Below, one piece after another: positions 1-48,170 of a stretch of DNA of 48,170 nt. The notes under the pieces were generated by a model. That model was given only the letters and a program-made list of their open reading frames with translations, ran no database searches and was not told the DNA's origin. This stretch comes from Methanosphaera stadtmanae (GTDB lineage Archaea; Methanobacteriota; Methanobacteria; Methanobacteriales; Methanobacteriaceae): assembly GCA_015062805.1 (NCBI GenBank), contig SUTQ01000013.1:1-48170 (forward strand). The letters run 5' to 3'. Within the stretch, counting starts at the first letter, position 1. Every line of letters begins with the position of its first letter. A program made the position numbers and the translations under genes.

Positions 1-79
1 TATAATCAATATTGAAAAAAATTTATATAATAATAATATATATCTCTTTTTTAATTTTAATACTTTACATAAATTATAT

Positions 80-102
80 AAAAAAAGTGTAGGTGTGGGG
101 GG
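80..102 (-). terminator. C-run plus T-run after fttA
   Basis: Read on the minus strand, the stop codon is followed almost at once by a run of six C, then ten mixed bases, then a run of seven T. There is no hairpin. A U-tract with a C-rich stretch upstream is the kind of RNA reported for FttA-dependent termination in archaea, so this gene may end by the action of its own product. That link is inference. Confidence 0.5.
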
Positions 103-103
103 A

Positions 104-2011
104 TTATTGTAATCTTGTGGTTTCAAGATTCATAGGAGTTTTTGTTTCGATTTTGTATGAACGGTAGATACTGCTTGCAAGATCCAGTGCCTTGTATGCG
201 TCTCCGTGACATACCAAAATCTTGTCCGGTTTTGGAGATAGTCTGCGTACGTACTCCATTAGTTGTTTACGGTCACTGTGTCCACTGAAACCGTCAATTG
301 TGGTCACTTCCAGGTTTATGTGGTATAATCTTGTTACACCATCGTCATCCAATGGAGCTTCCTTGTGTCCTTTCTGTATTCTACGTCCAAGAGAACCTTC
401 TGACTGGTATCCTACGAATATAATACCGTTCTTTTCGTCTTCACATAACATTTTGAAGTATTCCACGGAGTTTCCTCCGGTAAGCATACCTGATGTTGAC
501 AGGATGATACATGGTTCCTTGCTGTCAATGATTTTTCTTCTTTGCTCATTGTTGGTAACCTTTTTGAATACCTCTGAAGTGAATGGGTTTTTGCCCACGT
601 GGAAAATTTGTTCCCTCAGGTCGTTGCTTAGGAATTCAGGGTGAGCTGTGTGTATAGCAGTTGCTTCCCAAATCATTCCGTCGATGTATACAGGAACGTC
701 CCTTAGTATTCCATGGTTGATGTACTCTTCAAGCACAATCATTATTTCCTGTGCACGACCTACTGCAAATACAGGAATCAATACTTTTCCTCCACGGTTT
801 AAAGTATTGTAAATGCTTTTGACAAGTTCTTTTTCTGCAGTGTTACGGGTTGGTGTAACGTCTTCATGTCCACCATAGGTACTTTCCATTACCATTGATT
901 CGATTCTTGGGAATCTTGTTACGGAAGGTTCAAGTAATCTGCTTTTTTCGTTTTTGAAGTCACCAGTGTAGACGAAGTTGTGTTTACCGTCACCTATGTG
1001 AAGGTGTGCCATTGCTGAACCTACAATGTGTCCTGCATTGTGCAGGGTTAACCTTATGTCAGGGGAAATGTCGGTTACTTCTCCGTAGTCTAGGGTGATT
1101 GTTCTTTTGATGGTTTCCTTTACGTCCTTGATGTTGAATGGCAATGGATCGTCTTCCCTGTGTGATATGTCTATATGGTCCTGTTGTAGGAGTGTCATCA
1201 TGTCTCTTGTAGGTGTTGTACAGTATGTAGGACCATCGTATCCGTAGTGGTACAGGTATGGTACGAATCCTGTGTGGTCAAGGTGTGCGTGTGTGACGAT
1301 TACTGCATCGAGAGTGCTTAGATTGAATTCCGGTACGTTAAGGTAAGGGAATGCTGTTTTTTCATCTACTCCTGCAACGTTTACACCACAGTCTAAAATA
1401 ACCTTACTGTTTGGTGTCTGAAGGAACAGACATGATCGTCCAACTTCTCTAAACCCACCTAATGATGTTAAACGAACCCAATCGTTGTCAAATCTTGCTT
1501 CCCTGTGGATTCTTTGACCGAGTTCCTGTAAAAATTCTTTTCTTTCCTTACTGTTTCTCTTTAATGTTAATCTAATTCTTTGTACGGTCTCAGAAGATAC
1601 TGGTGGTGTTCTTAGAATTTTTGGTGCCCATCCTGTTTGTTTAACGATTTCACGTGAGGTGGTACCGTATTTTCCTATTACCAATCCAGGTTTTTTGGAT
1701 TCGATAATTACTTCATTAGTAACTTCATCAAAGGATATGTCTGTAATTTCTGCTTCTACAGGAACAATCTCTTCTATTTTTTCGATTGTTTCTGTTGGTT
1801 CACACAATACTGATTTGTCTGATCGAATGATAATTCTTTTTCTTATATCTTTTGCTAAATCTCTAATAAGGCTTCCGTTGTCTTTGATAATTTCTGGATT
1901 TTTTGTATAGATTACAATCTCCGGTCCTTCAAATTCAACTTTGGCTAATTTAATTTCTTCAGGTATACGTTCAATTATTCTTTCTTTGATTTCCTGAATC
2001 ATTGTATTCAT
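104..2011 (-). CDS. fttA: FttA/aCPSF1 termination ribonuclease (KH-beta-CASP)
   Basis: This is the archaeal homologue of CPSF73, a 5'-3' exo/endoribonuclease that cleaves nascent RNA and releases RNA polymerase. The first 150 residues are KH-type RNA-binding sequence, with a GLVIGKYG loop near residue 109. A metallo-beta-lactamase core follows, with the zinc motif HAHLDH at residues 241-246, then a beta-CASP insert and a C-terminal GFSGHSD motif. The length of 635 residues is normal for the family. It is the last gene of a minus-strand run of five genes, separated from psmB by 343 bases. A symmetrical TATA-like sequence near 2052-2061 could be its promoter. A second Met lies three codons after the first. 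Confidence 0.95.
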
Positions 2012-2354
2012 ATTATTCCCTCTTATATACTTAATTTGAAAGAATGATATTTTTTATAAAATATTGTCTGATAATTTGTTTTATCATAATTGAACAACCC
2101 TTGTTGCATTAGGTTGTTTTTTTCGTGTTTAGATTAATTCAATAAAAAATTGTTAAGTTTGTATTTGAATTAATAAATGTTCTAAAATTTATTCCTAAAA
2201 TTAGCATATAACTAATAAATTGAATATGCGGTTAATATACTATTTCGCTCAAAATAAATCTTAAAATAGTTTTTAAAAATAACTAAATAATTCTATGTTA
2301 TAAGTTATATATAAAAGTTTTTTCAAGTCATAAAAATAAAAAAAGTAAAACTGA
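2012..2354. other. Noncoding spacer between psmB and fttA
   Basis: This 343-base spacer is strongly AT-rich. It holds a symmetrical TATA-like sequence near 2052-2061, which could serve fttA on the minus strand, and one plus-strand hairpin with a T-run at 2093-2123. No open reading frame in it looks like a gene. Confidence 0.6.
2093..2123 (+). terminator. Hairpin with T-run, no gene to terminate
   Basis: AACAACC at 2093-2099 and GGTTGTT at 2112-2118 form a perfect 7-bp stem. The 3' arm runs straight into seven T. It has terminator form only on the plus strand, yet all flanking genes are on the minus strand. Confidence 0.4.
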
Positions 2355-2975
2355 TTACATATCAGCTTTAATTTCATTAATTTCTTCAGGTGTGTAGATT
2401 TTCATACCTTCTTCGGTAATTGTTGCTAGACGGTAGCTGTTTCCTGAATAAACATCACGTTCCATTGCGGAGGTAATTGCCTTGACTGCTACTTTTTTAC
2501 CTTCCTCAACATCAAGGTCTTCTGAATATCTGTCTTCTAAAACCCCGAATGCATATGGTGAACCTGAACCTGTGGATGTACATTTGTCTTCCATGTAACT
2601 TCCACTAGGATCTAATGAATATAATTTTGCACCATCTTTATCTACTCCACCGATAATGGTCTGAACGTAGTATGGTCCGGACTTTAAAATGTTACTTGTC
2701 AATACTGCAACTGCATCTATGGACATGTCTTTTTCGTTTTTAAGTTTGTATAATGCTATTTCAGCCTTTATGACATCCATTAAGGATTGTGCGTGGCTGA
2801 CTGTACCTGCAATTGTAGCACCTATTTTGTCATCCAATTGGAATAATTTGTCTGCTCCTTTGTTTGCAACTAGACTTCCCATGGTTGCTCTTGTTTCTGT
2901 AGCTAAAACTACACCATCTTTGCATACAAAACCCACGGTAGTTGTTCCTTTGACATCTTTATCTGTTGGTTTCAC
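2355..2975 (-). CDS. psmB: Proteasome beta subunit
   Basis: This is the catalytic subunit of the archaeal 20S proteasome. Autocleavage is expected between Gly10 and Thr11 of KGTTTVGF, which removes a ten-residue propeptide and exposes Thr11 as the nucleophile. The family features TRATMGS, and later SGSPYAFG, are present. The length of 206 residues is typical. The alpha subunit is not in the window. The gene stands alone, with 343 bases on the fttA side and 176 on the mrp side. The upstream sequence gaaaagaggtgtaac places a GGTG-type ribosome site before the chosen ATG. Confidence 0.96.
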   Translation of the reverse strand: MKPTDKDVKGTTTVGFVCKDGVVLATETRATMGSLVANKGADKLFQLDDKIGATIAGTVSHAQSLMDVIKAEIALYKLKNEKDMSIDAVAVLTSNILKSGPYYVQTIIGGVDKDGAKLYSLDPSGSYMEDKCTSTGSGSPYAFGVLEDRYSEDLDVEEGKKVAVKAITSAMERDVYSGNSYRLATITEEGMKIYTPEEINEIKADM

Positions 2976-3151
2976 TGTTACACCTCTTTTCTAAATATAA
3001 TATGATAAGTTATTAATTTAATTATTTTTTTTATAATTCTGTCTATTTTTGTTACAATTATATTATTTAATTATTATATTATATACCTTTGGTAATTAAA
3101 ATAGGTTTGCTGTTATAAAAATATAAAGAAAAAAAGTTGATGAATAATTGA

Positions 3152-4012
3152 TTATTCATCCTTATTGAAGTATGTGGATTCTATTTTTTTAGCGATGTCC
3201 ATGAATCCTTGTGCTGCCTTGGAATCAGGTTCAGCTTTTACGATAGGAACTTCATACTTGTCCGCAGATTCGGAAACCTGTGTTCTGAAAGGTAAATCAC
3301 CTAAATAATCTACTTCCATTGCTTTTGCAAATGCTTCACCTTTGCTGTCACCGAAAAGATTTACCTTTTCTTCACAGTGTGGACATTCGAAGTAGGACAT
3401 GTTTTCAATTAATCCGATATTGTTGATATTCAACATTCTGGTCATACCAACACATTTGATAACGTCTTCTTCAGAAACGGAACTAGGTGTTGTCACCATG
3501 ATGGCAGCATCCAGGTTAGGAATCATTTGAAGAACTGTTAAAGGTTCGTCACCTGTTCCAGGGGGGTTGTCGAAAATCATAACGTCAACATTTCCCCATG
3601 CAACGTCGGAAATCAATTGTTTGATTGCTCCGGTTTTTTGTGGACCTCTCCAGATGATTGGAGAACCGTTGCTTTCAATTAAAAATGCCATTGAAGCTAC
3701 AAGCATACCATCATCTGTTTCTACAGGTACCAATTTGTTTCCTTTAACACCAATTGATTCTCCTTCGATACCTAACATTTTAGGTACGTTAGGACCGTGG
3801 ATATCCACGTCATAAATTGCTGTTTTGTAGCCCATAGCATTGAAAGCCTGTGCCAGGTTAACTGCAACTGTTGATTTTCCAACTCCACCTTTACCACTCA
3901 TAACTGCTACTTTATATTTAATGTTAGCAAGATTACGGGTAATGTTGATGTTTTGTTCCATAATTGCTTTTTTATCTTCATCAGATAAATTTCCGCCATG
4001 TTCATGTGCCAT
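3152..4012 (-). CDS. Mrp/NBP35-type Fe-S carrier ATPase
   Basis: This is a deviant Walker-A P-loop ATPase of the Mrp/ApbC/NBP35 group, which holds and transfers [4Fe-4S] clusters to apoproteins in the cytoplasm. The sequence GKGGVGKST lies at residues 40-48, with DVDIHGPN and FDNPPGTGD following. Late in the protein a CPHC pair supplies the bridging cluster ligands at the dimer interface. At 286 residues it is the usual archaeal length, without an N-terminal DUF59 domain. Its partners cannot be read from context, but a methanogen rich in Fe-S enzymes would need it. A histidine-bearing N terminus (MAHEHGGN) is common in this group. Confidence 0.9.
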   Translation of the reverse strand: MAHEHGGNLSDEDKKAIMEQNINITRNLANIKYKVAVMSGKGGVGKSTVAVNLAQAFNAMGYKTAIYDVDIHGPNVPKMLGIEGESIGVKGNKLVPVETDDGMLVASMAFLIESNGSPIIWRGPQKTGAIKQLISDVAWGNVDVMIFDNPPGTGDEPLTVLQMIPNLDAAIMVTTPSSVSEEDVIKCVGMTRMLNINNIGLIENMSYFECPHCEEKVNLFGDSKGEAFAKAMEVDYLGDLPFRTQVSESADKYEVPIVKAEPDSKAAQGFMDIAKKIESTYFNKDE

Positions 4013-4126
4013 GTAATTACTCCTTATCTTAAATAATTGTTATATATTTTAGAAATATTATTTTATTTTTCTAATTATTATATTTATAAATTTTAAAGTT
4101 AAATTTTATCATTGTTAAAAATTGTC

Positions 4127-4151
4127 AAAAAAAAGAGGATTTATGTGGGGG
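4127..4151 (-). terminator. C-run plus T-run after mmp7
   Basis: On the minus strand the stop codon is followed by five C, twelve mixed bases and then eight T. There is no hairpin. The layout matches the element after fttA. Confidence 0.5.
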
Positions 4152-4152
4152 A

Positions 4153-5061
4153 TTAGTATAATGATGTTTCGGGAAGTATTTTAACCAAGATATGATCATA
4201 CATTTTTGATTTTTTGATTTCTGCAATATCTCCCAAACGATATCCTTCAACATTAACTTCAGCTATTTCTTCATGGAACTCATCAAACGGTAACTTTACA
4301 CGCACACCATCCAATTGGCTGACCAATGCCATAGGTGAATTGATGTGTTCAACTTCGGCAACATTTCTTTCGATAGCTATCTTTGCAATAACAGGGGATA
4401 TTATCAGAGGGTCATCGCTTTGGTCTTCCTTCTGCTTTGCAATTATGTCTTCAGCGATACCTGCCAATTTTCTTAAAGCCCTGATGTTTTCCCCTCGTTT
4501 AAGCCTTCTTGGAATTCTTCCAAATCCTGAAACATATGCATTTGCATTTATTTCCTCTGCTTCCAATTCCGGACTGCCCACAACTATGACGGGAATTGCT
4601 ATGTCCTCGAACAGGTGGGTCTTTTTACGGATGCAGTCTTCAAAACTTCCCAATGAGAAAATTGCAAGGTCATGTTCCTCGATCAAATCCTTTTCCGTTT
4701 TGCTTATCTGGGAAATGCCCTTTCCGGCACCTCTTGCCAGTCCAATCATGTTTGTTTTTGTACCATATCTTCTCAGATATTCTGCAATGTCACATGCTGC
4801 GTGAGGCAAGTGCTGTCTTGCAAGTGTAGGTGACACTACTGCTATTTCGGTACTGGCCAGCGGTGACACTTCCACATCACCCAACAATTCCTTTGCTTTG
4901 ACTTCAATCTTATCAACGTCTTCTGAAGGAACTGCAATTGTTAACGTAATGTCCAATTGGGATTCGTTACGTTGTAGGATAAATCCACCCAAATCTTCAA
5001 TCAATTCTTCCATTTCATAATGTTTATGGATACCACCAGTATATGTCAGTGTTTCATACAT
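4153..5061 (-). CDS. mmp7: Methanogenesis marker protein 7 (McrC-related)
   Basis: This 302-residue protein starts with [10 protein letters not shown] and carries the RGAGKGIS and [15 protein letters not shown] blocks that I recognise from methanogenesis marker 7, a family distantly related to McrC. Mmp7 has been found with McrC, Mmp3 and Mmp17 in the complex that reductively activates the nickel cofactor of methyl-coenzyme M reductase. The gene overlaps its upstream neighbour by 16 bases, so the two are probably translationally coupled. McrC itself is encoded 12 kb away at 17.05 kb. The family call is from memory of its conserved blocks. Confidence 0.85.
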
Positions 5062-5567
5062 AATTTCCTCTCCAATAAATCATATCTTGCTTTAACCCTT
5101 TCAACGATGTTCGTTGAAACGTTCTTGTGTGATGGGACGACTACACATTCCGGACCATTCATCTCCAGATTCATATAATCAGGAGCAACGATATAGTCAC
5201 AGTCCTCATCTATTGTAAAACCCATGTCAAGTACGGTATCTTTTAAAAAGTTACTGTATACTTTAACTTTAGTATTTTTTCTATTATCTTTTTTTGCATT
5301 GTTTTCGTCAATCAAATTCTTGATAACATTAATTTCCTCTTCATTGATTTTTGTGTTGAAGCGTTTCTGAATTTCAAGGACGCTCTCGTATACCTGTGAA
5401 TAGGTATTTAATTTAATTGACATTTTAGGTATTTCCGATCTTGTTTCGGATAATAGTATTGCAATGTCTGCATCTTTTATCTCATCAGGCTTGACAACGG
5501 TGTAGTCAGTCAGTCCGGATATTCTCAAAACATCTTCACACATGGGTGTAGTAATAATCTTCATCAT
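5046..5567 (-). CDS. Conserved methanogen protein coupled to mmp7
   Basis: This is a 173-residue soluble protein with no membrane segment and no motif I can tie to a reaction. Its start, [17 protein letters not shown], and the phrase [13 protein letters not shown] look like a conserved family. It may be the one listed as DUF2112, but I am not sure of that. The 16-base overlap with mmp7 suggests a shared job in Mcr activation or assembly. Two adjacent ATG codons begin the frame. The second is the more likely family start. Confidence 0.75.
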
Positions 5568-5662
5568 ATCTTGTCCTTTATATAATATATTATCATCATT
5601 ATTAATTCTTTTTTTCTATGAAAATAATTGGCATATTGAAATACTTTAATAATACAAAGAGG

Positions 5663-5670
5663 TTATAAAT
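5663..5670 (+). promoter_or_regulatory. TATA box for the traB-like gene
   Basis: TTATAAAT preceded by AAAGAGG (a BRE-like purine stretch) lies 65 bases before the ATG. It would place the start of transcription near 5695 with a leader of about 40 bases. Confidence 0.45.
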
Positions 5671-5734
5671 AATTTATAGAAAGAGTAAATAGAAAAATTG
5701 AATTCAAGATAAAAATAATTACAATTGTGATATA

Positions 5735-7054
5735 ATGAGTGACATTAATTCAAACGATGACAATGACAATTTTTTTCATAGACCACCAATAGTAAGATTT
5801 TATCCCAACAGCAACACGGATTCAAAAGTGGTGGCTACTGATGAAAATCCTATTGATGAAGATGAAACTATCATAGAGCCAATACACGAACCTTCACTTG
5901 AAATTGTGGGTACGGCACACATTTCCGAAAAAAGTGTCGATTCAGTAAGGGAAACAATTTATGAAAGGAAACCTGAAATCGTTGCAATTGAGTTGGATTG
6001 GGGAAGATACCAGAGACTTGTTGAGGAAAGTAATGGGATTATAAGAGAAGAGAAAATGGATTTGAAAAGTATTCTCAAATCATCCAACCTGATTGTTACT
6101 TTGGTAACGGCATTCCTCTCCAACGCTCAAAAGAGAATGGGAGAAAATGTGGGTGTCAAACCGGGTTCTGAAATGCTCGAAGCTGCAAAAATCGCTCAGG
6201 AAGTCAATGCTGAAATCGCATTAATCGACCGTAACATTCAGGTAACCCTTAAACGTACAATCAACGGAATGTCCCTAAAGGAAAAGCTTACATTTCTATA
6301 TGAAGTTGTTGTCTCATTCATCTTCGGGGATGAAGAAGAAGAGGCTGTCGAAGAGGAAATCGAAAGGTTAAAACAGGAAGACACAATTGCTGAAGTAATG
6401 AATTACTTCAAGGAAGCATCCCCTGGAGGATACAATGCACTGGTTCATGAAAGGGATGCATACATGGCTTATAACCTAAAAAGCCTTGAAGACAAGAACG
6501 TTGTGGCAGTAGTGGGTGCAGGCCATAAAAAGGGTATAATGACATTTCTTGAGAATCCTGAAACAATTCCACACATAGACACTTTGAACTACATCAAGGA
6601 ATCAAAATTTTCCATAACAAAAATAATCCTATATTTGATTCCCGTATTGTTTGTTTTGATATTCATAGTAGCATTTTTTCAGGGCATTAATATAGAAGGA
6701 GGTTTGATAAACTATCTCATATTTGCAGGTAGTGGAGCATTCATAGGGTCATTACTGTCAGGATCTAAAATACAATCTGCGATAGTGGCATTTCTTGTTG
6801 CTCCAATCACTGTTATTCATCCATTGCTTGCAGCAGGCTGGTTTTCAGGATTGGTTGAGGGAAAATTACGTAATGTAGGATTTGATGACATGCATGAATT
6901 GGCCGATTTCGAATCATTCGGTGATTTATGGCATAACCAGTTGTTCCGGGTTATACTGGTGGTCATTGGAACTAACCTGGGCTGTACAATAGGAGTGTTG
7001 ATAACAATAAACAATGTATTTTTACCTTATCTTCACTCAATATTTGGTATATAA
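5735..7054 (+). CDS. TraB/PrgY-family membrane protein
   Basis: The N-terminal half is a TraB domain. It has the GTAHIS motif near residue 59, the following AIELDWGRY block and a late VVGAGHKKGI motif, all typical of the TraB/PrgY/GumN fold. The C-terminal 145 residues hold about four hydrophobic segments, so the protein is membrane anchored with the domain probably in the cytoplasm. In enterococci TraB/PrgY limits pheromone activity, but archaea have no such system, so the role here is unknown. A 50-residue acidic, Asn-rich N-terminal extension precedes the domain. The DUF1922 gene follows after 17 bases. Confidence 0.85.
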   Translation: MSDINSNDDNDNFFHRPPIVRFYPNSNTDSKVVATDENPIDEDETIIEPIHEPSLEIVGTAHISEKSVDSVRETIYERKPEIVAIELDWGRYQRLVEESNGIIREEKMDLKSILKSSNLIVTLVTAFLSNAQKRMGENVGVKPGSEMLEAAKIAQEVNAEIALIDRNIQVTLKRTINGMSLKEKLTFLYEVVVSFIFGDEEEEAVEEEIERLKQEDTIAEVMNYFKEASPGGYNALVHERDAYMAYNLKSLEDKNVVAVVGAGHKKGIMTFLENPETIPHIDTLNYIKESKFSITKIILYLIPVLFVLIFIVAFFQGINIEGGLINYLIFAGSGAFIGSLLSGSKIQSAIVAFLVAPITVIHPLLAAGWFSGLVEGKLRNVGFDDMHELADFESFGDLWHNQLFRVILVVIGTNLGCTIGVLITINNVFLPYLHSIFGI

Positions 7055-7071
7055 GTATTAATGGTGGAACT

Positions 7072-7287
7072 ATGGTATATCTGATATATAGGTGTGATTG
7101 TGGAAGAGTACTATACTCAAAGGAAGGTACAAAAACTAAAAAATGTACATGTGGAAAGACATTGAACGTTAGAAAAAGAAGGATATTGAAAACGGCTGAT
7201 ACTGCCAACTCGGCTACACAGACCGTACAGGATATGCAGGAAGAAATATATGGTGGAACCATGTTCAAAACTGCTAACCAGCTATGA
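7072..7287 (+). CDS. DUF1922 zinc-ribbon-like small protein
   Basis: This 71-residue protein has a compact cysteine pattern, C8-x-C10 and C25-x-C27, of the kind that binds one metal ion. It matches the DUF1922 family, whose Methanothermobacter member MTH1184 has a solved structure but no known function. It sits 17 bases after the TraB-like gene, probably in the same transcript. Its last 14 bases overlap the end of the convergent thiolation-type gene. The upstream sequence ggtggaact is an acceptable ribosome site. Confidence 0.82.
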   Translation: MVYLIYRCDCGRVLYSKEGTKTKKCTCGKTLNVRKRRILKTADTANSATQTVQDMQEEIYGGTMFKTANQL

Positions 7288-8134
7288 GATTCTTTATTTC
7301 TTCCGTAATTTCACATGCCTTGCATGGACTTATGGCAGTCGGCTGTCCACATTTTTCACAAACGTTTAGCTTAACATCCTTTTGTTGGATGTTGAAAGTT
7401 TGCTCAAAGGATTTGAAAATATTCCTTTTAGTCCCTTTTTCTTTTTCTTCGATTTTATTTAATAAGAGTTTCACTTCACTTCTCAATGAAGTGACAGAAT
7501 ACGGACATTCCTCGTTATGGATTGGTATATCATTAAGAACACACCAGATTCCAACATCCTTTTCAGGCAATTTCCATAACGGCTTAATTCTTGGCACCAT
7601 ATTTTCATGTATTTTTTCAAGTCTTGGCGAAAATTTTGGAAACTTATTCTGGTCATTTCGGGCAAAGGTCATCAGGAATGACTGTATCTCATCATCAAGG
7701 TTATGTCCGGTTGCTATCTTGTCACAATTTTTATCAGAGGATATCTTATTCAGGAGATATCTTCTGTATACTCCGCATGGCATGCAGGTACTCTTGTAAA
7801 TATCGCTGATGTCATCCAAATCATAGCCCCACTCATTTTTGAAGGAGTAAACTGTTAATGGGATGTCCAGTTTTTTACAGTTTTCCTTTGCAGTCTTAAT
7901 ACCCTCTTCACGGTATCCCTTGATTCCTTCGTCAATACATACTGCTTCAATCTCAAAATTCATATTCTTCTCGAATTTAAACTTGTGTAGCATGTGTAGC
8001 GTTAAAATACTATCTTTACCACCAGAAACTCCAATCATTATCCTTTCGTCTGGATTAATAAGGTTGTATTTTTCAATAGTATCAAAAACGTTTTCTTGAA
8101 CATAATTATTGAATGTTGTTTTTTCCAGTTTCAT
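7274..8134 (-). CDS. tRNA 2-thiolation-type PP-loop enzyme without N-terminal zinc finger
   Basis: This is an adenylating enzyme of the TtuA/NcsA/Ctu1 family (TIGR00269 type), which activates tRNA uridine with ATP for sulfur insertion. The PP-loop GVSGGKDS is at residues 35-42. C117-x2-C120 in TCMPCGVYRR plus the Cys of NEECPYS fit the ligands of the catalytic [4Fe-4S] cluster. A C-terminal zinc finger (CEKCGQ...CKAC) is present. The N-terminal CxxC...CxxC finger usual in the family is missing: the protein begins directly with a helical segment. A full-length paralogue is at 46.2 kb. This shorter copy may act on another tRNA or substrate. Confidence 0.85.
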   Translation of the reverse strand: MKLEKTTFNNYVQENVFDTIEKYNLINPDERIMIGVSGGKDSILTLHMLHKFKFEKNMNFEIEAVCIDEGIKGYREEGIKTAKENCKKLDIPLTVYSFKNEWGYDLDDISDIYKSTCMPCGVYRRYLLNKISSDKNCDKIATGHNLDDEIQSFLMTFARNDQNKFPKFSPRLEKIHENMVPRIKPLWKLPEKDVGIWCVLNDIPIHNEECPYSVTSLRSEVKLLLNKIEEKEKGTKRNIFKSFEQTFNIQQKDVKLNVCEKCGQPTAISPCKACEITEEIKNLIAG

Positions 8135-8162
8135 AATGGTAGTCCCAAGTTATTTTTTTTTT

Positions 8163-8186
8163 AAAAAAAAGTGAATATAAAGGGGG
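8163..8186 (-). terminator. C-run plus T-run after the aminotransferase gene
   Basis: On the minus strand five C follow the stop codon closely, then eleven mixed bases and eight T. The T-run continues into A8, so a weak T/A dyad is also possible. Confidence 0.5.
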
Positions 8187-8194
8187 AGACAAAT

Positions 8195-9286
8195 TTATAA
8201 AAGTTTTTCAGAACCTTTTTTTATGGTATCTATAATTGTGTCTAATTCTTCTGTTGTAAGTGAAGGGTGAACAGGTAATGAAATTACTTGGTTTGCAGCC
8301 AGTTCTGCTTCAGGACAGTCTCCTGTTATTCCCAGTCCCTGGTAGTATGGTTGTTTATACAATACTATAGGATAGTGTACTCCAGTACCGATTTCGTTGT
8401 CTGTCAGGAATTGTTTGAATTCGTCCCTATCTTTTGAAACCCTGATGGTATATTGGTGGAATACATGTGTAACGTTACTGTCAATACATGGTGTTGTAAT
8501 TCCTTCAACGTCACATAATCCTTCTGATAAGTATTTTGCATTTTCGTTTCTTTTTGCATTGAATTCGTCAATGTGTTTCAATTGAACTAAACCTATACTT
8601 GCTGCAATGTCAGTCATTCTGTAGTTGTAACCTAAAAGGGATTGTTCATATCTTTTACTTTCACCGTGTGCACGAATCATGGATGATTTTTCAGCCAAAT
8701 CGTCATCGTTGGTTGTAACCATACCACCTTCACCGGTCGTCATGTTTTTGGTAGGATAGAAACTGAAACAGCCTAAGTCACCTATGCTTCCTATTTTTTT
8801 TCCTTTATAGGTTGAACCGTGTGCTTGAGCAGCATCTTCAATAACTTTCAAATCGTGTTTTTCTGCAATTTCCATGATAGGATCCATGTCTGCAGGCTGT
8901 CCGTAGAGATGTACAGGTACTATTGCTTTGGTTTTGTCTGTAATCTTCTCTTCAATTTTTTCAGGATCTAAATTGAATGTTTTTGGGTTGATGTCTGAAT
9001 ATACTGGTGTTGCATCAGAGTATAAAATTGAATTTGATGTTGCAGCAAATGTAAATGGTGTGGTTATAACTTCATCACCCTTTTCAACGCCTGCAGCTAC
9101 AAGAGCAGTATGTAACGCGGTTGTACCTGAACTTGTTGCTATACCATATTTTGCTTCAGAATATTCTGCAAATTCGTTCTCGAATTCCTCAACTTTAGGA
9201 CCTTGAGCTAACATTCCTGATTTCAGTACTTCAGTTACTGCTTCGATTTCTTCATCACTAATTATAGGTTTTGCTATGTTAATCAT
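8195..9286 (-). CDS. DegT/DnrJ/EryC1/StrS sugar aminotransferase
   Basis: This is a PLP-dependent transaminase that aminates nucleotide-linked keto-sugars for cell-surface polysaccharide or glycoprotein building blocks. The Schiff-base lysine is in [14 protein letters not shown]. The family blocks [21 protein letters not shown] and GYNYRMTD are all present. The length of 363 residues is normal. It stands alone rather than in a visible sugar cluster, so the exact sugar cannot be assigned. The ATG is preceded by gaggggcaaaaaata, a good ribosome site. Confidence 0.92.
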
Positions 9287-9464
9287 TATTTTTTGCCCCT
9301 CATAATTTGATTATTGATGTTAATCATCTAATTTTAATCAACTATATATAATAATTATTATCTTATTTTTACTTAAATTATTTTCTATAAATATCTTTAA
9401 CTATATTAGGAATTTTTTAAATATATAACAGTATTATAAAATCATAATTTTAGGAGTAACACAG

Positions 9465-10637
9465 ATGGATACACATTATATTGAAGAGGGGCTTGTCAAG
9501 ATAGAGGTTCCCGATTTTGAAAAGGTTTCAGCAAAGGCACCGGTTTTTTATAATCCAGTCATGGAATTAAACAGAGATATTTCCGTTGTTGTTTTGAATC
9601 AATACAGGAAAACATTGGATCACGATGTGGTGATATTCGATGCATTTGGAGGTACGGGGATACGTGGAGCCCGATACTCCAAGGAAATTGACGGAGTGGA
9701 AAAAGTACTGGTGGGTGATGTAAATCCATTAGCCATTGAAATAGCTAAGAAGAACATGGATTTAAACGAAATATCTAATGTGGAAGTGGAAAAAAATGAT
9801 GCCAATGTTTTGCTTCAATCAAATAAGGGATTGTTTGACATAATAGACATAGATCCATTTGGAACTCCTTCAATGTTTACACAATCAACTGCAATAAATA
9901 TCCGGCCTGGTGGTTTAATATGTATCAGTGCTACGGACACTTCTGCATTATGCGGTACTTATCATGATCCATGTCTTAGAAAATATGGGGCACAGCCGCT
10001 GAAAACTGAATATTGTCATGAAAACGGTATCAGAATACTGTTGGCTTTCATAGCAAGAAATTTGGCAGTTAATCAAAAGTATATGCATGTCCTGTTTTCT
10101 CACAGTACTGAACATTATATGAGAATATATGCAACAATAAAAAGGGGCGGTAAAAAAACCAACGAATCCTTGAACAACATCGGTTTTATTGCACATTGTC
10201 CTAATTGCCTGCACAGGGATACTTTCCACGGTTTTGTTCCAAAAATGCCAACCGAATGTCCTGACTGTGGGGAAAAATATCTTTTTGCAGGACCATTGTG
10301 GTTGGGAAACATCTCTGATAAGGAATTTATTAAAAACATGATTGAGACCACAGATGAATTGAAATTAAATAAGAAAGAGGAACTGTTAAAATTATTCAAT
10401 CAATGTTATGAAGAAGCGGAGGGACCTATAACATTTTATGATATTCATAAGATCTGTAAAACTTTGAAAATTAGTTCACCAAAAATAAACGATGTTATTG
10501 ATGAAATTAGAAATAGAGGATACTTCATTTCAAGAACCCATTTCAAGTTAACGGGTATGCGTACTGATATGCCGTTGGATGAGTTAAAGGAAGTTATTGT
10601 AAAAATAAAAGAAGAAAAATTGGGAGTGGATGTTTAG
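9465..10637 (+). CDS. trm1: tRNA (guanine26-N2)-dimethyltransferase
   Basis: Trm1 uses S-adenosylmethionine to make N2,N2-dimethylguanosine at position 26 of tRNAs. The SAM-binding loop is DAFGGTGIRGARY and the catalytic block is DIDPFGTP. The C-terminal half holds a zinc site, CPNC...CPDCG, as in archaeal Trm1. At 390 residues it matches the family. The ATG follows taggagtaacacag, a clear ribosome site. It is monocistronic and converges on the unknown 230-residue gene with a 13-base gap. Confidence 0.95.
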   Translation: MDTHYIEEGLVKIEVPDFEKVSAKAPVFYNPVMELNRDISVVVLNQYRKTLDHDVVIFDAFGGTGIRGARYSKEIDGVEKVLVGDVNPLAIEIAKKNMDLNEISNVEVEKNDANVLLQSNKGLFDIIDIDPFGTPSMFTQSTAINIRPGGLICISATDTSALCGTYHDPCLRKYGAQPLKTEYCHENGIRILLAFIARNLAVNQKYMHVLFSHSTEHYMRIYATIKRGGKKTNESLNNIGFIAHCPNCLHRDTFHGFVPKMPTECPDCGEKYLFAGPLWLGNISDKEFIKNMIETTDELKLNKKEELLKLFNQCYEEAEGPITFYDIHKICKTLKISSPKINDVIDEIRNRGYFISRTHFKLTGMRTDMPLDELKEVIVKIKEEKLGVDV

Positions 10638-10650
10638 GCTATTTTTAATA

Positions 10651-11343
10651 CTATTCATAGTTTAGCATGTTGTGTGTGTAGTAATACTGTAGTTCTGGTG
10701 CATGTTGTATTTCATAGAATCTGTATGGATTGTTGAAGTATGGGAATAGTGAACCGGTTGCTGCACGCATTATTCCACCGAAATGTCCAAACTCTTTTGA
10801 ACATACCTGATAGTATAATGGGAATCCACAGCCTGGATTAATGAATATGTTTCCTTCCCTAACTGTTCCATGCCATACTAGTGGAATAGGACCTTCCTGT
10901 CCCTGTGATTTAGCCATTTCCAATACTCTGGCCCATGCATCTTCGTATTTGTCGTAAATTTCACCATCAACTTTGTAGTTCCATTTATCGTCAGGTACTC
11001 CATGTATTCCATAATCTAATACTTGGTTCCAGTCTATGTTAACCTGTGCTCCTGCAGTATCCATGAAGGCCATTTCAATAATGTATACTTTTCCATTATA
11101 GAAATTTCTATAGTTTGAACTACCTGCAAAGTGTAAAACTATTGCGCATTTTGAATCTCTTTCTTCAGCATATTGTGCTAATAAGTTTGCATGTACATGT
11201 TCAGGATACATGTCCGGGTTTGCTATTTTTACAAAGGCTAATCTTCCTAAAGGTTCTATATCCTCTGATGAGGAAGATGTTGATACATAAAGAAAACCGA
11301 TTAGTATTAAAATAATTATTATAAAAGAAATGTACCATTTCAT
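10651..11343 (-). CDS. Membrane-anchored protein of unknown function
   Basis: I do not recognise this 230-residue protein. Residues 3-22 form one strongly hydrophobic segment after MKW, an uncleaved signal anchor. The Ser-rich linker after it suggests that the rest lies outside the cell. The remainder is soluble, rich in Tyr, Asn and aromatic residues, with three Cys (one near the start of the domain, then GCGF and QVCSKE) and several His. There is no lipobox Cys. Nothing in the neighbourhood, Trm1 on one side and an Lrp regulator on the other, hints at its task. It may be specific to this genus. Confidence 0.7.
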   Translation of the reverse strand: MKWYISFIIIILILIGFLYVSTSSSSEDIEPLGRLAFVKIANPDMYPEHVHANLLAQYAEERDSKCAIVLHFAGSSNYRNFYNGKVYIIEMAFMDTAGAQVNIDWNQVLDYGIHGVPDDKWNYKVDGEIYDKYEDAWARVLEMAKSQGQEGPIPLVWHGTVREGNIFINPGCGFPLYYQVCSKEFGHFGGIMRAATGSLFPYFNNPYRFYEIQHAPELQYYYTHNMLNYE

Positions 11344-11784
11344 TATGTTTCACCATTGTATTTTTTTGAATGTTTTTTTAGTTTTTATTATATATTATTA
11401 TGTTATTTGATTTCTTTAATATTTTTCATATATTCACTATTTTTCATAATATTCTATTTATTGAGTAATTGTTAAAAAAAGCAGGTTAAATAATACAATG
11501 TAAATAATTATTAGGATTTTTTTATATTTTTTTGAAAAAATATTTTTTAATTTTCTGTACGGGCTATTTTTGATATTTTTATTTAAACATTTATTAATTT
11601 GATATATTTTTTTAATTATTGTTGAAATTTTTATTTTTTTATATCATTTTTTTTATAAAAAATATTATAATTTTCTTTTTTTTAAGAAAAAAACAAAAAG
11701 GTTTATATAATGTCATAATCATAATAAGTATTATAACTCTTTTCAAAATTATTAAAAAAAACTATAGTGGATGTAGGGATTGTT
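11344..11784. other. AT-rich spacer upstream of the Lrp gene
   Basis: This 441-base region is almost pure A and T with many short T- and A-runs, including inverted T/A runs near 11527-11552 and 11675-11695. It holds the promoter region of the unknown gene at 10651 (minus) and of the Lrp gene (plus). An open frame at 11619-11813 is low complexity (Phe, Ile, Lys) and looks like chance. Confidence 0.55.
11702..11710 (+). promoter_or_regulatory. TATA box for the Lrp-type regulator
   Basis: TTTATATAA is preceded by AACAAAAAGG, a good BRE-like purine stretch. Transcription would start near 11735, leaving a leader of about 50 bases before the ATG at 11785. Confidence 0.5.
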
Positions 11785-12288
11785 ATGACTCAAAATCTAG
11801 AAGAATATGGTAATGAACCTCAAAACATGACTTTAAATATGGATTCTCTTGATAAACAAATTTTAGAGCTTTTAAGCGTTGATGGAAGGAAATCCTATAG
11901 GAAAATTTCACGAGAATTAGGTGTTTCTGTCGGAACTATTCACAACAGGGTAGATAAATTAACAAAATCCGGTATAATAAGTAAATTTGTTCCGGTTATT
12001 GATCATGAAAAGTTAGGATATACTTTAACAGCAGTAATTGGTATTGAGATTAAAGGTGGAACTATATCCTATTTAACAGAAAAAGAACCGTTTAAAAACA
12101 ATTTATTAGCAGTATATGATGTTACTGGTCAATTTGATGGTATAATAATAGCAAAATTCAAAAACACATTTGAATTAAACAAGTTTATTAAATTGTTACT
12201 ACAGGAAGAAAACGTAACAAAAACATACACTCAAACAGTACTAAATATTGTTAAAGAGGAATTAAATTCTTCAATTATTAATTTTTAG
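11785..12288 (+). CDS. Lrp/AsnC-family transcriptional regulator
   Basis: This is a DNA-binding regulator with an N-terminal helix-turn-helix and a C-terminal RAM/ligand domain. The helix-turn-helix is LDKQILELLSVDGR then YRKISRELGVSVGTIHNRV. The ligand half contains AVIGIEIKGG and the VYDVTGQFDGI block. A GTG at 11767 would extend it by six codons, but the ATG at 11785 is preceded at the right distance by taggga, so I chose the ATG. At 167 residues it is a little longer than a minimal Lrp. mptA follows after 135 bases and is a possible target. The effector is unknown. Confidence 0.88.
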   Translation: MTQNLEEYGNEPQNMTLNMDSLDKQILELLSVDGRKSYRKISRELGVSVGTIHNRVDKLTKSGIISKFVPVIDHEKLGYTLTAVIGIEIKGGTISYLTEKEPFKNNLLAVYDVTGQFDGIIIAKFKNTFELNKFIKLLLQEENVTKTYTQTVLNIVKEELNSSIINF

Positions 12289-12423
12289 TCAACTTCTTTT
12301 TTTTAAAATATTTTTTATTTTATCACTATTTTTTGAACTTTTTTCAGAAGTACATTTCAAATATTATCAATTACATAAATAATTGTAAATAATATAATTT
12401 TAAAAACATGGGAGAAAATTATT

Positions 12424-13371
12424 ATGCCGATAGAAGAATTTCCAGATACACAGGATAAACAGCCTAATGCACCAATATCATTGACACGTGTGGGTGTTAC
12501 GGGTGTTAAAAAATTAGTAAAGATTCAACGTGATGATAAACGACCGATAATTCTGTTACCAACTTTTGATGCTTTCGTTGATTTGCCAAGTACGCAAAAG
12601 GGTGTACACATGTCCAGAAATCCGGAAGCAATATCTGAGATAATAGATGAATCAGTAAGTAAAATGGAAATTCATATAGAAGACATTTGTGCAAATTTGG
12701 TAAAACGATTGTTGGAAAAACATGAATATGCTGTAAGGGCAGAAACCGAGGCAACAAGTGAATACATAATTAACAAATTTTCTCCAGTGACTCACAAGAA
12801 AACTCAGGAAACTACAAATATTATTGCAAGAGCAATAGCAATGAAAGATGATAATGGTAATATTTCAGTTAGAAAAATGATTGGTGCACAAGTTGTTGGT
12901 ATGACAGTATGTCCTTGTGCTCAAGAATCAGTTGAACAGGAATCTAAGGAAAAGTTGTTGGAATTTTTGGATGAAGAAACTACTCAAAAAGTTTTAGAAG
13001 CAGTTACATTTGCATCACATAATCAAAGGGGAATAGGTTCAATCCTATTGGAAGTTTCAGAAAATCAGGACGTGAATGTTGACGACTTGATAACAATTAT
13101 ACAAAATTCCATGAGTTCTCCCGTATGTGAAATCTTGAAAAGACCTGATGAAAATAAGATAGTTACCAACGCTCATAAAAATCCTGTCTTTGTAGAGGAT
13201 TGTGTCAGAAACATGGTTATAGGTATATTGGATAAATACTCAAATCTTCCGGACAATTCAATGGTAACAATCAAACAGGTAAATGAAGAAAGTATACATC
13301 AGCATAACGCTTATGCAGAAAAAGTAGCATCAATGGGTGAATTAAAGCAAGAAAATAATTTAGAGGGATAA
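12424..13371 (+). CDS. mptA: GTP cyclohydrolase MptA
   Basis: MptA is the Fe(II)-dependent archaeal cyclohydrolase that converts GTP to 7,8-dihydroneopterin 2',3'-cyclic phosphate, the first step of tetrahydromethanopterin synthesis. The N-terminal PISLTRVGVTGVKK block and the MTVCPCAQE motif (metal-ligand Cys region) are characteristic of the FolE2/MptA family. The length of 315 residues fits. The ATG is preceded by gggagaaaatt. The gene runs one base from the following small ORF and then to cofG, so this looks like a cofactor operon. Confidence 0.93.
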   Translation: MPIEEFPDTQDKQPNAPISLTRVGVTGVKKLVKIQRDDKRPIILLPTFDAFVDLPSTQKGVHMSRNPEAISEIIDESVSKMEIHIEDICANLVKRLLEKHEYAVRAETEATSEYIINKFSPVTHKKTQETTNIIARAIAMKDDNGNISVRKMIGAQVVGMTVCPCAQESVEQESKEKLLEFLDEETTQKVLEAVTFASHNQRGIGSILLEVSENQDVNVDDLITIIQNSMSSPVCEILKRPDENKIVTNAHKNPVFVEDCVRNMVIGILDKYSNLPDNSMVTIKQVNEESIHQHNAYAEKVASMGELKQENNLEG

Positions 13372-13372
13372 T

Positions 13373-13822
13373 ATGGAAGTAATGGAAATATCAAGACCTA
13401 TTATGGAGAAAATGGACGCATTTGAAGGATGTAAACCAGTAGTTCACAGTACTGAATCAGTAATAATTAGGGGAAAAACCCATAATAAGGTTAAACCAGA
13501 GAACATGTATTCTCGTTTAATGGAATTGTTTGATGAATTAAACATTAAAAAAATTGAAAAGGAATCCAACAAGGCACGTGATTTTACAGATAAAGTGGAC
13601 ACCATATTGAGAAAAACAGAAGAAGTATATGATGAATCAAATGGTTTGGAAGGAATTGAAAAATTAAAAAATACATTTGAAATGACAGGTTTTCATGCAG
13701 AATATGCAATAGGTCAAATAGATGATTTGGCAGTTTATGTTGTTCTTTATATGGACAAATCAGGTTTTGGACCAATGTTTGTTGAAACAATGGTTCTCCG
13801 TATGACCGAATTCACCTCCTAA
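13373..13822 (+). CDS. Conserved small protein between mptA and cofG
   Basis: This is a 149-residue soluble protein that begins one base after the mptA stop and is certainly cotranscribed with it. It may belong to the DUF2120 family of Methanobacteria, but I hold that label loosely. There are no cysteine clusters, nucleotide-binding loops or membrane segments. The middle (residues about 55-100) is helical and charged, and the end (AVYVVLYMDKSGFGPMF) is beta-like. The ribosome site, agagggataat, lies inside mptA. Context suggests a link to H4MPT or F420 synthesis, but no function can be read from the sequence. Confidence 0.75.
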   Translation: MEVMEISRPIMEKMDAFEGCKPVVHSTESVIIRGKTHNKVKPENMYSRLMELFDELNIKKIEKESNKARDFTDKVDTILRKTEEVYDESNGLEGIEKLKNTFEMTGFHAEYAIGQIDDLAVYVVLYMDKSGFGPMFVETMVLRMTEFTS

Positions 13823-13839
13823 TCCTTTTTGTGATAAAA

Positions 13840-14931
13840 ATGATTAATATAATATCTAAAACTGAAGCTCGAAATTTTTTAAATTCAGATTTAAACACTT
13901 CTTTGGATTTAATTAAAGAAATTAATCAGGAACGATCAAAAGTAATTACTTATTCTAAAAACATTTTTTTACCATTAACACACATCTGTCAAAATAAATG
14001 TGGATATTGTACTTTTAAACAGGATGTTGATGAAGTCGAATATCTGGTTATGAATGAAGAAAATGTATTGAACTTGGTTCAAAAGGCTAAACAGGCAAAT
14101 TGTACCGAAGCATTATTTGCTTTTGGCGAATCGGCAGATCAAAACGATTTCGTAAAAGACAAGTTGGAAGAGTTTGGCTTCGAATCAATGGTGGATTATC
14201 TTTATTACCTGTCAGATAAAATATTGTCTGAAAGTGAAATGTTGCCTCACACCAATATGGGAATTATTTCAAGGTCAGATTTAAGATATTTGTCTGAGGT
14301 AAATGCATCAATGGGCTTGATGCTGGAAACAACAAACAAATCCTTACTTAAAACAATAGTTCACAAGGACAGTCCCAGCAAAGATCCCGACAAAAGAATT
14401 GATTTTATAAAAAATGCAGGTAAGGAAAATATTCCATTCACTACGGGCCTGCTGATTGGTATCGGCGAAACAACAGATGACCATATTGATTCATTGTTCA
14501 CATTAAGAAATTTGCAGGATAAATATGGACATATCCAGGAAATAATTATTCAAAATTTCAAACCTAAGAATGACATACCAATGAAGGATTATCCTGAACC
14601 TTCAATAATCGATTTGTTAAAATTAACACTACTTGCAACAAGGATGTTTCCTGATGTCAGCATTCAGATTCCACCAAATCTCAATCAGGATCTGATGACA
14701 CTGTTTATCTTGTGCGGTGCAGATGATATGGGTGGAGTTTCACCTGTAACAAAGGATTATATAAATCCTGAAGAGGATTGGCCTTCAATAAATGAACTGT
14801 CCTCAACGGTAAACAAAATAAATTTTTCATTAAAGGAACGATTGCCAGTATATGAAAAATATATCAATGAAAAATATTTAAAAGAAAAAGTTTATGATAA
14901 GGCAGTTAAACTTCAAAAACAAATTAGTTAA
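13840..14931 (+). CDS. cofG: FO synthase subunit CofG (radical SAM)
   Basis: CofG is the radical-SAM half of FO synthase. With CofH it condenses tyrosine and the ribityl-diaminouracil to 7,8-didemethyl-8-hydroxy-5-deazariboflavin, the chromophore of F420. The [4Fe-4S] motif CQNKCGYC sits at residues 50-57. Later blocks such as LMLETTN and TTGLLIGIGET are typical. A GTG nine bases upstream could start the frame, but GTGA there makes a better ribosome site for the ATG at 13840. At 363 residues the length is normal. CofH is not in the window. The end overlaps the convergent taw2 by eight bases. Confidence 0.94.
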   Translation: MINIISKTEARNFLNSDLNTSLDLIKEINQERSKVITYSKNIFLPLTHICQNKCGYCTFKQDVDEVEYLVMNEENVLNLVQKAKQANCTEALFAFGESADQNDFVKDKLEEFGFESMVDYLYYLSDKILSESEMLPHTNMGIISRSDLRYLSEVNASMGLMLETTNKSLLKTIVHKDSPSKDPDKRIDFIKNAGKENIPFTTGLLIGIGETTDDHIDSLFTLRNLQDKYGHIQEIIIQNFKPKNDIPMKDYPEPSIIDLLKLTLLATRMFPDVSIQIPPNLNQDLMTLFILCGADDMGGVSPVTKDYINPEEDWPSINELSSTVNKINFSLKERLPVYEKYINEKYLKEKVYDKAVKLQKQIS

Positions 14932-15655
14932 CTTTTATATCAACAACGGTGTGGAAAACGCCGGGAGAATATTTTTTTATTGAGCGTTTATTTAAAACTT
15001 CTATTTTTCTTCCAACTTTTTTTGCAGCTTCTTCAACTCTATTGACCGGTCTTTCAAACAGTATAGGTTCCGGTGTGGATTCATGATAATGGAGAATTCC
15101 TCCTTCCTTAAGATATTTCATTGCACTATCCAGATAATGGTGTGTTCCTCCGATATAACCCATCATAATTCTATCAGCTTCATGGTCAAATTCTTGTAAG
15201 CTACAGTCGCCTAAAATTGGATTTACGATGTCTTCGACTTTGTTTAGTTTGATGTTTTCACAGAGGTAGTTATATGATACTGGATTTATTTCAATTGCAT
15301 GAATTTTTTGAGGTTTTGAATGCACGGCCATAGGAATTGTAAAATAGCCTATTCCTGCAAACATGTCTATGATGACCTCATCTTTTTCGGGCAATTTGCT
15401 CATTCTTAATCTTTCACCGGTATTTCCTTTTGACCACATTATTTTAGCAACATCAAACTTGAATTTACAGTAGTTTTCTTTATGTATTGTCTCGGTACCC
15501 TCTCCATATATCATTTCAACTTCCGGTTCTCTTTTTTGTCCGTGAATTTGGCCTAATTTGACAACCTTGTTTATGTAGGGTAATTTGATTAGTTCTTCCA
15601 AGTCTTCAGGTTCCTTTTTAACTACCAATATGTCTCCAATAAGTTTACCTTTCAT
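14924..15655 (-). CDS. taw2: tRNA(Phe) wyosine aminocarboxypropyltransferase Taw2-like
   Basis: This is a Rossmann-fold SAM enzyme of the Trm5/TYW2 family. Its 243 residues match Taw2, which moves the 3-amino-3-carboxypropyl group of SAM to 4-demethylwyosine at position 37 of tRNA(Phe). The SAM loop is DMFAGIGYFTIP. The motif HYHESTPE replaces the N-x-P of Trm5 methyltransferases, which favours Taw2 over Trm5. The gene lies 11 bases after mmp10 on the minus strand, probably in one transcript. A Trm5-type methyltransferase activity is the main alternative. Confidence 0.85.
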   Translation of the reverse strand: MKGKLIGDILVVKKEPEDLEELIKLPYINKVVKLGQIHGQKREPEVEMIYGEGTETIHKENYCKFKFDVAKIMWSKGNTGERLRMSKLPEKDEVIIDMFAGIGYFTIPMAVHSKPQKIHAIEINPVSYNYLCENIKLNKVEDIVNPILGDCSLQEFDHEADRIMMGYIGGTHHYLDSAMKYLKEGGILHYHESTPEPILFERPVNRVEEAAKKVGRKIEVLNKRSIKKYSPGVFHTVVDIKVN

Positions 15656-15666
15656 AAACGAACTCC

Positions 15667-16908
15667 TTAAAATTTAACACCCATATAATTTATTAATTCA
15701 ATTAAATCCTCGAATGCATATAATTCATGTTTTAACACATCGTTTCTGGTTAAAGTTCCACTCATTTCCCCATCAACAGTTAATAAGTCAGGACCTCTAT
15801 GTATCAAACGGAAATTACCGTCACTTCTGAATATTTCTTCAGCCACCATGTCATGAACGAAGCATCTTCCGGGAATGATTACAGTGTCTTTAACCTCTTC
15901 CAAATTTATCTGTCTTAAATCCTGTTCAGTAATCAGACATGCTATTTCCTGTTCTGTTGCAACAACATTCACATGCTCGGATGCACCTAAATTATCAAGT
16001 ATTTTTGTAATGTACTTTGCAGATATTTTTCCCGTGACTATTGTGGCTTCTGCTTTGATAGGGGTTAATATTTCAAGGTATTCCTTGTTTTTGTCTTTGG
16101 CTAGTGCATAAGGACTGTCAGTTTCAGGATCACATACTGGTGTTCCGGTAACTCTCAAATTATATTCTTTTGAAGTGTCAATAACCAGTTGTTCAAATTC
16201 TTCAATGGCTTGCTGTTCAATTCCTGGAATAATTGGCTTTTGGCTTAATATTAATCCCTGATTTCTCGTATTTGCGAATCTCATTAAAATAAGTGCTTTG
16301 GCACCCCAAGATTCTAGATTTTCACATGTACGTGCCAATTCTTCACCATCATTTACTCCTGGAATTATGATGGATGCTGCATGCACGTCACATGATTCAC
16401 AAAAACGTTTCAATGCTTCAACAGAAGCTTCTGGGGTAGGATCATGCATCCATTTCTTTCTCAGGTCAGGGTTGGTTGAAAAAGCGGTGTATGTGGTTTC
16501 TACAACACCATTATTTATCAACGTGTCAACAATGTTTGCATCGTCAATTCCTTTTCCACTGGTATAACCTAAATGAATAGGTAAACCCATATCCTTAATT
16601 CCGCGCGTTAAATTTACAAGATCAGGATAACAACTGACATCACCGTCTCCTGTAATGTTTACCATTGTATTTCGTGGAATCTCTGTTTGGAAAATATCTG
16701 TTTGTAATGTTGATAATACTTGGTATGCAGGAAAATAATCTCTTGTCATATTGGTGTCGGTACTGCAGTGGGGACATCCTATCTGTCCTGGAGGGCAGTT
16801 TTTACAACCGAGTACCTTAGCTTCATTAACAGTTTTGAAGTAACAGTACTCACAGAAACCTCTACAATTTTTTCCAGGTATTCCACCTACATCAGCCATA
16901 ATTTGCAT
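15667..16908 (-). CDS. mmp10: Mmp10, McrA arginine C-methyltransferase (radical SAM, B12)
   Basis: Methanogenesis marker 10 makes 5-C-(S)-methylarginine in the alpha subunit of methyl-coenzyme M reductase, using a radical-SAM cluster and cobalamin. The cluster motif CRGFCEYC is at residues 15-22. A second cysteine group, CKNCPPGQIGCPHC, follows within 25 residues and is typical of the family. The length of 413 residues fits. Its presumed target motif, [11 protein letters not shown], is present in the MrtA encoded at 35.7 kb. The gene is divergent from mcrC, only 141 bases away, so the two may share control. No strong ribosome site precedes the ATG. Confidence 0.93.
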   Translation of the reverse strand: MQIMADVGGIPGKNCRGFCEYCYFKTVNEAKVLGCKNCPPGQIGCPHCSTDTNMTRDYFPAYQVLSTLQTDIFQTEIPRNTMVNITGDGDVSCYPDLVNLTRGIKDMGLPIHLGYTSGKGIDDANIVDTLINNGVVETTYTAFSTNPDLRKKWMHDPTPEASVEALKRFCESCDVHAASIIIPGVNDGEELARTCENLESWGAKALILMRFANTRNQGLILSQKPIIPGIEQQAIEEFEQLVIDTSKEYNLRVTGTPVCDPETDSPYALAKDKNKEYLEILTPIKAEATIVTGKISAKYITKILDNLGASEHVNVVATEQEIACLITEQDLRQINLEEVKDTVIIPGRCFVHDMVAEEIFRSDGNFRLIHRGPDLLTVDGEMSGTLTRNDVLKHELYAFEDLIELINYMGVKF

Positions 16909-17049
16909 AAGTAATTATTTCTAAATTATAATTTTTATTTGTATCGTTATTTATGAAACTTAATAATATTTGAAAAAACATATAATTGAAGAAAATCAGA
17001 TAATTAAATAATATAAATATAAGACAATAATATTTCAGGTAGTGTAATC

Positions 17050-17652
17050 ATGATTGGAAAAAGTACTCACATAGTAGATTGTAGGGAAACTCGAGGAATT
17101 GGTGAAGGTGGAGGAATAGCACAAAGAGGAACTTATGCGCAGTGTGGAGATGATTTGCTGGCAGTTGCTATGTCTCCTGGTCGAAGACACATTACCAAAC
17201 CTGTTTGTGAAATTACATTTGCATTAAGGGAAGCAAACATTCAGACAAGTACTTTAGTACTTAATGCAGGTTCTGGTGTACCAAAAGACACTCCTTCTGG
17301 TGGGGGTCAGGGATTGTTTGGAGTTACACCTAAGGAAATATCTCAGATGAACCGGCATAAGGTTGTTTTAATACACTTTGGTGGGGTAAAAAACCATATA
17401 ATTTACAAAGCCAAACATGTATTGAAAAATATCAACAAGCCTGTAATAATTATTGCACAGTATCCTGTGGATTATGAAGATTTTGCACGTATTGGTGTAA
17501 AAACAGTGGCAGTTATGCCTGAAAAACCTGAAACTAAAGGAACTATTGTTGAATTAATCACTGATGTAATTCGTGGTGAAACTTGTACACAGAACAAGCT
17601 CGATGAAATTATAGATAAAGTAGAGAACGCTATTCATACATATGGAAATTAA
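17050..17652 (+). CDS. mcrC: McrC, methyl-coenzyme M reductase operon protein C
   Basis: McrC takes part in the ATP-dependent reductive activation of Mcr, together with Mmp7, Mmp3 and Mmp17 in other methanogens. The signature runs [21 protein letters not shown] and [21 protein letters not shown]. The 200-residue length is normal. In relatives mcrC lies inside mcrBDCGA, just before mtr. Here no mcrB, D, G or A is beside it, and it heads the mtr operon alone. TATA-like sequence near 17009-17020 and the ribosome site aggtagtg lie upstream. Confidence 0.95.
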
Positions 17653-17665
17653 TTGGGGCAATTGT

Positions 17666-18541
17666 ATGGACATTCTATCAAATTTGGTGTTGGTTGCTTT
17701 TATGGGTCTAATTGCCATAATTGCAGGTATGTTTGAGGATTTGGAGTCTGATGTGGCTTCCACCAGTAATCCCAATTCTCAAGTACAATTGGCACCTCAA
17801 ATAGGTAATTTACATAAGCTATTCAATCGGGCTATTTCTGGTGAACCGTTACTTGTTGGAACAATGGCAGCAATTTCCGGTTCTATTGCATATGTCTTAT
17901 TTACATTAAATTATCCTGTTGTATTGGTTTTATTAATATCTGCACTTGTAGCTACACTCGTTCAAACGATATTCTCTATTACTTCATATATGGGACGTAT
18001 AACTAGTCAGGCATTATATAACCAGCCATTGTTTTTAGATGTACTACATAAACACGTTCCAATTATGGCAGCACATGCATTCATTACTTTACTGTCAGTT
18101 ACAACCATATCTTATATTATGTGTTATCTGTTAAATCCGGCAGTTCCATTAACTTTACCGGTGATATCCATATTGATGGGGATTACTTTAGGATCAATAG
18201 GTTCAGCAATTGGTGATATCCATTATGGTGCTGAAAAGTTATACCAAAATTATGAGTTTGGTTCAGGGATAGCTGTTTCAAACAATGGAAACATAGTTAC
18301 TAAATCATCTTTGGGTTCAAACAATTCAATAGATGTGGTAAATTTTTGTTCTAAATTTGGAGGGCCAATTACGGGAGCGTGTTTTGGAATAATAATATTC
18401 CTTAACTTCTGGATATATTTGGTATTTGGTATAAAATATGGATTGATAGCAGGATTAATAATAGTCTTATTATTTTTTGTTTTAAACATCTTTATCGAAC
18501 GAAAGGCTCGTTCAAAATTTGGGGAATATGAAAAAAATTGA
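17666..18541 (+). CDS. mtrE: Tetrahydromethanopterin S-methyltransferase subunit E
   Basis: MtrE is an integral membrane subunit of the MtrA-H complex, which transfers the methyl group between H4MPT and coenzyme M and moves Na+ across the membrane. The N-terminal block EDLESDVASTSNPNSQVQLA is diagnostic. About six membrane segments follow. An upstream in-frame ATG at 17642 overlaps mcrC, but family alignment favours MDILSN at 17666, which gives 291 residues. MtrC, D and E together form the membrane core where Na+ translocation is placed. Confidence 0.95.
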   Translation: MDILSNLVLVAFMGLIAIIAGMFEDLESDVASTSNPNSQVQLAPQIGNLHKLFNRAISGEPLLVGTMAAISGSIAYVLFTLNYPVVLVLLISALVATLVQTIFSITSYMGRITSQALYNQPLFLDVLHKHVPIMAAHAFITLLSVTTISYIMCYLLNPAVPLTLPVISILMGITLGSIGSAIGDIHYGAEKLYQNYEFGSGIAVSNNGNIVTKSSLGSNNSIDVVNFCSKFGGPITGACFGIIIFLNFWIYLVFGIKYGLIAGLIIVLLFFVLNIFIERKARSKFGEYEKN

Positions 18542-18559
18542 TTATGGTGAATTTAATTG

Positions 18560-19264
18560 ATGTGGGAATTATTAATTAGTTTGATAATAGGTTCAACACT
18601 TATAGGTATAGGGGTTCATTTCATTCCTGTTGGTGGAGCACCTGCTGCTATATCCACTTCTGCAGGAATACCTACGGGAGCGCCTATGATAACTATAGGT
18701 ATGGGTATAACAGGTATCTTATCTGCAGCAACAGTTATTGGACAACCTTATTATGTTATGGTATTGGTTGGAGCAATAGGTTCTATGATAATGATGTCAA
18801 TTACAATGTTTTTTTCAAACATAATTCATGTTTATGGGGTGGGGGTTCCACTTTCTTCATCAAATTTTGAAAAAGATCCAATTACGGGATTTGAACAGGA
18901 AAATTACGTTAGTCCAGGTACTACTGGTCATGGAATTCCAACAATTTCATTTATCAGTGGTCTAATCGGTTCATTTCTTGGGGGAATTGGTGGAAGTATA
19001 GCATTCGGTTCACTATATTCCGTATTTTCAACATATTTGGAGTATACTGCAGTTATTGATGGAACAATTGCGACGATATTTTCACTCGTGCTGTTTTTCA
19101 TTGTTGCTGTAATGGCATCCTATAATATTGGAGGAACAATTCAAGGATTCCTTGATGAGAAATTTAAACAAAAAATAATACCTGGAACAATTTCATGCTT
19201 TTTAATTTCGGTAGTTCTTTCATTATTGTATGTTTTCATAATATGGGGGTTAATATATGGCTGA
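18560..19264 (+). CDS. mtrD: Tetrahydromethanopterin S-methyltransferase subunit D
   Basis: MtrD is a polytopic membrane subunit of the Na+-pumping Mtr complex. It shows about six hydrophobic segments and the loops HFIPVGGAPAA and FSNIIHVYGVGVP that mark the family. A TTG lies directly before the ATG. The GGTGA at 18546-18550 is well spaced for the ATG at 18560, so I start there, which gives 234 residues. Its end overlaps mtrC by eight bases, which indicates coupled translation. Confidence 0.95.
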   Translation: MWELLISLIIGSTLIGIGVHFIPVGGAPAAISTSAGIPTGAPMITIGMGITGILSAATVIGQPYYVMVLVGAIGSMIMMSITMFFSNIIHVYGVGVPLSSSNFEKDPITGFEQENYVSPGTTGHGIPTISFISGLIGSFLGGIGGSIAFGSLYSVFSTYLEYTAVIDGTIATIFSLVLFFIVAVMASYNIGGTIQGFLDEKFKQKIIPGTISCFLISVVLSLLYVFIIWGLIYG

Positions 19265-20042
19265 AGATTTAATTCCAAATCAAATTGTCATGCTTGCAGC
19301 AATAATTATTGGTATATTGTGCATATATGGTAGCAGTTTGCCTGTAATTGGTGGAATACTTGTTATCCTCTCTTCGATTATGGCAACAGTTTATGGAACA
19401 AATACTTTGCGATATATAGGAAAATATAGTTTAGGGACTGGTGTTCCATCAATAGTATATATGTTGTCTGCTGTCGCTTTGGTAGCTTATGTCTCTGCAG
19501 TAATGATTTCAATTTACTTAAATCAACCAATTGCTTTTCCAATATTGGCTATATTGATTGTCATTGTACTTTCATTTGTTGTTTCATTGATTTGCAGATA
19601 TGTCTTTAAAATTCAAGTGGAAATATTGTCTAAATCATTCATATCAATCTCATTAGCTTCCTTGTTACTGATGATTTCAACGTCTTCTTTAATTGCCCAA
19701 ACATATACTTCAAGTGTAATTTATGGACAGGTCATTCAAAATGGAATTATACTTTTGATAATGATAATGTCCATAATGGCAATTCAAAATCCATACAATT
19801 CATGTATGGGTCCTAATGAAGATCAATACCGTACATTGTCGTTAGCATGTTCTAATGCATTTTTAATGTTGATGGTATCTTCTATAATTAGTATGTTGAA
19901 TACACAATATTGGATTTTATATCTTCTAATCTCTTTGATTGGATGGGTTATATTTTTCAGACAATACGTATTTTACACTAAACAACAGGCTGCATCCGTA
20001 AGAACATTTGGTTTATGGCCTAGGGATGATGGGGATGATTAA
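19257..20042 (+). CDS. mtrC: Tetrahydromethanopterin S-methyltransferase subunit C
   Basis: MtrC is the third polytopic membrane subunit of Mtr, 261 residues with about seven or eight hydrophobic segments. The loop YGTNTLRYIGKYSLGTGVPSI and the NPYNSCMGPNEDQ block near the C-terminal third are family features. It ends with WPRDDGDD, and its stop codon lies directly before the ATG of mtrB, so the operon is tightly packed. MtrC is thought to form a trimeric core with MtrD and MtrE. Confidence 0.94.
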   Translation: MAEDLIPNQIVMLAAIIIGILCIYGSSLPVIGGILVILSSIMATVYGTNTLRYIGKYSLGTGVPSIVYMLSAVALVAYVSAVMISIYLNQPIAFPILAILIVIVLSFVVSLICRYVFKIQVEILSKSFISISLASLLLMISTSSLIAQTYTSSVIYGQVIQNGIILLIMIMSIMAIQNPYNSCMGPNEDQYRTLSLACSNAFLMLMVSSIISMLNTQYWILYLLISLIGWVIFFRQYVFYTKQQAASVRTFGLWPRDDGDD

Positions 20043-20345
20043 ATGGTTATTGAAACACCTAGAATTATAATAGATGATGAATTGGAGATGGATGTCAATA
20101 CAGGAATCATCGGTTCTGGTATGAAAAATGTGGTGGAATCAGCAGTATTTCCTTCTGAAGAAATAATGTGTCAAATAGATAGGTTAGAAAATGCAATATC
20201 AGATTTGGAATCATCTTTTGATTCCTATTCAACTTCAAGATTATCTCAACCGGGACGTGAAGGAATATATCAAAAAGCAGGTTTGTTGACAAATATTGTA
20301 ATCGGAGTAATAATAGCATTAATTTTCATAATATTAGTGGTGTAA
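20043..20345 (+). CDS. mtrB: Tetrahydromethanopterin S-methyltransferase subunit B
   Basis: MtrB is a small single-span subunit of Mtr. Its first 80 residues are soluble and acidic, starting with VIETPRIIIDDELEMD. A hydrophobic tail follows (TNIVIGVIIALIFIILVV) that anchors it in the membrane. The length of 100 residues is usual. It begins immediately after mtrC with no spacer and is followed nine bases later by mtrA. Confidence 0.92.
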   Translation: MVIETPRIIIDDELEMDVNTGIIGSGMKNVVESAVFPSEEIMCQIDRLENAISDLESSFDSYSTSRLSQPGREGIYQKAGLLTNIVIGVIIALIFIILVV

Positions 20346-20354
20346 GGTGATTTA

Positions 20355-21116
20355 ATGGTTGAAAAGACAGAAGTTATTGATGGATGGCCATTAGAAACAG
20401 GGGATTATGCTATAGGGGATACACAGTGTCCTGTGGCAGTTGTAACTTTAGGTTCAAAAATGAACGAAGAAGTGGTAAACGAGGGTGCTGCCATAGCTGG
20501 ACCGTTACATACAGAAAACTTGGGAATCGAAAAGGTAGTTTCAAACATAGTTTCAAATCCAAACATAAGATTTTTAATAATATGTGGTTCGGAAGTTCAG
20601 GGACATATTACCGGAGAAACAGTTAAAGCATTATATGAGAATGGTATTGATCCGGATACAAAATCAATTATAGGTTCTCCGGGTGCTATTCCATTTGTAG
20701 AAAATTTACCCATCGAGGCTGTTGAAAGATTTCAGGAACAATTGACTATAATTGACATGATTAATAATGAAAATCTTGATGAAATCTCTAAAAAAATCAG
20801 TGAATGCATTGAAGAAGATCCTGGTTGTTTTGAAAAAGAACCAATGATAGTTCAATTGAATGAGAAAGAGGAGGAAGAGGAGGAAGTTAAGTCATTTGAA
20901 CAGGAAAACATTTCCGCATCTTCCATAGATTCATCATCATTATATTTGTTGGGAATTGAAAATAGAATTCGATCCATGAAATTAGAAATAAATGAAATAG
21001 GCAGTTTTGAAAAATTTTCTTCTGGTTATTATGCAGGTAAAATACAGGGGATTGTTATAGGATTTATTCTAACTTTAGTTCTAGTTATGATATTATTCTG
21101 GAGTTTAAGATTATGA
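20355..21116 (+). CDS. mtrA: Tetrahydromethanopterin S-methyltransferase subunit A
   Basis: MtrA carries the cobamide prosthetic group that shuttles the methyl group. The lower axial ligand, His84 in Methanothermobacter, is found at exactly residue 84 here, in VQGHITGE. The GSPGAIPFVENL segment is conserved. An acidic linker around residues 173-181 (KEEEEEEVK) leads to a C-terminal membrane span, residues about 230-250, that anchors the cobamide domain on the cytoplasmic face. The start follows ggtgattta. The last four bases overlap mtrF. Confidence 0.95.
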   Translation: MVEKTEVIDGWPLETGDYAIGDTQCPVAVVTLGSKMNEEVVNEGAAIAGPLHTENLGIEKVVSNIVSNPNIRFLIICGSEVQGHITGETVKALYENGIDPDTKSIIGSPGAIPFVENLPIEAVERFQEQLTIIDMINNENLDEISKKISECIEEDPGCFEKEPMIVQLNEKEEEEEEVKSFEQENISASSIDSSSLYLLGIENRIRSMKLEINEIGSFEKFSSGYYAGKIQGIVIGFILTLVLVMILFWSLRL

Positions 21117-21298
21117 AAAATATATTAAATAATATAAAGAAATTAACAGATTCTATAGAGTATAAAACTCAGATTATCGGTAGAAATCAGAGATTGTCTT
21201 CCGGGGTTAATAATTCAAGGATTGGGATAATAATAGGGTTTATAGTTACTCTTATAATTGTTGGAATTCCTATAATTTTTTATAAAGGGGGATTATGA
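21113..21298 (+). CDS. mtrF: Tetrahydromethanopterin S-methyltransferase subunit F
   Basis: MtrF is a 61-residue single-span subunit of Mtr, related to the C-terminal tail of MtrA. The end ([19 protein letters not shown]) is a membrane helix, and the N-terminal part is polar and helical. It begins in an ATGA overlap with mtrA and ends in another with mtrG, so its translation is coupled on both sides. Confidence 0.9.
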
Positions 21299-21492
21299 TG
21301 TCTGATAATTGGAAAGATGATTTATTAATTATCAATGAAAGACTGGATAAATTGGAAGAAAAATTAGAGGAATCACACGGTGAATTTTCACAGCAATCCG
21401 GAAAATCTTTGGGTAGGGATATTGGAATATTGTATGGTATAATCTTGGCATTATTGTTTATAATTATCATGTTAAAGTTTCATATTATTTAG
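21295..21492 (+). CDS. mtrG: Tetrahydromethanopterin S-methyltransferase subunit G
   Basis: MtrG is a small single-span Mtr subunit. Residues 1-40 form a charged, coiled-coil-like helix ([13 protein letters not shown]), and the [14 protein letters not shown] motif leads into the C-terminal span. It is 65 residues with two adjacent ATG codons. The aaaggggga sequence upstream is a strong ribosome site. The gene lies 15 bases before mtrH. Confidence 0.91.
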
Positions 21493-21507
21493 AGTTAGGG
21501 GATAATC

Positions 21508-22440
21508 ATGTTTAAATTTGAGAAAAAACAAGAAGTATTTGATATTTACGGCGTAAAAATTGGTGGACAACCTGGTGAATATCCTACGGCTTTGGCAGGA
21601 ACAATTTTTTATGCAGGACATAATATTTTGTCCGATGAAAACAAGGGAATTTTTGATAAAGAAAAGGCTGAAACATTATTGAATGAAATGGATGAAATGG
21701 CTGATTTGACTGGTAATCCAGCTATTGTACAAATATTCGGATCAACATCAGAAGCTCTATTAAAATACATAGATTTTGTTAGTGAAATTTCAGATTCACC
21801 ATTTTTAATAGATTCTACTGCAGCAGAAGCTCGTATAGCAGGTGCAGGTTATGTTACTGAAATAGGATTATCTGAAAGGACAATTTATAACTCCATAAAC
21901 ATGTCCATAGACGATGAAGAAATTGAAGCATTAACAAATTCTGACATTACCTCTTCAATAATATTGGGATTTAACCCTACAAGTCCTGGTTCAGATGGTA
22001 AAATGGATTTATGGGAAACCGGTTCCGGAATTTTGGATAAGGGGCTATTGGAAATTGCCGAGGATTGTGGAATTTTCAAACCATTGATGGATGTTGCCGT
22101 TACTCCTTTAGGACAGGGAGGAGGTATTGCAATTAGAACAACATTAAAGGAAAAAAGTAAATGGGGATATCCTGCTGGAAGTGGAGTTCATAATGTACCT
22201 TCCGCATGGGAATGGATAAAACAATACAAAAAAGAAAATCCGGAAGTATGGCCTGTTTGTGATGTTGGAGCAAATATTGTACAACAAATGGTTGGGGGAG
22301 ATTTCGTACTATTTGGTCCGATTGAAAATACTAAAAAGGCATTCACTGCTTGTGCTATGACTGACATGTTTATTTCTGAGGCAAACGAAGAATTGAATAT
22401 TCAGGCTGTCGATTCACACCCTTATAAACTATTGTTATGA
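21508..22440 (+). CDS. mtrH: Tetrahydromethanopterin S-methyltransferase subunit H
   Basis: MtrH is the soluble subunit that exchanges the methyl group between methyl-H4MPT and the cobamide of MtrA, with a TIM-barrel fold. Recognisable blocks are FDIYGVKIGGQPGEYPT near the start, then LIDSTAAEARIAGA and VTPLGQGGGIA. The 310-residue length is standard. The ribosome site is ttaggggataatc. It is the last classical mtr gene. mmp14 follows after only four bases. Confidence 0.96.
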   Translation: MFKFEKKQEVFDIYGVKIGGQPGEYPTALAGTIFYAGHNILSDENKGIFDKEKAETLLNEMDEMADLTGNPAIVQIFGSTSEALLKYIDFVSEISDSPFLIDSTAAEARIAGAGYVTEIGLSERTIYNSINMSIDDEEIEALTNSDITSSIILGFNPTSPGSDGKMDLWETGSGILDKGLLEIAEDCGIFKPLMDVAVTPLGQGGGIAIRTTLKEKSKWGYPAGSGVHNVPSAWEWIKQYKKENPEVWPVCDVGANIVQQMVGGDFVLFGPIENTKKAFTACAMTDMFISEANEELNIQAVDSHPYKLLL

Positions 22441-22444
22441 TACT

Positions 22445-23806
22445 ATGTACGAAAAAATATCAATCCCCTCAATAACCCCCTCTTCAATCAAAGATCAATT
22501 TTTTACGGTTTTGTCTGTTGAGTTAGGAAATACAACTATAAAGTCGATTATTATAACCACAAACATTAAAACAAACCAAAGCTTTCAAATAAATAAGTTG
22601 GTTAATTTAACTAGGGATATTCGACCTCCAAAAGAATCGGAGGAAGTATTTGGTTATACAATTTGGAATAAGGAGTTATCCAAGGAAGCAATAGAAGAAA
22701 GTATTTCCAAAACCATACTTGATTCATTAGAACAGGTTAACATGACTACACAGGATATAGACTTCGTTGTTCGTTCTACCGGTGTGGTTGCAATTTCCAG
22801 TTTATCAGAGGAAATGGGGCTGATCATTAAGGCATTATCCGACGCATGTTTAAATATTGGAATCAAACCCTCACAAATGACGGCACCCTTCTCAATAAAC
22901 AATATTCCTGAACACATTAGAAAATTTTCCTTTTTTAATAACATACAGTTTGATGGTTCAATTGTTGGAGTAGCACCACCCAAAACAACAGGAATTCTTT
23001 CTAACGAAATGGAAGGAGAACTTGTCACTGCAGGTATAAAATTAGCTTCTAAAAGCTCATCCATAGATTACCGTAATCCAATAATATCCATTGATATGGG
23101 AACAACACTTGCAGGTCAGATAATCGATGACTCAAAGCCATATGCTAATTTGTTATGTAACTATGTCGGTCTTGCAGGAGGTATTTCAGATATCCTGTTG
23201 AGGGGTTGTGGAATTATTGATGAAAATTATTCAACAATTGATCTGGAAAATACTATTAAATCACCCTTATTAAATGAACAAAAGTTGCATGAAATAACGG
23301 AAAAATTACATAAGTATGTTGATATTATGGAAGTGCCTTCTGATGTTCAAAATTTTGGATTGGTAAATGTATATTCTCGGAACAAAAAAGAAGATGATGT
23401 AAAAATTATAGGTTCCCGAATAAATGATGAGGAAAAATTAGTCAATACGTTCAATAAATATGTGGATGTTAATAATCTTGCTGAAGTACTGCTTCAGATT
23501 GATGATTTTTATGCATATTATATCAAAAGGTTGATTGACGAGTCAACAAAAATGAACTTATTGTCTGATGAGATGACTCTGGGAATTACAGGACGTGCAG
23601 GAACTACCGGTCAAAAGCCTCATTTGATACATGAATATTTAAAAGATAGATTTAATGAAATAATATTTGCTGAAGATGGTCTTGCATTGGGTGCATTGAT
23701 GATGGCCAGATGTATGAACTCGTTAGGTACTCCAACAAATCCAATTGGCGGTTCAAAAAAAGGTTTCTGCATAATGCAACAAAGAAATAAAAAAAATAAT
23801 TATTAA
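22445..23806 (+). CDS. mmp14: Methanogenesis marker protein 14 (ASKHA-type)
   Basis: This 453-residue protein matches methanogenesis marker 14 (DUF2114). It has phosphate-loop features of the actin/Hsp70/ASKHA ATPases: SVELGNTTIK near residue 27, IISIDMGTTLAGQ in the middle and a glycine-rich GITGRAGTTGQKP late. Proteins of this type include reductive activators of corrinoid enzymes, so a role in reactivating the MtrA cobamide is attractive but unproven. The start is four bases after mtrH, so it is part of the mtr operon. Confidence 0.85.
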   Translation: MYEKISIPSITPSSIKDQFFTVLSVELGNTTIKSIIITTNIKTNQSFQINKLVNLTRDIRPPKESEEVFGYTIWNKELSKEAIEESISKTILDSLEQVNMTTQDIDFVVRSTGVVAISSLSEEMGLIIKALSDACLNIGIKPSQMTAPFSINNIPEHIRKFSFFNNIQFDGSIVGVAPPKTTGILSNEMEGELVTAGIKLASKSSSIDYRNPIISIDMGTTLAGQIIDDSKPYANLLCNYVGLAGGISDILLRGCGIIDENYSTIDLENTIKSPLLNEQKLHEITEKLHKYVDIMEVPSDVQNFGLVNVYSRNKKEDDVKIIGSRINDEEKLVNTFNKYVDVNNLAEVLLQIDDFYAYYIKRLIDESTKMNLLSDEMTLGITGRAGTTGQKPHLIHEYLKDRFNEIIFAEDGLALGALMMARCMNSLGTPTNPIGGSKKGFCIMQQRNKKNNY

Positions 23807-23811
23807 AAAAG

Positions 23812-24684
23812 TTAGTTTAATGGTCTTCCAGCCATTTCTTCTAACCTTCTAATTCTTTCACTTGTTTCCGGGTGAGTTGAGAATAAATTTTTAAGTTTGT
23901 TTGAAGCATTTCCAAAAGGATTCATGATAAACATATGTGCATCCGTTTCTTTAGCGTTTGTCATAGGATGTTGTGTTGTTCCAAATTCTAGTTTTCTTAA
24001 TGCACTAGCAAGTGCTAATGGATTTCCACAAATTTCTGCACCAGTGGCGTCTGCATTAAATTCTCGTGCTCTGCTGATTGATAATTGGATAATTGTGGCT
24101 GCAAGTGGTCCTAGAATGGCAAGTAGTATGGAAGCAATTACATCCATCAAACCATTGTCATTATCTGCGAATAGAAATGCATACCTTCCCCAACTTGCAA
24201 TGGCAACAATCATTCCTGCGATTGTTGCAGCTACAGAACTTATCAAAATATCCCTATTTTTAATATGTCCCATTTCGTGTGAAATTACTCCTCTTAATTC
24301 ATCCTCATTCAATAATTGTAATATTCCAGTAGTTACTGCCACTACTGCATGGCTTTGATTTCTACCAGTTGCAAAAGCATTCGGATCATTTGATTGTATA
24401 ATTGCAATTCTAGGTTTTTTGATTCCAGCTCTGTTGGCTAAGTCTTCTACAATTCTGTGAAGATTTGGTGATTCCTGTTCGGTTACAATTCTAGCATTGT
24501 ATGAACTTAATGCTATCTTATCACTATAGAAATATGAAACAAAGTTCATAATTATGGCAAATAATAATCCGATAATTATTCCGAATCTTCCTAAATTAAA
24601 TAGGCTTCCTATGAATCCGAAAATTATTACTAAAATTGCGGACATAAAACCTAATAAAATAACGGTTTTCAAGTTTTCTAACAT
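23812..24684 (-). CDS. htpX: HtpX-family membrane zinc protease (M48)
   Basis: This 290-residue protease has two hydrophobic segments at the N terminus, the zinc motif HEMGH with a following GHIKNRD, and the third zinc ligand in ISRAREFNADATGAE. Two further hydrophobic stretches lie between the zinc motif and the third ligand. HtpX removes misfolded membrane proteins, with the active site facing the cytoplasm. The C terminus keeps FSTHPETSERIRRL, a hallmark of M48B. The gene is convergent with mmp14 with a five-base gap and has no operon partner. Confidence 0.94.
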   Translation of the reverse strand: MLENLKTVILLGFMSAILVIIFGFIGSLFNLGRFGIIIGLLFAIIMNFVSYFYSDKIALSSYNARIVTEQESPNLHRIVEDLANRAGIKKPRIAIIQSNDPNAFATGRNQSHAVVAVTTGILQLLNEDELRGVISHEMGHIKNRDILISSVAATIAGMIVAIASWGRYAFLFADNDNGLMDVIASILLAILGPLAATIIQLSISRAREFNADATGAEICGNPLALASALRKLEFGTTQHPMTNAKETDAHMFIMNPFGNASNKLKNLFSTHPETSERIRRLEEMAGRPLN

Positions 24685-24805
24685 TTCTTTTACCTACTTA
24701 TAATTTGATTATTTTAATATCTTTTTTTAGATTAATAAATATTTATTATATGCTCTAATTATAAATAATATTATCTTAAATAAAATCTTTGGGTTGGGTG
24801 TAATC

Positions 24806-25399
24806 ATGACAACAGCATTAATTATGGCTGGTGGAAAAGGAACTAGAATGGACTTGGATTGTGAAAAACCGATGGTGCATGTAAATGGTAAACCTATGGT
24901 TAACTATGTTGTTGAAGCATTATTAGAATCCAGATATGTTGATAAAATATTGGTGGCCGTCAGCAAAAACACTCCTGAAACAGCTAAATTTTTGGAAGAT
25001 TTTCCCGTAATAATCGTACCCACCTCAGGTAAGGGTTATATCGAAGATTTATCAGAAGTTCTTTCAAATAGGGATTATGTTGAAGAGGATGAGGTAATAA
25101 TGACAATTGTCGCTGATTTGCCATTTGTCAGTTCTGATCAGTTGGATGATGTGTTTGAACATTACTTTGAACGGAAAAAACCGGCAATGTGTGTTTCAGT
25201 TCCAGAATCATTATTTATAAAATATGGAATAAAACCAACATTGGTTTTTGATGGACTGGTTCCATCAGGGGTTAATTTATTATTGGCTAATAATGAAGAA
25301 CAGGATCAGACAATATATCAGTCTCAAAACATCGAATTGGCTTTCAACATAAATACATTAAATGATTTGAATTTGTCAGAACTTTATATTAAAAAATGA
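24806..25399 (+). CDS. cobY: GTP:adenosylcobinamide-phosphate guanylyltransferase CobY
   Basis: CobY is the archaeal enzyme that activates adenosylcobinamide phosphate with GTP, late in cobamide synthesis. The nucleotidyltransferase motif MAGGKGTRM and the lysine of CEKPMVHVNGKPM are at the N terminus. VPSGVNLL and the short length (197 residues) fit CobY rather than larger sugar nucleotidyltransferases. A TTG at 24794 could start the frame, but GGGTG lies at the right distance before the ATG at 24806. Cobamide is needed by MtrA and Mmp10. A MobA-like function is the alternative. Confidence 0.84.
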   Translation: MTTALIMAGGKGTRMDLDCEKPMVHVNGKPMVNYVVEALLESRYVDKILVAVSKNTPETAKFLEDFPVIIVPTSGKGYIEDLSEVLSNRDYVEEDEVIMTIVADLPFVSSDQLDDVFEHYFERKKPAMCVSVPESLFIKYGIKPTLVFDGLVPSGVNLLLANNEEQDQTIYQSQNIELAFNINTLNDLNLSELYIKK

Positions 25400-25496
25400 T
25401 TATTTTTAAAAAAATAAATTATATATAGTTTAGCTTACAAAAATTATATCATAATTATTACCAATTAAGTAACATAAAAACTTTAGGTGGACAGTA

Positions 25497-25766
25497 ATGA
25501 GTAATGAAAGGGAATTAATTAAAGGAGAAGAAAAGTTATGGGCGGATATCAAAGGATATCAAGTTGCTACAAACAATGCTCGTATCTTAGGAAATCTTGA
25601 AGAATTAACTATTGATGAAAAAACAGGAAAAATCACCGATATTGTTATAAGAACTGAAACTGAAAGAAACGTTAATGTTAAAGGTGCAAAACGTAATGGT
25701 GACTTATTAAGTATTCCATTCGGTAAAGTTGAAAAAGTCGGTGAATTCATAATTATCTCAGGATAA
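25497..25766 (+). CDS. PRC-barrel domain protein
   Basis: This 89-residue protein is a single PRC-barrel: the sequence ARILGNLEELTIDEKTG, with ITDIVIRTE and LLSIPFGKVEKVGEFIII following, is the beta-barrel pattern. Small archaeal PRC-barrel proteins are widespread, and some have been linked to RNA or cell-division partners, but no role can be read here. It is monocistronic, with the ribosome site aggtggacagta and a strong hairpin terminator directly after the stop. Confidence 0.88.
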   Translation: MSNERELIKGEEKLWADIKGYQVATNNARILGNLEELTIDEKTGKITDIVIRTETERNVNVKGAKRNGDLLSIPFGKVEKVGEFIIISG

Positions 25767-25774
25767 TTCGGAAA

Positions 25775-25813
25775 ATAAAATAATCGTTTGGTTATTTTAT
25801 AAAACTTTTTTTT
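25775..25813 (+). terminator. Hairpin terminator after the PRC-barrel gene
   Basis: ATAAAATAA at 25775-25783 and TTATTTTAT at 25792-25800 pair perfectly over nine bases. An eight-base T-run follows at 25806-25813. Confidence 0.6.
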
Positions 25814-25921
25814 ATATTAATTATTTTAGACTAATTTTATTGATTTTATTTTAAAAATAGATTTTTTTTATGGAGTTTAGGTTATTGTTTTTTTTTTAAA
25901 AAAAAGATATGAAGAAAAATA

Positions 25922-27139
25922 TTACATTCCTTCCATACTTAGATCCATGATATTTTTTGTTTCTTTTGCAAGTTCTTCTGGTAATCCTTTAATATCAATA
26001 TCAAGGAAACCTCTTACAATCATGGAAGCAGCTTCATCTTCTGTTAATCCTCTAGCCATTAAATATTGAATTTCAGCTTCTGCTATTTTTCCAACTGCTG
26101 CTTCGTGGGATAATTCCATATCAGTACAATCTCCTCTTAGTTCAGGGATGGAATATATTTTTGAATCATCGGATAAGATTAATCCCATACATTCTAGGTG
26201 ACCTTTTGCTTCATGAGCTTTTCCATGTAAATCTCCACGGGTTATGATTGTTGATTCATCTTCAGAAATTGCTCTGGTAATCATCTCGGATTGTGAATTA
26301 ATTCCATTTAATTCGGTTCTTGATCCTTGGTCGATTACTGAATTATCTTTTCCTGCAAGTATTGATTGGAAGAATACTTTGGTATTTTGTCCATTTGCAT
26401 ATGCGGTTGGGTAAGCTTGTATGTTTCTTACAGGTTTTGTTAATATGTAATTTGAGATGTATGTACTGTTGTCATCCATTATTACTCCTGTTCTAGGTCT
26501 TACATCTACTTCTTTAGCCCAACTATGAACCATTGTGAATGAAACTTTTGAATCCTTTTTAAGATAGAATTCTGAAACACCGATATGAGCTGCATTAGCG
26601 ACGTGTTTTGCAGTTGAACAACCAGTTATGATGTTCATTTCTGAACCTTCTTCAGCGATGATAATGTTGTGTGCTGTTTGTCTTACAGTGTCTTCACCAA
26701 TGTACATACATGCTTGGACAGGAAGTTCTACTTTTGCACCAGGTAAACTTCTAATGAAATATCCGCTTCTGGATCCTAATTCGGTTGTTGCGGTGTATTT
26801 GTCTGCATCTACCTGAATAGCATTCCACATATAATCGGCTAACCAATCATATTTTTCTAATGCTTGTGCTGTACTCATAATTTCTATGCCAGGGTACATA
26901 TTATTTACAAATACTTCTGATTGGTCCATTTGTAAGAATGATGCTGAACGTTCTTCTTCATCAGTCATTATTCCTACGCTTGTTAAAGTTTCCTTATCGT
27001 TTTTACTTAAGTCGTCTAGTGAATCAATATGTTCATGTGCATCTATTTCTGGAGCTTGATATTCATCTAAGTCTATGTCTGCACCTATTTTTGCTTTTTT
27101 ATTTACCGCACTTTCTGCTTTATCTTTTATAGAAACCAT
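25922..27139 (-). CDS. sufB: SufB/SufD-family Fe-S scaffold protein
   Basis: This is the single SufBD protein of the minimal archaeal SUF system, which builds Fe-S clusters with the ATPase SufC. Recognisable segments are ITGCSTAKH and QSEMITRAISEDES, with ELSHEAAVGKIAEAEIQYLMARGL near the end. Glu/His of the last block are the scaffold residues. A TTG at 27154 would add five residues, but the ATG at 27139 follows ggagaggcataaa and starts two bases beyond the sufC stop, so I use it (405 residues). No SufE, SufS or SufU is nearby. Confidence 0.93.
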   Translation of the reverse strand: MVSIKDKAESAVNKKAKIGADIDLDEYQAPEIDAHEHIDSLDDLSKNDKETLTSVGIMTDEEERSASFLQMDQSEVFVNNMYPGIEIMSTAQALEKYDWLADYMWNAIQVDADKYTATTELGSRSGYFIRSLPGAKVELPVQACMYIGEDTVRQTAHNIIIAEEGSEMNIITGCSTAKHVANAAHIGVSEFYLKKDSKVSFTMVHSWAKEVDVRPRTGVIMDDNSTYISNYILTKPVRNIQAYPTAYANGQNTKVFFQSILAGKDNSVIDQGSRTELNGINSQSEMITRAISEDESTIITRGDLHGKAHEAKGHLECMGLILSDDSKIYSIPELRGDCTDMELSHEAAVGKIAEAEIQYLMARGLTEDEAASMIVRGFLDIDIKGLPEELAKETKNIMDLSMEGM

Positions 27140-27140
27140 T

Positions 27141-27878
27141 TTATGCCTCTCCAAATCCTGATTTTCTAATATCAGTCATTATTTCTTCTGGATTTCCAGT
27201 TCTGGATATTTTACCATCAATCAATACGTGTGCATGAGTTGCATCAACGAATCTTAAAATGTATCCTAGGTGAGTAATTAGTAATCCACCTTTGTTGGTG
27301 TTTTCATCGTTTTGACCTAATAATGTACTAATTTCTTTTGAAATTAATTCAACGTTTTCTATGTCTACTCCAGAATCAGGTTCATCAAACATAATAAAAT
27401 CAGGTTGTTGTGCTAATAGTTGTAATAATTCGGAACGTTTAACTTCTCCACCTGAAAAACCTAAGTTAACATCACGTTCTAAGAAACTTTCGTTTAATTT
27501 TAATCTTTCACCTAAGTTTACTACATCTTCATTTAATTCATCATCACTTTTATATTCGTGATTTTTGTCAACGATTTTAAGCAAATCTTTAAGTTTTACT
27601 CCTCTAATTGCTGGTGGATTTTGGAATGTAACTCCTAAACCTAAAGCAATTCTTTCATGAGTTTCTAATTCAGTAATGTCTTGACCTTTGTATATTATTT
27701 TCCCTTTTGTTACTTTGTAATTTGGGAATCCTAATATAGTCATAAACAATGTACTTTTTCCAGCACCATTAGGCCCTAACAGTACGTGGGTTTCACCTTC
27801 ATTGATATTTAAATTAACACCATTGAGTATTTTTTTTCCTTCTACTTCTACTTCTAAATCAGATATCTCAAGTAGCAT
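27141..27878 (-). CDS. sufC: SufC ATPase of Fe-S cluster assembly
   Basis: SufC is an ABC-type ATPase that works in the cytoplasm with SufB. The Walker A GPNGAGKST, the signature LGFSGGEVKRSELLQLL, the Walker B FIMFDEPDSGVD and the His switch in LLITHLGYILRF are all intact. The 245-residue length is normal. It is the first gene of sufCB, read from a divergent 571-base spacer shared with mvh. The start has ggtgatta in front, and a TATA-like TTTATATAA lies near 27916-27925 on the minus strand. Confidence 0.95.
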   Translation of the reverse strand: MLLEISDLEVEVEGKKILNGVNLNINEGETHVLLGPNGAGKSTLFMTILGFPNYKVTKGKIIYKGQDITELETHERIALGLGVTFQNPPAIRGVKLKDLLKIVDKNHEYKSDDELNEDVVNLGERLKLNESFLERDVNLGFSGGEVKRSELLQLLAQQPDFIMFDEPDSGVDIENVELISKEISTLLGQNDENTNKGGLLITHLGYILRFVDATHAHVLIDGKISRTGNPEEIMTDIRKSGFGEA

Positions 27879-28084
27879 TTAATCACCAAATTTGAAATTT
27901 ATATTAAATTTATTTATATAAAAATCCATTCTATCTTTTTATTAATTAATTATATATTATTATATATCCTATAATATTTTTATATGTTATGTAATTATCA
28001 GATATAACACTGTTAATGATATTATAATAAATAAATATCTTGTCTGGTGAATTTTTCTATGTCATGTTAAATCATGATATTTTA

Positions 28085-28100
28085 TTTAGGTTTACCTAAA
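28085..28100. promoter_or_regulatory. DtxR-like palindrome on the sufC side
   Basis: TTTAGGT and ACCTAAA form 7-bp arms around a TT. The TTAGGnnnnCCTAA core resembles the binding sites of DtxR/IdeR-family iron and manganese repressors, which suits an Fe-S assembly operon. It lies 207 bases before the sufC start, rather far from the likely TATA box, so its target is unsure. Confidence 0.4.
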
Positions 28101-28306
28101 ATTTTTTCTTTATTTGAAAAAATACATTATTTTGAAATAATTTTTAAAATTCATTATTCTATGAATTCTTAGTTATAAGCGCTTTTTCAATTTTATTCTT
28201 TTATGTATTTTTTCCTAAAAATGTTAAAAATTTCATTCATTATATTTAAACTTAACGGTTTTTTCTATAAAATAACCTTTATAATAATAGTTAAAGTGAT
28301 ATAATA

Positions 28307-28349
28307 TTGTACATTATTTTAGTTAATTGTACAATGTACATTAGTACAA
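28307..28349. promoter_or_regulatory. Cluster of TGTAC operator-like repeats upstream of mvh
   Basis: TGTACATTA occurs at 28308-28316 and again at 28335-28343. The perfect palindrome ATTGTACAAT lies between them at 28326-28335, and a GTACAA follows at 28344-28349. Such spacing is typical of a multi-site regulator operator. The regulator is unknown. Confidence 0.5.
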
Positions 28350-28402
28350 CACGTGTTTAAATTAGTAAATTTAAATGTAAAGCATTTAAAATTTTAAAAT
28401 GG

Positions 28403-28412
28403 TTATTATATA
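28403..28412 (+). promoter_or_regulatory. Candidate TATA box for mvhDGA
   Basis: TTATTATATA lies 38-47 bases before the ATG of mvhD. It would give a leader of about 15-20 bases containing the strong taggagga ribosome site. An alternative TATA (TTTATAAT) near 28279 would start transcription within the TGTAC cluster. Confidence 0.4.
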
Positions 28413-28449
28413 GTTAAATAATCATGTTTTTATAATAGGAGGAAAAATA

Positions 28450-28878
28450 ATGGCTAACGACGATATTAAGATAATCGTTTTCAGTTGTAACTGGTGCTGT
28501 TACGGTGGAGCAGATACTGCAGGAACATCAAGAATGCAATACCCACCTAACATAAGAATGATCAGAGTAATGTGCTCTGGAAGAATTGAACCTCAATTTA
28601 TACTCAAAGCTTTAAGAGAAGGAGCAGATGGAGTATTCATCGGTGGATGTCACATGGGAGACTGCCACTACGATGCAGGAAACTACAAATTCGATAGAAG
28701 AATGAGATTAATCTACAGATTATTAGATGAACTTGGAATTGAAAAACAAAGAGTTCAACACGATTGGATTTCAGCTTCTGAAGGAGAAAAATTCGCAAGT
28801 ACTATTAGAAGAGTAACTGCAGAAATTCAAGAATTAGGTCCTTCACCACTTAAAGCACAATTAGCAGAGGGGGAATAA
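28450..28878 (+). CDS. mvhD: F420-nonreducing hydrogenase subunit MvhD
   Basis: MvhD is the small [2Fe-2S] protein that passes electrons from the Mvh hydrogenase to heterodisulfide reductase HdrA. Its five conserved Cys lie in [22 protein letters not shown] and [10 protein letters not shown], the family pattern. The length of 142 residues is normal. The strong taggagga ribosome site and the narrow codon choice (AGA, TTA, GTA, AAC) suggest very high expression. It is followed four bases later by mvhG. Confidence 0.95.
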
Positions 28879-28882
28879 GTAC

Positions 28883-29800
28883 ATGGCAGACAAAAAAAGA
28901 ATAGGAACTATGTGGCTCGGTGGATGTTCTGGATGTCACATTGCATTTACAGATTTACACGAATTATTATTAGATGTATTAGAAGTAGCAGAATTCGAAT
29001 TCAGTCCTGTACTTATGGATACAAAATATGATGAAATTCCAGAAATGGACATTATATTAATTGAAGGTGGAATTCGTAACGATGAAAACAAAGAATTAGC
29101 TGAAGTATTAAGAGAAAAAGCTGATTTCGTTGTAGCTTATGGTTCATGTGCAGAATTCGGTGGAATTCCTGGACTTGGAAACTTACACACCAACGACGAA
29201 TTAACAACCGAAGCATACATTAACTCATGCTCAACCGTTAACCCAGAAGGAATTATTCCTAACGAATCTGTACCTCACTTAGAAAGCAGAGTAAGACCAT
29301 TATCTGACGTAATTAAAGTGGATGCAGCATTACCTGGTTGTCCACCAAAATCAGATGTAATCGCACAAGTACTTATTGCATTAGTTAAAGGAGAAGCTCC
29401 AGAAATTCCTGATAACAACTTATGTGATGTTTGTGAAAGAGAAAAACCACCTACGGGTATGGCAATGGATACAATCAAAAGACCTTGGGAAGTTGGACCA
29501 ACCGACAAAGACTTATGTTTAGTACCTCAAGGTGTAATTTGTTTAGGTCCTGCAACAAGACCATTATGTGGAGCACAATGTCCTTCTGTAGACACTCCAT
29601 GTAGAGGATGTTACGGTCCTACAGACAAAGTATTAGATGCAGGAGCAAAAATGATCAGTGCTATCGGTTCTGACTTCGGTGTAGAAAACGATAAAGAAAT
29701 TGATCCTGAAGAAGTTGCAAACCAAATAGAAGATATTGTAGGAACTTTCTATACTTACACATTACCAGCAGCTTTAATCCCATTAAAACTAAGAGATTAA
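28883..29800 (+). CDS. mvhG: F420-nonreducing hydrogenase small subunit MvhG
   Basis: MvhG is the electron-transfer small subunit of the [NiFe] hydrogenase, 305 residues, cytoplasmic and without a signal peptide. The proximal-cluster motif WLGGCSGCHIAFTDLHELL opens the protein. YGSCAEFGGIPGLGN, LPGCPP and a C-terminal Cys group (LCGAQCPSVDTPCRGCYGP) supply the other cluster ligands. It is read with mvhD and mvhA, spaced 4 and 19 bases. Confidence 0.95.
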   Translation: MADKKRIGTMWLGGCSGCHIAFTDLHELLLDVLEVAEFEFSPVLMDTKYDEIPEMDIILIEGGIRNDENKELAEVLREKADFVVAYGSCAEFGGIPGLGNLHTNDELTTEAYINSCSTVNPEGIIPNESVPHLESRVRPLSDVIKVDAALPGCPPKSDVIAQVLIALVKGEAPEIPDNNLCDVCEREKPPTGMAMDTIKRPWEVGPTDKDLCLVPQGVICLGPATRPLCGAQCPSVDTPCRGCYGPTDKVLDAGAKMISAIGSDFGVENDKEIDPEEVANQIEDIVGTFYTYTLPAALIPLKLRD

Positions 29801-29819
29801 TTGTAGGAGGCTAAAATAA

Positions 29820-31253
29820 ATGGTAGAATTAACATTAGAACCTGTAACAAGAATTGAAGGTCACGCAAAAATTACCGTAGACCTCGATGAAGAAGGAAAC
29901 GTAAAAGATACTAAATTACACGTAATGGAATTCAGAGGATTTGAAAAATTCTTACAAGGAAGACCAATCGAAGAAGTACCAAGAATCGTACCTAGAATCT
30001 GTGGTATTTGTGATGTACAACACCACTTAGCTGCAGCTAAAGCATGTGACCAAGTATTCGGTTACAACGACGATGAAATACTTCCAACAGCATACAAAAT
30101 GAGAGAAATCATGAACTGGGCATCAGTTATTCACTCTCACACATTAAGTTTCTACTTCTTAAGTGCACCTGACTTTATCGGTGGAAAAGATAGAAAAACC
30201 AGAAACGTCTTCCAAATCATTAAAGATTACCCTGAATTAGCAGGAAAAGCATTAGAATTAAGAAGACACGCACAAGATATCATCACCACAATCGGTGGAA
30301 GACCTATTCACCAAGTATCCAACACTCCTGGTGGAATTACCACTGAATTAAGTGATGAAGTACAAGCTGAAGACTTAGAAAAAGCAAAAAGATGTTTAGA
30401 ACTTTCCATGGACACCTGGGAAGCAGCACAACCTATCTTTGAAGAAAACTTAGACTTAATCAAAACATTAGGTTACGTAAGCACCTACCACTGTGGTTTA
30501 GTAGATAAACAAGATGGTAGTTGGGATATGTACAACGGTAACGTAAGAATGGTTGACAAAGAAGGTAAAGAATATGCTGAATTTGCACCACAAGATTACA
30601 CCGACTACATGGCAGAAGGCGTAAAACCATACTCCTGGTTAAAATTCCCTTACATCAAAGATATCGGATACCCTGAAGGTGTATACAGAGTAGCACCATT
30701 ATCCAGATTAAACGCATGTAAAAAAATGCCTGATGCAGCACCAAAAGCTCAAGAATTATTAAACGATTTCAGAGCAACCTTTGGTCAATGTCCTCAAGAA
30801 ACATTATTATTCCATCCTGCAAGACTTATCGAATTAGTTGCAGCAGCTGAATTAGCAGTTGACGGTCTTGAAGGTGACTTAAGCGGTGAAAAACGTCCTG
30901 GAGCTATCGACAGAAGCCAAATCACTGGTGAAGGTGTAGGTATTGTTGAAGCATCAAGAGGAACATTAACTCACCACTACAAAACCGATGAAAACGGTTT
31001 AGTAACTGAAGCAAACATTATTGTTGCTACAGTACAAAACAACCCTGCAATGGAAATGGGTATCCAACAAGTTGCAAACACATACATCAAACCTGGTGTA
31101 GAAGTAGATGACAAAATCTTCAACTTAATGGAAATGGTTATCCGTGCATACGACCCTTGTTTATCCTGTGCTACTCACCAATTAGATACTCAAATGAGAT
31201 TATCTACCGTAGAAGTATACGATCACATGGGTAACTTAGTAAAAAAAATCTAA
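29820..31253 (+). CDS. mvhA: F420-nonreducing hydrogenase large subunit MvhA
   Basis: MvhA holds the Ni-Fe centre that splits H2. [11 protein letters not shown] near residue 60 and DPCLSCATH near the C terminus provide the four Cys ligands. A maturation protease is expected to cut after that His and remove the last 24 residues. The 477-residue length fits. In relatives the polyferredoxin gene mvhB follows at once. Here the operon stops, a hairpin terminator follows, and the next gene is on the other strand. Electrons would go through MvhD to HdrABC. Confidence 0.95.
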
Positions 31254-31293
31254 GTAAACTAAAATAAGTACATTCTTCTTATGAAGAAATCAT

Positions 31294-31326
31294 ATGAGTT
31301 GAAGTTCTTCTTCAATTCATTTTTTT
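31294..31326 (+). terminator. Hairpin terminator after mvhA
   Basis: ATGAGTTGAAG (31294-31304) pairs with CTTCAATTCAT (31310-31320) over eleven positions, with one G-T pair, followed by seven T. A smaller TTCTTC/GAAGAA hairpin precedes it at 31273-31288. Confidence 0.65.
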
Positions 31327-31393
31327 AATAGATTGTTAAACAGTATTATTGGTTTATCAAGTCTTAACGTATGACTAAAATAATACTTTCGGA

Positions 31394-31449
31394 ACATAGA
31401 GTCATAGTATAAGGATTAATCCTTAACTAATGATATCTATGCTTTTTTT
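31394..31449 (+). terminator. Second long hairpin with T-run downstream of mvhA
   Basis: CATAGA (31394) pairs with TCTATG (31435), TCATAGT with ACTAATGA with one bulge, and the perfect palindrome AAGGATTAATCCTT (31410-31423) forms the tip. Eight T follow at 31442-31449. It is too far from mvhA to be its first terminator, and may end a separate small RNA or serve as back-up. Confidence 0.5.
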
Positions 31450-31493
31450 TATTGGAAAAAAAGTTCTATTTTTAATTATTCACGTTTTTAAAG

Positions 31494-32414
31494 TTATTGT
31501 TTAAGGATATGAGTATTTTCTAAATTGCTGTTTAGATGTTTAGTGTATATGCCGGTGATGGTGTTTATGCCTATTTTTTTATAGTTTTTCAAATAATTGT
31601 TATTGTTTGTTGCATATTGTATTTTAATTTCCTTTTTGGGAAACAGTATTCTAAGCAATGAAATTATTTTCAGTATATATTCTCTGGTATACTGTGGATT
31701 ATACTCCTCTGGACTATCTATGAATGGATCATAACCTACAAGTTCAATGTAGTCAACATCATATTTTTCAAGTTCTTTAATTTTACCAAGAATATCATCA
31801 TAACATTCACCATAATTTATCAAAAATTCATATGTAACTTTTAAACCTAAATCATCTTTAATAAATTTAATAGTTTCATCTTCAATCATGGTCAAATTTT
31901 CATCACATATTTTATTAAATGCAAGTGGTTTGTTATTGGAACTTTGAAATATTATTGAATTAAGAGAATAATTTTTCAAATGTTTTATATGTTCAAAATT
32001 CGAGACCTTAACATTAATATTAAAATCCTCATATTTTTCCAAGACATTTAAAATAAGTTTCAGTTCACGAATACCGGATATATCCTTATTGTAACAGTTT
32101 ATTCCAGAAATGGGATACTCATCAAGATCATCCAATTTGTATTCAATGCTTTTAACAATAAAGTCTTCAGTATATTTTCGTCTAGACTCTTTTGTTCTGT
32201 ATCCACAAGTGGGACAGTTATCCTCAATTTGATAAATTGTCGGATAATAAATGTTACATTCATATTCCACATTATCAAAATTTTTCTTGTGAATCTCTTC
32301 AGAATACTCGAAAAGTTTTTCAAGTTCTTCTTTCTTTTTTAAGTTAAACAAGTACTCTCCATCATTTAATGTTATTTCGTTTCTTAAAATGTCATCAATA
32401 TTTTTTTTTATCAT
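31494..32414 (-). CDS. BioB/HmdB-like radical-SAM-type protein with a changed cysteine motif
   Basis: This protein of about 306 residues resembles the BioB/HmdB/CofG branch of radical-SAM barrels. ILRNEITLNDGE and the EEIHKKNF stretch recall the biotin synthase N terminus, and the remainder reads as alternating strands and helices ending in GINTITGIYT. The usual CxxxCxxC is not there. Only C67-x2-C70 (NCPTCGYRT) and an earlier C53 are seen, with Ile where the first Cys should be. The frame opens further upstream, but the ATG at 32414 has GGGG six bases before it. It lies between mvh and mrt on the opposite strand. A cofactor or maturation role is possible but unproven. Confidence 0.7.
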   Translation of the reverse strand: MIKKNIDDILRNEITLNDGEYLFNLKKKEELEKLFEYSEEIHKKNFDNVEYECNIYYPTIYQIEDNCPTCGYRTKESRRKYTEDFIVKSIEYKLDDLDEYPISGINCYNKDISGIRELKLILNVLEKYEDFNINVKVSNFEHIKHLKNYSLNSIIFQSSNNKPLAFNKICDENLTMIEDETIKFIKDDLGLKVTYEFLINYGECYDDILGKIKELEKYDVDYIELVGYDPFIDSPEEYNPQYTREYILKIISLLRILFPKKEIKIQYATNNNNYLKNYKKIGINTITGIYTKHLNSNLENTHILKQ

Positions 32415-32613
32415 GAACTTCCCCATCATTACCAAAACATGCTATTATTTTTTTTTATTTTTATCAATAATTTATGAAATTAATAGTTCTATTAAAATCA
32501 TTAAGATTATATTAATTGAATTCTTGAAAAATCTATAATATTTCTATATTTGCTTTACTTTTTTTCTTCAAAAATTGAAAACATTTATATGTTTATTTTA
32601 TTATATATTTCAA

Positions 32614-32739
32614 TTGTAAGAATATTTATTACAAATACAAAATAATACAAAATATTCTATAAAAATGTTTATCTTTGTATTACTCTAACAATACTTTAAA
32701 TCGTTAAAGTATATCCTGAACTTTTAGGTATGTTTTTTT
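32614..32739 (+). ncRNA. Possible small structured RNA upstream of mrt
   Basis: Four stems follow each other: TTGTAA/TTACAA (32614-32634), AATACAAA/TTTGTATT (644-651 with 674-681), ATACTTTAA-ATCG-TTAAAGTAT (32691-32712, perfect nine) and ATATCCT/AGGTAT (32711-32731). Seven T come next. A TATA-like TTTATATG lies about 30 bases before the first stem. Whether it is transcribed cannot be seen. Confidence 0.3.
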
Positions 32740-32856
32740 GTATAAATATTTGAACACAATTATGGAAATGTATTTTAGAAAGTTGGAGGAGTATATTTTT
32801 TCTTATTTAAGTATTTTACTGAATTTTTTTTCACTTTAGCAATTATAAAAACACGT

Positions 32857-32925
32857 ATTACTATTTAATGATTCCTCAATGTTTTTACCAACTAAATAAT
32901 TGATGAATATAACATAAATAGTAAT
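32857..32925. promoter_or_regulatory. Separated inverted repeat upstream of mrtB
   Basis: ATTACTATTTA at 32857-32867 is perfectly inverted as TAAATAGTAAT at 32915-32925. A CAC/GTG extension on both sides is interrupted by two bases. TCAAT/ATTGA pairs inside. It can be a leader hairpin or paired operator half-sites. Confidence 0.4.
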
Positions 32926-33017
32926 GTGGAAATCAAGAATAAGGAATTTATAACCCGGAATGAATATGATAATTTCATTTCTTAATGAATATACTATTTT
33001 AAGAGGTGTACATATAA

Positions 33018-34346
33018 ATGCCAACATATGAAGACAAAATAGATTTATATGGGGTAGATGGAAAACTTTTAGAAGAACAAGTACCTCTAGAAGCAATTAG
33101 TCCAGTAGTAAACCCTACAATTAAAAATATTATACAAGAAATTAAGCGTTCTGTTGCTGTAAACCTTGCAGGAATAGAAAAATCTTTAGCAAGCGGAGCA
33201 TACGGTGGAAAAGCTAACTTTATTCCAGGTAGAGAATTAGAATTAGCTATTGTAGACAACGCTGACGCTATAGCTGACAAAATGACTAAAATGTTAAGAG
33301 TAAACTGTGATGATGATTTCAACTTAGAATTATTAAACGGTGGAAAACAAATTTTAGTTCAATTACCTTCAGAAAGATTAAGTGTTGCTGGAGACTACTC
33401 TGTTGCACCATTAGCAACTGGATCAGCTTTAATCCAAGCTATTATCGACACATTCGATATTAACAAATACCAAGCATCAGAAATTAAAACTGCTGCTATG
33501 GGTGGATACCCACACAACGTACAATTAGGTGGAGCATTAACTACTTTATTAGGTCAAACAACTCACCTTGAAGGTTTAGGTTACAGTTTAAGAAACATTG
33601 GAGCAAACCACGTAGTTGCAATTACTAAGAAAAACACTCTTAACGCAGTAGCTTTATCTTCTATCTTAGAACAAACAGCTACCTTTGAAATGGGTGACGC
33701 AATAGGTGCATTCGAAAGAAGCCACTTATTAGGTTTAGCATTCCAAGGATTAAACGCAAACAACTTAGTTTACGATTTAGTAAAAGAAAACGGTAAAGGT
33801 ACTCTCGGAGATGTTGTTGTAGCATTATTATCAAGAGCATTAGACGATGGAGTAATCAAAGTAAAAGAAACATTACCTTCCGGATACAAATTATACGAAC
33901 CAGTTGACTGGGCATTATGGAACGCATATGCAGCAGCAGGTCTCGTAGCATCTGTAATTGTAAACGTAGGTGCAGCAAGAGCAGCACAAGGTATCGCATC
34001 TTCTATTCTTTACTTCAACGATATTTTAGAATATGAAGCAGGTTTACCTGGTGTAGACTTTGGTAGAGTAATGGGTACTGGTGTAGGTATGAGTTTCTTC
34101 TCACACGGTATTTACGGTGGAGGAGGACCTGGTGTTTTCAACGGTAACCACGTAGTAACCAGACACAGTAAAGGATACGCAATTCCATGTAACACAGCAG
34201 CTATGTCATTAGATGCAGGTACTCAGATGTTCTCTGTAGAAGCTACATCAGCATTAGTTGGAGAAGTATATGGTAACGTAGACAATTTAAGAGAACCAGT
34301 TAAATATGTAGCTGAAGGAGCTTGTCAAGTAAAAGATTCACTCTAA
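33018..34346 (+). CDS. mrtB: Methyl-coenzyme M reductase II beta subunit
   Basis: This is the beta subunit of the nickel enzyme that reduces methyl-coenzyme M with coenzyme B to methane. The 442-residue protein starts [15 protein letters not shown] and has the late [21 protein letters not shown] block near the active site. Codon use is narrow, as in mvh. The operon reads B-D-G-A with no C gene between D and G, the arrangement known for isoenzyme II (mrt), so I prefer mrtB over mcrB. The ribosome site aagaggtgtac lies before the ATG. Confidence 0.93.
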
Positions 34347-34363
34347 TTATAGGATGTTAAATT

Positions 34364-34876
34364 ATGTCAACAGAAGTAGAAGAACAAAAGCAAAATATAA
34401 TAAAAGCAACCGATGTAAAAATTTTCCCACATAGAATTTTAAAACCTACAACCACCGAAACAATTTTGAATCAGGTTTTGGTATTGGATGGTGTTTTAAG
34501 AGTTTTAATTAATGGTGAATCATTACCGACAGTAGTTAACTTTGGCCCTGCAAAAGGATTGCCTGTTAACCACACGGATCGTAAAACTATAAATATTAAG
34601 GGAAATGATGTTCCACTACGTGTATCTGTTGGAGAAATTATTTTAACAGTCCAATTAGACAATCTCGAAGATTTTGTAGAACAAGTTGATCAAATTTTGA
34701 ATGATACATTAAGCTTTGGTTACGATATTAAAGTAGGTGTATTCACTAAAAATCAAACTTCAGTTTCAGATTATATGAAATATGGGGATGGATTTGAAGA
34801 AAAAATTGATTCAAGACTTATTGGATTAGTTGATCCAAATGCAAAATCATCAGAAACTGTAAGATATATCAGGTGA
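34364..34876 (+). CDS. mrtD: Methyl-coenzyme M reductase operon protein D
   Basis: McrD/MrtD is a 170-residue accessory protein that is not part of the purified enzyme. It binds Mcr and is thought to help assembly or F430 insertion. The block DVKIFPHRILKPTTTE at the start, with GPAKGLPVNHTDRK later, is characteristic. Codon use is visibly less strict than in B, G and A (more AAT, GGT, CGT), which fits a lower need for the protein. The start follows aggatgttaaatt. mrtG begins six bases after its stop. Confidence 0.92.
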   Translation: MSTEVEEQKQNIIKATDVKIFPHRILKPTTTETILNQVLVLDGVLRVLINGESLPTVVNFGPAKGLPVNHTDRKTINIKGNDVPLRVSVGEIILTVQLDNLEDFVEQVDQILNDTLSFGYDIKVGVFTKNQTSVSDYMKYGDGFEEKIDSRLIGLVDPNAKSSETVRYIR

Positions 34877-34882
34877 TTGTAA

Positions 34883-35679
34883 ATGGCATATGACGTACAA
34901 TTTTATCCTGGGGAAAGTAAAATTGCGGAAAACCGTAGAAAACACTCAAACCCAGATTATGAACTCGAAATACTAAGAAGTATTGCAGATGACGATATAG
35001 TAAAACTTTTAAGTCACAGAAATCCAGGGGAAGGTTACAAAACAGTACACCCACCTCTCGACGAAATGGACTTTGAAGCAGATGACATGAAAGACTTCGT
35101 AGAACCTATCGACGGAGCTAAAAAAGGAATTCGTATTAGATACGTACAATTCGCAGATTCCATGTATAACGCACCAGCTCAACCTTACGACAGAGCTAGA
35201 TCATACATGAGAAGATTTAGAGGAGTAGATACAGGTACACTTTCAGGAAGACAAGTAGTTGAAATGAGAGAATCTGACTTAGAAGAAACTTCCAAATTAT
35301 TAATTGAATCCGAATTCTTCGACCCTGCTAAAACAGGATTAAGAGGGGCAACCGTACACGGTCACTCATTAAGACTCGATGAAAATGGTTTAATGTTCGA
35401 CGCATTACAAAGATACGTATTTGATGAAGAAGAAGGAGTAGTAAAATACGTAAAAGACCAAGTAGGTGTAGAACTTGACGAACCTATTTCAGTAGGAGAA
35501 CCATTACCAGAAGATAAACTTAAAGAAATCACTACAATTTACAGATATGACAATGTAAGTTTAAGAGATGACCCTGAAGTAATCAAAGTAGTAGAAGAAG
35601 TACACTTCGCAAGAACTGCTGGTGGATATGGTTTAGAAGTATTCAACGACGATTTACAAAGTAAATTAGGTGGTAACTA

Positions 35680-35680
<1 letters not shown>
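34883..35680 (+). CDS. mrtG: Methyl-coenzyme M reductase II gamma subunit
   Basis: This is the gamma subunit, 265 residues, of the (alpha-beta-gamma)2 reductase. It starts [19 protein letters not shown] and includes [20 protein letters not shown] and [20 protein letters not shown], the family blocks that help shape the F430 pocket. Its stop overlaps the ATG of mrtA by one base, so the two are translated in tandem. Highly biased codons match mrtB and mrtA. Confidence 0.94.
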
Positions 35681-37338
<1,658 letters not shown>

Positions 37339-37350
37339 ATGGGTTAAATT

Positions 37351-37621
37351 ATAAGGAAAATAAGAGTACATTTATATATAACAAGGAATATATATAGTAT
37401 TGGAGTTTTCCAAGTAAACTTTAAGTATTGAAATATATTCAATAATAGTTAATAGGTGGAATAGCAAGGTACGGCCCATATTACAATCGTAGATGAGGTA
37501 CGACCTGCATACTTCCCGTTATTCAAACTATTATTATACTTTTACTGGAAATAGTTAAGGAATTTTGTACTTACTTGAAAACGACTACTCTTAAGCTATT
37601 TTCCTTATTAAAAACTTTTTT
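37351..37621 (+). ncRNA. Large structured RNA or 3' UTR downstream of mrtA
   Basis: A perfect 12-bp stem (ATAAGGAAAATA 37351-37362 with TATTTTCCTTAT 37597-37608) continues with AGAGTA/TACTCT (37363-37368 with 37586-37591) across a small bulge and so closes 258 bases. Inside are GTAAA/TTTAC with CC/GG (37410-37418 with 37541-37548), a perfect 10-bp helix 37441-37450 with 37526-37535, GAATAGC/GTTATTC (37459-37465 with 37518-37524), and a tip hairpin TCGTA/TACGA at 37487-37503. The core 37455-37520 is much richer in G and C than its surroundings. A T7 run follows at 37615-37621. It could be the mrt 3' UTR or a separate RNA. I do not recognise it as RNase P, SRP or a known riboswitch. Confidence 0.5.
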
Positions 37622-37896
37622 TATACAATTTAATTAATTTCATTTTAAAACAAGCTTATTTTAGGTATGTTAAATTTATGTACGGCATCTCTTTAAAATT
37701 AATTTTTCATGATTAATGGATATTGTTATAATAAGGACTATTTTTCTATTTTACTGTTAAAAAAAGTATTTAATCATAACAAGTTAAAATTAAGTTTAAG
37801 TTAAAATTCTAAAAAACGCTAATCTATGACCGCATTCATAATTCAAAATTTTTCTAGTTTATTTGCAGGATGAGTTGTGTCAAATATTTTTTTATT

Positions 37897-37909
37897 AAAA
37901 AAAGTGGGG
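37897..37909 (-). terminator. C-run plus T-run after pyrC
   Basis: On the minus strand four C follow the stop closely, then AC and seven T. There is no convincing hairpin. Confidence 0.45.
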
Positions 37910-37916
37910 AGATTAG

Positions 37917-39206
37917 TTAGTAAACGTATTTACCTTCATTTTTACATACTTCATTTTCTTCAGAGACAATATTTCCTCTGTTAATAGTCATTACATTACA
38001 ACCCAGGTATTCTCTGTTTTCAAAAGGAGTGTATTTTGCTTGAGTAAACCACTCATCTACATTAATTTTGCCTTCTTTTTTCATATCCAATACTGTAATG
38101 TCTGCATCATATCCTTTTTCAATAAGTCCTTTATTTGGAATTTTAAATATTTTTGAAGGATTGTGACTGGTTAATCTAACTACTTCATCCAGTGTGATAT
38201 TATTTTTATTCACTTCTGTTAATAACAGGGGCAATGTAACTTCCAAACCCGGAATTCCAGCAGCACTTGTCCAAGTGTTTTTCTGTTTTTCTTCCAAAGT
38301 ATGTGGTGCATGATCTGTTCCTATTGAATCAAATTCATTTAGGTAATCTAATGTAATGTTGTAGTTTTTATCACGGAGTGGTGGGTTGGTTTTGGCCTTT
38401 ATTCCATATGTGTTATAAGTGGAGTTGTCCAGGAACAAATGGTGTGGTGTTGCTTCTATAGTAATGTTTGTACTTGTTCTTGCTTCATGAATTAACTCCA
38501 ATGTTTGTCTGGTACTGATGTGACATAGATGTATCTGTAAATCTAATTTTTTTGAATATTCTATTGCCCTATTAACAGCTATTAGTTCTGCCAATGCACT
38601 TCTTGCATAACTATAAGTGGTTGTTTTTGAATCATTTTCTGGATTGCTGCTTAGTGTTTTAATGTTGTAATCCACCAGGTTTTTATCTTCGCAGTGTAGA
38701 CATAATGGTTTGTTTGTTTTGGAAACATATTCAAACATTTGATATAGTTCCTCGTTTTCATGTAAATCCATAAATATTTTGTATGCAGCAGGCTTTTCTT
38801 TTAATATTTTATCAACGTCTTCTTTAGTTTTTACGCCTGCATGTAATGCAAAATCAACACATGATTTTTTGCTTGCTATTTCTTTTTTCTCTTTAAATGC
38901 TTTGACAGTATCTGTTTGTGGAATTGTGTTTGGCATGTCAATTATTGTTGTGTAACCACCATGTGCTGCTGCTTTACTACCACTTTCCCAATCTTCCTTA
39001 TGGGTTAATCCTGGATCTCTAAGGTGTACATGGGGATCTATTAATCCGGGAATTATAATTTTCTCTTTGAGGTCTACAATTTTATCAGTAGTTTTATCGG
39101 AAGGCAGTATTTCTTTTTTTATGTCTTCAATTATTCCATCCTTTATAATGATGTTCACAATTTTGTTTTCAATTGTTTTACAATTTTTTAATATTAAATC
39201 TCCCAT
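37917..39206 (-). CDS. pyrC: Dihydroorotase
   Basis: Dihydroorotase closes carbamoyl-aspartate to dihydroorotate in pyrimidine synthesis. Metal ligands are visible in DPHVHLRDPG near residue 53 and SIGTDHAPHTLEEK in the C-terminal third. The carboxylated lysine is expected in AAYKIFMDL. The frame opens at 39221, but GGTGA sits five bases before the ATG at 39206, so I begin there with MGDLILKN (429 residues). It is a stand-alone class I enzyme with no other pyr gene nearby. Confidence 0.92.
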   Translation of the reverse strand: MGDLILKNCKTIENKIVNIIIKDGIIEDIKKEILPSDKTTDKIVDLKEKIIIPGLIDPHVHLRDPGLTHKEDWESGSKAAAHGGYTTIIDMPNTIPQTDTVKAFKEKKEIASKKSCVDFALHAGVKTKEDVDKILKEKPAAYKIFMDLHENEELYQMFEYVSKTNKPLCLHCEDKNLVDYNIKTLSSNPENDSKTTTYSYARSALAELIAVNRAIEYSKKLDLQIHLCHISTRQTLELIHEARTSTNITIEATPHHLFLDNSTYNTYGIKAKTNPPLRDKNYNITLDYLNEFDSIGTDHAPHTLEEKQKNTWTSAAGIPGLEVTLPLLLTEVNKNNITLDEVVRLTSHNPSKIFKIPNKGLIEKGYDADITVLDMKKEGKINVDEWFTQAKYTPFENREYLGCNVMTINRGNIVSEENEVCKNEGKYVY

Positions 39207-39311
39207 TATTTTCACCTTCATCTTATAAATTGGTTGTAAAAATCTTTACTTATTAATAATATATGTAACAAATTTTTATATATCTTTTAAAAATTTTTAA
39301 GTTGGTTTTTT

Positions 39312-40427
39312 ATGCAAATGGATACTTTTGTCGAGTCTATAATTAAGGAAGATAAGAAACAATTTCATGAGGACAATAAATTGAATTCTCTGAAAATTAT
39401 CAATACCGCTAATGAAACTCCAGTAATCGCGGATTTTACGGAATATTCTCCTTTACATAATGGACATTTATTTTGTATGCAGGAAGCAAAACGTTTACAT
39501 CCTGAAGCTTTGTTTGTAGCTGTTATTCCCGGTTTGTTTGAACGTAATGGTAGGGGATTACCTTATATATTAACTAGACATAAACGGGCGGAATTGGCTA
39601 TTAAGTTAGGTGCAGATATTGCTGTTGAAGGTCCACCTATGGGTATTATGGGTTCTGGCCAATATTCTCTGTGTTTATCCTTAATGTTTAAAACTTTGAA
39701 TGCGGATTATATACCTCGAGGATATATCACAGATGACCCCAAATTTAAGGAAATACTTGACTACATTAACGAAGGCAAAGGAGTAGCACCAAAACCATAT
39801 AAAATAGTTTCTATGGAAGATAAAAAGGTGCTTCTTGAAGGAAAATTAAATAATGATGATTATGTAATTGTTTCATTGGCTAAATCATTAACAAAAATTA
39901 ATTTTAATTTTAAAAATAAATTTATTTTTGTTCCACGTTTGGAAAATGTAAGCGGAACTAAAATTCGTGAACTGGTTTCAAATGGTCATGTAGATCAGTT
40001 GGGAGACATGTTACCTCAGGAAACGATTGATTTATTAAAAGAGGAGATTTCATTAAATCATGCACCATTGCATGATACTCGTGCTTATTCCACATTACTT
40101 AATAATGTCAATTCATATTCTAAAGAAGAATTAATGAACTTAAATTTAATAGATGCCCAAACGGTGGATAATATTCTGGAAAATAGGCCTTTTGATAATG
40201 TAAACGATTTATTGGATAATATTACAATGGGTTTCAGTACCCATAGAAAACAAAGAATTTTGAGTATTTTAGAAGTAGGTATTTTTAAGGATGAAGTACA
40301 TAAATATATTAATAATTATCCACAAAAAATCAGAATATTAGGATATAAAAATAAAGACGTTCTAAAGAAATTTGAACATAATTTACAAAATAATTTAATA
40401 GGAGATAATGGAAAAATATGGCAATAG
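39312..40427 (+). CDS. TmcAL-like nucleotidyltransferase
   Basis: This is a 371-residue protein of the nucleotidylyltransferase alpha/beta-phosphodiesterase superfamily. ADFTEYSPLHNGHLF at residues 40-54 has the HxGH motif, and VSGTKIREL is the second ATP-binding motif. The layout resembles TmcAL (COG1323), which in bacteria makes N4-acetylcytidine in tRNA(Met) from acetate and ATP. Whether the archaeal protein does the same is uncertain. The C-terminal 130 residues look helix-hairpin-helix-like. Its last ten bases overlap the FKBP gene. Confidence 0.75.
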   Translation: MQMDTFVESIIKEDKKQFHEDNKLNSLKIINTANETPVIADFTEYSPLHNGHLFCMQEAKRLHPEALFVAVIPGLFERNGRGLPYILTRHKRAELAIKLGADIAVEGPPMGIMGSGQYSLCLSLMFKTLNADYIPRGYITDDPKFKEILDYINEGKGVAPKPYKIVSMEDKKVLLEGKLNNDDYVIVSLAKSLTKINFNFKNKFIFVPRLENVSGTKIRELVSNGHVDQLGDMLPQETIDLLKEEISLNHAPLHDTRAYSTLLNNVNSYSKEELMNLNLIDAQTVDNILENRPFDNVNDLLDNITMGFSTHRKQRILSILEVGIFKDEVHKYINNYPQKIRILGYKNKDVLKKFEHNLQNNLIGDNGKIWQ

Positions 40428-41179
40428 ATGATAAAGCTTTCATAAGATTAAACTATACAGGAAAAGTTAAAGAAACAGGTGATGTTTTCGATACAACATA
40501 TGAAGATGTAGCTGAAGAAGCAGGTATCAAAAACCCTGAAAAAGATTACCACCCAATGATTTTGGCTGTTGGATCAAGTCAATTAATTCCTAAATTACAC
40601 GAAGAAATCCAAAAATTAGATGTTGGAGACAAACAATCAGTGGAAATTCCATGTGAAGATGCTTTTGGTAAAAGAGATCCTTCCAAAATTCAATTAATTC
40701 CAATGAAAGAATTCAAAAAACAAAACATTAAACCATTTGTAGGTATGCCTATATCATTAGAAGGTAATCCTGGAATTGTAAGAACTGTTGATGGTGGAAG
40801 AGTAAGAGTAGACTTCAACCACGAATTAGCAGGAAAAGATATAGTTTATGATTTAGAAATTGTTGAAACTATTGACGATAATGAAGAAAAAATTAAAGGT
40901 TTAATTGAAGTATACTATGGAAATCCTAACTTAAACTTAGATGATGTAAAAATAGACATTGAAGATGATGTTGCAAAAATTAATTTAGGATTAATCGCAG
41001 GATTCGATCAAAGAACTGCTCAAGAAGTAACTTTATCAAAATTCAGAGTAGCAAGAGAAGCTTATGAAAACATCGAAGAAATTGAAAAAGTTCAATTCAT
41101 TGATGAATTTGAAGATAACACTCCTGATGAAGAAGCAGAAGAAGAAATTCCTGAAGTTTTAAACGAAGAAGAAGAATAG
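40418..41179 (+). CDS. FKBP-type peptidyl-prolyl isomerase (long SlyD-like)
   Basis: This 253-residue protein begins with an FKBP domain (IRLNYTGKVKETGDVFDTTYE) that holds the chaperone flap of the SlyD group. GKDIVYDLEIVE closes that domain near residue 150. An extra C-terminal domain of about 80 residues and a very acidic tail (EEAEEEIPEVLNEEEE) follow, as in long archaeal FKBPs. It assists folding in the cytoplasm. ggagataatggaaaaat supplies the ribosome site inside the upstream gene. A strong hairpin terminator comes right after the stop. Confidence 0.93.
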   Translation: MAIDDKAFIRLNYTGKVKETGDVFDTTYEDVAEEAGIKNPEKDYHPMILAVGSSQLIPKLHEEIQKLDVGDKQSVEIPCEDAFGKRDPSKIQLIPMKEFKKQNIKPFVGMPISLEGNPGIVRTVDGGRVRVDFNHELAGKDIVYDLEIVETIDDNEEKIKGLIEVYYGNPNLNLDDVKIDIEDDVAKINLGLIAGFDQRTAQEVTLSKFRVAREAYENIEEIEKVQFIDEFEDNTPDEEAEEEIPEVLNEEEE

Positions 41180-41184
41180 GTACA

Positions 41185-41213
41185 ATAGGGTTAAACCCTA
41201 TATCTTTTTTTTT
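41185..41213 (+). terminator. Hairpin terminator after the FKBP gene
   Basis: ATAGGGT (41185-41191) and ACCCTAT (41195-41201) form a perfect stem with a three-base loop. Ten T follow, running into the end of the convergent pcc1. Confidence 0.75.
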
Positions 41214-41436
41214 AAATGATTTCAGAAGTCATTTCAATCATTTTTTCGCATTGAATCAAATCATCAATCGTATTAAGTACTGTAGAAATATTTTCATTTT
41301 CTATAATGCATATCAATTTTTCATTTTCAACATATGATTCAACAAAACCTTCATTGTCTGGATATAATGATTGATACGCTATTTTTGCATATTTGTTATT
41401 GAGATAGTTAAAAGTTATTTTAGTTTTAATTTTCAT
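41212..41436 (-). CDS. KEOPS complex Pcc1-like subunit
   Basis: This 74-residue protein has the Pcc1 pattern: a beta strand (KIKTKITFNYLN), then AKIAYQSLYPDNEGF, a second strand pair, and the final helix in NISTVLNTIDDLIQCEKMI. Pcc1 dimerises in KEOPS, which makes threonylcarbamoyl-adenosine at position 37 of ANN-decoding tRNAs. The other KEOPS genes are not in the window. It is monocistronic and converges tightly on the FKBP gene. Confidence 0.8.
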   Translation of the reverse strand: MKIKTKITFNYLNNKYAKIAYQSLYPDNEGFVESYVENEKLICIIENENISTVLNTIDDLIQCEKMIEMTSEII

Positions 41437-41668
41437 TTAAAAACCCGAATATGTTTTTTATATTTAAATAGAACTTTATTTGATTAGGTAATTAAAGATT
41501 TTTAATTTTATTACCATTGATGTATGATTTATTTTTTACTTTTTTATTAACAGAATTTATATATAATATCATTAACAAATCATAAATTAATATATTCGAT
41601 TACATGTTTATATGTAAATTGATTTTATAATAGATATACTATTTATTGTATTATTATAACAATTTTAA

Positions 41669-41688
41669 AGTTTTTTTTTAAAAAAACT
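41669..41688. repeat. T/A dyad in the rpl10e leader
   Basis: AGTTTTTTT and AAAAAAACT are perfect 9-base inverted arms around two T, 11 bases before the ribosome site of rpl10e. A TATA-like TTTATAATA near 41624 lies upstream, so the dyad is probably in the transcript. Confidence 0.4.
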
Positions 41689-41710
41689 AGAATTTAGGAG
41701 GAGAATAAGA

Positions 41711-42196
41711 ATGGTAAGACCATATACAAGAAAAGATTATATTAGAAAAATACCAGCATCAAAAATTGTACAATATGATATGGGTAATTTATCAGAAGAT
41801 TTCCCATTAGAAATATCATTAGCAGTTAAAGATCACACTCATTTAACTCACAACTCATTAGAAGCAGCAAGGATTGCTTCAAACAGATATTTACAAAGAC
41901 AATGTGGTAAACTTGGTTACAGATTAAAAATTAGAGTATACCCTCACCACATCGTAAGAGAAAATCCTATGGCAACCGGTGCAGGTGCAGATAGGGTACA
42001 AAGTGGTATGAGAGGAGCATTCGGTAAAGCAGTAAGTTCTGAAGCTTTAGTACGTAAAAACCAAAGAGTTATTACAGCTTATGTTAACGTAAAAGACTTC
42101 GAAAGTGCAAAAGTAGCATTGAACAGAGCTGCAATGAAATTACCAGTATCCTGTAGATTAGTAGTTGACAAAGGTCACGACCTTGTTCAATTCTAA
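41711..42196 (+). CDS. rpl10e: Ribosomal protein L10e (uL16 family)
   Basis: This is a large-subunit protein of the L10e/L16 family that helps place tRNAs near the peptidyl-transferase centre. The start [19 protein letters not shown] and the blocks [22 protein letters not shown] and [10 protein letters not shown] are diagnostic. At 161 residues it is full length. The leader ends in ttaggaggagaataaga, the strongest ribosome site in the window. Codon bias is high. It is monocistronic. Confidence 0.96.
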
Positions 42197-42219
42197 TTAA
42201 ATACTATAACTAAACATGG

Positions 42220-42301
42220 AAGGATTTAATAATAGAATAAATAGTGGAATATATATAACCACATTTCAATCAATTTCCTTTGATAATTGGTTATAATCCT
42301 T
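42220..42301 (+). other. Foldable stretch between rpl10e and ppsA
   Basis: AAGGATT (42220-42226) pairs with AATCCTT (42295-42301) and encloses GTGG/CCAC (42244-42262) and CAATT/AATTG (42271-42289). In sequence this AT-rich such pairs can be chance, so this is only a weak candidate for a 3' UTR or leader element. Confidence 0.25.
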
Positions 42302-42361
42302 TAAAAGTGATAATAAAATAAAATCATATAATGGAATAAAAAATAAAGAAGAGTGTTATAA

Positions 42362-44668
42362 ATGAACTATGTTGAATTTTTTAAACAACTTTCTAAGGAT
42401 GATATACCTATAGCTGGAGGTAAAGGAGCAAACCTTGGTGAACTTACTAATGCAGGAATTCCTGTACCACCAGGATTTGTAATTACAGCAGGAACATACC
42501 AAAAATTTATCACAGAAACAGGTATTGTTGATGAAATTAACAACATGTTAGCATCATTAGACATTAACAATACACCAGAATTACAAAAAGTTTCTGAAGA
42601 CATAAAAAATTTAATTGTTACAACGGATATTCCAGATGATATTCAAACAGCAATTATTGAATCTTACAATAAATTATGTATGGATGTTGAAATAGACGAT
42701 GTTGTAGTTGCAATCAGATCCTCTGCTACAGCAGAAGATTTACCTGATGCTTCTTTTGCAGGTCAGCAAGATACTTACTTAAACATCAGTGGTATTGAAG
42801 ATGTATTAACTAATGTGAGAATGTGTTGGGCTTCCTTATTTGAAGCAAGAGCAATATTCTACCGTGCTGAAAATGATTTCGATCATTCCAAAGTATTAAT
42901 TGCAGTAGTTGTACAACAAATGGTAAACTCTGAAAAAGCAGGAGTAATGTTTACTGTTGATCCTTCAACTGGTGAAGAAGAAATGCTTATTGAAGGTGCA
43001 TGGGGATTAGGAGAAGGAGTAGTTTCCGGTACAGTTACCCCAGATACCTGTCGTTATGATAAAGCTAACGATGAAGTAAAATCTTACAGAATAAACACTA
43101 AGAAAACAATGTTCACCAAAAATCCTGAAACCGGTGCAACAGAACAAGTTGAAGTTCCTGATGATATGAAAGATAAAAGAGTTCTCACAGACAGTGACTT
43201 AGAACAACTCACACAACTTGGAAGAAGAATACAAAAACATTACGGTGCTCCAATGGATACTGAATGGGGTATTGAAAATGATAAAGTATACATGCTTCAA
43301 GCAAGACCTATTACAACTCTTGACAATATTGATGAAGCCAAAAATTCAGAATCCTTGGATGATGAAGATGAAAGAGTTATCCTAACAAGAGGATTAGGTG
43401 CAAGTCCGGGTTTAGTATCAGGTACTGTAAAAATTATCAGGGAACTTGATGAGCTCGACAAAATCTTAGATGGAGATATTCTTGTTACAACAATGACAAC
43501 TCCTGATATGGTTCCTGCAATGAAAAGAGCAAATGGTATAGTAACCGATGAAGGTGGAGTAACCTGTCACGCCGCTATTATTTCAAGGGAATTAGGTATT
43601 CCTTGTGTAGCAGGTACAGGTGAAGCAACTACAGTTCTTCAAGAAAATTCAAAAGTAACCATTGATGGTAAAAAAGGTTTAGTATTTGAAGGTGACTTCG
43701 GTGGAGACAAAGACGATGCTGAATCTGAAGGAACCCAAGTTGTAGCAGGAGCAGCACCTATTGTAACAGTTACAGATGTAAAAGTTAACGTAAGTATGGC
43801 AGAAGCTGCTAAAAAAGCTTACGCAACTGGTGCAGACGGAGTAGGTTTACTCAGAACAGAACATATGATGTTAGCAACCGGAATCGTACCTTACAAATTC
43901 ATTGATGAAGGTAGGGAAGATGAACTTGTTCAAGTGTTAGTTGACAACATCCTTAAAGTAGTTGATGTGTTCTATCCAAAAACGGTTTGGTACAGAACAT
44001 TAGATGCACCTACCGATGAGTTCAAAACACTCGAAGGTGGAGAAAACGAACCTGATGAAGCAAACCCAATGCTTGGTTGGAGAGGAATCAAAAGAGAACT
44101 TGATCAACCGGATATTTTAAAAGCTGAATTCAAGGCAATTAAAAAATTACACGAACAAGGTTACACAAACATTGGTGTAATGTTACCATTATTACACAAA
44201 CCTTCAGAACTTCGTGAAGCAAAAGAAATAGCAAGATCAGTCGGTTTAATTCCACATGTAGATGTTGACTTCGGTATGATGGTGGAAACACCTGCTTCAG
44301 CAATTATCATTGAAGATTTCTTAGCTGAAGGACTTGACTTCGTAAGTTTCGGTACAAATGACTTAACTCAATATACCTTAGCTTTAGACAGGAATAATGA
44401 GTTAGTAGCAAAACATTATACTGAAGCTCATCCAGCAGTAATGAAATTAATTATGAGAGTAATTAAAAAATGTAATGAAGCTGGAGTTACTACAAGTATC
44501 TGTGGTCAAGCAGGAAGTAAACCAGAAATTGTAGAAAAATTAGTGGAAGCTGGAATTAGCAGTATATCAGCAAATACTGATGCAGTACCTACAATCAGAA
44601 AATTAGTTGCTAAAGTTGAGAAAAAAATCATGCTTGATGCAGCTAGAAAAGTTTTAGACGATGAATAA
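42362..44668 (+). CDS. ppsA: Phosphoenolpyruvate synthase
   Basis: This enzyme turns pyruvate and ATP into PEP, AMP and phosphate, which feeds gluconeogenesis in an organism that fixes or assimilates C1/C2 carbon. The ATP-grasp domain occupies the first 340 residues, with VAIRSSATAEDLPDASFAGQ. The phosphorylated His is in GGVTCHAAIISRELG. The C-terminal PEP barrel has VGLLRTEHM, SFGTNDLTQY and the catalytic Cys of SICGQAG. At 768 residues it is standard length. It stands alone and ends in a C-run/T-run. Confidence 0.96.
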   Translation: MNYVEFFKQLSKDDIPIAGGKGANLGELTNAGIPVPPGFVITAGTYQKFITETGIVDEINNMLASLDINNTPELQKVSEDIKNLIVTTDIPDDIQTAIIESYNKLCMDVEIDDVVVAIRSSATAEDLPDASFAGQQDTYLNISGIEDVLTNVRMCWASLFEARAIFYRAENDFDHSKVLIAVVVQQMVNSEKAGVMFTVDPSTGEEEMLIEGAWGLGEGVVSGTVTPDTCRYDKANDEVKSYRINTKKTMFTKNPETGATEQVEVPDDMKDKRVLTDSDLEQLTQLGRRIQKHYGAPMDTEWGIENDKVYMLQARPITTLDNIDEAKNSESLDDEDERVILTRGLGASPGLVSGTVKIIRELDELDKILDGDILVTTMTTPDMVPAMKRANGIVTDEGGVTCHAAIISRELGIPCVAGTGEATTVLQENSKVTIDGKKGLVFEGDFGGDKDDAESEGTQVVAGAAPIVTVTDVKVNVSMAEAAKKAYATGADGVGLLRTEHMMLATGIVPYKFIDEGREDELVQVLVDNILKVVDVFYPKTVWYRTLDAPTDEFKTLEGGENEPDEANPMLGWRGIKRELDQPDILKAEFKAIKKLHEQGYTNIGVMLPLLHKPSELREAKEIARSVGLIPHVDVDFGMMVETPASAIIIEDFLAEGLDFVSFGTNDLTQYTLALDRNNELVAKHYTEAHPAVMKLIMRVIKKCNEAGVTTSICGQAGSKPEIVEKLVEAGISSISANTDAVPTIRKLVAKVEKKIMLDAARKVLDDE

Positions 44669-44683
44669 ATTTAACACTCTTCA

Positions 44684-44698
44684 CCCCCATTATTTTTT
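44684..44698 (+). terminator. C-run plus T-run after ppsA
   Basis: Five C at 44684-44688 are followed four bases later by six T, and by a second T-run ten bases on. There is no hairpin. This is the only plus-strand example of the element seen in the window. Confidence 0.45.
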
Positions 44699-44851
44699 AT
44701 AACTTTTTTAAAAATATTTTAACTTTAATTAACATATATCTTAACAACTATTATATCATTAATGTATTAATCAAATGATAAATTTAGAAATAATTTTAAT
44801 TGTTTTTTTGAATTAATTTTTAATTATATTAATTATTTTAGAATAGGTTAG

Positions 44852-46018
44852 ATGATGTTAGATAAGAGAATGACTAAAGAAGACATTTTTGAAAATTTAA
44901 AAAAGTTTCAAGATATGGACATGTCCTATGAATCCGGAAGAATACTAAGTTCAATGTGCACAAAACCGGATCCAATTGCTATGGAAGCATATAAAATGTT
45001 TATTGAAACAAACCTTGGTGATCCTGGTTTGTTTCCCGGAACTTCATTGATGGAATCTGAAGTAATAGAAATGTTGGGACACTTGTTACATCTTGAAAAT
45101 GCATCAGGACATCTTGTTACTGGAGGAACTGAAGCTAATATAATGGCTATGGCCGTTGCCAAATATTTGTTTCAGGAAAAACATGAGGGCGTTCCTGAGA
45201 TAATTTTACCTGAATCGGCACATTTTTCTTTTAAAAAAATTATTTCCATGTTATCACTGGAAGCAAAAGTTGTTCCATTGGATGAAAATTATAAGATGGA
45301 CGTCTCAAAAATAGAAGATTTAATCACGGAAAATACGATGGCTATTGTTGCAATAGCAGGAACTACTGAATTGGGATTGATTGACGATATTGAAAAAATT
45401 TCAGAAATAGCCTATTCACATGACATTTATCTACACATTGATGCAGCATTCGGTGGTTTTGTCATACCCTTCCTGGATGATGAACACAAAGGTGATTTAA
45501 ACTTTGACTTCAAGTGTAAAGGTGTGTCTTCCATGACCATAGATCCTCATAAAATGGGACTTGCACCAGTACCTGCGGGAGGCATTTTGTTTAGACATGC
45601 AGAACATCTTGAAAAATTGGCAGTCAAAACACCATATCTGTCAAAAAATAAGCAGACAACCATTGTAGGTACCCGTACAGGTGCAGCGACTGCAGCTACA
45701 TGGACTTTATTGAACTATTATGGAATGGAAGGTTATCGAAAAATAGTTAAAAATGCAATTGAACTAACAGAATACACTTATAAGAAATTAAATCTTATGA
45801 AAAATGTTACGGTAACATGCAAACCTGAATTAAATTTGATATCTTTCACGTCCAACAACAAGAGTGCGGATATTCTAAAACAAGAATTATATGATTATGG
45901 GTGGAGAGTTTCTGTCGCACAACGTCCTCATGTTGTAAGATTGGTGCTTATGCCTCATGTCAAAAAGGAACATATAGACAGGTTTTTAACTGATTTAAAT
46001 GAAGTATTAAATGGATAA
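44852..46018 (+). CDS. mfnA: L-tyrosine decarboxylase MfnA
   Basis: MfnA is a PLP enzyme that decarboxylates tyrosine to tyramine for methanofuran, and may also make beta-alanine from aspartate. The PLP lysine is in TIDPHKMGLAPVPAGG, preceded by HIDAAFGGFVIPFL. The N-terminal block GRILSSMCTKPDP and VTGGTEANIMA fit the archaeal group. The 388-residue length is normal. Two ATG codons lie side by side, and aggttag precedes them. It is monocistronic and converges on the sulfur carrier gene with seven bases between them. Confidence 0.92.
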   Translation: MMLDKRMTKEDIFENLKKFQDMDMSYESGRILSSMCTKPDPIAMEAYKMFIETNLGDPGLFPGTSLMESEVIEMLGHLLHLENASGHLVTGGTEANIMAMAVAKYLFQEKHEGVPEIILPESAHFSFKKIISMLSLEAKVVPLDENYKMDVSKIEDLITENTMAIVAIAGTTELGLIDDIEKISEIAYSHDIYLHIDAAFGGFVIPFLDDEHKGDLNFDFKCKGVSSMTIDPHKMGLAPVPAGGILFRHAEHLEKLAVKTPYLSKNKQTTIVGTRTGAATAATWTLLNYYGMEGYRKIVKNAIELTEYTYKKLNLMKNVTVTCKPELNLISFTSNNKSADILKQELYDYGWRVSVAQRPHVVRLVLMPHVKKEHIDRFLTDLNEVLNG

Positions 46019-46025
46019 AATAATA

Positions 46026-46226
46026 TTATCCACCATAAATAACTTTAATTACTTCAATTTCATCATTATCATTTATAATTTCATCTTCTGTAACTGTTTC
46101 CCCATTTTGCTTTATAACAACTGTTTCAATAGGGATTTCTTCTTTTTTCAATAACTCTTCAATTGTAGTGTTCTCTTCAAAGTCAATTTCTTTAACATAA
46201 TCTTTGTTTATTAATTTTATACTCAT
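46026..46226 (-). CDS. Ubiquitin-like sulfur carrier (MoaD/ThiS/SAMP type)
   Basis: This 66-residue beta-grasp protein ends in YGG, the diglycine tail that is adenylated and thiocarboxylated in ThiS, MoaD, Urm1 and SAMP proteins. It follows the thiolation enzyme gene by eight bases on the same strand. The likely role is to deliver sulfur for 2-thiouridine in tRNA, as with TtuB/TtuA and SAMP2/NcsA. The E1-like activating enzyme is not in the window. The start is preceded by taggtgaaaag. Confidence 0.87.
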   Translation of the reverse strand: MSIKLINKDYVKEIDFEENTTIEELLKKEEIPIETVVIKQNGETVTEDEIINDNDEIEVIKVIYGG

Positions 46227-46234
46227 CTTTTCAC

Positions 46235-47191
46235 CTACTCTAGTTTTTTATGAATTTTTTCAAGGAAGTTGCAAGATTTACAAATGTCCTGTGATGAGGG
46301 TTCACCACATTTAACACAGGTCTTGTTTGGTTTTCCTGTATGATTTTCCATGTAATCCTTTTTGATGGCAGGTTTTATTTTTTCAAAACCATTTAATGTT
46401 GAATACATGATAGTCGGATGTTTCAAGGTGGCTTCCCGTAAAAAATCACCTATTTCCATTCTAAATGATTCATGAGCATATGGACATCCATCAAAGTGTA
46501 CTTCAAAACCACTTTCCAATACGTACAAACCAATTTCTTTTTCAGGAATCTCCCGTAAGGGCTTAATTTTTTGAGTAAATCTTTCATCACGAGATTCCGT
46601 TTTGTATCCAATCCTAACCATATTGTTAATGTTTCCTTCCAGGTAGTTCATCAATATACTTTGTGTTTCATCATCAAGATTGTGTCCAGTGGCGAGTTTT
46701 GTAGCTTTTATATCTCTTGCGGTCTGATTGAATATCTGTCTTCTGAAAACTCCACAATACGTGCAGGCATGTTGTGGATGTTCTTCCTTTGATTCAGCTT
46801 CCATAATCTTGTCTATGGTAAATGAATATTTATCCCGGAACGATATGATGTGGTGCTTAATATCAAGTTCCTTTGCCACATCCTTTGCTATTCTGACACC
46901 TTCTTCCCGGTAACCTGATATTCCCTCATCGATAGTGACGGCTTCCAGCTCTATGATGTTTTTTTCCTTAAGGATGTTCAATATCTTTAATAAAGCAACA
47001 CTATCCTTTCCACCGGAGAGGCCAACTAAGACCTTATCTCCTTTGGTGATTAACTTTTGTTTTTTTATGGTTTTCAGTACTTTCTGCTCAATGGACTTTC
47101 TGAAACAAGAACTACATAACCTCTGTCCGTTATGTTTTCTGTGTATAACCACGTGGTCGTATCCACATTGTGTACAAACATTACCTGTCAA
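46235..47191 (-). CDS. tRNA 2-thiolation enzyme (TtuA/NcsA type), full length
   Basis: This 318-residue enzyme adenylates tRNA uridine and inserts sulfur. It has an N-terminal zinc finger (C6-x2-C9, C26-x2-C29), the PP-loop GLSGGKDS at residues 57-64, the cluster ligands of [10 protein letters not shown] and DGCPYAH, and a C-terminal finger (CVKCGE...CKSC). The start must be TTG, because a stop codon lies two codons upstream and no ATG is near. An AGGAG ten bases before supports it. It is coupled with the ubiquitin-like carrier. A shorter paralogue lies at 7.3 kb. Confidence 0.9.
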
Positions 47192-47222
47192 ATTTTATTT
47201 CTCCTAAAAATAATTCCGTATA

Positions 47223-48170
47223 TTAAAATATTGGAAAATCTTGAATATATTTTTTATCTAGTTTTAAAGCAATTTCTGCCTTTTCAAGTTCCATACCTAA
47301 ATATGCCGAATGTTCCATTCTACTAATTAAGTCTCTTCTTAATATTTCTTCATATATTGCTCGGGCAGTTGTTCCTTCTATCACACAGTTCAATTCATAA
47401 TCCTTGTATAATATTGCTCTGATCATGTTGTCTTCAACAACAATTTTAAAGCTGCCCTTCAAGTCGGGAACGAATTTTCCATCAGCTACTGCATGTATGT
47501 GTGGAATGTTACTTGTATCAATTTTTATGTCATCTTTTTTGAATTGGTCTTTGTAGTTTACCAGCGTTATGCCTAAATTTTTTGGAATTGTTTCCTTTAT
47601 CCTGGATATGAACATCATGTCAGATGCAGTTTTCAGTTCTTTAATACTATTTTTTGTTTTTAAACTACTTTCCGGTGTAAACAATATGTTGGCATTTGTT
47701 TCCATTGCAATACCACTTAGTACTGCATGAACTCCATTACTGTCCGCATCCAGTAATTCTGATACATTACCTATACCGAAGAACATTGCTTGGTTTGGAT
47801 TTCTTTCTCTGAACAGTTTACATGCACATATTGATTCTGTGAGTGAAGGGCTGTTGATCGGATCAAGAAGTGGGTCTGCTATTGTTGTCACACATTTACA
47901 TTTCTTTGTAAGTTTCTCAAGAGATTCCACTTTTTCCGTTGCAGTTTCTGGAATGTAATTATTATTGTAGTTTGTTGGAATGATAACTGCCTTGGCATCA
48001 TACTTTTTAATGTAATTAAGAATCTTTTCATAATTACCATGGTCAAGACTCAATATTAAATCAGCACCTGCCTTTAACCCTTCTTTAATCTCATTGGTAT
48101 TCATTGTGTCAATACTTAAACCGATATCGAAATTATCCTTAACCAACTTGATCATATGATATGCTTTTTC
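47223..48170 (-). CDS. Dihydropteroate-synthase-like protein, 5' end outside the window
   Basis: The frame runs open to the right edge of the window, so the N terminus is missing. An internal ATG at 48155 is not a convincing start. The visible 315 residues hold a pterin-binding TIM barrel, with FDIGLSIDTMNTNEI and the block TTIADPLLDPINSPSLTES, followed by a C-terminal region of about 100 residues. It fits the archaeal dihydropteroate synthase-related family (TIGR00284), about 500 residues when complete, which is a candidate for the condensing step of tetrahydromethanopterin synthesis. That function is not settled. Confidence 0.8.
   Translation of the reverse strand, partial: EKAYHMIKLVKDNFDIGLSIDTMNTNEIKEGLKAGADLILSLDHGNYEKILNYIKKYDAKAVIIPTNYNNNYIPETATEKVESLEKLTKKCKCVTTIADPLLDPINSPSLTESICACKLFRERNPNQAMFFGIGNVSELLDADSNGVHAVLSGIAMETNANILFTPESSLKTKNSIKELKTASDMMFISRIKETIPKNLGITLVNYKDQFKKDDIKIDTSNIPHIHAVADGKFVPDLKGSFKIVVEDNMIRAILYKDYELNCVIEGTTARAIYEEILRRDLISRMEHSAYLGMELEKAEIALKLDKKYIQDFPIF

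Follow-up and report, generated by a model that had tools for sequence, protein, structure and literature searches.

Background

Methyl-coenzyme M reductase (MCR) is the enzyme of the methane-forming step, and to our knowledge no RNA element has been described for any MCR operon. Some methanogen mRNAs carry a structured element, the archaeal SECIS, in their 3' UTR. Papers related to it are PMC9622424 and PMC11881835. According to PMC8716108, termination in archaea depends mainly on a U-tract and on aCPSF1. In haloarchaea, 5' and 3' UTRs have been reported to interact functionally (PMC2636863). Work on orphan structured RNA families has yielded a 3'-UTR motif in bacteria (PMC2864571) and, in a set from the human microbiome, five archaeal structures in all; the main text of the latter paper names no methanogen (PMC8040213).

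Here we describe a large folded element directly behind the mrt operon of Methanosphaera. The window, that is the whole stretch of DNA analysed, is 48,170 nt long, and the work follows up an earlier note that had pointed to the element from the letters of the window.

Results and discussion

The mrt locus

The source genome (G000) is archaeal, belongs to the genus Methanosphaera and measures 2.1 Mb. Its mrtBDGA operon (33018-37338, + strand; NCBIfam equivalogs TIGR03257, TIGR03260, TIGR03259 and TIGR03256) comprises mrtB (33018-34346), mrtD (34364-34876), mrtG (34883-35680) and, as the last gene, the MCR alpha gene mrtA (35680-37338), all on the + strand. This is the only MCR operon found in the genome, which has a single MCR alpha gene, and the Methanosphaera genomes examined have one MCR operon each, of the Mrt type. 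The mrtA gene is a single open frame of 552 amino acids with no internal stop. The element occupies the 3' side of mrtA, directly behind the operon; downstream of it lies a dihydroorotase gene of the pyrC neighbourhood (37917-39221), convergent to the mrt operon.

At the other end of the operon, the 5' leader of mrtB (32640-33017) is conserved in 17 of the 20 genomes of the genus, G011 and G016 included. Among its near-invariant blocks are ATAAATATTTGARCAC, AGTTGGAG, for which a distant CCAACT is the complement, and ACCCGGAATGAAT, which stands ahead of the ribosome site. The z score of its single-sequence fold is only -1.84. The leader is thus only a candidate for another RNA element in the mrt operon.

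Anatomy and strength of the fold

The conserved fold was defined from comparative data and consists of a closing stem (P1), a hairpin (P2), a long rod, a 3' hairpin and two alternative helices that close the rod. The minimum free energy structure of the single sequence deviates from it in some details. All of the features given below are on the + strand. The 5' strand of P1, called a (37351-37368), starts 12 nt past the mrtA stop codon, and its partner is strand a* (37586-37608). Twelve perfect pairs join ATAAGGAAAATA (37351-37362) to TATTTTCCTTAT (37597-37608) over a span of 258 nt, and six more (37363-37368 with 37586-37591) follow beyond a 5-nt bulge. Both sets of pairs had been described in the earlier note, and every other part that it named was likewise found in place. 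P2 (37371-37398) has TTTATATA as its 5' strand.

The rod domain (37402-37554), a long imperfect hairpin made up of P3, P4, P5 and the tip, is matched by our covariance model R1 with 148.8 bits. Near its base lies strand b (GUUUUCCAAGUAA, 37405-37417), for which the pairing fractions give two alternative partners, b1 (UUUUACUGGAAA, 37540-37551) and b2 (UUACUUGAAAAC, 37571-37582). The inner rod (37441-37535) is closed by a perfect and covarying helix of 10 bp (37441-37450 with 37526-37535), again as first read. Inside it the alignment and pair table place a dyad-symmetric inner helix with its tip loop (37464-37510), in which single A residues are bulged. A near-repeat had been remarked upon in the core, GGTACGGCC (37468-37476) and GGTACGACC (37497-37505). 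It is explained by the inner helix, which is formed by two nearly invariant RCAAGGUACGAYCUGYA quasi-repeats paired with each other; these two are the only matches to the pattern in the genome. Strand a' (GGAAAUAGUUAAGGAAU, 37547-37563) is a near-duplicate of a and an alternative partner of a*. The T-run of the earlier description corresponds to a U-run at 37616-37622, the presumed 3' end of the transcript. Since P1 ends at 37608, a predicted stem is followed by a U-run, as would be expected of an intrinsic terminator, and a U-rich stretch is found 3' of P1 in the aligned copies as well.

The segment 37351-37621 has a predicted folding energy of -61.7 kcal/mol, compared with -44.0 +/- 4.2 kcal/mol for 200 dinucleotide shuffles (z = -4.23). 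The shuffled sequences fold much worse and none of the 200 does as well, in agreement with the earlier opinion that nested pairing of this kind is unlikely to arise by chance. The opposite strand of the element also gives a strong fold (z = -3.2). The claim that the core is richer in G and C than any other spacer of the window holds as far as the flanking spacer, the only one compared: the core has 32-38% GC and this spacer about 20%.

Covariation and the functional strand

Among 16 distinct copies of the rod, 96.3% of the cells are paired, compared with 29-48% in slid controls. Changes on both sides are seen in 27 of 48 pairs, where 8.5 would be expected from shuffles. Since the rod was aligned with the structure as a guide, these figures are biased in favour of the structure, yet the margin over the slid controls and the shuffles is wide. 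P1 was assessed independently of any alignment by a swap test, in which a copy's own arms pair at -17.5 kcal/mol and arms taken from different species at -12.0 kcal/mol; the difference was reached in none of 20000 permutations, shared ancestry being retained in this count. In a hand alignment, the ten core pairs of P1 exhibit 13 compensatory double changes on the rod-based tree, and 125 of 140 core cells are paired in 14 copies. The swap test for P2 gave 5 in 20000 permutations, likewise with shared ancestry retained. As a negative control, the same permutation test was applied to the element and the 5' leader of the mrt operon, and no coevolution was detected (p 0.28-0.74).

Compensatory changes in both the rod and P1 thus go beyond the shuffled and slid controls, as is expected of a new RNA family, and conservation and covariation in relatives, on which the earlier note had staked its proposal, are both strong. 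At the level of sequence comparison the base pairing of the element is established, that of P1 included. G-U pairs outnumber A-C combinations by 54 to 9, and the functional RNA is therefore the mrt-sense (+) strand. Since P1 covaries and begins so close to the mrtA stop codon, the functional transcript must include the 3' UTR of the mrt mRNA, and a role in cis is consequently favoured.

Two alternative folds

Two sets of strands compete within the element, a feature that goes beyond the earlier description: b can pair with b1 or b2, and a* with a or a', the two partners being nearly identical to each other in either case. In the computed full-length form the mean pairing fraction of b:b2 is 0.60 and a* pairs with a over 15 bp; two of the 15 copies (L037 and L039) have no preference for b:b2 in this form. 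Computed without the 5' arm, the element tends to a rod closed by b:b1 plus a 3' hairpin ahead of the U-run. The mean for b:b1 is then 0.40, with a range of 0.08 to 0.76, and a* pairs with a' over 10 bp. The b:b2 helix scored 33 in 20000 in the swap test, and UUUU in b accompanies AAAA in b2 (7 of 8 copies versus 0 of 7; Fisher p = 0.0014, phylogeny not corrected). The result for a':a* was weak (408 in 20000), and b:b1 varies too little among the copies for covariation to appear. The two-state model is therefore inferred from the computed folds and from covariation that bears on part of it.

Distribution

A DNA search of 41 genomes located the element in 16 genomes of the genus, the source genome among them, always directly 3' of mrtA. 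R1, which was built on the 151-nt rod, adds a diverged copy in G011, so that the element stands directly behind mrtA in 17 of the 20 Methanosphaera-genus genomes; at the level of sequence, its conservation and location are thereby established. There is one confident copy per genome, and the lone marginal second match (E = 0.4) is in G010. A search of the class with R1 (152 genomes) gave no confident match in the 132 other Methanobacteria genomes, with filters strict enough that weak matches may be lost. Among relatives, the true mrtA genes of Methanobrevibacter have nothing similar downstream, and neither do those mcrA genes of other Methanobacteriaceae that were inspected; most of the latter are followed by a short hairpin, for example GGTGTTTTAACACC, and a U-run.

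The MCR alpha gene (PF02249) was not detected in G002 and G019, two genomes of the genus that lack the element. These genomes are 97% and 91% complete, respectively, and the absence of MCR alpha would be startling for a methanogen unless there is a gap in assembly or binning; the missing genes are possibly assembly gaps. G016 does have mrtA, and the DNA behind it has no sequence match to the element. A spacer of about 280 nt, unrelated in sequence (L042), occupies this place; its predicted fold is a single rod of great length (z = -5.8), with a U-run at the end. The RNA of this rod is either an extremely diverged version of the element or a replacement of it. A folded RNA at the same site is as expected if selection acts on a folded 3' UTR.

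Function and rival explanations

We judge it slightly better than an even chance that the element is a genus-specific structured 3' UTR of about 260 nt, carried by the mrtBDGA mRNA, ending in the U-run and acting in cis. It probably controls or protects the mrt message, which ranks among the most important mRNAs of the cell. P1 and the U-run would form a defined, protected 3' end of this message, one that could resist 3'-5' decay and so stabilise the mrt mRNA, and the rod may offer a conserved recognition surface to a protein or ligand. The strong sequence conservation within the rod, as read from the alignments, suggests more than a passive cap. A less certain part of the mechanism is bistability: in the full transcript P1 would form and b would pair with b2, and if the 5' arm were missing or engaged elsewhere, b would tend to b1 and the 3' strand would fold onto a'. 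Such a bistable element could tune the stability or processing of the mrt mRNA 3' end.

The earlier note had offered three roles, namely stabilisation of the mrt mRNA, termination and an independent RNA. The covariation of P1 favours a cis 3'-UTR role, and a plain terminator leaves a conserved interior of 150 nt unexplained. A gene for an independent non-coding RNA has an appreciable minority chance. Here TTTATATA (37371-37378) would be a TATA box, and an RNA of about 220 nt, made from near 37402 to the U-run, would act in trans. The 5' strand of P2 is indeed TATA-box-like, nearly invariant and far better conserved than its pairing partner; TTATATA is found within the P2 region in 15 of 15 copies, at a fixed 30-31 nt ahead of the rod, and the sequence between TTTATATA and the conserved G(A/G)AG start is otherwise variable. 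A comparable TATA box with a dyad spacer is seen at some tRNA promoters of this genome, and the short form folds as the rod plus a 3' hairpin ahead of the U-run. However, the promoter profile learned from the tRNA and gene upstreams of the source genome requires an A-rich BRE (AAAAAgTATATATA), which is absent at TTTATATA, and most copies of the site receive weak scores. The supposed promoter would lie downstream of P1, a stem that covaries strongly, and a copy is never found apart from mrtA, although the mrt-pyrC neighbourhood is itself conserved. On account of the P1 covariation and the weak, BRE-less promoter site, the 3'-UTR model is ranked first and the independent RNA second. At several tRNA genes of G000 (e.g. 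L084, L088, L089 and L098), a near-perfect dyad stands between the TATA box and the start region, as in CTTTATAT..ATATAAAG; it could be a promoter feature of the genus.

That the element might be a new archaeal RNA family that works as a bistable and probably ligand- or protein-responsive 3'-UTR switch and sets the fate of the MCR mRNA across Methanosphaera, we regard as unlikely. Taken as a rival in its own right, a riboswitch-like or protein-responsive switch with the b:b1-closed rod as putative sensor and the exchange to b:b2 and P1 as putative output appears fairly improbable. Both sets of competing strands are conserved, and so is the symmetric inner helix with its bulged A residues, nearly without change; but the 3' strand would be paired just ahead of the U-run in both states, and the weak swap result for a':a* also counts against an exchange. 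It is doubtful, too, that cleavage of the mrt mRNA, at P1 or close to it, releases a stable small RNA (220-260 nt) that has its own function. The long closing stem, the conserved rod interior and the tie of each copy to mrtA would all fit such a product, but no target was found for it, and the core motif is absent elsewhere in the genome. A plain transcription terminator, or a chance fold in AT-rich sequence, is very improbable. The U-run after a stem is what a terminator would have, yet the shuffles, the covariation and some 150 nt of conserved interior speak against both, relatives manage with a short hairpin, and covariation rules them out as a complete explanation. Hardly any probability attaches to a mobile, MITE-like element with terminal inverted repeats. 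The element does form a 258-bp unit between inverted arms, but these arms coevolve across species, and a transposable element is rejected because each genome has a single confident copy, which stands behind mrtA in every case.

If the favoured reading is true, a structured and covarying 3' UTR on the MCR message of a human and rumen commensal would make post-transcriptional control of methanogenesis directly testable. The element would also extend the few large, lineage-specific RNA families known from archaea.

Comparison with known systems

The covariance models of Rfam 15 gave no match at the gathering threshold in the window or in 8 homologous loci, in keeping with the earlier opinion that the element belongs to no recognised class; at a relaxed E-value only chance-like, sub-threshold matches appeared. 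It is not described in the open-licence papers searched, supplements being outside that scope. The most fitting description is that of a new family of structured RNA, specific to this lineage and belonging to a known broad kind, 'structured 3'-UTR or orphan RNA'.

Like the archaeal SECIS, it is a structured 3'-UTR element in a methanogen mRNA. The lack of an in-frame UGA in mrtA excludes a SECIS, and Rfam gave no match. With the orphan structured RNA families (PMC2864571 and the human microbiome set of PMC8040213) it shares covariation and conservation in an RNA whose function is not known. With archaeal terminators of the U-tract/aCPSF1 type it shares the U-run at the 3' end, but these (PMC8716108, PMC7515710) do not need a large fold, unlike the element of Methanosphaera. 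Given that archaeal termination works mainly in this way, the large fold should be more than a terminator. The short hairpin behind mcrA in other Methanobacteriaceae is similar in position and outline, since it too stands directly behind the stop codon of the MCR alpha gene, with a stem and then a U-run. However, the mcrA hairpin measures about 20 nt and has a simple loop, whereas in Methanosphaera the loop is a covarying multi-helix domain of 220 nt.
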